Origin: Flavobacteriales bacterium
GTDB taxonomy: Bacteria; Bacteroidota; Bacteroidia; Flavobacteriales_D; CAJJDF01
Assembly: GCA_020630395.1 (NCBI GenBank)
Contig: JAHDBM010000014.1
Location: forward strand, 10,185-59,083
Direction of reading: 5' to 3'
DNA: 48,899 bases
Part shown: in pieces, positions 1-48,899 of the stretch
How positions within the stretch are numbered: position 1 is the first letter of the stretch
Layout of the letters: every line of letters begins with the position of its first letter
Notes under the pieces: model-generated
What the model was told of the DNA's origin: nothing
Databases searched by the model: none
Seen by the model: the letters and a program-made list of their open reading frames with translations, nothing else
Translations under genes and position numbers: made by a program

Positions 1-2305
1 AAGCTAAAGGCGATCCAGTACCACCATTATTGGTATACCAAGAAATAGTACCTCCGGAACATCCAGTAGCAGATAAAGTTGAATTTTCTCCAGAGCAAAT
101 ATTACTAGGAGAGGCTGAAGCTGATGTAGGGGCAGCAGGAAGAGCAGTAGTTGTTACACTAGCTGTAATACCAGAAGAACTTTGACAAGATCCGACTTCA
201 CAAAAAGCATAATACGTTAATGTTCCGGGACTTGCAGGAGAAATGGTAGTGCTAGAAGCACCTCCAAAAGCTAAAGAAGTTCCATTACTGTTATTATACC
301 ATCTTAAAGTACCAGTAGGGCATGTACCGCTAAAGGTAGTACTCTGTTGGAAACATATAGTGCTTGGACTTGCACTAGCACTTGATGGAGCTGCAGGTGA
401 AGGATTAGCAGTAACTTGAGAGTTTGCAGAGCCAGTACTTCTACAACCTGAAGAATTTACAGTAAAATAATAATATGTTACAGTTCCTGGTGATGAAGGA
501 GTAACTGTATATGAAGTCCCTGTGTGAATAGGTGACCCAGATCCAGATGGATTAGTATACCATTCTAAAGTTGTTCCACCACTACCAACTGACCCTGTTA
601 TTGTAACTGATTGACCTACACAAGTAGTGTAGTCTCCAGGTGAAGAAGGATTTCCAGGTGCAGGATTAGCAGTAACTTGAGAGTTTGCAGAGCCAGCACT
701 TCTACAGCCTGAAGAGTTTATAGTAAAATAGTAATATGTCACAGTTCCTGTTGATGAAGGCGTAACCGTATATGAAGTCCCTGTATGAATAGGAGAACCA
801 GAACCAGATGGATTGGTATACCATTCTAAACTTGTTCCACCACTTCCAACAGATCCAGTTATTGTAACTGGTTGACCAACACATGTGGTATAATCTCCAG
901 GTGATGCAGGGTTTCCAGGAGTGCTTCCAATTGTAAGGGTGTAAGTGTCTGATCCACAACCGTTAGACCCTACAAGATCAACAGATACAGTATATATTCC
1001 AGGAGAGCTGTAGGTTACAGGTGGAGGATTTCCACTTGTAGAAGAGCTTGGGCTTCCACCTGGAAAACTCCATGAATAACTAGGTGAATTTACACTAGTA
1101 AGAGGAAAGCCAAAATCTACCGAATTACCTACACAGGTAGATCCAGATGGAGGAAGTATTGAAGTAGATAAGCTATTTAAAACAGTAAAGCCAGTTGTGT
1201 TATTAGTTACACACCCGTATATATTTGTGTAAGAATAATTGACGACTATTGATCTATTACTGCTAACTAGTGGAGCTGTATAGGTATTTCCGCTTATAGT
1301 TCCACCTCCCGAAACAACAGACCAAGTACCACCAGATGGAGTAGCCGAAAGTGTTTTGGTTTGGCCCTCACAAATAGATCCAGAGTTCCCGCTTGTATTT
1401 GTGCTTGAAGTAGGTAAAACTGTAAAACTAATCTCATCAAAACATCCTGCTCTAGTATATCTTATCCTTCCTGTAGTTGGGCTACCTATATTTCCAGGAG
1501 TATAATTTGATGAAGAAGCTCCAGTTGCTGTAACTGTTCCTCCTCCACTTACTACTGACCAAGTGCCTCCTGATAAATTTGCTGTGAATGATCGAGTAGT
1601 GTTTTCACACATTGAAGAAGTAGAACCTGAAATTGTTGGTGTTGATTGTTGTGTTGCAGTTGCACTTGAACCGACTGAGCCTAAACAGGATGTATAACAA
1701 AAAGGATAATAGGTGGTTGTTCCAGATGGAGAGACAGATGACCCTGTATAAAATGTGCCTGTACCACTATTATTAGTATACCATCTTAAAGTTCCAGAAC
1801 CACATGTTCTTGAAGGAAAATTAAAAGATCCTCCAGTACAAAAATTCCCTGATCCACCAGACCCAGTTGGAGTTGGCGGGTTACATGGTGAAACAGTAGT
1901 GTTTCTTGTAGAAGAAATACCTCCACCAGGACAACTAGGTGAACATGTTGAGCTACCCCATTCCCAACTGTAAGAAAATGCACTACTTGAGCCAGAGTTG
2001 TATGTCACAGATATTGAACTACTAGTTGGGATTGTGTGTGTTCCAGGACCATATGTTCCAAATCCAGAAACACTTATATTCCCACCAGACGGAACAGTTA
2101 TAAACCAAAAATTAGGGCTATTACAACTTTGACAAGAGCTACAGCCAGATCCTAAGCCATAGCTGTAGGTGCTGCCAACAGTTCCAGTTGTTGGTCCACT
2201 TACAGAGCATGCTTGAGAATTTCCATTTAGAGAAATTAATGAGCATAAAAATACCACTAATGATAATTTTATGATTGAAAATAAGTATACTTTATTCATG
2301 TTCAT
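1..2305 (-). CDS. Giant secreted Ig/PKD-repeat adhesin, N-terminal part (3' end outside window)
   Basis: An uninterrupted minus-strand frame runs from an ATG at 2303-2305 off the left edge (768 codons seen, no stop). A second in-frame ATG at 2297-2299 is an equally good start. A signal peptide (hydrophobic LSLVVFLCSLISL, cleavage after NSQA) leads into a Ser/Thr/Gly/Pro-rich ectodomain. Visible are Ig-like modules with the phrases GGTWSVVSGGG (twice) and LRWYTNN/LEWYTN, one PKD-like module (YSWSFPGG...GIYTVSVDL), and two adjacent near-identical 87-residue modules. An early Cys-rich stretch (GCSSCQSC) may form disulfides. Such modular proteins in Bacteroidota are usually T9SS-exported surface adhesins, but the sorting domain that would prove this lies outside the window. 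The product is inferred from architecture only. Confidence 0.8.
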   Translation of the reverse strand, partial: MNMNKVYLFSIIKLSLVVFLCSLISLNGNSQACSVSGPTTGTVGSTYSYGLGSGCSSCQSCNSPNFWFITVPSGGNISVSGFGTYGPGTHTIPTSSSISVTYNSGSSSAFSYSWEWGSSTCSPSCPGGGISSTRNTTVSPCNPPTPTGSGGSGNFCTGGSFNFPSRTCGSGTLRWYTNNSGTGTFYTGSSVSPSGTTTYYPFCYTSCLGSVGSSATATQQSTPTISGSTSSMCENTTRSFTANLSGGTWSVVSGGGTVTATGASSSNYTPGNIGSPTTGRIRYTRAGCFDEISFTVLPTSSTNTSGNSGSICEGQTKTLSATPSGGTWSVVSGGGTISGNTYTAPLVSSNRSIVVNYSYTNIYGCVTNNTTGFTVLNSLSTSILPPSGSTCVGNSVDFGFPLTSVNSPSYSWSFPGGSPSSSTSGNPPPVTYSSPGIYTVSVDLVGSNGCGSDTYTLTIGSTPGNPASPGDYTTCVGQPVTITGSVGSGGTSLEWYTNPSGSGSPIHTGTSYTVTPSSTGTVTYYYFTINSSGCRSAGSANSQVTANPAPGNPSSPGDYTTCVGQSVTITGSVGSGGTTLEWYTNPSGSGSPIHTGTSYTVTPSSPGTVTYYYFTVNSSGCRSTGSANSQVTANPSPAAPSSASASPSTICFQQSTTFSGTCPTGTLRWYNNSNGTSLAFGGASSTTISPASPGTLTYYAFCEVGSCQSSSGITASVTTTALPAAPTSASASPSNICSGENSTLSATGCSGGTISWYTNNGGTGSPLA
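402..923 (-). repeat. Tandem 261-bp (87-residue) coding repeat, two units
   Basis: Units 402-662 and 663-923 are offset by exactly 261 bp and differ mostly at third codon positions. Each encodes an Ig-like module starting around SPGDYTTCVGQ and ending SGCRS-GSANSQVTANP. They lie within the adhesin gene. Confidence 0.85.
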
Positions 2306-2443
2306 TTAATTTAATACACATTACCCGTACTTTAAAAATAATGTTTTTAATCTTGGGTTTAGATTTTTTTTATTTTTTAAAATTAAAAGGTTTCTTTTTT
2401 GTGTTAGAATACAATTTTTAACAGTTAAAATGCATTATCATTT

Positions 2444-2451
2444 TAAATTTG
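2444..2451 (+). promoter_or_regulatory. Candidate -7 element (TAAATTTG)
   Basis: This matches the Bacteroidota -7 consensus TAnnTTTG, 37 bp before the start of the zinc-ribbon gene. No TTG is present at the expected -33 position, so it is only a moderate candidate. Confidence 0.4.
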
Positions 2452-2488
2452 AACGGAAACATGTATGTTTACAACAAAATAATATAAA

Positions 2489-3001
2489 ATGAATTACTGT
2501 TCAAGTTGTGGAAATAAGTTAGATAAAAATGCCATTTTTTGCTCTAGTTGTGGAGAAGAAATAGTTGCCGCAGAAGCTGATTTATTTGAAGATAAACCTA
2601 GAGTAAATACAGTTAAAAAAGAATCAAATGATTTTATTACGATACTGTGTATTTTAACACTTGTTGGTTCGGCTTTAGGAGTGTTCAGAGGGTTGTTTTA
2701 TCAAGCAGTAGCTCATGATTTTGGAGGTAATTTAGGATACCATAGAGGATGGATGTTTGCAGTGGCTAATTTGGGTACTATAGCAGGAGCAATCATTATG
2801 ATGAATAAATCAAAAGTTGGATTAGTACTGTATACTGTTTTTCAAGTAGCCTATTTGGCATTGGTTGTATTTACAAGTTTTATCTATGTAGAAGAAGATT
2901 TAGCAGCATTTAGTATGTTAATTTCTATGTTCTTTTTAATACCGTCAATAGCATTTTTAATTATGTATTGGTTGCCTCAAAATAGAGATGCATTACATTA
3001 G
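2489..3001 (+). CDS. Zinc-ribbon membrane protein
   Basis: 170 residues. The N-terminus is a double CxxC zinc ribbon (CSSCG at about 4-8 and again at 18-22, joined by a short linker). An acidic linker follows, then four hydrophobic segments at roughly residues 51-72, 88-105, 110-133 and 140-162, so the ribbon probably sits in the cytoplasm on a four-helix membrane anchor. The zinc-ribbon domain is a common fusion on small membrane proteins, and the substrate or partner cannot be read from the sequence. The gene converges on the (p)ppGpp synthetase gene and overlaps it by four bases (2998-3001), with no terminator between them. Function unknown. Confidence 0.85.
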   Translation: MNYCSSCGNKLDKNAIFCSSCGEEIVAAEADLFEDKPRVNTVKKESNDFITILCILTLVGSALGVFRGLFYQAVAHDFGGNLGYHRGWMFAVANLGTIAGAIIMMNKSKVGLVLYTVFQVAYLALVVFTSFIYVEEDLAAFSMLISMFFLIPSIAFLIMYWLPQNRDALH

Positions 3002-5211
3002 GATGTTCGAGTAACTTTGTTTAATCCTTCTATTTTTTTCATTTTGCTAATTAATTGGTCTAAATGAGCTGTATCATGAACTAATGCTTTAATGGTACCT
3101 TCAAATATTCCGTCATTAGACCCTATGTTTAGAGATTGCATGTTGATATTTAAACTATTACTTATTAAATCAGTAATGGAATGGAGTATACCAAAATTAT
3201 CAATACCAGTAAAGTGAATCTCAGCAGAAAACTCTTTAAGTTTTTGACTTTTCCACATTACCTTTAATACTCGATAGGCATAATGAGACATTAGTTGAGT
3301 AGCATTTGGACAATTATTTCTGTGTATTTTGATACCGTCTTTAATCGTAATAAATCCAAAAACATTATCACCAGGAATAGGAGAACAGCATTTAGCAAAA
3401 GTATAATCTACTTGTTTTAGACTATCATCTCCTAAAATGATGGTTTCACTTGCTTTACCTCCAAATGTTTTAATGATTTCCTCTGTAGATTTTTCCTTCT
3501 TAGGTTCAACTACTTTTACAAGATCATAATTTAACTCCCCGCCTTTATCAACAATGGTTTTTATTTTAGAGAGGTTTATTTTTCCTTTGGCAATTCTGTA
3601 ATTAAGCTCTGGGAAATTTTTTACATTGTAGAGTTTAACTAACTCATATATGCTTTTGTCATTTAGTTTTACTTTTAGTTGGTTGAGTTTTCTTTGAAGA
3701 ATTTCTTTACCATTTTCAGCAATTTTGTTGTAAGCCTCTTTTATAGATTGCTTAATCTTGGATTTAGCTTTAGAAGTAACAACAAAATTTAACCAAGCTT
3801 CTTTTGGTATTTGTTTGTTAGAGGTAATAATTTCAATTTGATCTCCACTTTTTAACTGATGACTAAGCGGAACCAACTTATGATTAACTTTAGCTCCAAT
3901 ACATTTAATTCCCACATCACTGTGTATATCAAAGGCAAAATCTAAAGCAGTAGCTTTGGCAGGTAACATTTTTAGTTCACCTTTTGGAGTAAAGACGTAT
4001 ATTTCATCAGCATAAAGACTTAATTTAAAATCATCAATAAAGTCAAGTGTTTCTGAGTTGTTATTTTCAACAAGATCACGAATTTTGTTAATCCAATTAT
4101 CAAATCCACTACCTTTATCGCCTTTATTTTCCTTATATCTCCAATGAGCAGCTAGTCCTTTTTCAGCTACCTCATCCATTCGGTTCGTTCGTATTTGTAC
4201 TTCTACCCATTTACCTGTAGGACTCATTACTGTTGTATGAAGAGACTCATACCCATTACCTCTAGGAGTTGTTATCCAATCTCTTAATCTATCAGGATTT
4301 GGACGGTAATAATCGGTTACGATAGAATACACTTTCCAACAATCAGCTTTTTCATCACTTACAGGAGTGTCTAGAATAATTCTAATAGCAAAAATGTCAT
4401 AAATTTCTTCAAAGGAAACATGTTTAGTTTTGATTTTGTTCCAAATAGAAAAAATAGATTTTGTTCTACCTTTAATACTAAATTTAAGCCCTTGTTTCTC
4501 AAGTTCTTTTTTTATGGGTGAAGTAAAAGAATTGATAAAACGTAGCCTCACATCTTTCGTTTTGGCAAGTTTAGTTTCAATTTCTTGATATTCTTCTGGT
4601 TCTTTATATTTTAAACTTAAATCTTCTAATTCTGTTTTTACTCCATATAAACCTAGTCTGTGAGCTAATGGTGCATATAGAAAAAGTGTTTCCGAACCAA
4701 TTTTAAGTTGTTTATCTCTACGCATAGAACCAAGGGTTCTCATATTGTGTAGCCTATCAGCAAGCTTTATAAAAATTACCCTAACATCATCTGGTAGGGT
4801 GAGGATCATTTTTCTGAAATTCTCTGCTTGATCGGAAGTGCTAAAATCAAATACACCTGATATTTTGGTTAATCCATCAATTATTTGTCGTTCTTTTTCT
4901 CCAAAAAGAGATTCAATATCTTCGAGGGTAATTTCGGTATCTTCAACAGTATCGTGAAGTAATGCGCAAACAATAGACGTAACGCCTAGACCAATTTCTT
5001 CAGCACAAATTCTGGCAACAGCAATGGGATGGGTAATGTAAGGTTCTCCCGATTTTCTTCTCATGCTCATGTGAGCATCAGCAGCAACATTAAATGCTTT
5101 TCTAATTCGTGCAGTATCTTCAGGGGTTTTCCGTGCGTGTTTAGAAGCTCTTAAAAGACCTTTGTAGGCATTTAAAATTATTTTTTTGTCACTTTCAGAA
5201 TATTCAGTCAT
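2998..5211 (-). CDS. spoT: Bifunctional (p)ppGpp synthetase/hydrolase (RelA/SpoT family)
   Basis: 737 residues, the usual length for a long RelA/SpoT homologue. In order: an HD hydrolase domain (YITHPIAVA, then the metal motif HDTVEDT at about 86-92); the synthetase domain (GRTKSIFSIW, GNGYESLHTTV, EVQIRT); a TGS domain (VFTPKGELKMLPA); the conserved CC motif (KCCSPIPGD); and a C-terminal ACT domain. In the synthetase the residues before the GNGYESLH block read RLRD. This is the basic R-x-K/R-D form seen in bifunctional enzymes, not the acidic EFDD form of synthetase-only RelA. It makes and degrades the stringent-response alarmone in the cytoplasm and probably senses the ribosome through TGS/ACT. 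As the only such gene visible, it could be the cell's main Rel. The name rel would be equally valid. Confidence 0.96.
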   Translation of the reverse strand: MTEYSESDKKIILNAYKGLLRASKHARKTPEDTARIRKAFNVAADAHMSMRRKSGEPYITHPIAVARICAEEIGLGVTSIVCALLHDTVEDTEITLEDIESLFGEKERQIIDGLTKISGVFDFSTSDQAENFRKMILTLPDDVRVIFIKLADRLHNMRTLGSMRRDKQLKIGSETLFLYAPLAHRLGLYGVKTELEDLSLKYKEPEEYQEIETKLAKTKDVRLRFINSFTSPIKKELEKQGLKFSIKGRTKSIFSIWNKIKTKHVSFEEIYDIFAIRIILDTPVSDEKADCWKVYSIVTDYYRPNPDRLRDWITTPRGNGYESLHTTVMSPTGKWVEVQIRTNRMDEVAEKGLAAHWRYKENKGDKGSGFDNWINKIRDLVENNNSETLDFIDDFKLSLYADEIYVFTPKGELKMLPAKATALDFAFDIHSDVGIKCIGAKVNHKLVPLSHQLKSGDQIEIITSNKQIPKEAWLNFVVTSKAKSKIKQSIKEAYNKIAENGKEILQRKLNQLKVKLNDKSIYELVKLYNVKNFPELNYRIAKGKINLSKIKTIVDKGGELNYDLVKVVEPKKEKSTEEIIKTFGGKASETIILGDDSLKQVDYTFAKCCSPIPGDNVFGFITIKDGIKIHRNNCPNATQLMSHYAYRVLKVMWKSQKLKEFSAEIHFTGIDNFGILHSITDLISNSLNINMQSLNIGSNDGIFEGTIKALVHDTAHLDQLISKMKKIEGLNKVTRTS

Positions 5212-5386
5212 AATGCGCTATACCTTTTAACAAACAAACACTAATCGGTTAATAAAATCCTGATATGATATTTGTTCCTTTATAATCAGTCTATTACTTT
5301 TAAACATCAAATAGATGATGTGTAATTACATCTATAATATTAACTATTTGTATTAATTTAACAAGTATAATTAACCTCTTTTTACT

Positions 5387-6430
5387 TTGTACAAACTAAT
5401 TATAAAACCTATTCTTTTCCTTTTTGATCCAGAAAAAGTGCATCATTTTGTATTTAAAACCATTCGGTTTTGGTTTAAAGTACCTGGATTTAAAGGTATT
5501 GTTAAATCGACTCATCAAATAAAAGATGATCGGTTAAAAAAAGAATTATTTGGATTAACATTTGATAATCCTGTTGGTTTGGCTGCAGGATTTGATAAAG
5601 ATGCTAAACTTTTTGATGAATTAGGAACTTATGGATTTGGCTTTGTAGAGATAGGAACATTAACACCAAAACCTCAAGAAGGAAATCCTAAAAAAAGGCT
5701 GTTTAGGTTGCCAAAAGATAATGGTATTATTAATAGAATGGGATTTAATAATGGAGGAGTTTTAGAAGCAGTAGAAAGATTAAAAAAGAAGAAAACCAAT
5801 ATTATTATTGGCGGAAATATTGGAAAAAATAAAGTTACTCCTAATGAGGAAGCTGTTACTGATTATGAAATATGTTTTGAGGCCTTATTTCCGGTAGTTG
5901 ATTATTTTGTAGTGAATGTTAGTTCTCCTAATACGCCAAACTTAAGAGCGTTACAGGATAAAGAGCCTTTAACAGCATTGTTAAATGGATTGATGGTGAT
6001 AAATAATGCAAAAGATAAAAGCAAACCAATCTTATTAAAAATTGCTCCAGATTTGACAAATGAGCAGCTTGATGACATTATTGAAATTGTTGCTGAAACT
6101 AAAATTGATGGTGTTATTGCAACCAATACAACTATCTCCAGAGATAATTTAATAACCGATAAAAAGAAAGTAGAAGAAATTGGAAATGGGGGAGTTAGTG
6201 GTAAGCCTGTAACTTCTCGATCGACTGAAGTAATACGATATTTGGCTGAAAAATCTAATAAATCATTTCCAATAATAGGAGTGGGTGGAATTCATAGTGC
6301 AAAAGATGCTATTGAAAAAATAAAGGCAGGTGCAGATTTAGTTCAGATTTATACTGGGTTTATATATGAAGGACCTAAATTGATTAAAAAAATTAATAAA
6401 GGAATATTAAAATATTTTGGTAACGCTTAG
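5387..6430 (+). CDS. pyrD: Dihydroorotate dehydrogenase (quinone), class 2
   Basis: 347 residues. It oxidises dihydroorotate to orotate with FMN and quinone at the membrane in de novo pyrimidine synthesis. The N-terminus ([16 protein letters not shown]) is the class 2 membrane-contact helix and begins with a TTG codon; no ATG nearby would keep this conserved start. Signature stretches are [53 protein letters not shown] (containing the class 2 catalytic serine), ATNTTISRD and [11 protein letters not shown]. Its last 14 bases overlap the acetyltransferase gene, so the two are probably co-transcribed. Confidence 0.96.
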
Positions 6431-6914
6431 AACATATACTTTAGCTGACGCACAAATTCTATCAGAATATATTAAACACCCTGAGGTTGTGATTAATTTA
6501 AGTGATGGTGTTCCTAATGATTATTCGATTAAAGATGCTGAAGAGTTTATTAATAAAGCATTAAACGAAAATCAATTTCGTTTTGCAATTGAATATAATG
6601 GGGAATATTGTGGAGGCATTGGATTAGATAAAATTGTAGGCCATTGTGGTCATAAACAAGCAATGGAAATTGGCTATTGGTTAGCTAAACCTTTTTGGAA
6701 TAAAGGAATTGGAACACATGTGATTAAACAGATTTGCGAGCTAGGATTCAGTGAATTAAACTTAGTAAGGATTGAAGCAAATGTTTTTGAATACAATAAA
6801 GCATCCATGTATGTTTTAGAGAAATGTGGATTTATTAAAGAAGGAATTCAAAGAAAAGGTGCGGTTAAGAATGGCGAAATTGTAGATTCACATAGATTTG
6901 CTTTAATAAAATAG
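6417..6914 (+). CDS. GNAT-family N-acetyltransferase (RimJ/RimL-like)
   Basis: 165 residues with a GNAT fold. The N-terminal LRTYTLADA strand/helix is followed by the central [20 protein letters not shown] segment, which carries the acetyl-CoA pyrophosphate loop (Q/R-x-x-G-x-G-type, here NKGIGT), then [19 protein letters not shown], the usual C-terminal signature. It resembles RimJ/RimL-type acetyltransferases that modify N-terminal amines of proteins or small molecules; the substrate is unknown. The start is TTG at 6417, inside the end of pyrD. The stop TAG is also the first base of a small hairpin (gcccat/atgggc, 6914-6926). Confidence 0.88.
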
Positions 6915-6927
6915 CCCATGATGGGCA

Positions 6928-6978
6928 ACACCTTAAGTGTAACATGTGTAACAGTAAGAGAGCATTGTATTAAGGTGT
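6928..6978 (+). repeat. Inverted repeat with internal gtgtaaca direct repeats, ahead of the HMG-CoA-lyase-like gene
   Basis: Nine-base arms acaccttaa (6928-6936) and ttaaggtgt (6970-6978) pair perfectly around a 33-base loop. Inside the loop gtgtaaca occurs at 6937-6944 and 6946-6953, and gtgtaa recurs at the right arm. There is no T-run, so it is not a classic terminator. It may be an operator or a leader structure. Confidence 0.45.
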
Positions 6979-7000
6979 AATTAATTTATTTTATAAATAG

Positions 7001-7870
7001 ATGGAAAAGAAGGTAAAAATAATTGAGTGTCCTAGGGATGCAATGCAAGGAATAAAAGAATTTATTCCAACAGACTTAAAAATTGATTATTTAAACCAAT
7101 TATTAAAAGTTGGATTTGATACCATAGATTTTGGGAGTTTTGTTTCCCCTAAAGCTATTCCACAACTTAAAGATACAGCTCAAGTGTTAAGTAAATTGGA
7201 CTTAGATGATGCTAGCTCCAAGTTGTTAGCTATTGTCGCAAATAAAAGAGGAGCTGATGATGCTTGTAATTTTGATGAAATTGAATATTTAGGATATCCG
7301 TTTTCGGTTAGCGAAACATTTCAATTACGAAATACCAATGCAACAATAGAACAATCTTTAACTCGAGTAGAAGAGATTCAGGAGTTAGCCTTAAAACATC
7401 ATAAAAAATTAGTTGTTTATTTATCTATGGCATTTGGGAACCCTTATGGAGATGATTGGCATCCAGATATTGTAGCTAAATGGAGTGAAAGGTTGTATAA
7501 AGATTTGGAGGTTAAAATCATTCCGCTTTCCGATACAATAGGATCTTCAACCAAAGAAACTATAACACCATTATTTTCTACTTTAATACCTGAATTTAAA
7601 GAGGTAGAGTTTGGAGCACATTTACATACTACTCCAGATTCTTGGGAGGAAAAAATTGCAGCTGCTTATGAGGCAGGATGTAGACGATTTGATGGAGCAA
7701 TAAAAGGCTATGGAGGTTGCCCAATGGCTAAAGATGAGTTAACAGGTAATATGCCAACCGAACAGATGCTAAGCTATTTTAATAATGGAGGGATTGCAAC
7801 TGGCGTAAATCAAGTCTTATTTAATGAATCTATGCTTAAAAGTACTAGCATTTTTAATGAATTTCACTAG
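7001..7870 (+). CDS. Hydroxymethylglutaryl-CoA lyase family protein
   Basis: 289 residues, TIM-barrel HMGL-like family (aldolase-type lyases that cleave HMG-CoA to acetyl-CoA and acetoacetate in leucine/ketone metabolism). Visible: the N-terminal PRDAMQG motif (11-17; canonical lyases have PRDGLQN), DTIDFGSFVSPKAIPQ, DTIGSS, the metal-ligand HLHTT near 206, and the GGCPMA cysteine signature near 238. The Arg-Asp pair and the catalytic Cys are present. The A-M in place of G-L after PRD means the exact substrate is less certain. It sits alone after the pyrD-acetyltransferase pair and ends one base before the convergent sensor-kinase gene. Confidence 0.88.
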   Translation: MEKKVKIIECPRDAMQGIKEFIPTDLKIDYLNQLLKVGFDTIDFGSFVSPKAIPQLKDTAQVLSKLDLDDASSKLLAIVANKRGADDACNFDEIEYLGYPFSVSETFQLRNTNATIEQSLTRVEEIQELALKHHKKLVVYLSMAFGNPYGDDWHPDIVAKWSERLYKDLEVKIIPLSDTIGSSTKETITPLFSTLIPEFKEVEFGAHLHTTPDSWEEKIAAAYEAGCRRFDGAIKGYGGCPMAKDELTGNMPTEQMLSYFNNGGIATGVNQVLFNESMLKSTSIFNEFH

Positions 7871-7871
7871 A

Positions 7872-9884
7872 TTAACTGCTTGCTAGATTAGTCATTAAAT
7901 TTGTGTATGGTAATGTGAAATTGATAATTGTACCCATAGAGTTTTGATCCGAAGAAAATGAAATAGCCGTTTTTTTCTTATTTACAATATTTAATCGTTT
8001 TTGAGTAATCGATAATGCTAGAGATTTGTGATTACTTACTTTCTTTAAAAGACTAGTTTTTTTCATTCCAACACCATCATCCTTAATAGTTATAAAAACA
8101 TTGTTTTGCTGTTTGGTGAAATTTATTTCTAAGTTTCCTTTATTGTCTTGATCCTTATCGATAAAACCATGAAGTATAGAGTTCTCTATAAAGGGTTGTA
8201 TTAGAATAGGAGGGATGGCTGTTTTATGAATATCTAAATCATCATCAACATTAATGGTGTAATTGAAATTTTTATGTCTCAGTTTTTCAATATCAATATA
8301 GTTAGTTAAAAAATCAATCTCTTTTTTTATAGAGATATTATCTTCTTGAACACTTTCAAGAGATAACCTCATTACTTTTGCAAATTTGGTTAAATATTGG
8401 TTTGCTTCTTTAGGTTTATTTTTACTAATAAAATTGTTTATGGAGTTCATTGCATTGAACAAAAAATGCGGATTAATTTGAAGCCGTAATGCCTGATTTT
8501 TCAAGTTAAAGATTTGTCTTTTAGCTTTGTTTTTTTGAATGATATATAATAGCAAGCCAATTAAAATAAGAAAAGACAGTATGCTTATAGTTATAGTGCT
8601 GTAGAATTTGCTTTTTTGATTAGCAATTTCATGTTTTGCTTTTGCATTAGCCAGCTCATTTTGCATTAAAGCCTCTTTTTGATCATAATCATATTTAAAC
8701 TGTTGTTTTATTAGTTCTCTTGTATTTTTTTTGTTGTCGATACTATCTTTTAGTTGGATAAATAATTTATGTGCATCCAAGGCTTTTTTATAATTGCCTA
8801 TTTTATCTTCAATTTTATATAAAATCTCACTAACGTGTCTTAGCTCTATAATATGATTTACCTCTTTAGCTAATTTCATTGCTTCTAATGCATTTGTTCT
8901 AGCTTTAATTAGGTTACTGTTTTCATATTCCAGTATGGCTATTTGGCGCAATGAAGAAATAATTCCTTTCTTGTATTGTATTTCTTTTGATATTGTATAA
9001 CTCTCAGACGCTAATTGAAGGGATTTTAATTTATTTCCTTTTGAATAATAAAATTCAGCTAACATTATCAATGAATGATGAAGCCCTCTTTTGTCTCTCA
9101 CTTTTCTTCTTATAGCTAAGCATTCCTCTTGTAAGTCAATCGCTTTTTGTTCCTGGTTGTTATTAAAGTATGCAAAAGCTAGGTTTGACATAGAAGAACA
9201 CATTGCAAATGTATCTTTTAATTCACTTCTTACAGCTAAACCCTTTTTGTGAAAATAAATAGCATTATCATAATCTTTTTGGTCATAATATAAAGCTCCC
9301 AAATTATTGTAAAAGTAGCCTATGCCATTTTTTTTATCTGCTTTCTCAAGTATGGATAAACCTTTCATGTACATGTTAACTGCTTCTTGATATTTTCCTT
9401 GAGAATGGTAAATTGAACCAAGGTTATTATATACAGGAGGTATTTCTCTTAAGGGAGAATAGTTCATTTTGTATACCAAACTTTTCTTATAGTAAATTAC
9501 GGCACTGTCTGGATTACCATTTTGATTAAGTAGTAAACCTTTGTTGTTTAGAGAAGATGCATATAATCTAAAAATCCCTGTGTCTTTAATTGCTTTGGCA
9601 TTAGGTAACTCTTGTTCTAATATTGTTAAAATATAGTCATTGTATTCTCCCCATATACTTTCTTCCCAAACACTACTAATTAGGTGGTTTAGTATTTCGA
9701 GTTTAGGACCTTTTTCTGTTGTGTTATGATAAATAGTTAAACAGCTATCAATAATTCGTTTATCTTGGTCTGAGGCTTTTTCAAAATCAATATTATCTAT
9801 TAGATAAAAATTACTAGAATCAGTGCTTGTGTGAGCTGAGCCAATTGAAAAAACAAATAAAAGAAAAAGAGTAATGCACCTCAT
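7872..9884 (-). CDS. TPR-containing sensor histidine kinase, LytS/YehU type
   Basis: 670 residues. A signal peptide (LFLLFVFSIGSA) is followed by a periplasmic TPR array from about 100 to 380 (repeats such as VYNNLGSIYHSQGKYQEAV and FYNNLGALYYDQKDYDNAI), one membrane helix (427-449), and a cytoplasmic His-kinase domain. The phospho-acceptor region is NPHFLFNAMNSINNFI (His473), with the ATP-binding IPPILIQPFIENSILHGF and DDGVGM. This is the usual Bacteroidota architecture in which the TPRs sense or bind an envelope signal. Such kinases normally pair with a LytTR response regulator, but none is adjacent, so the gene is an orphan here. It is preceded by a full-consensus promoter whose -7 box merges with a long inverted repeat. 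Confidence 0.93.
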   Translation of the reverse strand: MRCITLFLLFVFSIGSAHTSTDSSNFYLIDNIDFEKASDQDKRIIDSCLTIYHNTTEKGPKLEILNHLISSVWEESIWGEYNDYILTILEQELPNAKAIKDTGIFRLYASSLNNKGLLLNQNGNPDSAVIYYKKSLVYKMNYSPLREIPPVYNNLGSIYHSQGKYQEAVNMYMKGLSILEKADKKNGIGYFYNNLGALYYDQKDYDNAIYFHKKGLAVRSELKDTFAMCSSMSNLAFAYFNNNQEQKAIDLQEECLAIRRKVRDKRGLHHSLIMLAEFYYSKGNKLKSLQLASESYTISKEIQYKKGIISSLRQIAILEYENSNLIKARTNALEAMKLAKEVNHIIELRHVSEILYKIEDKIGNYKKALDAHKLFIQLKDSIDNKKNTRELIKQQFKYDYDQKEALMQNELANAKAKHEIANQKSKFYSTITISILSFLILIGLLLYIIQKNKAKRQIFNLKNQALRLQINPHFLFNAMNSINNFISKNKPKEANQYLTKFAKVMRLSLESVQEDNISIKKEIDFLTNYIDIEKLRHKNFNYTINVDDDLDIHKTAIPPILIQPFIENSILHGFIDKDQDNKGNLEINFTKQQNNVFITIKDDGVGMKKTSLLKKVSNHKSLALSITQKRLNIVNKKKTAISFSSDQNSMGTIINFTLPYTNLMTNLASS

Positions 9885-9898
9885 ATTTTAAAAAATTA

Positions 9899-9928
9899 AG
9901 TTTTGATAAAACAAGTTTCATCAAAACT
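9899..9928 (-). repeat. Inverted repeat over the kinase promoter start region
   Basis: Arms 9899-9912 and 9915-9928 pair over 14 bases with one G-U. On the minus strand the repeat begins with AGTTTTG of the -7 box and ends 14 bases before the kinase ATG. It could be an operator, a 5'-leader hairpin, or the terminator of the upstream metalloprotease gene, since AATTTTTT follows on the minus strand. Confidence 0.6.
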
Positions 9929-9952
9929 ATTTTTTAAAATGATGTAATCAAA
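9922..9952 (-). promoter_or_regulatory. Promoter of the sensor-kinase gene
   Basis: On the minus strand TTTG (9952-9949), a spacer of exactly 19 bases, then TAGTTTTG (9929-9922) match the Bacteroidota TTTG-N19-TAnnTTTG consensus with no mismatch. The predicted transcript would start roughly 30 bases before the ATG, inside the inverted repeat. Confidence 0.7.
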
Positions 9953-9995
9953 ATAAAAGAGATAGATTAATAAGGTATACTTAAGAAAAGATGTT

Positions 9996-10757
9996 TTATT
10001 TACCTCCGTTCCCTCTTAAATCATTGATACAGTTAGCATCAAGAGTAGGGATAGGAGTACTTCCGATTAAGTTGTTAAATAAATCTCCAGTCTCGGCAGT
10101 CCAATTCATTAAGCAGTTACTGTTGTCACAATGAGCTCCATTTGGTTCATCATGATGATCGTTTTGCATATCGGTACCATTATTAACTAAGCCTAAAATA
10201 TGTCCATATTCATGATTGATTACAGTGGTTTCAATTTTAGTTCTATCTGGAGCTCCAATTCCGGTTGAAGCATCTTTAAGTGTTTTTTCAAAAATAACCA
10301 TAGAAGTATTGTAATAAGCTATACCAAGTACCTTTCCACTACTTGTATTGCCAGCATATTCCCCATCCAGAAAAAGAAAGTAAGTGGCAATTTCTTTTCT
10401 AGTAGTAAATTCCTTTCTGTAATCGTCTTCTAAACGTTTTATATCATCTAAATCATAACTAGACTGTCCTTCTGCTGGAATTTCTTTGGTAATAATTCTA
10501 ATTCCATCAGGTTTGTTAAGACGATCGTCTAAAAAATCTTCTAAATTATCAATAGCTGCTGCAGTTGGTTCAAACCCTTCCATGTACTGTATTTCAACTA
10601 CTAATTTTTTATACTTATCATTCGATAATAAGTGGTTAGCTGAATCACCTACAGATTGTCTATGATTTCGTTTTATTTTGTAATTAGAGTCTTTTCTACA
10701 GGCTACAATACTTATTGTAAGTACTGAAATTATGAAGATTATGTTGTGAAATTTCAT
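9996..10757 (-). CDS. Lipoprotein metalloprotease (HEYGH type)
   Basis: 253 residues. A lipoprotein signal peptide ends in the lipobox SIVAC (Cys20). The zinc site is INHEYGHILGL (HEYGH at 182-186), followed by a His/Asp/Cys-rich stretch (NDHHDEPNGAHCDNSNC) and CLMNW, which looks like a Met-turn. This resembles metzincin-like proteases, but the canonical third ligand position (HExxHxxGxxH) is Asn (LGLVNN), so the third ligand must come from the downstream histidines. Proteins with this arrangement are annotated as 'membrane metalloprotease' in Flavobacteria. It lies between a lipoprotein gene and the TPR sensor kinase on the same strand. The substrate is unknown. Confidence 0.8.
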   Translation of the reverse strand: MKFHNIIFIISVLTISIVACRKDSNYKIKRNHRQSVGDSANHLLSNDKYKKLVVEIQYMEGFEPTAAAIDNLEDFLDDRLNKPDGIRIITKEIPAEGQSSYDLDDIKRLEDDYRKEFTTRKEIATYFLFLDGEYAGNTSSGKVLGIAYYNTSMVIFEKTLKDASTGIGAPDRTKIETTVINHEYGHILGLVNNGTDMQNDHHDEPNGAHCDNSNCLMNWTAETGDLFNNLIGSTPIPTLDANCINDLRGNGGK

Positions 10758-10780
10758 GGTTTAATTTTTATGAAAATACA

Positions 10781-10810
10781 AAAAAGAGGCTTGTTATTCA
10801 AGCCTCTTTT
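10781..10810 (-). terminator. Rho-independent terminator of the small lipoprotein gene
   Basis: A perfect 12-bp stem (10782-10793 with 10799-10810) surrounds a five-base loop. On the minus strand it ends in a run of six T, eight bases after the stop codon of the lipoprotein gene. It separates that gene from the metalloprotease gene. Confidence 0.9.
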
Positions 10811-10817
10811 GTTAAGG

Positions 10818-11213
10818 TTAATTATTTTCAATATATCGACTTAGTTCATCTCTATCCGATTTATATGCTAATTCATCAACTACATCATAATACATATGTT
10901 TATCTGTAGTATGATGATAAAGATGTTTAGCCATTTCTAATTTATCATCACGGTAAACGTATAAATCTATTATTTCTATGACTTGAGGAGTTTTGTAGCA
11001 ATGACTTCTTGTTAGGTTTAAGCCTCTTGATAGCTTTTCATCTTTGTATACTGCTTGGTCTATTTTATCTTTAATATAGTTTAAGTCAGATGGTGATATC
11101 TCTGATGCACATACTGGGCCATTATCTACAGGAGGTAAAAAAATATCTTTTTCACATGAAGCTAATCCAAACATGATTAACAGAACTATTGAAGTAATTT
11201 TTAGCGTTTTCAT
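10818..11213 (-). CDS. Small lipoprotein of unknown function
   Basis: 131 residues. The signal peptide has a clear lipobox (FGLASC, Cys20), so the mature protein is lipid-anchored. The rest is hydrophilic and rich in Tyr, Asp and His (YVYRDDKLEMAKHLYHHT), probably helical; I recognise no domain. It is followed by its own strong terminator, so it is transcribed mainly as a single gene despite lying just upstream of the metalloprotease lipoprotein. Function unknown. Confidence 0.75.
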   Translation of the reverse strand: MKTLKITSIVLLIMFGLASCEKDIFLPPVDNGPVCASEISPSDLNYIKDKIDQAVYKDEKLSRGLNLTRSHCYKTPQVIEIIDLYVYRDDKLEMAKHLYHHTTDKHMYYDVVDELAYKSDRDELSRYIENN

Positions 11214-11340
11214 AATAATTGGTTTTGGTTAGTACGTTAAGTTTCTTTTGTTTTAGATGGAGTATTTCAAGTACTGTGCCAAAAACTTAATTTTAACCAA
11301 TTTTAGAGGTTTTGAAAAGCTAATAATTTGTTAAAAATGT

Positions 11341-11348
11341 TATATTTG
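11341..11348 (+). promoter_or_regulatory. Candidate -7 element of the K+ channel gene (TATATTTG)
   Basis: An exact TAnnTTTG match lies 26 bases before the GTG start. No TTG is present at 17-23 bases upstream, so the -33 box is weak. Confidence 0.5.
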
Positions 11349-11374
11349 CGATTCATGATTAAAGCCAAAAGCTA

Positions 11375-12400
11375 GTGTTACTCAACTTTAAATTATTTTC
11401 TAAGATATATTATGCCATTTTTATTTTGGTGTCGATTATTTTGATGGGAATAATTGGGTTTATGCTAATTGAAGGATATTCTTTTTCAGAGGCTTTTTAC
11501 ATGACAATTATTACAGTATCAACAGTAGGATTTAACGAAGTAAGAGAGTTAAGTGATAATGGAAGATTATTTACTTCTTTTTTAATTATAACTAGTTTTG
11601 GTACGTTTGCCTATGCATTAACATCTATTACTAAATATATAGTTGGAGGTGAATATCGAGCCTATTTTAAAGATTACAAGATGAATAAACAAATAGAAAA
11701 ATTGAACCGACATGTGCTGGTATGTGGATATGGTAGAGTTGGTACCGAAGCAGTAGATGATCTTAATGCACATGATCAGCCATATATTATTATTGAGCAG
11801 AAAAAAGAAATTTTAGATAAGTTTAGAGCATCTGAAGAGCATCCTTTTTTAGAGGGGAATGCAACATCAGATGAAGTGTTAATGGATGCAAAAATAATGG
11901 ATGCAAAAGCTTTAATAACAACTTTGCCATCTGATGCTGATAATTTGTTTGTTGTACTATCAGCACGATCATTAAATCCCAAGTTAAAAATTATTAGTAG
12001 AGCATCTAACAAAACATCAGTTGCTAAATTAAAAACTGCTGGGGCTAATAATGTTATTATGCCCGATTCTTTAGGAGGGGCCCACATGGCATCCCTAGTT
12101 ACAACACCTGATGTAATCGAGTTTTTAGATCAAATTTCAATACAAGGACAAAGTGATTGTAATTTAGAAGAAATTAGGTTTAAATATATTCCAGATATAT
12201 ATAAAAATAAATCATTGGGTTTTCTTAAAACATCATTTTCTACAGGGTGTACGATAATTGGATATAAGAATCCTGAAGGAGATTATTTAGTAAATCCCGG
12301 AGATGAAATTGATATTGTTCCTGGTTCTAAAATATTTGTTTTAGGAGAAGCCGGACAAATAAAAGAGTTAAACAGAATGTTTAAAATTCCAAATGAATAA
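11375..12400 (+). CDS. Two-helix potassium channel with RCK (TrkA) domain
   Basis: 341 residues. TM1 (about 12-33), a pore helix, the selectivity filter TVGF (50-53) and TM2 (about 64-89) form a 2TM K+ pore. A cytoplasmic RCK/TrkA-N domain follows with the Rossmann signature GYGRVG (118-123), then a TrkA-C domain (about 250-335) that would bind the gating ligand. The best start is the GTG at 11375; an in-frame stop lies just upstream. Four such subunits form a ligand-gated K+ channel in the inner membrane. The gene overlaps the next one by eight bases, opening a long co-directional run. Confidence 0.93.
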   Translation: MLLNFKLFSKIYYAIFILVSIILMGIIGFMLIEGYSFSEAFYMTIITVSTVGFNEVRELSDNGRLFTSFLIITSFGTFAYALTSITKYIVGGEYRAYFKDYKMNKQIEKLNRHVLVCGYGRVGTEAVDDLNAHDQPYIIIEQKKEILDKFRASEEHPFLEGNATSDEVLMDAKIMDAKALITTLPSDADNLFVVLSARSLNPKLKIISRASNKTSVAKLKTAGANNVIMPDSLGGAHMASLVTTPDVIEFLDQISIQGQSDCNLEEIRFKYIPDIYKNKSLGFLKTSFSTGCTIIGYKNPEGDYLVNPGDEIDIVPGSKIFVLGEAGQIKELNRMFKIPNE

Positions 12401-13307
12401 AAAAAGAATATTAATTACGGGTTCAAATGGGTTATTGGGTCAAAAGTTAGTTCATCAACTATTACATCATGCTAGTTTAGAATTAATTGCTACTTCTAAA
12501 GGAGAAAATCGTATAAATTCATTACATAATCTAAACTTTGAATCATTAGATATTACAATTAAAGAAGAAGTTGAAGCGATTGTTGCTAAATGGAAACCTG
12601 ATGTTATCATTAACACAGCCGCTATGACAAACGTAGATGCTTGTGAAGATGAACAAGAAGCGTGTTGGAATATTAATGTTAATGCAGTTGATCATTTGTT
12701 GCAAGCTTCAAAAAAGCAACAAGCTCATTTAATTCATTTATCAACCGATTTTGTTTTTGATGGAGAAGATGGTCCTTATGTAGAAACAGATACACCTAAT
12801 CCATTAAGTTATTATGCTAAATCTAAATTAGCTTCTGAAAAATTGTTACTAGAGAGTGGTTATGATAACATTGCCATAGCTCGTACGATTATAGTATATG
12901 GTGTAGGGCAAAACTTAAGCAGAGGAAATGTGGTGTTGTGGGCTAGGGGAGCTATGCAAAAGCAAGACCCGATTAATGTAGTAGATGATCAATTTCGCTC
13001 TCCAACTTTAGCAGAAGATTTGGCTAGAGGTTGTCTATTAATTGCGGAGAAAAAAGCGAGAGGAATTTATCATTTATCAGGCAAAGATATTATGAGTATT
13101 TTAGAATTGGTATATCGAGTTGCTGATTATTACGGTTATGATAAATCATGTGTTACCCCAATTAAAACAGAAACGCTTAATCAAAAAGCAGCAAGACCAA
13201 TAAAAACAGGTTTTATTTTAGATAAAGCAATACATGATTTAGGATATGCCCCAAGATCATTTGAAGAAGGATTAGCCATATTAGAAGAGCAATTGGGGGC
13301 ATTATAA
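12393..13307 (+). CDS. dTDP-4-dehydrorhamnose reductase-like SDR (RmlD family)
   Basis: 304 residues. The NAD(P)-binding [12 protein letters not shown] (about 8-19) starts an extended short-chain dehydrogenase fold. RmlD-type features are [30 protein letters not shown] and the catalytic YAKSK (Tyr-xxx-Lys). RmlD makes dTDP-L-rhamnose, but no rmlA, B or C lies nearby, so the substrate may be another nucleotide sugar or metabolite. The start ATG lies inside the end of the K+ channel gene, suggesting translational coupling. Confidence 0.85.
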
Positions 13308-13360
13308 TTGTGTTAACCCTTACATTTTTTTACTTTTACACCCCCGTTAAATTAGATTTT

Positions 13361-15547
13361 ATGAAATTGACTATTAAATATTTATGTTTTTTACTGATAA
13401 CATTTGCTTTTATCAGTGCTAATACTCAAGTAACAGTTAATGTTACTGAACTTCCTGATTCCTTACGAATAAGTAAAATGGATGGAGTAAATAATATTAC
13501 TACAGGTAATTTCTATAATTTTTATTGGGATGCAAATAATTATTTGGTAGATCTTGTTTATAATAGAAAACGAGAGGATAATAAAGGAGCAATATATGGA
13601 TTGGTATTAAACACTAATGTAAAAGATACTTTAGAGTTTAATCTTAAATCAAAAGGTAATCAGTTAACAGAATTATCCTTCTTAAACAAAAAAATAGACT
13701 TAAAAGAGGGTAAAACTTATGCATTATATTTTGCTGATACAAATGCGTACAGGGATACAGTGTATGTTCATGCCGATTTATTAGGTATGGATAAGAAAAT
13801 TGATATGGCTTTTGGTAAAGGTACTGGAGGCTTTGTTGGTTTAATATTTGCTCAAATTCCGTTTGGTTCTGTTGAGGAAGAATTACAAATAGATGTTACT
13901 AAACCAGGTTCATTTTATACATTAAAAGAGAAAAACGATAGCGCTTATATTTCTGGAGTTACTGTATTGAAGAGAAACGCAACAATGTTGTCATCTGCTA
14001 ATGATAAACTAGTTATTAATGGAGATGAATTTGTTATTGCTAAATCAGATATACCAGCTAATGGATTGGTTTCAATTACAGCTTCTGCACCACATTCAAA
14101 TGTTTTTTGGGTATTAATAGTGCTTTTGTTGGGGGCATTATTTTTTACCATTTATTTTGGATTTATAAATTTTAGAGGTTTTAAAACATCTATCAATATT
14201 GTAAGGGGGAAATATGATAATTTAGAAGATGGAGGTTATGTTGAGTCATCAGATACGTTTCCAGGATCTGATAAGGATGAAATAGAAGATAATCCTGATA
14301 CAATTAGAGTTGAAGGAGATCATGGAGAAGGAGAAGTTTCTCACTTTCAAGCATTAACTGCAGCTCTTTCTGCTACGGTTGGATTAGGTAATATTGCAGG
14401 TGTTGCAATAGCCTTGTCAATTGGTGGTCCGGGTGCTACTTTTTGGATGATTGTTGCTGGGCTTTTAGGAATGTCTTCGAAATTTGTTGAATGTACATTA
14501 GGAGTTAAATACCGTGAAATAGATGAAAATGGAACGGTTTATGGAGGTCCAATGTATTATTTAAGTAAAGGACTAAAAGAAATCAAAGCTGGTGGTTTAG
14601 GTAAGGTTTTAGCTGTGTTGTTTGCTATTATGTGTATAGGAGGATCTTTTGGAGGAGGAAATATGTTCCAATCTAATCAAGCTTTTCAAATGTTTGAGTC
14701 TGTAACTGGTGGAGAAGAAAGCTTTATTCATGGTAACGGATGGATATTTGGTTTAATAATGTCTGTTTTAGTTGGTATTGTAATTATTGGAGGAATTAAA
14801 AAAATTGCAAAAGTAACGGATAAAATAGTTCCTTTTATGGTTGGAGTGTATGTGTTAGCTGCTCTTATTATTTTAGGAATGAACGTTACCTTAATTCCTG
14901 ATGCATTTGGTGAGATTTTTGGAGGAGCATTTACTGGAGCCGGTATAACAGGTGGTGTAATTGGAGTATTGATACAAGGATTTAAGCGAGCAGCATTTTC
15001 TAATGAAGCAGGTATTGGTTCTGCCTCTATAGCTCATGCTGCAGTTAAAACTAAGCATGCGGCAAGTGAAGGGTTAGTTGCTTTATTAGAGCCATTTATT
15101 GATACAGTATTAGTATGTACTATGACGGCATTGGTTATTGTGATTACCAATATGGGAGGTGATGTGATGACTTATGGTACTGAAATTAAGGCTGGAGTTG
15201 AAGCAACTTCTGATGCTTTTGCAAGTCAAATATCATGGTTTCCTTATGTGTTAGCTATAGCCGTTATATTGTTTGCTTTTTCTTCTATGATTTCTTGGTC
15301 ATATTATGGTTTTCAAGCATGGTCTTATTTATTTGGTAAAAATAAAATGACAGAATATTCTTATAAATTTATTTTCTGTTTGTTTACTATAATTGGAGCT
15401 GCAGCAAGTCTTGGATCAGTTATTGATTTTTCTGATGCTATGATATTCGCAATGTTGGTTCCAAATATGATAGGTTTGGTATTACTATCGCCAATCGTTA
15501 AGAAAGAACTTCAAAAATATATGAAGTTAATTCGAGCTAAAAAATAA
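13361..15547 (+). CDS. Na+:alanine/glycine symporter (AGCS family) with N-terminal periplasmic domain
   Basis: 728 residues from the ATG at 13361; an upstream TTG in frame would spoil the signal peptide. Residues 1-21 form a signal peptide and about 22-245 a soluble domain of unknown fold ([15 protein letters not shown] and similar). A membrane helix at about 247-268 and an acidic linker ([11 protein letters not shown]) follow, and the AGCS transporter starts at about 325. AGCS hallmarks are [34 protein letters not shown] and [10 protein letters not shown]. It imports alanine or glycine with Na+. Typical AGCS proteins are about 450-550 residues without the added ectodomain. A candidate promoter (TTG 13308-13310, N20, TACTTTTA 13331-13338) has one mismatch. 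Confidence 0.92.
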
Positions 15548-16651
15548 TTGAGATTCTTAAAAGAATATTTTGCATTTTCCTCTTCCGAAAGAAGAGGGAT
15601 TTTTGCTTTTAGCCTTTTTTTATGTATGCTTATTGCAAGTTATTTTATTCTTCCTAAGTTATTTCCTGCTCAAGTTTTAGATTCCTCTCAATTCAAAGAA
15701 GAATTGGTTATGCTGGATAAACAATTAGAACAGGTTGTATCTAGTTCATCATATCAAGTTAATGATAAACAGAAGATTGAATATTTTAAATTTAATCCAA
15801 ATACAGTATCTAAAGATGAATTGATATCGTTAGGATTAACAGAAAAGTTATCATCAACCATTATAAATTTTCGTAACAAAGGAGGTAGGTTTTATAAAAA
15901 GCAAGATATGCTTAAAATATATGGAATGAACAAAACGATCTATCATGATTTAGTTCCCTGGATAGTGTTAGATAATAATAAAAAAGATAAGGTAAGTAAT
16001 AAAGTATATAATGATGAAATAGTGTTGTTCAATTTTAATCCAAATACTGTTTTGAGAGAGGAAATGGAAAAGTTGGGTTTTAGTAAGAAGCAATCAAATA
16101 ACATTATTAATTATAGAGAAAAAGGGGGTGTTTTTAAGCAAAAAGAAGATCTAAAAAAGATATACACTATTTCAGATGATTTTTATGCTAAAATTGAAGA
16201 TTACATAGAAATATTAGTTGAGAATAATATAAAGGAATCTGCTACAGAAGCTAATGTTATATCCATTAATATAGCTAGTAAAGAGGAGTTGATAAAGCTA
16301 AAAGGAATAGGAGATAAATTATCCTCCACTATTATTAAATATCGGGGAATATTAGGAGGATTTCATTCTGTTAATCAATTAAAAGAAGTGTATGGTTTAT
16401 CTACTGAAACCATAGATAATATTGAGTCTTTTTTAGTTTTTGATATTCAATATCTCAATAAAATAAATATAAATACAGCTACTTTAAAAGAATTGTATAG
16501 TCATAAGTATCTATCTTATAATGATGCAAGAAAAATAGTAAATTACCGAACAGTTCACGGGTTATTCACAACTGTTAATGAAATTAAGCTAAACGATTTG
16601 GTAAAGGATAAACTTTATAGTAAAATTGCACCATATCTAACCGTTAAATGA
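15548..16651 (+). CDS. Membrane-anchored protein with four ComEA-type helix-hairpin-helix repeats
   Basis: 367 residues starting at a TTG directly after the symporter stop codon. One membrane helix (about 17-36) is followed by a coiled linker and four similar helix-hairpin-helix modules at about 80-141, 160-222, 238-298 and 305-366. Each has the pattern N-x-N-x-A/N-T/S...L...I-x-x-Y/F-R...G-x-F; the third has the most canonical turn (LKGIGDKLS). ComEA/HhH modules bind DNA without sequence specificity in uptake proteins. A DNA role here is plausible but unproven, and the repeats may instead mediate protein contacts. It overlaps the next lipoprotein gene by four bases. Confidence 0.85.
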   Translation: MRFLKEYFAFSSSERRGIFAFSLFLCMLIASYFILPKLFPAQVLDSSQFKEELVMLDKQLEQVVSSSSYQVNDKQKIEYFKFNPNTVSKDELISLGLTEKLSSTIINFRNKGGRFYKKQDMLKIYGMNKTIYHDLVPWIVLDNNKKDKVSNKVYNDEIVLFNFNPNTVLREEMEKLGFSKKQSNNIINYREKGGVFKQKEDLKKIYTISDDFYAKIEDYIEILVENNIKESATEANVISINIASKEELIKLKGIGDKLSSTIIKYRGILGGFHSVNQLKEVYGLSTETIDNIESFLVFDIQYLNKININTATLKELYSHKYLSYNDARKIVNYRTVHGLFTTVNEIKLNDLVKDKLYSKIAPYLTVK

Positions 16652-17388
16652 AACAATTTCTTTCTTTTGTTCTAGTATGTTTATTATTTGCATGTGAAAA
16701 CACAGATATAGGTCAATATACTGAAGATTTTGATGATTTAATGAATAATTTAGATAGTGTGCAAATAGATTACGATACTGTTATAGTTAAAGATTCAAAA
16801 TCCTTATCTCAATTTCCTTATTTTATTGACAGTACAAATTTCTCTTTCTTAATCAAGAAAAAAGAAAGTGAATTAAATCCTTCCTTTTTAATGGATGCGT
16901 TAACGGTATTTCAAGGAGATGAATATCAAGATTATTATATAAAACAATATTTATTTATAGACTCATTAAAACAGATTGATGAATATGAGCATTATGCATG
17001 GGACATAGGGAACATTATGTATGCTGAAGCATACCCATTAGATACTTTAATATTATCAAATAATGAAAAAATAATTTTTTGGTATTTAAAAGAATCTACT
17101 TACGAAGCATGTCCAAGTGCAAGTTACGACATGATATACAGTACAATGTATAAGGAAGATAATCCTAGCATAACTTTTTTATTTGCTGAAAGATCAGGAG
17201 GAGGAGAAGGTGGTTTTTGGGGAGAAACTAATATATATTCTTATATGGATACAGCTTTCAATGTAAAGCAAATTAGAGTAGATATTAATGGAGAAGAAGA
17301 TGATGAAGGAAATGAAATTATAGAATCTAGATTGGATTCTACTTTTTATAGCATAAAAGATTATCAAATAGTAAAAGCAGCACCATGA
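16648..17388 (+). CDS. Lipoprotein of unknown function
   Basis: 246 residues. The signal peptide ends in a lipobox (CLLFAC, Cys16), so the protein is probably lipid-anchored. The mature part is very acidic (DFDDLMNNLDSVQIDYDT, later NGEEDDEGNEI) with many Tyr and Ser and a Gly-rich patch (ERSGGGEGGFWG). No known domain is apparent. It overlaps the helix-hairpin-helix gene (ATGA, 16648-16651) and apt (17385-17388), so it lies inside a translationally coupled operon. Confidence 0.8.
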   Translation: MKQFLSFVLVCLLFACENTDIGQYTEDFDDLMNNLDSVQIDYDTVIVKDSKSLSQFPYFIDSTNFSFLIKKKESELNPSFLMDALTVFQGDEYQDYYIKQYLFIDSLKQIDEYEHYAWDIGNIMYAEAYPLDTLILSNNEKIIFWYLKESTYEACPSASYDMIYSTMYKEDNPSITFLFAERSGGGEGGFWGETNIYSYMDTAFNVKQIRVDINGEEDDEGNEIIESRLDSTFYSIKDYQIVKAAP

Positions 17389-17915
17389 CATTAGAAAATA
17401 AAATTAAAGATACAGTAAGAAATGTGCCTGATTTTCCTAAGCCAGGAATTAATTTTAAAGACATTTCTACCATTTTAGAAGATCCAACATTATCTAAAGA
17501 AATATTAGCAAGTTTTGTAAGTCAATTAAAAGATAAGCAAATAGATGCTATAGTTGGTGTTGAAAGTAGAGGGTTTATTTTTGGAATGCCCTTGGCTTTA
17601 GCGCTTAACATTCCATTTATTTTAATTAGAAAGAAGGGGAAATTGCCGTATAAGACAATTGAATATACCTATAACCTTGAATATGGAACAGCAACTGTTG
17701 AGATGCACATAGATGCAATAAAAAAAGATTGGAATGTATTTATTCATGATGATTTATTAGCTACAGGAGGTACTGCAATGGCAGCAGCTGAGCTTGTTAA
17801 AGAGCAAGGAGGAAATATTGCGGGATTTGGTTTTTTAATCAATTTGTCTTTCTTAAATGGAGAAGAAAACTTAGCAAAATACTCAAACAATATCATTAAC
17901 TTAGTAACCTATTAA
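17385..17915 (+). CDS. apt: Adenine phosphoribosyltransferase
   Basis: 176 residues, typical length. It salvages adenine with PRPP to AMP in the cytoplasm. The N-terminus [18 protein letters not shown] and [14 protein letters not shown] are characteristic of Apt, and the PRPP loop is [13 protein letters not shown] (about 119-131). The ATG overlaps the stop of the preceding lipoprotein gene by four bases, and the acyl-CoA dehydrogenase follows after 14 bases. Confidence 0.96.
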
Positions 17916-17929
17916 ATAAAGAATTCGAA

Positions 17930-19069
17930 ATGGAGTTTGGAGAAAATGAAAATCAAAAAATGATCACGCAAATGATTCGTGATTTTGCAGAAAAAGAGAT
18001 TAGACCTAATGTTATGAAGTGGGATGAGTCTCAGGAGTTTCCTGTTGATGTTTTTAAAAAAATGGGAGATTTAGGCCTTATGGGAATATTTATTCCAGAA
18101 GAGTACGGAGGATCTGGATTTGGATATTTTGAATATATTACTGCAATAAAGGAAGTAGCTAAGGTATGTGGTTCTGTTGGATTGTCATTAGCAGCTCATA
18201 ATTCACTTTGTACTGGCCATATATATTATAATGGTAGTGAAGAACAAAAGAAAAAGTATTTACCAAAATTAGCATCAGCTGAATGGATAGGTGCTTGGGG
18301 TTTAACAGAAACAGGTACAGGTTCTGATGCAGCACGTATGGCTACAACAGCTGTTAAAGATGGTGATCATTGGGTATTGAACGGAGCAAAAAACTGGATT
18401 ACACATGGTATTTCTGGAGATATAGCTGTAGTTATGGCAAGAACTGGAGAAAAAGGTGATTCTCATGGTATGAGTGCTTTTATTGTAGAAAGAGGTACTC
18501 CTGGTTTTTCAGCTGGTAAAAAAGAGAATAAGCTAGGTATGAGAGCTTCCGAAACAGCCGAAATGTTGTTCGATAATTGTAGAATACCAGCATCTCAATT
18601 AATAGGTAAAGAAGGTGAGGGGTTTATACAAGCAATGAAAGTCTTAGATGGTGGTAGGATATCAATAGGAGCATTAGCTTTGGGTATTGGAGTTGGAGCT
18701 TATGAAGCTGCTTTACAATATGCAAAAGAAAGGGAGCAATTTGGAAAGCCTATTGCAAGTTTTCAAGCTATTTCTTTTAAACTAGCTGATATGGCGACCA
18801 AAATAGAGGCTGCAGAGCTATTATTATACCAAGCTGCTGACATGAAAAATAGAGGCGTAAAAATGACTAAAGAGTCAGCTATGGCTAAGTTATATGCTTC
18901 TGAAATTGCATGTGAAATTGCAAATGATGCAGTGCAAATATTTGGTGGATACGGTTACACAAAAGATTTTCCAGTAGAAAAATTTTATAGAGATGTAAAG
19001 TTGTGTACCATTGGAGAGGGAACTTCAGAAATTCAAAAATTGGTTATCTCAAGATTAATTTTGAAATAA
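17930..19069 (+). CDS. Acyl-CoA dehydrogenase
   Basis: 379 residues with the full three-domain FAD flavoprotein layout (helical, beta, helical). It oxidises acyl-CoA to enoyl-CoA in fatty-acid or branched-chain amino-acid breakdown and passes electrons to ETF. Signatures: [13 protein letters not shown] (FAD/substrate loop), KNWITHG, and [19 protein letters not shown] with [13 protein letters not shown] near the C-terminus, where the Glu of GEGTSE is the expected catalytic base. It is closest in motif to short/branched-chain enzymes; chain length cannot be fixed from sequence alone. It is the last gene of the run that begins at 11375. Confidence 0.95.
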
Positions 19070-19081
19070 TCTAGAATATTA

Positions 19082-19112
19082 TTTGACTAATTAAACAAAA
19101 GGGTTACATTTG
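19082..19112 (+). promoter_or_regulatory. Promoter of rpsU
   Basis: TTTG at 19082-19085, a 19-base spacer, then TACATTTG at 19105-19112: a perfect match to the Bacteroidota consensus, 22 bases before the rpsU ATG. Confidence 0.8.
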
Positions 19113-19134
19113 TACCCCAATTAAAAGTAAGAGT

Positions 19135-19329
19135 ATGTTAATTATTTCGGTTAAAGACGGAGAAAATATAGAAAGAGCGTTAAAACGTTATAAAAAGAAA
19201 TTCGATAGAACTAAGGTTATAAGACAGCTTAGAGCTCGTAAAAATTATATTAAGCCATCTGTAGCTAACAGAAAGGCAAGGCTTAAAGCAATATATAGAG
19301 ATCAAGTTATGAGAGATCGCGAAATGTAG
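19135..19329 (+). CDS. rpsU: 30S ribosomal protein S21
   Basis: 64 residues, standard length. The basic protein starts MLIISVKDGENIERALKRY and continues with KKFDRTKVIRQLRARK and a Lys/Arg-rich tail, as in bS21. It joins the small subunit near the mRNA exit and anti-Shine-Dalgarno region. It has its own promoter and a strong terminator, so it is a single-gene transcript between the acyl-CoA dehydrogenase and a giant surface-protein gene. Confidence 0.97.
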   Translation: MLIISVKDGENIERALKRYKKKFDRTKVIRQLRARKNYIKPSVANRKARLKAIYRDQVMRDREM

Positions 19330-19350
19330 TTTAAGATTTTTAAGTTTATT

Positions 19351-19384
19351 AAAGAGTGTAATGAAAATTACACTCTTTTTTTTT
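19351..19384 (+). terminator. Rho-independent terminator of rpsU
   Basis: A perfect 12-bp stem (19351-19362 with 19367-19378) closes a GAAA tetraloop and runs into about ten T. It starts 21 bases after the rpsU stop. Confidence 0.95.
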
Positions 19385-19546
19385 GAGATAATTTATATTA
19401 AAATGTATTCCATGCTTACTTTATGCATTTCAACTGTCAATTTTAACACTTTAGAAGAGTTATAGTAAATTTTGTGGTTTTTCTATGAGTTATAGTTGTT
19501 ATTATGTCTCAATAAGGTAATTTTATAATAGTTTAAAAATAAAAAG

Positions 19547-22500
19547 ATGATTAGAACATACTTACTTATACTTAGTATTCTTATTATTACCAAACTTGAA
19601 TTAAAAGGACAATTTGTTTTTTTTGATTCAGTTGGTTTTAATGCACCACATATTGTATGTGAAAAAGATACGTTAACTTTTATCGTATATCCTACTCCTG
19701 ATACTGCTAATGGTTTTTTTATAAGACCAGAAATGCATATTGACATGCCTGCAGGGTATGAATTTGATTCAATACTTTATTATGGTCCAACTCCCATTGT
19801 TTACCCTCAAGCTTCTGCAACTAATCTTTATGGTCCACCTATAACGACTAATCCAGATGATATTATAATCCCCAATGGAGGAGGTTTTTTTCAACCCTAT
19901 AATGAATATGCTATTCAAATAATTGTTACTCCATCATGTGGGGCACAGGCCGAACCTTTTAGGGTTTGGTTTATTGGTGTAAATGGAGGCGCTCATCCTG
20001 TTAGTGATACGCTATCGACACCAATAATTAACATTCAAACGCCTTACTTGGTTTTTCAAGGAATTAAAAATACAGCAGCTGCTAATTCAACTATAAATTT
20101 GAATAGGTTGGCGATTGGTCAAAAATTTGAAAGAGGTTTTAAAGTTGATTATACTTCACTAATTAGTAATATTAATGAAGTAACTGTTGCAATTCCAAAT
20201 ACGAGTCAACATTTTAATTACTATTGGACTAGCCCAGGTATAACAAGCACAACTATTTTGGATACCGTTTACTACACATTTGACGCATCATATTTTGCGG
20301 CTTATGTTGGGGATAATGATGGTGTATTTGAACCAGGAGAAAGTTTTATTTTTTATGATTCAGTATCGGTCTCAGGAAATTGTAACAGTCAAAATACTAA
20401 TGTAGCTGTTGATTATGCTCTAACTTGGGGATGTGGTGGAAATTTATGTCAATATTCTATAGTATCTGCAGAGGGAAGAATAGCACTATCTCCAACAGAT
20501 GTTATTTTACAAAGAAGAACTGATTTAGAAATTGAACCTAATTTATGTGATACTTGTGGTACAGGTACAGTTAAGTATGGATTTCAAATTATAAATAATA
20601 CACAACCTGTATTACCAACAGGTGGCTTTTTGACTAATGTTAGATTAGATTTAGGGATTTCTTTATTTCCATATACCATAGCCTCAAATAGAAGATTAGA
20701 CTCTACTAATCATTGTTTTGATTCTGTTATTGTTAATGGAATAAATGTCCCTTTTAGAATTGGTTCAGCTGCACCAGTAATAATTGATAATTTAACAATT
20801 CCAGGTACAGGTTTAATTGATATAGATGGAGATGGGTTGTTTGATGATTTACCAGTAGGCGATACATTAGTAGTAGAATTATATGGAACTTTTTTTGCTT
20901 ATAGTCATGATACATCAGATTTAAACTACAATAATTTGGGAGGGAGTGATAATATAAATCCATCATTAGTAACTGCTATGCGAGGAGCTTTAGATATTGA
21001 ATACTATGACGAGTGTGGAGGTAATTTTAAAGAAAGAAGAATATTAGGAAAAGATCAATACTTAAATCCATTAAATGCAAATTCTACCATGCCTCCAGAT
21101 GTATATGATGGGGGGATTTACAGATTTAATATTCAGCATAGAGAGTATAATACTAAAAATAATTATGAGTGTGATAGTGCTATTAGATTAATAAAGATGA
21201 TTTTACCTTGGGATGTTTCATTAGATACATCAGGAGTTTATCCATTTTCTGGTTATAGACAATCAACAGATTCTGTGATAGCTTTTGTAGAAGTTCCAGA
21301 TGCAAATCCTGCTAGAGGATTTGACACTTTATATATATATTATAACACTAAAGGAGTTAATTCAGGAGCTTCATATAAAAATACATGGGTGAATTTAAGA
21401 ATGGATTGTAATTTAACAGCAGGTTTTTGTCCTGAAGCAGATTCTTCTAGAACCATTGCTTGGACAGAAGAATATATATGTTATGATGATGCAACCAATA
21501 TGCCATGTTGGAGTTCTGCCATGCATAGAGGTAAACGATTAATACGATACCATTGTAGTGCATTTCCTCCTACAGGTGTAAGTTTGAAAAAGTTTAAAAT
21601 GAAAAGAACAACTTTTGGCTATACCGATAGTACTAAAACTGTGCGTGTTAATGCAACTACTCCAGGTATAAATCTTAATTCTGCTATGGTAGAAGATACC
21701 ATTAAAATTACCATGAAAGGCTTAGTTGTTAATTCAACTGTTGACAGTATTTTTGCTAGACTTAATTACCAAAATAGATTAGGAGTTGGTAGTGCATCTA
21801 GATCTATTTTAAGAATGGACCCTATTAATAGTAGAGTTACGGTTTATGATGCCAGTACTACAACTTATTATCCTTTTTCATTAGGAGTGCCTTTAAATAT
21901 ACCTGCGCTAGAAAATCCAGAGCGATATACAGGTTTAGATGATATTTATGATTGGCAATGGAACTTATCGGCATATGATGATAGTGTAAGATTAATTGAT
22001 CCTGCTTATAATTTTAATGGAGGGCCAAATAATAATAGTACAACATGGGATAGTATTATCATGGAAGTATATTTAATTGTAGACCCCGATAATTATGCTG
22101 GAGAAGTGTTTATGGAGCCTGTTGCTCAAATGATAGAAATACCTACTGATACGGCTACTATTTGTGACCAATATGGTCAATTGTTTACTCTATATCAACC
22201 TAGTATAAGTTTACTGCCAACTATAGCGAATTCCTTAACATCATGTGAAACTGCTAGAAATACAATTGAAGTTAGGACTACCAGTCAAGATAGATATCCC
22301 AATGAATATAAAAGAAATGAAAAAGTTGATACGGTAATTTATACTTACAACCCGAGTTATTTTTATGCTCCTGATAGTGTCTTTTTTGAATACAGATGGT
22401 ATGATACAAATGGACAACTTATACCAGGCGGGGATAGAAGGATACCTATGAATTATACTGTTGTAGGAGATAGTATTATAATTCCTATAGAAGAGAGTAT

Positions 22501-25500
22501 TAATATGAATGTATTACCAGAAGCTTGGTATAGAGCATACTTAAGATTTTATCAAAAACCAACTTGTGAAATAGAAGATTCAGTTTTATCAAGTGTATTA
22601 GGTCAAGTAGCTGATTTAAAAATTAGTAGATGGACTAACAGCTCTATTGATACTTCAAGAGTAATTATAGATAATACATTTGGAACATCTAATACAGGCC
22701 CTAGACCAATAGTAGTAGATCCAGTTCCTTTTAATATTACTTCTTCTCCTATAGTTTCGTCTACCGAAAGTGATTCAGTATGTTGGGATATAACATACGA
22801 AAATTTAAGTTTCACTGAAATTGGTCATACTTGGTTAGATTTTGATACTGATAGTTTAAATATTACAAGTATTGTAAGAATAGATTCAGGTGCTAGTTCT
22901 CCTTTTAGTATTTTAAATTATGGTATAAACAATAAATGGATTCAAATGGATACTATTAAACCCTATGACTTTATAACCGCTAGGGTTTGTGCAACATATA
23001 CTACATGTAATTTAGATTCAATTATTGTTACTGGAGGATGGAACTGTTCTTCTTTTCCTGTAGATCCAGTTCAGGGGTATGATCCAACTAGCTACACCTG
23101 TAATCATAATCAGCAAAGTTTTACCATATTTATGGATGAGCTAGATGCGAATTTACAATTAAGAATGTTTAATCAACCAATAATGCCAATGGATTTGTGT
23201 GACTCTATGGTGTTTGAAATTGAAATGGGGAATATTGACTTAACAAGTCTTAATAATTTATACTTTAAAGCATTTATGCCAACTACGTCTAATATTGCAA
23301 TTAGAAATGGTACATCAAGTATATTGTGGCCAAATGATGGATTTAATACAACAAGAATTCCTATAGCCGATCCAATCACATCAGGAGATTCAATTGTTTG
23401 GGATTTAACAGGGGAGTTCTCAGCAGGGTTTTTAGAAAATTTTGAAATTCCATTAGATTCTAATAAAGCTTTAATTAGATTTGTTTTTGATACAAGATGC
23501 TTTGTAAGGCCTACCGATCAAATTAGATTTAAAGCAGAGGGTGAAAGAGGGTGTAATAAAATTGTTAGTAGTCAAAATGTTGCAAGTTCTCCAATTAGGA
23601 TTAATGGATTAGTAAATCCTAGCGTAAGATTAACAAAAGTTAATATTGATTTAGATACTATAAATGCATGTGATACGGGTACAGTTGTGCATTTAGCTTT
23701 TTATAATATTGTAACTAAAAATACTAATGGAAGCGAAGTGTTATCCTTACAGTTTCCCGCAGATTTTGATATTAAAGATTCTATCTATAATGTACATTTA
23801 CCAAGTTATTTGCAAGGTCAAACACCAACTAATACAGTGGTAGGTAATACTAGAACATTAGAATGGAATGTAGCGTCTGGTATGCCTTTTGCTTCTCCTT
23901 TAATTGATAGTTTATCTTTTGATTTAACATTAATAAGTTCAACTAATTTGTCTTGTAATTTAGATACTATGATGTACTTTACAGCAGAAGAAAGATATGA
24001 AATATTATGTGTAAGCGATTCAACTCCATGTACGGTAATATATCCATTAGCTGAAGATAGTAACTACATTAGAGTCGCAAAAGCAGATTTAGATTTAGCT
24101 AATTTAATCCCTGTACTAGATTTTTGTAATGATACGTTAAATTTCACTGTAGAAATATCTAATACAGGATTGCCTATTGCTCAAGGAATACTAACACCAA
24201 TATATGTATTAGCAGATTCTAATAATAATGGGATATATGATTCAACAGATGTTGTTTTCGATACTATTTTTTATACAGATTCATTACCTACTAATTGGAC
24301 TGATACCATACGTTATAGTGAACCAGTTACGCTTTACAATGGAGAGTTGTGTAATTTAATTTTATTAGTAGATACAGCTAGTTGTATATGTGATACAGCA
24401 TGGACTATAGCTCCAGTTGAATTAGAAATGTATTTAGATACACATGTAATATGTGAATATGATTCAGTTCCATTTACAGTTTGTACAGGAACAGGAAATT
24501 TTCCATCAAGAACATTTACTTGGTATGATATTGATGGATTAGGTAATGAGACATATCTAAGTAGCACTACTATTTTAAATCCTACATTTATCCCTCCAAA
24601 TATAACAACTAGTACAACATATAGATATGCTGTGCAAGTTCAGAGAGATAGTTGTATGAATGAGGATACACTAATCATCATAGTACATCCTCAACCAGAT
24701 ACTATTGATATTCCTAACGATACAATTTGTGAAGGAGATAGTGTATTGTTAACACCAGTTCCATTTCAATTGGGTATAACGTATAATCTATACGATAGCA
24801 ATTATGTATTTATTGATACCTTACCTTGGATGTTTAATGATACCTTATCCAATAAATTTTATGTAGAATCAATAGATTCTGCTACAGGTTGTGGAGCTTT
24901 ATGGGATTCGGTAGTGATAATAGTAATTCCTTTCTTAGATCCAGGAATAGGAGATTCAATTATTCATTGTGAAACAGGTATGCTTATTAATTTATTTGAT
25001 AGCTTACAAGGAACACCAGATACCAATGGTACTTGGACAGATCCTCTAAATTCACCATTTGGTGTTGGACATAATGCAGTTTTTGATCCAGCAGTTCATT
25101 TATCAGGAAACTATACTTATACTATAATAAATCCGGTTTGTCCTGATACGAGTGCTGTAATTCATGTTACGGCATCTCCAGGAACAAATGCAGGTTTAGA
25201 TTCAAATATTACGCTTTGTAGAAGGGATAATCCTGTTGATTTATACACGTTATTGAGAAACAACCCAGATACAACTGGTAACTGGTCTGGTTTATCATCT
25301 TTAGCAAATGGCTATTGGGGTACGTTTGATCCTTCAACAGATCTTTCTGGAAGGTACAAGTATAAAGTTGATAAAATTGGATGTGCAAGTGATTCTTCTT
25401 ATGTTGATGTAACAGTTAATCCTGTAGAAGATGCCACAATACAACTTGATAGAAGGGAATTGTGTTTAGCACTAAGTGATCCAATAGTATCAATATTAGG

Positions 25501-25966
25501 AGATTTTGGAGGTACATTTACAGGTTCTAATGGATTAGTAATTGATCCAGTATCTGGTATAATTGATTTAGAATCTTCTGGAAGAGGAACCTTTGAGATA
25601 TATTATACAACTAATGGGCCTTGTCCAGAAATGGATACTATTCCAGTTGTAATTACTCAATACGGAGAAGGTTGTGAATTATGGATTCCACAATTTGTTT
25701 CTCCAAATGGAGATGGAGCTAACGATTACTGGGTTATTCCAGGAGTAGATGAGTTTCCTAATAATAATGTTAAAATATTTAACAGATGGGGTAATCTTGT
25801 ATTCGAAATGAATGGATATGACAATTCATGGGAAGGAAAAAGTATGAATAGTTTTAATATGGGAGGTGGAGATACATACTTACCAGACGGAACATACTTT
25901 TACATAGTAAACCCTAATGATGCAGATAATGATCCTGTTTCAGGATTTGTATATATAAGAAGATAA
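19547..25966 (+). CDS. Giant T9SS type B surface protein (gliding-motility-associated C-terminal domain)
   Basis: 2139 residues. A signal peptide (about 1-21, ILSILIITKLELKGQ) leads into a very long beta-rich, Asp/Ser/Thr/Asn-rich ectodomain. Three Asp-rich loops look like calcium sites: GDNDGVFEPGE (about 255), DIDGDGLFDD (about 425) and DSNNNGIYD (about 1557). Near the C-terminus are two related modules of about 80 residues (TPDTNGTWTDPL... and NPDTTGNWSGLS..., each with FDP...LSG-Y-Y). The last 85 residues are the type B sorting domain (FVSPNGDGANDYW, FNRWGNLVFE, LPDGTYFYIV). The protein is exported through T9SS and displayed at the cell surface. No enzymatic motif was seen; an adhesin or structural role is inferred. 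Confidence 0.93.
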   Translation: MIRTYLLILSILIITKLELKGQFVFFDSVGFNAPHIVCEKDTLTFIVYPTPDTANGFFIRPEMHIDMPAGYEFDSILYYGPTPIVYPQASATNLYGPPITTNPDDIIIPNGGGFFQPYNEYAIQIIVTPSCGAQAEPFRVWFIGVNGGAHPVSDTLSTPIINIQTPYLVFQGIKNTAAANSTINLNRLAIGQKFERGFKVDYTSLISNINEVTVAIPNTSQHFNYYWTSPGITSTTILDTVYYTFDASYFAAYVGDNDGVFEPGESFIFYDSVSVSGNCNSQNTNVAVDYALTWGCGGNLCQYSIVSAEGRIALSPTDVILQRRTDLEIEPNLCDTCGTGTVKYGFQIINNTQPVLPTGGFLTNVRLDLGISLFPYTIASNRRLDSTNHCFDSVIVNGINVPFRIGSAAPVIIDNLTIPGTGLIDIDGDGLFDDLPVGDTLVVELYGTFFAYSHDTSDLNYNNLGGSDNINPSLVTAMRGALDIEYYDECGGNFKERRILGKDQYLNPLNANSTMPPDVYDGGIYRFNIQHREYNTKNNYECDSAIRLIKMILPWDVSLDTSGVYPFSGYRQSTDSVIAFVEVPDANPARGFDTLYIYYNTKGVNSGASYKNTWVNLRMDCNLTAGFCPEADSSRTIAWTEEYICYDDATNMPCWSSAMHRGKRLIRYHCSAFPPTGVSLKKFKMKRTTFGYTDSTKTVRVNATTPGINLNSAMVEDTIKITMKGLVVNSTVDSIFARLNYQNRLGVGSASRSILRMDPINSRVTVYDASTTTYYPFSLGVPLNIPALENPERYTGLDDIYDWQWNLSAYDDSVRLIDPAYNFNGGPNNNSTTWDSIIMEVYLIVDPDNYAGEVFMEPVAQMIEIPTDTATICDQYGQLFTLYQPSISLLPTIANSLTSCETARNTIEVRTTSQDRYPNEYKRNEKVDTVIYTYNPSYFYAPDSVFFEYRWYDTNGQLIPGGDRRIPMNYTVVGDSIIIPIEESINMNVLPEAWYRAYLRFYQKPTCEIEDSVLSSVLGQVADLKISRWTNSSIDTSRVIIDNTFGTSNTGPRPIVVDPVPFNITSSPIVSSTESDSVCWDITYENLSFTEIGHTWLDFDTDSLNITSIVRIDSGASSPFSILNYGINNKWIQMDTIKPYDFITARVCATYTTCNLDSIIVTGGWNCSSFPVDPVQGYDPTSYTCNHNQQSFTIFMDELDANLQLRMFNQPIMPMDLCDSMVFEIEMGNIDLTSLNNLYFKAFMPTTSNIAIRNGTSSILWPNDGFNTTRIPIADPITSGDSIVWDLTGEFSAGFLENFEIPLDSNKALIRFVFDTRCFVRPTDQIRFKAEGERGCNKIVSSQNVASSPIRINGLVNPSVRLTKVNIDLDTINACDTGTVVHLAFYNIVTKNTNGSEVLSLQFPADFDIKDSIYNVHLPSYLQGQTPTNTVVGNTRTLEWNVASGMPFASPLIDSLSFDLTLISSTNLSCNLDTMMYFTAEERYEILCVSDSTPCTVIYPLAEDSNYIRVAKADLDLANLIPVLDFCNDTLNFTVEISNTGLPIAQGILTPIYVLADSNNNGIYDSTDVVFDTIFYTDSLPTNWTDTIRYSEPVTLYNGELCNLILLVDTASCICDTAWTIAPVELEMYLDTHVICEYDSVPFTVCTGTGNFPSRTFTWYDIDGLGNETYLSSTTILNPTFIPPNITTSTTYRYAVQVQRDSCMNEDTLIIIVHPQPDTIDIPNDTICEGDSVLLTPVPFQLGITYNLYDSNYVFIDTLPWMFNDTLSNKFYVESIDSATGCGALWDSVVIIVIPFLDPGIGDSIIHCETGMLINLFDSLQGTPDTNGTWTDPLNSPFGVGHNAVFDPAVHLSGNYTYTIINPVCPDTSAVIHVTASPGTNAGLDSNITLCRRDNPVDLYTLLRNNPDTTGNWSGLSSLANGYWGTFDPSTDLSGRYKYKVDKIGCASDSSYVDVTVNPVEDATIQLDRRELCLALSDPIVSILGDFGGTFTGSNGLVIDPVSGIIDLESSGRGTFEIYYTTNGPCPEMDTIPVVITQYGEGCELWIPQFVSPNGDGANDYWVIPGVDEFPNNNVKIFNRWGNLVFEMNGYDNSWEGKSMNSFNMGGGDTYLPDGTYFYIVNPNDADNDPVSGFVYIRR

Positions 25967-25987
25967 TTAGTCATAATTTTATGGAAG

Positions 25988-26017
25988 AAAGCACAACTTA
26001 GGTTGTGCTTTTTTTTT
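25988..26017 (+). terminator. Rho-independent terminator of the giant surface-protein gene
   Basis: A perfect 10-bp stem (25988-25997 with 26002-26011), loop ttag, runs into about nine T, 21 bases after the stop codon. Confidence 0.95.
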
Positions 26018-26075
26018 CATCTTATATCAAATGGTTATCTTAGCGATAGATCTATAATTTAAACCAATAAACTTT

Positions 26076-27344
26076 ATGATTAAAGAAGCTACATCAGCCG
26101 ATATTATCGAATTAGAAAATAAATACGGAGCACATAATTACCATCCTTTACCAGTTGTTTTATCTAAAGGAGAGGGTGTATATGTGTGGGATGTAGAAGG
26201 TAAAAAATATTTTGATTTTTTATCAGCTTATTCTGCAGTAAATCAAGGGCATTGTCATCCAAGAATAATAGGAGCATTAGAGCAGCAAGCAAGAACATTA
26301 ACCTTAACATCACGAGCATTTTATAATGATATGTTAGGGAAGTACGAAAAATATGCATGTGATATTTTTGGTTTTGATAAGTTGTTGCCTATGAATAGTG
26401 GAGCTGAAGCGGTTGAAACTGCTGTTAAGATTGCACGAAAATGGGGGTATGAGAAAAAAGGAATTCCAACTAATAAAGCCAAAATAATAGTTTGTGGTCA
26501 AAACTTTCATGGAAGAACAGTAACCATTGTGTCGTTTTCTAGTGATCCAGATGCAAGAGGTAACTTTGGTCCATATACCGAAGGTTTTGTGGAAGTTCCG
26601 TATAACGATCTTAAAAGTTTAAAAGAAGTAATAGAACAAGATCATGAAAACATAGCTGCATTTCTTGTGGAGCCAATTCAAGGAGAGGCAGGGGTATTTG
26701 TTCCTGATGAAGGTTATTTGGCTCAGGCAAGAGATATATGTAAAGAACATAATGTGTTGTTTATAGCTGATGAGATTCAAACAGGAATTGCACGTACAGG
26801 AAAGTTGTTAGCTACTTGTGGTAATTGTTCTTGTGAAGGATTTTGCGAGAAAAAACCTGAGATTAAACCAGATATGCTTATTCTAGGAAAAGCAATAAGT
26901 GGAGGTGTATATCCAATATCTGCTGTATTGGCTAATGATGAAATAATGGAAGTTATTACTCCTGGCACACATGGTTCTACATTTGGAGGTAATCCAATTG
27001 CAGCTGCAGTAGCAATGGAAGCTCTAGCAGTAGTTAAAGATGAAAAATTAGCTGAGAATGCTAACAGACTAGGAGAGATTTTTAGAAATGAATTAAATGA
27101 GTTTATTAAGACATCCGATATTGTAACGTTAGTTAGAGGAAAAGGATTATTAAATGCTATTGTAATTAATGATACAGAAGATAGCTCTACTGCTTGGGAT
27201 ATTTGTTTAAAACTTAGAGATAATGGATTGTTAGCAAAGCCTACTCATGGAAATATTATTCGATTTGCACCTCCATTAGTAATGAATGAGGAAGAACTAT
27301 ATCAATGTATTGAGATTATAAAAAACACACTTGTTGAGTTTTAG
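26076..27344 (+). CDS. rocD: Ornithine--oxo-acid aminotransferase with a Cys-rich insertion
   Basis: 422 residues, class III PLP aminotransferase. It converts ornithine and 2-oxoglutarate to glutamate semialdehyde and glutamate. Signatures: [30 protein letters not shown] (PLP phosphate), [22 protein letters not shown] and the Schiff-base lysine in ILGKAISGG. Between the TGKLLA segment and the PLP-lysine strand the protein carries C-x2-C-x-C-x3-C (Cys248, 251, 253, 257), making it slightly longer than the roughly 400-residue typical enzyme. The DUF2851 gene follows two bases later. Confidence 0.94.
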
Positions 27345-27346
27345 TT

Positions 27347-28612
27347 TTGCAAGAGGCTTTTTTACAATATTTATGGAATTATAAATTACTTAATACTTCT
27401 GATCTATATACAACCGAAGGAGAATCATTAGAAATTATTGATTTCGGTTTATTGAATCAACATTCAGGACCAGATTTTTTTAACGGTAAAATAAAAGTTG
27501 GGAACACTACTTGGGTTGGGAATATCGAAATACATGTAAAGTCATCTGATTGGTATAGGCATAATCATCAAGAGGATAGAGCTTATGATAATGTAATCCT
27601 ACATGTTGTTTATGAAGATGATAAACCATTAATAAACAGCAATGGAGAAATAATTCCTACATTGGTGTTAAGAGCATTATTTGATGATAATTTATATCAA
27701 GATTATAACGTGTTTATTAAGCCTCAAATTCCTTGTATAGATCAGATGTCGAATATAGATTCTATTTATATTTCAGCTTTTAAAGATCAACAGTTAATTG
27801 AGAGATTACAAAGAAAATCTAAAGAAATCGAAGCTGATTTATTAAGAACTGATTATGATTGGGAACAAATATTCTATGAGCACTTATGCAAAAGTATTGG
27901 AGCAAAGGTTAATCAACTACCTTTTAAATTATTAGCAGAATATACTCCCGTGAAGCTATTATATAAAACCACTGATATAAAAGTTGTAGAGTCTATTTTA
28001 TATGGTAATGCGGGATTCCTAGAAGAACAACTAGATAATGAGTACTATATGTCATTGCAAAAAGAGTATCGTTATCAAAAACAAAAACATAATTTTAAAT
28101 CATTAAATAAGCATATATGGAAATTTGCTAAGTTAAGACCATCAAGTTTCCCTTCCGTTAGAGTAGCTCAAGTAGCAAGATTAGTTATGCAAAATCAACA
28201 TTTATTTGATTCCTTAATAAGAAAACAGCCACAAATTGAAGATATAAGAAAAATATTGAGTGTATGTGTAAGTGATGGTTTTTGGTTTACGCATTATACG
28301 TTCACGACTGAGTCTAAAGCAATAAAAAAATCACTTGGTAAACAGATAATCGATAGTATTATCATTAATACTATGGTTCCTTTTTCTTTTTTATATTTTA
28401 CACATAAAGGAAAAGATAATACGTTAAGTTGGGGTAAATATTTATTAGAAAACTTAAAAGCTGAAGATAATAATATAACTCGATTATTTGAGAAGGATAT
28501 TAAAATAGATACTGCTTATGATTCACAAGCTATAATAGAGGCTTATAATAATTATTGTTTATATAAAAAATGCTTGAGCTGTACAATAGGTGTAAAATTA
28601 TTAAAACAATAA
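27347..28612 (+). CDS. DUF2851 family protein
   Basis: 421 residues starting at a TTG two bases after rocD. The N-terminus matches DUF2851 as I know it (QYLWNYKLLNT, NQHSGPDFFNGKIKVG, GNIEIHVKSSDWYRHNHQ, YDNVILHVVYEDD). The family is widespread and almost restricted to Bacteroidota, with no established function; the conserved Glu/His/Asp-rich block near 55-95 suggests an enzyme site. The C-terminus ends KKCLSCTIGVKLLK. Its stop codon overlaps the 3' end of the convergent RNase P RNA gene. Confidence 0.9.
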   Translation: MQEAFLQYLWNYKLLNTSDLYTTEGESLEIIDFGLLNQHSGPDFFNGKIKVGNTTWVGNIEIHVKSSDWYRHNHQEDRAYDNVILHVVYEDDKPLINSNGEIIPTLVLRALFDDNLYQDYNVFIKPQIPCIDQMSNIDSIYISAFKDQQLIERLQRKSKEIEADLLRTDYDWEQIFYEHLCKSIGAKVNQLPFKLLAEYTPVKLLYKTTDIKVVESILYGNAGFLEEQLDNEYYMSLQKEYRYQKQKHNFKSLNKHIWKFAKLRPSSFPSVRVAQVARLVMQNQHLFDSLIRKQPQIEDIRKILSVCVSDGFWFTHYTFTTESKAIKKSLGKQIIDSIIINTMVPFSFLYFTHKGKDNTLSWGKYLLENLKAEDNNITRLFEKDIKIDTAYDSQAIIEAYNNYCLYKKCLSCTIGVKLLKQ

Positions 28613-28967
28613 AGTAAGACTTATAAGCCGGGTTCTGTTATACCTCAAGAAGTATTCTATCATTTATCTAGTCTTACAATCACTCGTAAGATCAATCAAC
28701 CTACCCGTCAAAATCGAGCGAGCAGCTCTCAAGCTTTGACCTATTTGGTTTTTCAACTCATAAGGTTTACCCATTTACATAGTCGCCTATGTAAATTGTG
28801 AGCTCTTACCTCACATTTTCACCCTTACCAAGTTTCCTTGGCGGTTATTTTCTGCGGCACTTTCTGTCATTTGTTTACAAATGCCTTCCCGTTAGGAAGT
28901 ATGATGCTCTATGTTGCCCGGACTTTCCTCTTCTATAAAATAGAAGCGATAGAGAAGTCTTACTTTA
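28611..28967 (-). ncRNA. rnpB: RNase P RNA (class A)
   Basis: On the minus strand the conserved 5' segment GAGGAAAGUCCGGGC (complement of 28916-28930) and the 3' segment ACAGAACCCGGCUUAUA (complement of 28622-28638) are both present. The outer P1 helix pairs AAAGTAAGACTT (28966-28955) with its complement at 28622-28611. The length of about 357 nt fits bacterial RNase P RNA, the ribozyme that trims tRNA 5' leaders. The 5' end is eight bases after the stop codon of the gene at 28975. The 3' end touches the DUF2851 stop codon. Confidence 0.96.
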
Positions 28968-28974
28968 TTAAAAA

Positions 28975-30228
28975 TTACCGATCAAAGTTATGCATTACAA
29001 TCCAGTCTGTACCGTCAGATTTAAGTCTTACTGATCTGTGTACACAACTTCCAGTAGTTGAATTCCCCCATAACCTTAACCTAACACTTGAAGTACTACA
29101 AGCTGTTATTATTCTTTCTCCAGCTGTTGTATATATAAATAAACCATTTGTTCCTAATCCATTACCGTATGGAGTTATACTTAATTCATAATACTGATTA
29201 ATACTTGCATCTGGTAAAAATAGAGTGTCAGTAATATTGCCTGCAGACGTAAATGTAATATCACCATCACTTATTAATATTTGATGAGACGAATTACCTG
29301 TTAGAACAACTCTTGTAATAGGTTTTGTTCCACCTGTTAGTAAGGTTCCTAGCTTTACAAATCTTGAGCCACCACCATCAACTATATATAAGGTGTCATT
29401 AGATAAATAAAAGTTAGTATTATATTCATTACCAACTACACTATCTGCATCATTAACTTTATCCGGTAATAAGTTTCTTAAACTATCAAGGAAAATAGTA
29501 TCCCCTAATAAAGAGTCTCTAATTATCTTGTAGGTTGTATCATTAAAATAAAGGGTGTCTTTTATAGATCCTAATAAACTATCTAGTTTAATTATCCATA
29601 AAGAATCTTTGAGAAGGGAATCAGATATTATTTTATAAACGCTATCAATAAATATGGTGTCACCCAATAAAGAATCTCTTACTATTGTGTAAGTTGTATC
29701 ATTAAAGTATAAGGTATCTTTTCTTGTGATTAATAGACTGTCTAGGGTGTTAACCCATAACGTGTCTTTTAATAAAGAGTCAGAAATATATACATATAAA
29801 CTATCTTTTAATAAATTAAATAAAGTATCTGCTTTTAGCAATATTAAACTATCAATTAAGTTAGTATCAGATGGATGTTGAATAACAACCCAGTTACCAT
29901 CTTCAATGTAGAGTGTGTCATTACTTAATGTTAACAGTTGGTCGTCAGTATACAAAGAATCTCTAACTAAGTTTACTAGAGAATCAAATGAAATTCGTTT
30001 TACTATTCCATTAGTGGTGTCAACCATTAATATATTAGATACAATATTAGTTAATCTTAATCCTTCTATTCTTAATGGATCAAGAACACCAGCAGGTTTA
30101 ACAACATGAAGGGTAGTTGAAGGTGTTGTAGTACCAATACCTACATTTTGTGCATTTGCATTAAAAAAATGTATAGACAAGAAAAAAAGAGCCAAAAGGC
30201 TCTTTTTAAATATTATAGATGATTTCAT
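28975..30228 (-). CDS. Secreted tail-fibre-like protein with duplicated DSLL repeat
   Basis: 417 residues from the ATG at 30226-30228 (an upstream in-frame start would put 13 polar residues before the signal peptide). A signal peptide ending NANAQ is followed by NVGIGTTTPSTTLHVV, the opening seen on many Bacteroidota tail-fibre-like surface proteins. The middle is a Leu/Ile/Asp/Ser/Thr repeat (DSLL-DTLW, DTLYFNDTTY, DSLLGDTIF) with a 53-residue unit present twice. The C-terminal domain has many short beta strands. No T9SS sorting domain or S74 peptidase is seen. The start lies one base after the upstream gene's stop, and an intrinsic terminator is embedded in codons 8-16. Confidence 0.85.
   Translation of the reverse strand: MKSSIIFKKSLLALFFLSIHFFNANAQNVGIGTTTPSTTLHVVKPAGVLDPLRIEGLRLTNIVSNILMVDTTNGIVKRISFDSLVNLVRDSLYTDDQLLTLSNDTLYIEDGNWVVIQHPSDTNLIDSLILLKADTLFNLLKDSLYVYISDSLLKDTLWVNTLDSLLITRKDTLYFNDTTYTIVRDSLLGDTIFIDSVYKIISDSLLKDSLWIIKLDSLLGSIKDTLYFNDTTYKIIRDSLLGDTIFLDSLRNLLPDKVNDADSVVGNEYNTNFYLSNDTLYIVDGGGSRFVKLGTLLTGGTKPITRVVLTGNSSHQILISDGDITFTSAGNITDTLFLPDASINQYYELSITPYGNGLGTNGLFIYTTAGERIITACSTSSVRLRLWGNSTTGSCVHRSVRLKSDGTDWIVMHNFDR
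28983..28990 (-). promoter_or_regulatory. rnpB: Candidate rnpB -7 element (TAACTTTG) inside the upstream gene
   Basis: On the minus strand TAACTTTG matches TAnnTTTG exactly and lies 16 bases before the mature rnpB 5' end. It falls within the last codons of the DSLL-repeat gene. No clear TTG box is visible 19 bases upstream. Confidence 0.5.
29467..29784 (-). repeat. Tandem 159-bp (53-residue) coding duplication
   Basis: Unit 1 (29626-29784) and unit 2 (29467-29625) encode SDSLLKD-LW...DTLYFNDTTY-I-RDSLLGDTIF-DS with only about a dozen differences in 53 residues. They have diverged more at DNA level than at protein level. Confidence 0.85.
30182..30207 (-). terminator. Intrinsic terminator inside the 5' coding region of the next gene
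   Basis: On the minus strand AAAAAGAGCC (30207-30198), loop TTTT, GGCTCTTTTT (30193-30184) form a perfect 10-bp stem ending in seven T. It lies 23 bases after the stop of the 30230-31492 gene but within codons 8-16 of the gene starting at 30228. Confidence 0.8.
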
Positions 30229-30229
30229 T

Positions 30230-31492
30230 TTATTTGTGAATTTGAACATAACCAACATAAGGCTCAATTAATTCAACACCTAAATCTAATACATAAAAAT
30301 AAGTGCCAGAGGGAAGAGTCTCATTTCCTTCTCCATCAAATATAAGATTAATTCCTTTACTTACATTTGCATTTCCATTCCAATCATTTAAATAGCCTTC
30401 CTTTTCATAAACAAGATTACCATACCTGTTAAATACTTGTAATTTATTATTTGGATAATATTCTATGTTATCGATAACAAATATGTCATTCATGTCATCT
30501 CCGTTAGGTGTTATTAATTGAGGTATTTCAATAAGTTTAGAAACAGTATTTAATGCAAAAGCATCATGAGTAAAGTCTCCAACTGATCTTGTTGAGACTC
30601 TATCAGGACTACCAACACTTGAAGCACCTGAAATATTTATGTTAGTGAAATTTGCATTTTCCCATTGATTTGAGTTGTCTTGCCATTGAGCCATACCATC
30701 AAATGTTCCATCAGTACCAAAGTAAAATACATCAACACTAGCAATATCATTACCAGTTAATCTAACAATATTATGGTAAAATTGGTCATTCAATTGATCT
30801 ATGGATGCATCCTTAATTGCTCTGTCAAATGGTCCAACTGCTCCAGTGGCACTAGTACCGTTATCAAATGAAGGGTCATTAGATGATACTCTAACAGCAT
30901 AAGAATTATTAGTAGAAGAAGCAGGTGTTATGTCAACAGCACGATAAATGTTTGTTAGTGTAGAAGACCCTACAGGGTAGGTGTATGTTCCAGTTGAGTT
31001 AGTTTCTCTTGATAAATAACCACCTAACGTGTTACTAGCCACAAAGCCATTATTCCAAGCAATAGCAGTTGTAGCAGGGTTTGTGACAAACATAGTGTTA
31101 ACTTGAGTTTGAAGTTCAGCATCAATTAAGTCTAATTCATTTTCAGTCTCTGCGTCAATGTTCATAGTTTTGGTTACAGCACCTCCATTTAATTCTAAAT
31201 TGTAAAAACGAGTTAAATCAGAACCATCTATTAATTGTGCGCCACCATTCATGATAACTGTTCCAGGAGAAGAATTGATTAATGCAGTATTTCCACCATT
31301 ATTAATCCAATCACCTTCTAAATAAATATCACCTGAATTATCAATTTGACCACCAGGCTCATTAAGAACATAATCCTCTGAGTAAACTATTGCTCCAGGC
31401 TGAACAAATATCATACTGTTATCGTTCGTAATCTGTGCTTTGGAAGCAAAGCTTAATCCAAATGCTAGAGATATAATTAGCGTTTTTTTCAT
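30230..31492 (-). CDS. T9SS type B secreted surface protein
   Basis: 420 residues. A signal peptide (LIISLAFGLSFASKAQ) is followed by a beta-helix-like region rich in Asn/Gly (GGQIDNSGDIYLEGDWINNGGN), a middle beta domain with a TYPVG motif, and a type B sorting domain over the last 85 residues (LITPNGDDMNDIF, FNRYGNLVYEKEGYLNDWNG, LPSGTYFYVLD). It is exported by T9SS and probably surface attached. It is the upstream member of a two-gene minus-strand unit, separated by one base from the DSLL-repeat gene. A perfect 7-1-7 palindrome (31500-31514) lies just before its ATG. Confidence 0.9.
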   Translation of the reverse strand: MKKTLIISLAFGLSFASKAQITNDNSMIFVQPGAIVYSEDYVLNEPGGQIDNSGDIYLEGDWINNGGNTALINSSPGTVIMNGGAQLIDGSDLTRFYNLELNGGAVTKTMNIDAETENELDLIDAELQTQVNTMFVTNPATTAIAWNNGFVASNTLGGYLSRETNSTGTYTYPVGSSTLTNIYRAVDITPASSTNNSYAVRVSSNDPSFDNGTSATGAVGPFDRAIKDASIDQLNDQFYHNIVRLTGNDIASVDVFYFGTDGTFDGMAQWQDNSNQWENANFTNINISGASSVGSPDRVSTRSVGDFTHDAFALNTVSKLIEIPQLITPNGDDMNDIFVIDNIEYYPNNKLQVFNRYGNLVYEKEGYLNDWNGNANVSKGINLIFDGEGNETLPSGTYFYVLDLGVELIEPYVGYVQIHK

Positions 31493-31499
31493 AATAAGT

Positions 31500-31514
31500 T
31501 GATATTAAATATCA
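31500..31514 (-). repeat. Perfect short palindrome upstream of the type B surface gene
   Basis: tgatatt-a-aatatca, seven-base arms, eight bases from the ATG on the minus strand. It could be an operator half-site pair or chance in AT-rich DNA. Confidence 0.35.
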
Positions 31515-31601
31515 TCAATAATAAATATATTTAAAATAGTAGTGCTAAACAAATAAGAACTTCTGTTTTTTTTAACAAAATTAAATAGAAGTTAAAATAC
31601 T

Positions 31602-31609
31602 TACATTTG
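31602..31609 (+). promoter_or_regulatory. Candidate -7 element of murQ (TACATTTG)
   Basis: An exact TAnnTTTG match, the same octamer as the rpsU -7 box, lies 31 bases before the chosen murQ ATG. No TTG occurs at the right spacing. Confidence 0.45.
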
Positions 31610-31640
31610 TTAGGTTTTTAATTAAAAGAACACTGTGAAT

Positions 31641-32447
31641 ATGCGAGCTACCGAAAAGGAATCATTATACAACAACCTAGATAAAATGTCTACTCAAGAA
31701 TTATTAATAAATATTAATAAAGAAGATCAAAAAGTTGCATTTGCAGTGGAGAGGGTAATAGATTCTATTCAATCATTGGTTGACGACATTGTAGTTAGAA
31801 TGAACAATGGAGGAAGACTATTTTATGTAGGAGCCGGAACGAGTGGGAGATTAGGAGTAGTGGATGCTTCAGAATGTCCGCCTACTTTTGGCGTTTCTCA
31901 TGACATGATAATAGGACTTATGGCAGGAGGTGATGGAGCAATGAGAAAAGCAGTTGAATTTGCTGAGGATGATACAAATGAAGGATGGAAAGATTTATTA
32001 GCTTGTCATATTGATAAAAATGATGTGGTTATTGGTATAGCAGCATCTGGAACTACACCTTATGTTATTGGAGCTTTAGAAAAGTGTAAGAAAGAAAATA
32101 TATTAACAGGGTCTATTACATGTAACCCAGGGAGCCCACTATCTACAATACCTAATCATCCCATTGTTGTTGAAGTAGGTCCCGAATTTATTACTGGCAG
32201 TACAAGGATGAAAAGCGGAACAGCTCAAAAATTAGTATTAAACATGATATCAACATCTGTAATGATAAAGCTTGGAAGAGTTAAAGGTAATCGCATGGTT
32301 GATATGCAATTGACTAATGATAAGCTAGTAGACAGAGGCATAAGAATGGTGGTTAAGGAACTCGAAATTGATTATAAAATAGCTAAAGAACTATTACTTA
32401 AAGCTGGAAGTGTAAGGGCTGCAATCGAGGAATACCAAAAGAGCTAA
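31641..32447 (+). CDS. murQ: N-acetylmuramic acid 6-phosphate etherase
   Basis: 268 residues from ATG 31641 (a GTG two codons upstream is possible). It cleaves the lactyl ether of MurNAc-6-P to GlcNAc-6-P in peptidoglycan recycling. The SIS fold shows FYVGAGTSGRLGVVDASECPPTFG, which includes the catalytic Glu, the second sugar-phosphate loop GIAASGTTPYV, and EFITGSTRMKSGTAQK. It is somewhat shorter than the roughly 300-residue enzymes, with a reduced C-terminal helical tail. No recycling partner gene lies nearby. It overlaps the convergent EamA gene by four bases. Confidence 0.95.
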   Translation: MRATEKESLYNNLDKMSTQELLININKEDQKVAFAVERVIDSIQSLVDDIVVRMNNGGRLFYVGAGTSGRLGVVDASECPPTFGVSHDMIIGLMAGGDGAMRKAVEFAEDDTNEGWKDLLACHIDKNDVVIGIAASGTTPYVIGALEKCKKENILTGSITCNPGSPLSTIPNHPIVVEVGPEFITGSTRMKSGTAQKLVLNMISTSVMIKLGRVKGNRMVDMQLTNDKLVDRGIRMVVKELEIDYKIAKELLLKAGSVRAAIEEYQKS

Positions 32448-33331
32448 CTTTTTTCTTTTTTAACCAAATAAATCCCACCTATAATCAAGAATATAAATAG
32501 GGTAGACCAACCAATTGCTTCATTAAAATACCACCCCCATAAAATCGCAACAAAAGGTATTAAATAAGTTACAGAAGAAGCAAATACAGCTCCAGAAGCT
32601 TTTATTAAATTATTAAATAAAATTAAGGCAAGTGCAGTGCCAACAACTGCTAAAATGGTAGTGTAAAGCAAAGGGTAATGGTTTGATTCTTGAAATATTT
32701 CAGAAATATTTCCTTCCCATAATAAAGTAGCAAAACTTCCAGGAATCATAGTAAATAATGACAAAGCAGTTATTTGCATTGAAGAAATACCATTAAGTTT
32801 TTCTTTTATAATGTTAAGACTTAATGCATAACACATTGTAGCAGCTATAATTAGTGCTGTTCCAAAATAGGAAAAGCCATTTAAATCATTGTCTTTAAAC
32901 ATAATTAGCAATAAAGAACCTACGAAACCAATACCAACTCCAATAATACCCTGTTTTGAAATACTGTTTCGAAAAATAAATACAGATACCAATAAAGAAA
33001 ATATAGGAACAAGAGAATTCAGCATTCCTGTAAAAGAACTACTTAAGTATTGCTCAGCATGAGGGAAAAGAAAGGCGGGCAATAAATTACCTAACAATCC
33101 TACTAAAATTAAGTAAATCCAGTATTTAGAAAATAGTAAACGAAAGTGCTTTATCGTGATTGGAAGTACAGCAATAGCAGCAATTAAAATTCGAAGAGCT
33201 CCAACTTGATTGGCTGATAATAATGGTTGCTTATCTGTAGTAAACATGGCTTTCTCCATTAATATAAAGGAGCTTCCCCAAATAAAGGCTAAAAGAATTA
33301 GCAATAACCAACTAGCTGTCTTTTTATTCAT
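32444..33331 (-). CDS. EamA/DMT-family transporter
   Basis: 295 residues with about ten membrane helices in two EamA halves. The first half has the family pattern LLAFIWGSSFILMEKA and NQVGALRILIAA, the second FASSVTYLIPFVAILWGW. A positively charged C-terminus (VKKEKS) faces the cytoplasm. DMT carriers export amino acids or metabolites; the substrate cannot be predicted. It is a single gene on the minus strand whose stop overlaps the murQ stop. Confidence 0.92.
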   Translation of the reverse strand: MNKKTASWLLLILLAFIWGSSFILMEKAMFTTDKQPLLSANQVGALRILIAAIAVLPITIKHFRLLFSKYWIYLILVGLLGNLLPAFLFPHAEQYLSSSFTGMLNSLVPIFSLLVSVFIFRNSISKQGIIGVGIGFVGSLLLIMFKDNDLNGFSYFGTALIIAATMCYALSLNIIKEKLNGISSMQITALSLFTMIPGSFATLLWEGNISEIFQESNHYPLLYTTILAVVGTALALILFNNLIKASGAVFASSVTYLIPFVAILWGWYFNEAIGWSTLFIFLIIGGIYLVKKEKS

Positions 33332-33383
33332 TTAGTACTAACTAAATATTAATGATTTGTATGTACTTCTAAGTTGCTCTTTC

Positions 33384-33410
33384 TGTCATGCTGAGCGAAG
33401 TCGAAGCATA
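33384..33410. repeat. REP-like hairpin, copy 1
   Basis: TGTC followed by arms atgct/agcat around the core gagcgaagtcga. The core matches copy 2 at 39026-39052 except one base, while the arms differ but remain complementary. It lies between the DUF4293 and EamA genes. A third copy of the arm (tatgct at 33418-33423) allows an alternative pairing. Confidence 0.7.
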
Positions 33411-33445
33411 GTTTATGTATGCTATTTTAGCTTTTACAGCCTAGG

Positions 33446-33901
33446 TTACCTTAATCTATCCAAGGAGTTAATCAATTTTTCATCTTGCTTAATTCCTCTA
33501 TTGGCCATGAAATTAAATACAAGAGCAGCCAATGGTAAAAACATTCCGACACCATAGCTTACTGACTTAGCACCTTCTCCTAATACTTTGCCAATAGTAC
33601 CAAAATCAAGAAATATGAGTACAATTACTCCTAGAATTAATAAATAATTTATTTTGTTTAGCGTTAACTGCAGCTTTCTCTTCTTATAAAGTACGATAGA
33701 GATAAGCGATAATATTAGTATTCCAATAAGAATAAAATATAAGGGGATATTAAGTATTTGTTTTCCGTTTAACATAAAACCAGATACGGTATAATTTACT
33801 GATGCATCATTAACAGTATACGAACTAAAAGGAAATATAAATGTTAGTCCAATACATATTATTAGCAAGGATAAATAGATGGTTTGAATTCTTTGAATCA
33901 T
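33446..33901 (-). CDS. DUF4293 family membrane protein
   Basis: 151 residues with four predicted helices at about 7-25, 48-68, 80-98 and 113-133. The start MIQRIQTIYLSLL is typical of DUF4293, a small Bacteroidota integral membrane family of unknown function that is often found beside rho, as here (divergent, 160 bases apart). A charged C-terminal tail (KQDEKLINSLDRLR) follows the last helix. Confidence 0.85.
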   Translation of the reverse strand: MIQRIQTIYLSLLIICIGLTFIFPFSSYTVNDASVNYTVSGFMLNGKQILNIPLYFILIGILILSLISIVLYKKRKLQLTLNKINYLLILGVIVLIFLDFGTIGKVLGEGAKSVSYGVGMFLPLAALVFNFMANRGIKQDEKLINSLDRLR

Positions 33902-34061
33902 TTAATTTTAATTTGAAATCGAAATTATAAAAAATATTTGTATCATTGTCGTGTCTTGTATCAAGATATTACCAAATCAAGCAAAGATTTATTTTAAACA
34001 TCCATCATTTTGGCAGTCGTCAAATAATATCAATCAAAAAGTTTACATTTTATAACAGTAT

Positions 34062-35705
34062 ATGTACGATATTTTATCACTTAACGAAAAGAAGTTAACA
34101 GAGCTTAAAGAAATTGCAAAAGGGCTCAAATTAAAAGGAATTAATCAACTAAAAAAACAAGATCTTGTTTACAAGATTTTAGATGAACAAGCGGTTAATC
34201 CACCAGCTAAAGAAGAAGCAAAAGATAAACCAGTTACTAAGAGGCCTAGAACAAGAACAAAGGCTAAGCCAGCTGCTAAAAAGGAAGATTCTAATAAAAC
34301 ATTATTTGATGATTCTACTAAAAAAGAGGAAGAAAAAGCAGAAGAAAAGAAAGAAGATAAAAAGCCTCAACATAAAAATCAGCAGCAAAAAAGAGAAAAA
34401 CGTCCTCATCCCAAAAGGGATAATAAACCTAAAGGAGATGATAAAAAAGCTGCTGAAACTAACGTTAATGTGGAAGGTGATAAAAGAGAAAACGAGAAGA
34501 AGGAACATAAACATAATAACCCTAAGCATAAAAATCATAAGCACAATAAGCCTAAAGCTAAACCAGGAGAGGAACATGGTTATAATTTTGATGGGTTAAT
34601 ACACATGGAAGGTGTATTGGAAATTATGTCGGATGGATATGGTTTTTTAAGATCATCAGATTATAATTATTTAAACTCTCCAGATGATGTTTATGTGTCT
34701 CAATCCCAAATTAAATTATTTGGATTAAAGACAGGAGATACCGTTAGAGGAACTGTTCGTCCACCAAGAGAAGGGGAGAAGTACTTTCCACTACTTAAAA
34801 TTGATAAAATAAATGGTCGTGAACCATCTTACATTAGAGATAGAATACCATTTGAGCATTTAACACCTTTATTTCCAGATGAGAAATTAAAAATAACTGG
34901 TCATAGTAAGCAAACTATGTCTACAAGGGTAATGGATTTATTTGCTCCAATAGGAAAGGGGCAAAGAGGTATGATTGTTGCCCAACCAAAAACAGGTAAA
35001 ACGGTTTTACTTAAAGATATTGCGAATGCAATTGCCGAAAATCATCCTGAAGTTTACTTGATTATTTTATTAATTGATGAGAGACCAGAGGAGGTAACCG
35101 ATATGGCTCGTAATGTAAATGCTGAGGTTGTTTCTTCTACCTTTGATGAACCAGCTGACAGACATGTTAAAGTAGCTAATATTGTGTTAGAAAAAGCGAA
35201 AAGAATGGTAGAATGTGGGCATGATGTTTGTATTTTACTGGATTCTATTACGCGTTTAGCAAGAGCATACAATACGGTTTCTCCTGCATCTGGGAAAGTA
35301 TTATCAGGTGGTGTAGATGCTAATGCATTACACAAACCAAAACGATTTTTTGGTGCTGCTCGTAAAATAGAGAATGGGGGATCATTATCGATTATAGCAA
35401 CTGCATTAACTGATACTGGCTCTAAAATGGATGAAGTAATCTTTGAAGAATTTAAAGGTACCGGTAACATGGAGCTTCAATTAGATAGAAGAATTGCGAA
35501 TAGAAGAATTTACCCAGCTATTGATATTTTAGCTTCTGGAACAAGAAGAGAAGACTTATTAATGAGTAAAGAAGAATTACAAAGAATTTGGATCATGCGT
35601 AAATATCTGGCCGATATGAACCCTGTTGAAGCAATGGAATTCTTGAAAGATCGTATGCAAGGAACAAAATCTAACGAAGAGTTCTTGGCAGGAATGAACA
35701 GCTAA
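34062..35705 (+). CDS. rho: Transcription termination factor Rho with basic low-complexity insert
   Basis: 547 residues against about 420 for E. coli Rho. Residues 1-42 form the Rho N domain ([25 protein letters not shown]). About 45-175 is a Lys/Glu/Asn/His-rich disordered insert. About 177-255 is the RNA-binding cold-shock fold ([16 protein letters not shown]). The RecA-type ATPase follows with Walker A AQPKTGKT (307-314), [30 protein letters not shown] (Walker B), the SGKVLSGG Q-loop and the R-loop [10 protein letters not shown]. It acts as a hexameric RNA helicase ending untranslated transcripts. The DUF4199-like gene follows after four bases. Confidence 0.97.
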
Positions 35706-35709
35706 TTGT

Positions 35710-36258
35710 ATGGGTAAGAATAATCAAGTCCCAATTCCGATTTTTTTTGCAGTAATCTGGATTTTATTTAGAGTTTTACTGTATAATTTTAATATTCCTA
35801 GTGAGGAAAAGATAGGAGTTTTCGGTAACATATTAGCTATTTTATTAGTTTGTTTAGGTTCATTAAATAGAAAAGTAGCTTCTGAAAAAAAGCTTGAGCG
35901 TTATGCTGTTAATTTTAAATTCTGCCTTAGAAATGCAGGGATATATATAATATTAACAACCATATATATATTCATTCACTACAAATATGTTAATCCATCA
36001 TATCTTAAGAATAAGGAAACAACAAGAATAGAGCAGGAGTTAGCAAAGGATTGGGATACAATTAAAGCAAATACTCCTACGTTAAAAAATATGGATATTA
36101 CGAAAGAAGAGTATGAAGAAAGAGTTAGAGGGGCAGCTAAATCCTTAAGTTCATTGTCGCTTAATGTAAGTTTATACTTCTTGCTATTGTTCTTTATGTC
36201 ACTTTTGTTTTCAATACTTGTTCCTATCTTTTATAAGAAGATCGTGTTGAGAATGTAG
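35710..36258 (+). CDS. DUF4199-like four-helix membrane protein
   Basis: 182 residues with four hydrophobic segments at about 8-25, 35-50, 74-92 and 152-176, and a soluble helical loop between helices 3 and 4 (EQELAKDWDTIKANTPTL...ITKEEYEERVRG). The layout resembles DUF4199 proteins of Bacteroidota, whose function is unknown; the family assignment is tentative. It starts four bases after rho and ends in a clear terminator, so it is probably co-transcribed with rho. Confidence 0.75.
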   Translation: MGKNNQVPIPIFFAVIWILFRVLLYNFNIPSEEKIGVFGNILAILLVCLGSLNRKVASEKKLERYAVNFKFCLRNAGIYIILTTIYIFIHYKYVNPSYLKNKETTRIEQELAKDWDTIKANTPTLKNMDITKEEYEERVRGAAKSLSSLSLNVSLYFLLLFFMSLLFSILVPIFYKKIVLRM

Positions 36259-36306
36259 ATAAACGATACATGTTATCCTCAGTTTTATTGGAGATAAAAA
36301 AATGAT

Positions 36307-36332
36307 AAGGTTCCTAAATGGAGCCTTTTTTT
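36307..36332 (+). terminator. Rho-independent terminator after rho and the DUF4199-like gene
   Basis: An 8-bp stem (aaggttcc 36307-36314 with ggagcctt 36320-36327, one G-U pair), five-base loop, and a run of seven T. Confidence 0.85.
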
Positions 36333-36376
36333 ATGGCTTATTTATTGGTTTTGTGTTAAAAAATATACCTCAGGCT

Positions 36377-36664
36377 TTATATCTTAAACTGTTGTGTTAA
36401 GCTCCAAGCAACAGGTTTATCAATAAACATAGGTTTTACTTTACTCCATGTAGATCTAAATAAATCAGATTGACGATATTCTTCCAGAGCTTCTTGAGAT
36501 ACCCAATAGCTATAGGTCATTAAAATATTAGCTTCATTTTGTAAGAGTTCTAAATGGGTACACCCTTCATAATGACGAATCTTCTCCATTGTTTGTTGAT
36601 AGATTGTTTTAAATTCATCAACTTTTTCTGGATCAAGTGTAAGCTTTACAATACGAATAATCAT
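36377..36664 (-). CDS. Antibiotic biosynthesis monooxygenase (ABM) domain protein
   Basis: 95 residues, single ABM ferredoxin-like domain: IRIVKLTLDPEKVDEFKTIY, HYEGCTHLELLQ, and YSYWVSQEALEEYRQSDLFRSTW. Such dimers include quinol monooxygenases and heme-degrading enzymes; no heme ligand or specific substrate can be assigned. It overlaps the SAM hydroxide adenosyltransferase gene by four bases (ATGA, 36661-36664) and is translated after it. Confidence 0.88.
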   Translation of the reverse strand: MIIRIVKLTLDPEKVDEFKTIYQQTMEKIRHYEGCTHLELLQNEANILMTYSYWVSQEALEEYRQSDLFRSTWSKVKPMFIDKPVAWSLTQQFKI

Positions 36665-37461
36665 AAATCTAAAAATTCAATTAATACGACTTCATTTAAT
36701 CCTAACCCTAATAGTTGAGAAGCACTTCCACCTCCACCTAAAACACCTCTATTTATCGCTATTTCTAAATGATCGGTAGAATTAAATATGGCAAGTTTCT
36801 CTCCGGAAGGCACACTAGAATAGGTATTAGAAATATTCTTTATCTCATAACTTTTAAAGCGAATAAGAAATGGTCTTCCTCTTCCAATTTCATTAAATAA
36901 TCGCTTAGAAATATTGGTGATGGCATTACCATACGAATCACGGTAAATAATTTGTCCTCTAATGGCTTGAGAAGTTGTAGCAGCTCTAAAATTTTGATAC
37001 TTTTTAAAGTCTTCCGTTCTTTTTCCTATAATTTCGGGAGTTCCACCACGAGCAATATGGCAAGCTACCTTAATAAATATATTATGAGTAGGGAATGTTA
37101 AAATATCCGAATCTTGATCTACTGTTATTTCATAAATCTCTTCAGGTATTCTATCAAACATCAAAGAGAATAAGCCATTATCACCACTAATAAAATAATG
37201 TCCATTATGTTTCATTAACAATGCAGGTGTATTCGCATTTACTTCTGAATCTACACTAATAATATGAATGGAGCCCTCAGGAAATTCATGATAGCAGTTT
37301 TTTAATGTAAAAGCTGCATAATTAATATTAAAAATAGGGATCTCATGAGAGATGTCTACAATACTAGCATTACCATCTAAATTTCTCAGAATTTTCCCTT
37401 TAATAGAGGGGACATAAAAATCTTTACGACCAAGATCGGTTGTAAGTGTAATGATGCTCAT
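36661..37461 (-). CDS. SAM hydroxide adenosyltransferase (DUF62 family)
   Basis: 266 residues. The N-terminal motif ITLTTDLGRKDFYVPSIKGKI, DISHEIPIFNI and ISGDNGLFSLMFD are hallmarks of the family that hydrolyses S-adenosylmethionine to adenosine and methionine and is related to the fluorinase. The C-terminal half is a beta barrel (IIYRDSYGNAITNIS...INRGVLGGGGSAS). The biological reason for hydrolysing SAM is not settled in the family. The gene has a near-perfect promoter that overlaps the phoH promoter region. Confidence 0.93.
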   Translation of the reverse strand: MSIITLTTDLGRKDFYVPSIKGKILRNLDGNASIVDISHEIPIFNINYAAFTLKNCYHEFPEGSIHIISVDSEVNANTPALLMKHNGHYFISGDNGLFSLMFDRIPEEIYEITVDQDSDILTFPTHNIFIKVACHIARGGTPEIIGKRTEDFKKYQNFRAATTSQAIRGQIIYRDSYGNAITNISKRLFNEIGRGRPFLIRFKSYEIKNISNTYSSVPSGEKLAIFNSTDHLEIAINRGVLGGGGSASQLLGLGLNEVVLIEFLDL

Positions 37462-37496
37462 GGTTAGCTTAATTCAGAAAAATTCTTTACTTATTC

Positions 37497-37526
37497 CAAA
37501 ATTAGCATAAATTTGATGTTTTCAAA
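37497..37526 (-). promoter_or_regulatory. Promoter of the SAM hydroxide adenosyltransferase gene
   Basis: On the minus strand TTTG (37526-37523), an 18-base spacer, then TAATTTTG (37504-37497): a strong match to the Bacteroidota consensus, with a leader of about 30 bases to the ATG. Confidence 0.7.
37508..37515 (+). promoter_or_regulatory. Candidate -7 element of phoH (TAAATTTG)
   Basis: An exact TAnnTTTG match on the plus strand lies within the spacer of the divergent promoter. The -33 region reads TTTA, not TTG. Confidence 0.45.
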
Positions 37527-37568
37527 GTATACATTACAACTATTGTTGGATTTTAAAATAGAACATAT

Positions 37569-38507
37569 TTGCAAGAAAGAGAACTTACATTAAACGAGAT
37601 AGAACCTATAGATCTTTTAGGGGTTAACAATGAAACCTTAAAGTTTATTGAGGGTAAATTCCCTGAGTTAAAAATTATCTCAAGAGGCAGAAAGCTAATG
37701 TTTTCAGGAGAAATTGAAGCATTAGATCGGTTTGAAGAAAAATTAGGATTAATGATTCTTCATATCAACAAGTACAAACGATTATCTGAAGGTGATATCG
37801 AAAACATTTTATTAGATAATGGTCATGAAACTGTTAAAGATGGTTTTGGTGATGAAGTGTTGGTATTTGGAAATAATGGCTTAAAAGTAACTGCGCGAAC
37901 ACTTAATCAAAGAAAACTAGTTGAAGCAAGTAATAAAGATGATATGGTGTTTGCTGTTGGGCCTGCGGGAACAGGAAAAACCTATACAGCTGTTGCTTTA
38001 GCAGTACGTGCATTAAAAAATAAAGAAGTTCGAAAAATTATTTTAACCAGACCAGCTGTAGAAGCAGGTGAGAATTTAGGATTTTTACCTGGCGATCTTA
38101 AAGAAAAGCTAGATCCATACTTACAGCCGTTATATGATGCATTAAGAGATATGATTCCTGCCGAAAAGTTAAGTGCTTTTATTGAGCAAGGTATTATACA
38201 AATAGCACCATTGGCATTTATGAGGGGAAGAACATTAGATCATGCATTTGTTATTTTAGATGAAGGGCAAAATGCCACTGAGAATCAGATAAAAATGTTT
38301 TTAACTCGAATGGGAAGATCGGCTAAATTCATTATTACTGGTGATCCTTCTCAAGTAGATTTACCTAGAAGCCAAAAATCGGGCTTAGTGAAGGCAGTGA
38401 GAGTATTAGATAATATTAAAGGAATTTCGATTGTCCCTTTAGATGAAAATGATGTAATTCGTCATAAATTAGTAAAACAAGTAATAGTAGCCTTTAAAAA
38501 AGACTAA
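37569..38507 (+). CDS. phoH: PhoH family ATPase
   Basis: 312 residues. A small KH-like N-terminal domain (ERELTLNEIEPIDLLGV, FPELKIISRGRKLMF) precedes the PhoH ATPase with Walker A AVGPAGTGKTYTA (near 135-147), LTRPAVEAGENLGFLPGD, Walker B HAFVILDEGQN, and ITGDPSQVDLPR. This YbeZ/PhoH-like family is linked to RNA and ribosome metabolism, often with YbeY, which is not adjacent here. The start is TTG at 37569; the following residues align with the usual family N-terminus, and no ATG is close. Confidence 0.94.
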   Translation: MQERELTLNEIEPIDLLGVNNETLKFIEGKFPELKIISRGRKLMFSGEIEALDRFEEKLGLMILHINKYKRLSEGDIENILLDNGHETVKDGFGDEVLVFGNNGLKVTARTLNQRKLVEASNKDDMVFAVGPAGTGKTYTAVALAVRALKNKEVRKIILTRPAVEAGENLGFLPGDLKEKLDPYLQPLYDALRDMIPAEKLSAFIEQGIIQIAPLAFMRGRTLDHAFVILDEGQNATENQIKMFLTRMGRSAKFIITGDPSQVDLPRSQKSGLVKAVRVLDNIKGISIVPLDENDVIRHKLVKQVIVAFKKD

Positions 38508-38576
38508 AAACCATAAAGGATATTAATAAATAGCAACTAATATCATGGATTAAAGGACATGCTTTTAGTTAAATTA

Positions 38577-38584
38577 TAAATTTG
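38577..38584 (+). promoter_or_regulatory. Candidate -7 element close to the SRPBCC start (TAAATTTG)
   Basis: An exact TAnnTTTG match ends six bases before the ATG at 38591. If used, transcription would start at or next to the start codon. No -33 TTG is seen. Confidence 0.35.
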
Positions 38585-38590
38585 ATAGAT

Positions 38591-38986
38591 ATGAACTTAG
38601 AAAGTAAAACCGTAAAAGTTAATAATAGCACAGAAACAGTATTTAATTATGTTAAAGATTTAAATAATCTACAACACCTTTTACCTAAAGGGAAATATAG
38701 TGATTGGGAAGGAGGAACAGATAAATGTGCCTTTAAAATACAAGGATACAAAATAGCACTAGAGCGAGTAGGAGAAACTGCTAACGAGTTAGTAAAAATG
38801 AAAACCACTGATGGTTCTCCAGTAGATTTTGATTTAAATGTGATTATTAAGGAGGATGGAGATAACGCAACTGCTCAATTTGCTTGTGAAGGTAGAGTAA
38901 ATGCATTTTTAAGTATGATGATTAAAAAGCCACTAGGTAATTTATTCGAGTACATGGGAGAAAGATTAGGTAAGGTTGAGATGTAG
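38591..38986 (+). CDS. SRPBCC (START-like) family protein
   Basis: 131 residues from the ATG at 38591; an in-frame TTG nine bases upstream overlaps a -7-like box and is less likely. The pattern KTVKVNNSTETVFNYVKDLNNLQHLLP, central beta strands and a long C-terminal helix (NAFLSMMIKKPLGNLFEYMGERL) fit the helix-grip SRPBCC fold that binds hydrophobic ligands. Ligand and role are unknown. It lies between phoH and a secreted metalloprotease gene without close coupling. Confidence 0.82.
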   Translation: MNLESKTVKVNNSTETVFNYVKDLNNLQHLLPKGKYSDWEGGTDKCAFKIQGYKIALERVGETANELVKMKTTDGSPVDFDLNVIIKEDGDNATAQFACEGRVNAFLSMMIKKPLGNLFEYMGERLGKVEM

Positions 38987-39025
38987 CATGTAACATGCAT
39001 TAATAATTAAAAGTCATATTGAAAA

Positions 39026-39052
39026 TGTCACACTGAGCGTAGTCGAAGTGTG
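39026..39052. repeat. REP-like hairpin, copy 2
   Basis: TGTC with arms cacact/agtgtg around gagcgtagtcga, just before the metalloprotease gene. The arms differ from copy 1 but still pair, so the structure is conserved rather than the arm sequence. Confidence 0.7.
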
Positions 39053-39069
39053 TTTTGTACTTTAATATC

Positions 39070-41097
39070 ATGAGAATATTTATAGCGTTATATTTTTTAT
39101 TGTCGGTACTAAATGCTTTCACTCAATCCCATTGTGGAACAGATGAAATGCATCAGCAGTTATTTCAGGATCATCCAGAGTATCATGAGGTGATTACGAG
39201 AAAGTACAATGAGTTAATTAATTTTACAGCAAATTACACACCTGTAAATAGAACGACAACATACATTATACCAGTTGTGTTTCATGTTATACATGATAAC
39301 GGAGTAGAAAACATTTCCGAAGAACAAATTTTAGATCAAATACGTATTTTAAATAGAGATTATACTAATCCAGATACTATTCCAATCATAGACACCTTTA
39401 AACCGTTAATTGCCGATTGTGAAATTGAATTTCGCTTAGCAACTAAAGATCCAAATGGAAATTGTACTAGAGGTATTACTAGGCATCAAAGCAGTTTAAC
39501 AACAGTAGGCGATCATCAAGTAAAGTCGATTGTGCATTGGCCACCTGATAAGTACCTTAATTTTTATATTGTTAGAAATGCAGCAGGATTAGCAGGTCAT
39601 GCTTTGCTACCTTATGCTGCCGATTCTATTCCTAACTGGGATGGAATTGTAATGGGACATAACTATATAGGGAGTATAGGAACTTCATCAGTTGGGACAT
39701 CTGTAGTGGGGTCTCATGAAGTAGGTCATTATTTAAATTTACAACATGTTTGGGGAGGTAATAATGTCCCAAATTTTCCATACTTGCCAGTTGGTCAAGC
39801 ATCTAATTGTAGCACAGATGATGGAGTAGGAGATACTCCAAATACCATAGGAAACCAATCTTGTGCGTTAAATAATGCAACATGCGGATCGTTAGATAAT
39901 GTTCAGAATTTCATGGATTATTCGTATTGTGGAGCCATGTTTACTCATGGGCAAAAAGCTAGAATGCATGCTACACTAAATTCTCCAATTGCCAATAGAA
40001 ATAACTTATGGTCTACAGCTAACTTAATCGCTACAGGAACTGATGTGCCTTCTACAGATATTTGTTCAGCAGCATTTAAAGCGGAACACATTATTGTGTG
40101 TGTTGGAGATACAGTTCGTATATCAGATATTTCTAAGCACGGAATTCAAAATAGGTTATGGTCATCTAATGGAGGGACCACAGTTTCATATACAGATTCA
40201 ATATTAAAAATTGTTTACAATACACCTGGGAACTATGATGTTAAACTAACCGTTTCTAATCCGTTTGATTCGGATAGCACTACTAAATCAAATTATATAA
40301 GTGTATTACCAGTAACTGGTGTTCGTAATTGGGTTAATGAAGACATGGAGTATCTTTCTCCTTTTCCTAGTGATAAATGGATGACAGATAGATTAAATGG
40401 AAGCGGAAGTTGGGAAATAAATGATTCGGTTGGTTTTTCGGGGAATAAATCTATTATGTATGATAACTTTAATCACAGTGGAGAAGTTGCATTTGAATCT
40501 ACAACCATTGATTTATCTGGTTATACATCAGCCTCTTTGTTTTTTAGATATGCCTACACCAATAAGGTGTTTAATACTGTTGATAGAATTAATACCTATT
40601 GGAGTAATGATTGTGGAGCTACATGGATTGCTACTTTTCCTATTTTAGGAGGGAGTTTAAGGACTAAGTCAACAACAGACTCTGTACCCTTTGTTCCTGC
40701 CGATAATAGTGAATGGAAGGATAAAACATTTTCAATACCAGGAGGTTATTTAACAGATAATTTCAGATTTAAATTTGTATTTAAAGGAACTGAAAATGGT
40801 AATAATATATACATAGATGATATTAGTGTAGGAGCTACAGGCTCAATAGGGATAGACGAAGAAAGCATACAAGATGTTTTAGTTTATCCCAATCCAACTA
40901 TAAGTATAATTAACATTGTTAATTTAGAAAAAGGAACAGAAATACAAATAATAGATCAGTCTACTAGAATTGTTTATAGTTTGGTATCTTACAATAATAA
41001 AGAAGCTATTAATGTTAGTTTCTTAGAAAAAGGCACATACTTTGTCAAGTATCGAATAAATAACATGATCCAATTAAAAAAAATAATCAAACTGTAA
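39070..41097 (+). CDS. T9SS-secreted M43 (pappalysin-type) metalloprotease
   Basis: 675 residues from the ATG at 39070. A signal peptide (LYFLLSVLNAFTQ) and short propeptide precede the catalytic domain with the zinc site HEVGHYLNLQH (His216, 220, 226) and Met-turn FMDYS (near 282), typical of M43 cytophagalysin/pappalysin enzymes. A PKD-like module (about 345-425) and a beta domain with DNFNHSGEVAFES (about 450-590) follow. The C-terminus is a type A sorting domain (VYPNPTISIINIV ... GTYFVKYRIN). It is an extracellular protease exported by T9SS. The next secreted-protein gene starts four bases after the stop. Confidence 0.94.
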   Translation: MRIFIALYFLLSVLNAFTQSHCGTDEMHQQLFQDHPEYHEVITRKYNELINFTANYTPVNRTTTYIIPVVFHVIHDNGVENISEEQILDQIRILNRDYTNPDTIPIIDTFKPLIADCEIEFRLATKDPNGNCTRGITRHQSSLTTVGDHQVKSIVHWPPDKYLNFYIVRNAAGLAGHALLPYAADSIPNWDGIVMGHNYIGSIGTSSVGTSVVGSHEVGHYLNLQHVWGGNNVPNFPYLPVGQASNCSTDDGVGDTPNTIGNQSCALNNATCGSLDNVQNFMDYSYCGAMFTHGQKARMHATLNSPIANRNNLWSTANLIATGTDVPSTDICSAAFKAEHIIVCVGDTVRISDISKHGIQNRLWSSNGGTTVSYTDSILKIVYNTPGNYDVKLTVSNPFDSDSTTKSNYISVLPVTGVRNWVNEDMEYLSPFPSDKWMTDRLNGSGSWEINDSVGFSGNKSIMYDNFNHSGEVAFESTTIDLSGYTSASLFFRYAYTNKVFNTVDRINTYWSNDCGATWIATFPILGGSLRTKSTTDSVPFVPADNSEWKDKTFSIPGGYLTDNFRFKFVFKGTENGNNIYIDDISVGATGSIGIDEESIQDVLVYPNPTISIINIVNLEKGTEIQIIDQSTRIVYSLVSYNNKEAINVSFLEKGTYFVKYRINNMIQLKKIIKL

Positions 41098-41101
41098 TAC
41101 T

Positions 41102-41974
41102 ATGAGAAAAAATATACTTTTTATTTCAATTTTATTAATAACACAATATACGTTTGGATTAAACAAGTGTGTGGGAGAATCTTTGACACAACCAATTAAC
41201 TCAGCATGTTTTTCTATGTGTTCATCTCCATCTTCGGGAACTACTTGGAGTATTGTGTTTAGCGGAACATATACGATTACTAATCCATCATCAATTGCAG
41301 GGACATATACTGGTAATCAAACCTTAACCACTACAATTGGCGATTTTTGTCAAAACATTGCTATAACATTTGATGCAGGAACTGGTGCATGTAGCATTAC
41401 ATCTTCTGCTAGTTGTGGACAAAGAAACGAGAATCATACAATCTCAGATAAACCAACAATACCAACAGGTGGATATAAAATTCATAATATTAACGCAGGA
41501 AATTGTATAGATTTAACTGCACAAGGAAGAACTTGTGCAACAGGTATACTTAAGTGGTGTGTAAATAATTCTTCTGTAAGATCATGTGTAGATGTAACGA
41601 CTCCATCAAATTACTGTCCATCATCAACAGTAGTTGTTTATGCATACTGTCATGATGCATCTGCAAATGCAGCATGTCAAAACAGTGATTATGTTAATGA
41701 TAGCATTGTGGTTTCTTCTACAACTAGCATAGATGAAAGTAAAGGTCAATTATTCTCTGTATTTCCTAATCCAACTACTAATGTGTTAAATATTAAGACA
41801 AGTCTTTCAACAGGAAATTATAAAATTTATAATATTTTAGGTGAGATAAAAGAAGATGGAATAATTTACAGTAATAATACCACAATAGATATATCTACTT
41901 ATAAAAAAGGAACTTATTATATCTTATATGATGATGGTATTAAAGACAGAATAACAAGATTTTTAAAACAATAA
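41102..41974 (+). CDS. Cys-rich secreted protein with T9SS type A sorting domain
   Basis: 290 residues. A signal peptide (ISILLITQYTFG) precedes a Cys- and Ser/Thr-rich domain of about 190 residues with at least a dozen cysteines (CFSMCSS, CVGES, SASCGQ, YCPSS), probably disulfide bonded. The last 75 residues are a type A sorting domain (VFPNPTTNVLNIKTS, YNILGEI, YKKGTYYIL). No catalytic motif is seen. It forms an apparent two-gene unit with the M43 protease (four-base gap) and ends in a terminator, so it may act together with the protease. Confidence 0.88.
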   Translation: MRKNILFISILLITQYTFGLNKCVGESLTQPINSACFSMCSSPSSGTTWSIVFSGTYTITNPSSIAGTYTGNQTLTTTIGDFCQNIAITFDAGTGACSITSSASCGQRNENHTISDKPTIPTGGYKIHNINAGNCIDLTAQGRTCATGILKWCVNNSSVRSCVDVTTPSNYCPSSTVVVYAYCHDASANAACQNSDYVNDSIVVSSTTSIDESKGQLFSVFPNPTTNVLNIKTSLSTGNYKIYNILGEIKEDGIIYSNNTTIDISTYKKGTYYILYDDGIKDRITRFLKQ

Positions 41975-41976
41975 AT

Positions 41977-42007
41977 AATAGCTCCTTTCCGGAGCTATTT
42001 TAGTTTT
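41977..42007 (+). terminator. Rho-independent terminator after the protease-cargo pair
   Basis: A perfect 9-bp stem (aatagctcc 41977-41985 with ggagctatt 41991-41999), five-base loop, then TT-A-G-TTTT. It begins two bases after the stop codon. Confidence 0.8.
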
Positions 42008-42037
42008 AAAATGGGTAGATAGCTAAGTAAAAAAAAC

Positions 42038-42045
42038 TATCTTTG
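42038..42045 (+). promoter_or_regulatory. Candidate -7 element of yidC (TATCTTTG)
   Basis: An exact TAnnTTTG match 25 bases before the ATG. The -33 region has no TTG. Confidence 0.5.
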
Positions 42046-42070
42046 CTCTCAAATAAAAGGAAAAAGAGTA

Positions 42071-44050
42071 ATGGATAGAAATATGTTTATCGGGATAGCC
42101 CTGATGGTTGGAATATTAATTACGTTTAATGTACTTAATCAACCTTCAGCAGAAGAGGTAGCCCAAATGGAGCAAGAGCGGATGATACAAGATAGCATTG
42201 CTCAAGCCAAATTAGTTGTTGACTCAATTGCAACTAAAGAAATTGCTCAAGTACAAGCAGAAGATAAATTAGCATCAGTACCAGATTCATTATTAGTTGG
42301 GTTAGATTCAACAGCAAAAGATTCTGTTGCTAATGTTTATCAAGCTCAGGTGTTAGCTAAAGCTAAAGCAGATAAATTAGATGTGTTTTCTCCATCAGGG
42401 GTTGGTTCTAATACATTTTATACTATTGAGAATGATAAGTTAAGGCTTAAAATATCTAGTAAATCGGGTAGAGTAGCATCTGTTTATTTAAAAGAATATC
42501 AATCTTATGATGATTACATGGTTGCTAAAAAGCAAGCAGGAGATAAGGGAGATGTTAACATCATAAAACCTTTACAACTATTTGATGCAGATTCATCTTC
42601 TCAATATGTTGGATTCTCACTTTCCAATGGGAAGAAAATTCAAACTAACGATTTGTATTTTACACCAACATCAGTATCTAAAGATAAAATTGTACTTACT
42701 GCTAAAACAACTGATCCATCAAAATATATAGAATACACCTATAAGATTAAGCCAGATAGTTATAATGTAGATTATAATTTAGCTTTGGTGGGTCTACAAG
42801 ATGTTGTTAAAGGGGAAGACTTAACCTTAAATTGGGGATTAAAATCACTAGCCACTGAAAAATTGGCTTTAGGCAAATCTACTAATCAAAGTAGAATGAG
42901 TAGTGTGTTTTACAAACCTAAAGGTTTAGGAAGAGAATACCTTAGCGAAATGATGCCTGATGCTAGAACACTGGAAAATAAAACAGAGTGGGTAGCTTTT
43001 AAACATTGTTATTTTTCTTCTATTATCATGCAAGAAGAAGGATTTTTAAAAAATAGTTTTGTAGGGTCTAGACCAATAATGGGGAATAAATATTCGGATA
43101 TTTATGTGGCAAACTTAGATATTTCTAGAACTATAAACTCAAGAACCGATATTCCACTTTCTTATTATTTCGGACCAAATGATTACGATATTCTTGCAGC
43201 TCAAGAAAAAGAATTAGAGGATATTATAGATTACGGCTGGGGTGTTTTTAGAGTCGTGAATAAGTTTTTAATTAGACCAATATTCAACTTTTTTAATGGT
43301 TTTGGGTTAGGGTTAGGAATCATTATTTTATTAGTAACTATTTGTGTTAGGTTAATCGTCTTACCACTTACCTATAAAAACTACAAGTCTAGCGCGAAAA
43401 TGAAGGTTCTAAAACCTGAAATTGCTGAAATAAATGAGAAGTACAAAGGAGGAGATGCAATGAAGAAACAGCAAGAAACTATGGCGCTTTACCGAAAAAC
43501 TGGAGTAAACCCTATGGCAGGTTGTTTACCTATGTTTATTCAAATGCCTATTCTTATTGCTGTATTCCGATTCTTCCCTGCTTCATTAGAGTTAAGACAG
43601 GAATCTTTCTTATGGGCAGAAGATTTATCATCTTACGAATCTATTGTAGATCTTCCATTTACTATACCTGCTTATGGTAGTCACGTGAGTTTATTTACAT
43701 TGTTACTGTGTATTTCTACTATTTTCTACACAAGAATGAACAGTAGTCAAATGTCAATGCCTACTCAACAAGGTGCACCTAACATGAAAATGATCATGTA
43801 TCTAATGCCTGTAATGATGTTGTTTTTCTTAAACTCATATGCATCAGGTCTTACGTTTTATTATTTCTGTGGTAACCTATTAACAATGGGATTAATGTTG
43901 TTGGTTAAAAAGTATATGATAGATGAAAATAAGCTTAGAGCTCAAATAGAAGAAAATAAGAAAAAGCCTAAGCAAAAGTCTAAATTTCAGCAAAGAATGG
44001 ATCAAATGGTAAAGCAACAACAGGCTAAACAACAAGCCAGAAAAAAATAA
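42071..44050 (+). CDS. yidC: Membrane protein insertase YidC
   Basis: 659 residues. TM1 (about 5-21, MFIGIALMVGILITFNV) is followed by a coiled Gln/Glu/Lys-rich linker and the large periplasmic beta domain (about 100-370), then the Oxa1/YidC core with five helices: IIILLVTICVRLIVLPLTY with the hydrophilic-groove Arg, KMKVLKPEIAEINEKYKG (cytoplasmic coiled loop), GVNPMAGCLPMFIQMPILIAVF, MKMIMYLMPVMMLFFLN, and FYYFCGNLLTMGLML. A very basic Lys/Gln tail (KKKPKQKSKFQQRM) would contact the ribosome. It inserts inner-membrane proteins with or without Sec. A lipoprotein gene follows. Confidence 0.97.
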   Translation: MDRNMFIGIALMVGILITFNVLNQPSAEEVAQMEQERMIQDSIAQAKLVVDSIATKEIAQVQAEDKLASVPDSLLVGLDSTAKDSVANVYQAQVLAKAKADKLDVFSPSGVGSNTFYTIENDKLRLKISSKSGRVASVYLKEYQSYDDYMVAKKQAGDKGDVNIIKPLQLFDADSSSQYVGFSLSNGKKIQTNDLYFTPTSVSKDKIVLTAKTTDPSKYIEYTYKIKPDSYNVDYNLALVGLQDVVKGEDLTLNWGLKSLATEKLALGKSTNQSRMSSVFYKPKGLGREYLSEMMPDARTLENKTEWVAFKHCYFSSIIMQEEGFLKNSFVGSRPIMGNKYSDIYVANLDISRTINSRTDIPLSYYFGPNDYDILAAQEKELEDIIDYGWGVFRVVNKFLIRPIFNFFNGFGLGLGIIILLVTICVRLIVLPLTYKNYKSSAKMKVLKPEIAEINEKYKGGDAMKKQQETMALYRKTGVNPMAGCLPMFIQMPILIAVFRFFPASLELRQESFLWAEDLSSYESIVDLPFTIPAYGSHVSLFTLLLCISTIFYTRMNSSQMSMPTQQGAPNMKMIMYLMPVMMLFFLNSYASGLTFYYFCGNLLTMGLMLLVKKYMIDENKLRAQIEENKKKPKQKSKFQQRMDQMVKQQQAKQQARKK

Positions 44051-44088
44051 TGGCTTAGTTTTTGAACTATTCAATTAAAAGAATTAAA

Positions 44089-44586
44089 ATGAAAATATTA
44101 TTAACATTAAGTCTACTGTCAGTTTTGAGTATCATGTCTTGTAAAACAAAAAAAGATGGTGTAAAAAAAGATAATACAACTAATAAAATATCGTATAAAT
44201 CAGATCAAATAATAGCAACTTTGGAAAAAACAGCTTGTTTTGGTGTTTGCCCAGTTTTTAATGCTGTGGTATATGGAGATGGTAAAGTAGTGTATAAAGG
44301 AGCTCAAAACGTAACAAATATTGGCCTTTTTGAAGGGAAAGTTAGTATGGACAAACTTCATGAACTAGTTAGCAAAGCAAAAGAGATCGATTATGCTACA
44401 TTAGAAAATAAATATGATGGACCTGTTACTGATTTACCATCTACTACTTCATCTGTTTTTATTGATGGTAAAACGAAGTCAATTATGGCACGATATAATG
44501 CTCCGCAGAAACTATATGATTTTCATAAATATTTTGATGAATGGCTTAAAGATATTGAGTTAAAGCAAACTAAAGCTAAAGAATAA
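44089..44586 (+). CDS. DUF6438-like lipoprotein
   Basis: 166 residues from the ATG at 44089; an upstream TTG in frame would add a basic leader and disrupt the lipoprotein signal. The lipobox is LSIMSC. The mature part begins with a Lys-rich linker, then LEKTACFGVCPVFNAVVYGDGKVVY, the Cys-x-G-x-C-P core that marks DUF6438. Function unknown; the two conserved cysteines probably form a disulfide in the periplasm. It lies 38 bases after yidC and before a terminator, so the two are likely co-transcribed. Confidence 0.85.
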   Translation: MKILLTLSLLSVLSIMSCKTKKDGVKKDNTTNKISYKSDQIIATLEKTACFGVCPVFNAVVYGDGKVVYKGAQNVTNIGLFEGKVSMDKLHELVSKAKEIDYATLENKYDGPVTDLPSTTSSVFIDGKTKSIMARYNAPQKLYDFHKYFDEWLKDIELKQTKAKE

Positions 44587-44612
44587 TACAGAGCATAATT
44601 ACATTATTGACT

Positions 44613-44647
44613 AAACCTTAATAAACAAAACTTTATTAGGGTTTTTT
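44613..44647 (+). terminator. Rho-independent terminator after yidC and the DUF6438 gene
   Basis: A 13-bp stem with one G-U pair (44613-44625 with 44632-44644), a six-base loop, ending in six T. Confidence 0.85.
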
Positions 44648-44676
44648 CGTATATTAAGGTAATCAATACTATTTGC

Positions 44677-47286
44677 ATGCAATTACGTTTACTTTCCCTT
44701 TCATTACTTTCATTATTTTCTATTACGATATTAGCTCAAAGTTCTAACATGACAGTTGTTGGAACATGGAAGGATGTAACGATACCCAAAAACAACAATA
44801 ATCAAACTTATAATGATTGTTGGGGGTGGGAACAAAATGGAAGAGAATATGCTGTTATTGGTTCTAGAATAGGTTCGCATATTATTGATGTAACAAATCC
44901 TGCTAGCCCAGTTGAGGTAGATCGAGTTATTGGGAATTACACAGGAAGTAATGTTATCCACAGAGATTACAAAGTACACAAGGGACATCTATATATGGTT
45001 GGAGATCAAGGATCAAGTACATTACAAATAGCAGATTTGTCTTACTTGCCAGATTCTGTTCATGTTGTGTATGATAATAATTCATTGGTGGTTAAATCAC
45101 ATAATATTTTTGTTGATTCTGCTCATGATATTCTGTATTCATGTGGAGGATCTAAATTAACAGGTGATAATGATTTAAGACTTTTTGATATCTCATCTCC
45201 AGCTAATCCGGTTTTATTAAAAGACTGTAAAGATGATTTTGCTTGGTGGAGTGGATCAATTGGATATGTTCATGACATATATGTTGAGAATAATATTGCA
45301 TACACGCACGACCTTGATGCCATGCATATTGTGGATTTTACCAATATTAACTCGCCAGTAGTATTAGGCTCCTTATCTTCTTACCCCGATCAAGGAATTA
45401 ACCACTCGGGTTGGTTACATGCAGATGACACCACTTATGTGATGCTAGATGAAACACATGGTAAGCGATTAAAATTTATGGATGTAGCAAATCCATCTAG
45501 TATAACTGTTACCGATCTTGAAGGTCCTAATACTTCATCTACTGCAATCGCTCATAATGGGTTTATTAAAGGAGATTTATGTTATGTAAGTTATTATTAT
45601 GATGGCGTATATGTTTTTGATGTTTCCGATAGAAATAATGTTACAATAGCAGGTTTTTATGATACGTATCAAGGACCAGATGGAAGTGGTTTTCATGGTT
45701 GTTGGGGAGTTTATCCATATTTGCCTTCAGGTAATATTATTGCCTCTGATCTAGAAACAGGATTATATGTGATGAGTTTAAATACCTCACCAACACCTAC
45801 TGCTAATTTTACTGGTTCACCAACAACTGTGTGTGCTGGCGATCAAGTTACCTTTAATAATACCTCAATTTCAGGTGCTTCATACCAATGGTCATTTCAA
45901 GGAGGAACCCCAGCAACTAGTACTCTTCAAAATCCTACCGTTACCTATTCAACAAGTGGTACTTATGATGTAACCCTTATTGCAACCAATTCATTTGGTA
46001 GTGATACATTAATTAAAACTGCATACATTAATGTTTTACAAGGTCCTTGTTTAACATTACCTCCAGGTGGTAATGCACCTACACAAACTACTTGTCAAGG
46101 TACTTTATTTGATGATGGTGGTCCAGGAGGAATATATACTAGAAATCAAGATACTTATGTATTGATTCAACCTACAGGAGCTACAAGTGTTGATGTTAGT
46201 TTTCCGTTTTTTGATATTGAAAGTGGAGCAGGTAGTTCGGCACCTCCTTGCGGATATGATTATATTGAACTGTATGACGGGACAAGTGTAGCTGCTCCAT
46301 TAATTGGACGATATTGTAATGGAAATATACCTCCTTCAACTGTTAGTTCGTCTGGTGGGGCTATGTATGTTAAGTTTCATACCGATCCAGGTGCTCACCT
46401 TCAAGGATTTCAATTAGATTGGACATGTGTTACAAGTAATCCACCACCAGTTGCTAATTTTAGTGGCTCACCAACAACTCTTTGTGAGGGAGATACAGTT
46501 GTGTATTCAGATCAAAGTACTGGGTCACCAACAAGTTGGTCTTGGTCATTTCCTGGAGGAACACCTAGTTCTAGTACTTTGCAAAATCCATCAGTGGTAT
46601 ACAATACAGCTGGAAATTATGATGCAAAGTTAGTAGTAACGAATGGAGGTGGATCTGATAGTTTAACACAAACAAGTTATATTACAGTAAATGTATGTGG
46701 AGGAGGTCAGCCAAGTATTAACTTTACTGCAGCTGCCAATACAGTTGGAGAAAATGTAGGGGCTCAGCAAATAGATGTTTCATTATCTGCGACATATACT
46801 TCTGCTGTTTTTGTACAGGTAGATTTAGATGTTTCGAGTACAGCTACAAATTCAGTTGATTATACTACTCCTAGTCCCTTTCCAATTACCTTAGTTTTTC
46901 CTCCAAATACAACAGCACCTCAATCGGTATTTGTTAATGTGGTTGATGATGCTGTGTCAGAATCAAGTGAAACGGTTAAATTAATATTACAAAATCCAGT
47001 TAATGGGGTACTAGGTACAACAACTCAACATACGTTAACTATAGATGATAATGATGTTATTGGTATTAACGAATTAGCTAAAGGGAAAATAATATTATAT
47101 CCAAACCCAGTAAAAGTTGGTGAAACTGTATCGTTAGGCTTTAAAACTGATGTTAGTGTATTTGATGTAAGTGGTCAAATGGTTTATGATGGATTAAATA
47201 TTAGTTCATTCTCTACATCAAATATGCAGGCCGGATGTTATTTTATTAAAACTACCAAGGGAATGGCCAAGCTTATGGTCGAGTAA
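44677..47286 (+). CDS. Choice-of-anchor B family surface protein with PKD, CUB, Calx-beta and T9SS type A domains
   Basis: 869 residues. After a signal peptide (LSLFSITILAQ) comes a beta-propeller-like choice-of-anchor B domain (about 25-370; IIDVTNPASPVEV, LFDISSPANPVLL, HIVDFTNINSPVVL, FDVSDRNNV repeats). PKD 1 (about 374-452) is followed by a CUB-like domain (about 456-588; GYDYIELYDGT), PKD 2 (about 588-670), Calx-beta (about 678-788; ending LTIDDND) and a type A sorting domain (LYPNPVKVGETV). The protein is surface displayed by T9SS; the many binding modules suggest adhesion or polymer contact. Its stop overlaps the ATG of the PorP/SprF gene by one base, so the products are made together. 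Confidence 0.93.
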   Translation: MQLRLLSLSLLSLFSITILAQSSNMTVVGTWKDVTIPKNNNNQTYNDCWGWEQNGREYAVIGSRIGSHIIDVTNPASPVEVDRVIGNYTGSNVIHRDYKVHKGHLYMVGDQGSSTLQIADLSYLPDSVHVVYDNNSLVVKSHNIFVDSAHDILYSCGGSKLTGDNDLRLFDISSPANPVLLKDCKDDFAWWSGSIGYVHDIYVENNIAYTHDLDAMHIVDFTNINSPVVLGSLSSYPDQGINHSGWLHADDTTYVMLDETHGKRLKFMDVANPSSITVTDLEGPNTSSTAIAHNGFIKGDLCYVSYYYDGVYVFDVSDRNNVTIAGFYDTYQGPDGSGFHGCWGVYPYLPSGNIIASDLETGLYVMSLNTSPTPTANFTGSPTTVCAGDQVTFNNTSISGASYQWSFQGGTPATSTLQNPTVTYSTSGTYDVTLIATNSFGSDTLIKTAYINVLQGPCLTLPPGGNAPTQTTCQGTLFDDGGPGGIYTRNQDTYVLIQPTGATSVDVSFPFFDIESGAGSSAPPCGYDYIELYDGTSVAAPLIGRYCNGNIPPSTVSSSGGAMYVKFHTDPGAHLQGFQLDWTCVTSNPPPVANFSGSPTTLCEGDTVVYSDQSTGSPTSWSWSFPGGTPSSSTLQNPSVVYNTAGNYDAKLVVTNGGGSDSLTQTSYITVNVCGGGQPSINFTAAANTVGENVGAQQIDVSLSATYTSAVFVQVDLDVSSTATNSVDYTTPSPFPITLVFPPNTTAPQSVFVNVVDDAVSESSETVKLILQNPVNGVLGTTTQHTLTIDDNDVIGINELAKGKIILYPNPVKVGETVSLGFKTDVSVFDVSGQMVYDGLNISSFSTSNMQAGCYFIKTTKGMAKLMVE

Positions 47287-48311
47287 TGAATATAAGGTTA
47301 TTAAATAAAATGTTTTGGTTGTCGCTCATCTTTTTGATGAGCGGCTTTTCTGTTTTAGGACAAGATATTCATTTCTCACAATTTTATAATTCTCCTTTAA
47401 ATTTAAATCCAGCATTAACAGGGCAGTTTGATGGAGATTATCGATTTGTTGGAAATTATAGAAATCAATGGAGTTCGGTTACTGTTCCATACCAAACGTT
47501 TAGTTTTTCTGCTGATGCAGCTAATTTTTTAGATAAAAAGAGTGTAGGAGCGGGTATTGTGTTTAATCATGATAATACGGGGGATTCACGTTTTAAAACA
47601 ACTATTATAAATGCAATTGGTAATTATAAATTGGCGTTAAATAAAGACTCAAATCAATATTTAGGAGCAGGAGTATCTATAGGATATACCAATAAAAATC
47701 TATCTTACGACCCTTTAAGATTCGATAATCAGTACAATGGAGTTCGATATGATGCAGGATTACCTAATGGAGAAACGTTTACTACAGGCGCTCAAAATTA
47801 TATGAATCTTCATGCTGGTCTCAGCTATTTTTATCAAATTGAAGAAAGAAAAAAAGTTGAGGTAGGGGCATCATTATTTAATATAACTGCTCCAAAAGAA
47901 TCATTCTTTGGAAATGATGCAGTTAGATTAGACAGAAGAATAAACCTTCATGCAACTGTTCAGTATCAAATAAATGATAAAATAGATGTTATGCCTTCCA
48001 TTATGTTAATGAGACAAGGTACATATACTGAGTTAATAATGGGAGCTTTTGGGAAATATATAGTAACCGATTTTAGAGGGCAATATCAAGCAGCTTATGT
48101 AGGAATGTGGTTTAGAGCAAAAGATGCTGGATACATGAGTGCTGGGTATGAGTTTAATAATTGGAATTTAGCGATTAGTTACGATTTCAATTTCTCTACT
48201 TTACGCCCAGCTAGTAGAGGTAGGGGAGGAATAGAACTAGCGGCTATTTATATTTTAAAACAATATAAACCAACAAAAATTAAGCATAGAATTTGTCCAG
48301 ATTATCTTTAA
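47286..48311 (+). CDS. PorP/SprF family type IX secretion membrane protein
   Basis: 341 residues. A signal peptide (LIFLMSGFSVLGQ) leads directly into the family signature QDIHFSQFYNSPLNLNPALTG, then a row of outer-membrane beta strands (YRFVGNYRNQW, VGAGIVFNHDNTGDS, YLGAGVSIGYTNKNL, LHAGLSYFYQI, YMSAGYEFNNWNLAISYDF). PorP/SprF proteins are outer-membrane beta barrels needed for export or attachment of particular T9SS cargo. The gene begins within the stop codon of the upstream cargo gene and overlaps the PorE-like gene, pointing to a dedicated cargo-accessory set. Confidence 0.95.
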   Translation: MNIRLLNKMFWLSLIFLMSGFSVLGQDIHFSQFYNSPLNLNPALTGQFDGDYRFVGNYRNQWSSVTVPYQTFSFSADAANFLDKKSVGAGIVFNHDNTGDSRFKTTIINAIGNYKLALNKDSNQYLGAGVSIGYTNKNLSYDPLRFDNQYNGVRYDAGLPNGETFTTGAQNYMNLHAGLSYFYQIEERKKVEVGASLFNITAPKESFFGNDAVRLDRRINLHATVQYQINDKIDVMPSIMLMRQGTYTELIMGAFGKYIVTDFRGQYQAAYVGMWFRAKDAGYMSAGYEFNNWNLAISYDFNFSTLRPASRGRGGIELAAIYILKQYKPTKIKHRICPDYL

Positions 48312-48899
48312 ATATTTCATTTAAGGGACTTGCATTAGTCTTGTTTATAGTGTGTTTTTCCTTTCAAGGAATAACACAAACCAAAAAACAATTCATGCAA
48401 TTTGCTGATGAAAATTTTGAAGATGGGGATTATTATGGAGCGTCTATTTATTATAAAAAGGCATTGGAAGTAGATAGTGTAGATATTCATTTACTCTTTA
48501 AATATGCTCAATCGTTAAGGTTGTATAATGATTACGCTAAAGCAGAATATTATTACGATAAGGTGTACAAAAAAGGTAATGGACAAATCTATCCTGAGTC
48601 AGTCTTTTGGTTAGCTACCATGAAAAAGTTTAATGGTAAATACAAAGAAGCAGGTAAAACATGGAAACGTGTTAAAACAGTTACCCGAGATAAAAAATCA
48701 TTTAATTATGCTAAAGCAAAACAGGAAGTAAGGAGCTGTGCTTATGCACGAAGAGTTTCTAAATACATGACAGATTTAACTGTTAAGAATATAGGAGAAG
48801 GAGTGAATACCTTTGATTCAGAATTTTCACCCATGATTCATGATTCCACTATGTATTTTTCTTCACTTAGAGCAGATAAAATGGGAGGAGATCAGCAAG
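48293..48899 (+). CDS. PorE-like protein (TPR + PD40 propeller, OmpA family), 5' part
   Basis: An open frame continues past the right edge (202 codons seen). The best start is TTG 48293, inside the end of porP/sprF, giving a signal sequence LALVLFIVCFSFQGITQ; a later in-frame TTG is the alternative. TPR-like helices follow (FADENFEDGDYYGASIYYKKALEVD, LLFKYAQSLRLYNDYAKAEYYYDKVY), then the beginning of a beta-propeller (EFSPMIHDSTMYFSSLRAD). This matches PorE/OmpA-family proteins downstream of porP/sprF, which link T9SS components to peptidoglycan through a C-terminal OmpA domain. That domain lies beyond the window, so the full identity is inferred. Confidence 0.85.
   Translation, partial: MSRLSLNISFKGLALVLFIVCFSFQGITQTKKQFMQFADENFEDGDYYGASIYYKKALEVDSVDIHLLFKYAQSLRLYNDYAKAEYYYDKVYKKGNGQIYPESVFWLATMKKFNGKYKEAGKTWKRVKTVTRDKKSFNYAKAKQEVRSCAYARRVSKYMTDLTVKNIGEGVNTFDSEFSPMIHDSTMYFSSLRADKMGGDQQ

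Follow-up and report, generated by a model that had tools for sequence, protein, structure and literature searches.

A terminator-like hairpin within signal-peptide codons at a tight gene junction of a Flavobacteriales bacterium: a possible built-in attenuator

In the leader-peptide attenuators of the trp and his operons, the occupancy of codons by the ribosome decides whether a terminator forms. In E. coli, the terminator of the frd operon is also the attenuator of ampC, for which growth-rate-dependent antitermination is reported (PMC6045580). In Burkholderia, the terminator of nlpD1 likewise attenuates the next gene, penA (PMC6045580). Transcript 3' ends that lie inside E. coli open reading frames have mostly been assigned to Rho or to RNase processing (PMC7815308). 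A literature search, confined largely to open-access papers, found no described terminator within signal-peptide codons.

The window analyzed here, meaning the whole stretch of 48,899 nucleotides, contains two abutting minus-strand genes, designated U (upstream) and D (downstream), and a hairpin in the signal-peptide codons of D. The preferred reading, to which a probability of roughly 0.6 is given on the basis of the sequence, is that the hairpin is the intrinsic terminator of U overlapping the signal-peptide codons of D, and that it would be leaky and sensitive to translation, that is, a built-in attenuator.

The U-D junction and its hairpin

The sequence-only reading of this DNA had placed the two genes one base apart and had taken U for a T9SS type B protein. 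Both points held. The U stop codon TAA (30232-30230) and the ATG of D (30228) are separated by a single base (30229) on the minus strand, and U matched CHU_C (PF13585) and TIGR04131 over the cut-off. D matched no Pfam or NCBIfam family. Its signal peptide was judged from the sequence (KK, LLALFF, NANAQ) rather than with SignalP. The possibility was considered that the start of D is mis-called, but this was rejected because a start 3' of the hairpin would lose the signal peptide that inspected D-family genes have. The coordinates of all features are collected in Table 1.

Table 1. Position and basis of the features at the U-D junction and at related junctions
Feature	Position	Strand	Basis or remark
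U, upstream gene, encoding a secreted 420-aa protein of T9SS type B (CHU_C)	30230..31492	-	ORF; PF13585 E 9e-27, TIGR04131 E 1e-12, over cut-off
D, 417-aa signal-peptide protein, VGIGTTTP N-terminus, DSLL repeats, downstream gene	28975..30228	-	ORF
D signal-peptide codons (MKSSIIFKKSLLALFFLSIHFFNANAQ)	30148..30228	-	translation; cleavage site inferred by eye
Terminator-like hairpin AAAAAGAGCC(TTTT)GGCTCTTTTT, codons 8-15 of D	30184..30207	-	perfect 10-bp stem, 4 GC pairs, TTTT loop
Seven-T tract	30182..30188	-	T 1-5 of the tract pair with the A tract when the stem takes its long form
TATATTTG, matches Bacteroidota -7 box TAnnTTTG, inside U	30337..30344	-	candidate promoter only
TAATTTTG, ahead of U	31583		candidate promoter only
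rnpB, the gene following D (class A RNase P RNA)	28608..28965	-	RF00010, 275 bits
Second window hairpin of the class, GTCGCTCATC(TTTTT)GATGAGCGGC, in PorP/SprF signal-peptide codons	47321..47345	+	
glgA-DUF4270 junctions	L236-L254; copy of this genome in L131:16587 region		
T9SS-A-SusC-like hairpin AATCCTATCTCT..AGGGATAGGATT, TTTT tail, signal-peptide codons	L117:15093-15122 (set L256-L260)		
coaX	start L074:3978 (set L206-L210)	minus	

The hairpin occupies nucleotides 22-45 of D and is followed by the tail TTCTTG, the T-run extending to nucleotide 47, so the description of a perfect 10-bp stem, a TTTT loop and seven T in codons 8-16 was confirmed by the sequence. The element has the shape of an intrinsic (Rho-independent) terminator, with a GC-containing stem, a short loop and an immediate U tract. 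It also has the placement of one, close behind the stop codon of U: it begins 22 nt past this stop, and for the genome's 3'UTR terminators the median distance is likewise 22 nt (quartiles 18-29). Among the terminator-like sites in 16 kb, it is the best-stemmed. The folding energy of the stem, -12.9 kcal/mol, is weaker than that of about 90% of ordinary terminators (n=74 3'UTR terminators), and a d'Aubenton-Carafa-type score, which gives credit for the U-tract, was 33.9, the 76th percentile of the genome's 3'UTR terminators. Rfam at the gathering threshold gave RNase P as the sole match in the window; the hairpin matched no Rfam family. A search of the 3.53-Mb genome allowing one mismatch found a single copy, and an origin from a dispersed repeat was therefore rejected.

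When the signal peptide of D was resampled 20,000 times with the genome's own synonymous codons, a terminator-like hairpin of at least 10 bp arose in 0.07% of the resamplings (P=0.0007). This rarity and the canonical distance from the U stop bear out the earlier proposal that the same bases make up a terminator-like element and signal-peptide codons.

The placement of a terminator behind U is well supported. We infer that termination occurs in the cell and is leaky: transcripts of U would mostly end at about 30183-30178, and D would be expressed from the read-through fraction or from a promoter within U. Gating of this attenuation by translation is suggested by the geometry of the junction. 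A ribosome finishing U would not, given its footprint, reach the hairpin; it would stop short and leave the transcripts of U to terminate. An initiating ribosome reaches to about +15/16. The earlier statement that a ribosome starting at 30228 would cover the hairpin is thus probably off in this detail, since the hairpin starts at +22, although the first elongation steps would cover it. A ribosome reinitiating at the D ATG would melt the hairpin a few codons on. Given the position of the hairpin in D, an early-elongating ribosome would be expected to do so, and read-through would rise with prompt translation of D. In principle the terminator would thereby respond to translation, in line with the sequence-only reading, which had further proposed that such an attenuator would tune the ratio of the T9SS type B protein to the DSLL-repeat protein.

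The Bacteroidota -7 box has the consensus TAnnTTTG (PMC7366714), and E. coli-type promoter matches at 30240 were set aside because the group is reported to use this box. For the two candidate promoters, TATATTTG (30344) and TAATTTTG (31583), no match to a -33 element (TTG) was found at the proper spacing. At the other end of D, rnpB begins after a gap of 9 nt, and the last codons of D contain a perfect match to TAnnTTTG (TAACTTTG, 28990-28983), so that transcription of rnpB may start inside D.

Conservation at the locus

In the sole other genome of the genus, U (48% identical) lies directly before rnpB, without D. No orthologous U-D junction was found, as D is absent in this congener and no U precedes rnpB in the sister genus (G002-G005). 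A scan of genome contigs for U gave distant relatives only. The possibility that the terminator of U shields rnpB was not supported, since in the congener no terminator separates U from the rnpB that directly follows it.

A paralogous pair, U'-D', on contig 80 keeps the signal peptide and a 5-nt gap and has no hairpin. The sequence-only reading had named retention of the signal peptide without the hairpin in orthologues as a refuting pattern; U'-D' has this pattern, but it is a paralogue, not an orthologue. The loci compared contain 12 genes, D among them, that share the N-terminal motif, and the 11 others of this D family likewise lack the hairpin. The absence of D in the congener and the paralogous pair without a hairpin indicate that U and D are not conserved as a unit and that such a pair need not carry the hairpin.

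The D family is expanded in this genome, with 28 matches. Proteins of the VGIGTTTP/DSLL-repeat type are expanded in this genome and the congener and are rare beyond the family; another such gene directly follows the U paralogue on contig 80. T9SS type B genes of the U type in the family usually directly precede a PorP/SprF-like gene (L043, L044, L050-L053). The U of the window precedes D instead.

Hairpins at other tight junctions

A scan of 707 kb of this genome found no more than eight intragenic hairpins of at least 10 bp with a T tract on the coding strand; four of the eight lie no further than 80 nt into a gene abutting its upstream neighbor. The count was extended to about 1.4 Mb from two congeners (1.05 Mb from this genome, 0.36 Mb from the other), with signal peptides called by a heuristic. 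At tight junctions, 5 of 82 signal-peptide genes had a hairpin, two of the five belonging to the discovery set, versus 0 of 278 signal-peptide genes elsewhere. The corresponding figures were 2 of 197 for the other tight-junction genes and 0 of 532 for the remaining genes; the effect is much weaker in junction genes that lack a signal peptide. For the tight signal-peptide group, synonymous codons predicted 0.03 hairpins against the 5 observed, and the antisense control gave 0. In held-out data, which included two genomes of another family, the counts were 4/93 versus 0/252 (p=0.005). Of these two genomes, the one at 39% GC (G007) gave 0/21 and the one at 34.5% GC gave 1/25, plus one just outside the class definition.

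In most pairs of the class, the two genes are unrelated (glgA/DUF4270, sodA/TM2, PfkB/coaX). The window itself holds a second member, in a PorP/SprF gene (47286-48311, plus strand) whose start and the stop of the preceding T9SS gene overlap; this hairpin is not conserved in 11 homologues.

Of 20 loci across the order at which glgA adjoins the DUF4270 gene (PF14092), 15 have a hairpin in lipoprotein signal-peptide codons, 29-47 nt past the glgA stop. All 15 hairpins had P<0.05 under synonymous resampling of each locus's own codons; the combined p of 1e-21 takes no account of relatedness and means only that the value is very small. The stems range from GCGGAAAGTA/TACTTTCCGC to GCGGCCG/TGGCCGC. 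In a 16-sequence set, made up of the 15 and one locus with a single inner stem mismatch and with the register anchored on the left-arm GG, the six outer pairs are paired in every sequence and two-sided changes occur at four positions. Behind the stem, 93 T were observed and 83.1 (sd 2.8) were expected from synonymous codons. Among the Arg codons of this genome, CGG is the least used (1.1%), and it occurs in the stem of the genome's own copy. Rfam gave no family match in ten DUF4270 loci.

At the junction of a T9SS-A gene with a SusC-like TonB receptor gene, each of the five family members compared retains the hairpin (5/5), the changes in its stem being compensated. The gene for the cytoplasmic type III pantothenate kinase, coaX, has a long hairpin in codons 11-23. 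It too occurs in all five family members (5/5), its U tract being good in this genome only and partly lost in the others. Judged by covariation, two members of the class other than the U-D case, glgA-DUF4270 and T9SS-A-SusC-like, are conserved. The members thus differ in conservation and so in age, and the hairpin in D is probably young or lineage-specific. The wider class, and glgA/DUF4270 above all, is a more valuable lead than the U-D junction.

A terminator of low GC content (A tract, GC core, U tract) would translate as Lys-Lys, then Leu/Phe, which may be why signal-peptide codons suit a terminator role. When 3' terminators from three low-GC samples were read in their sense frames, an open Lys/Arg-then-hydrophobic core was found at about three times the frequency in shuffles, and on the antisense strand it was never seen; the numbers were small. 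The signal-peptide-like sense reading fits the view that signal-peptide codons may tolerate terminators, or that gene starts shifted upstream may recruit terminators as signal peptides.

The possibility was considered that chance alone explains the hairpin in D, AT-rich codons for Lys and Phe in a signal peptide happening to pair. Terminators and signal peptides are alike in composition, as the threefold excess over shuffles illustrates. However, the synonymous null of 0.0007 for D and the excess of 5 over 0.03 in the class make this explanation highly improbable; rarity under resampling and recurrence at tight junctions show that the hairpin is unlikely to be a coincidence. Even less credence is given to an action on translation or export, such as pausing as the signal peptide emerges, rather than on transcription. 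The class members are mainly signal-peptide genes, but coaX is cytoplasmic, and an equal frequency of hairpins in signal-peptide genes without a tight upstream neighbor would have favored such a role, whereas none of the 278 has one. It is improbable, if less so, that the hairpin is a decay barrier or processing site that protects the mRNA of U within a U-D operon. Differential decay within operons is known (PMC5927463), and the coaX hairpin, kept in all five family members with its good U-tract confined to this genome, would suit this function; the long U-tract of the D hairpin and the T behind the DUF4270 stem in excess of synonymous expectation argue against it.

The most serious of these alternatives, although unlikely, is a plain overlap without regulation, in which the genome is simply compact, D is served by its own promoter in U or by constant read-through, and translating D exerts no control. 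The unrelatedness of most gene pairs in the class, the -7-like box TATATTTG located 116 nt before D, and a hairpin position that is that of an ordinary terminator are all consistent with it. However, transcripts from a promoter inside U would meet the same hairpin about 50 nt past the D ATG, so that D needs some escape route in any case, and the deep conservation of glgA/DUF4270 suggests more than passive sharing.

Tentatively, and with somewhat less than even odds, signal-peptide-embedded terminators may form a conserved regulatory class in Flavobacteriales. Terminators would evolve in the signal-peptide codons of exported-protein genes that abut an unrelated upstream gene, and prompt translation of the signal peptide would license the rest of the gene. 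If so, the signal peptide would carry a second, RNA-level function under selection, one overlooked by gene finders and by terminator finders restricted to intergenic space, and surface proteins at tight junctions would have a simple means of dose setting or gating. The glgA/DUF4270 hairpin, kept order-wide with changed letters, makes the class idea directly testable.

Comparison with known systems

The 3' ends inside E. coli open reading frames resemble the U-D case in that transcripts end within coding sequence, although for D such ends are predicted only. They differ in that the U-D hairpin has the canonical shape of an intrinsic terminator and a fixed place behind the upstream stop. As in the trp and his attenuators, a ribosome on the codons would decide whether the U-D terminator forms; however, neither a separate leader ORF nor an alternative hairpin was found at U-D, and the codons concerned are those of the regulated gene. 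With frd/ampC and nlpD1/penA, the junction would share an upstream terminator that doubles as the attenuator of the next gene, a role proposed for U-D from sequence. Descriptions of those two systems place the terminator ahead of the downstream gene, whereas the U-D hairpin lies inside the signal-peptide codons of D. The frd/ampC overlap is the closest precedent for the U-D arrangement.
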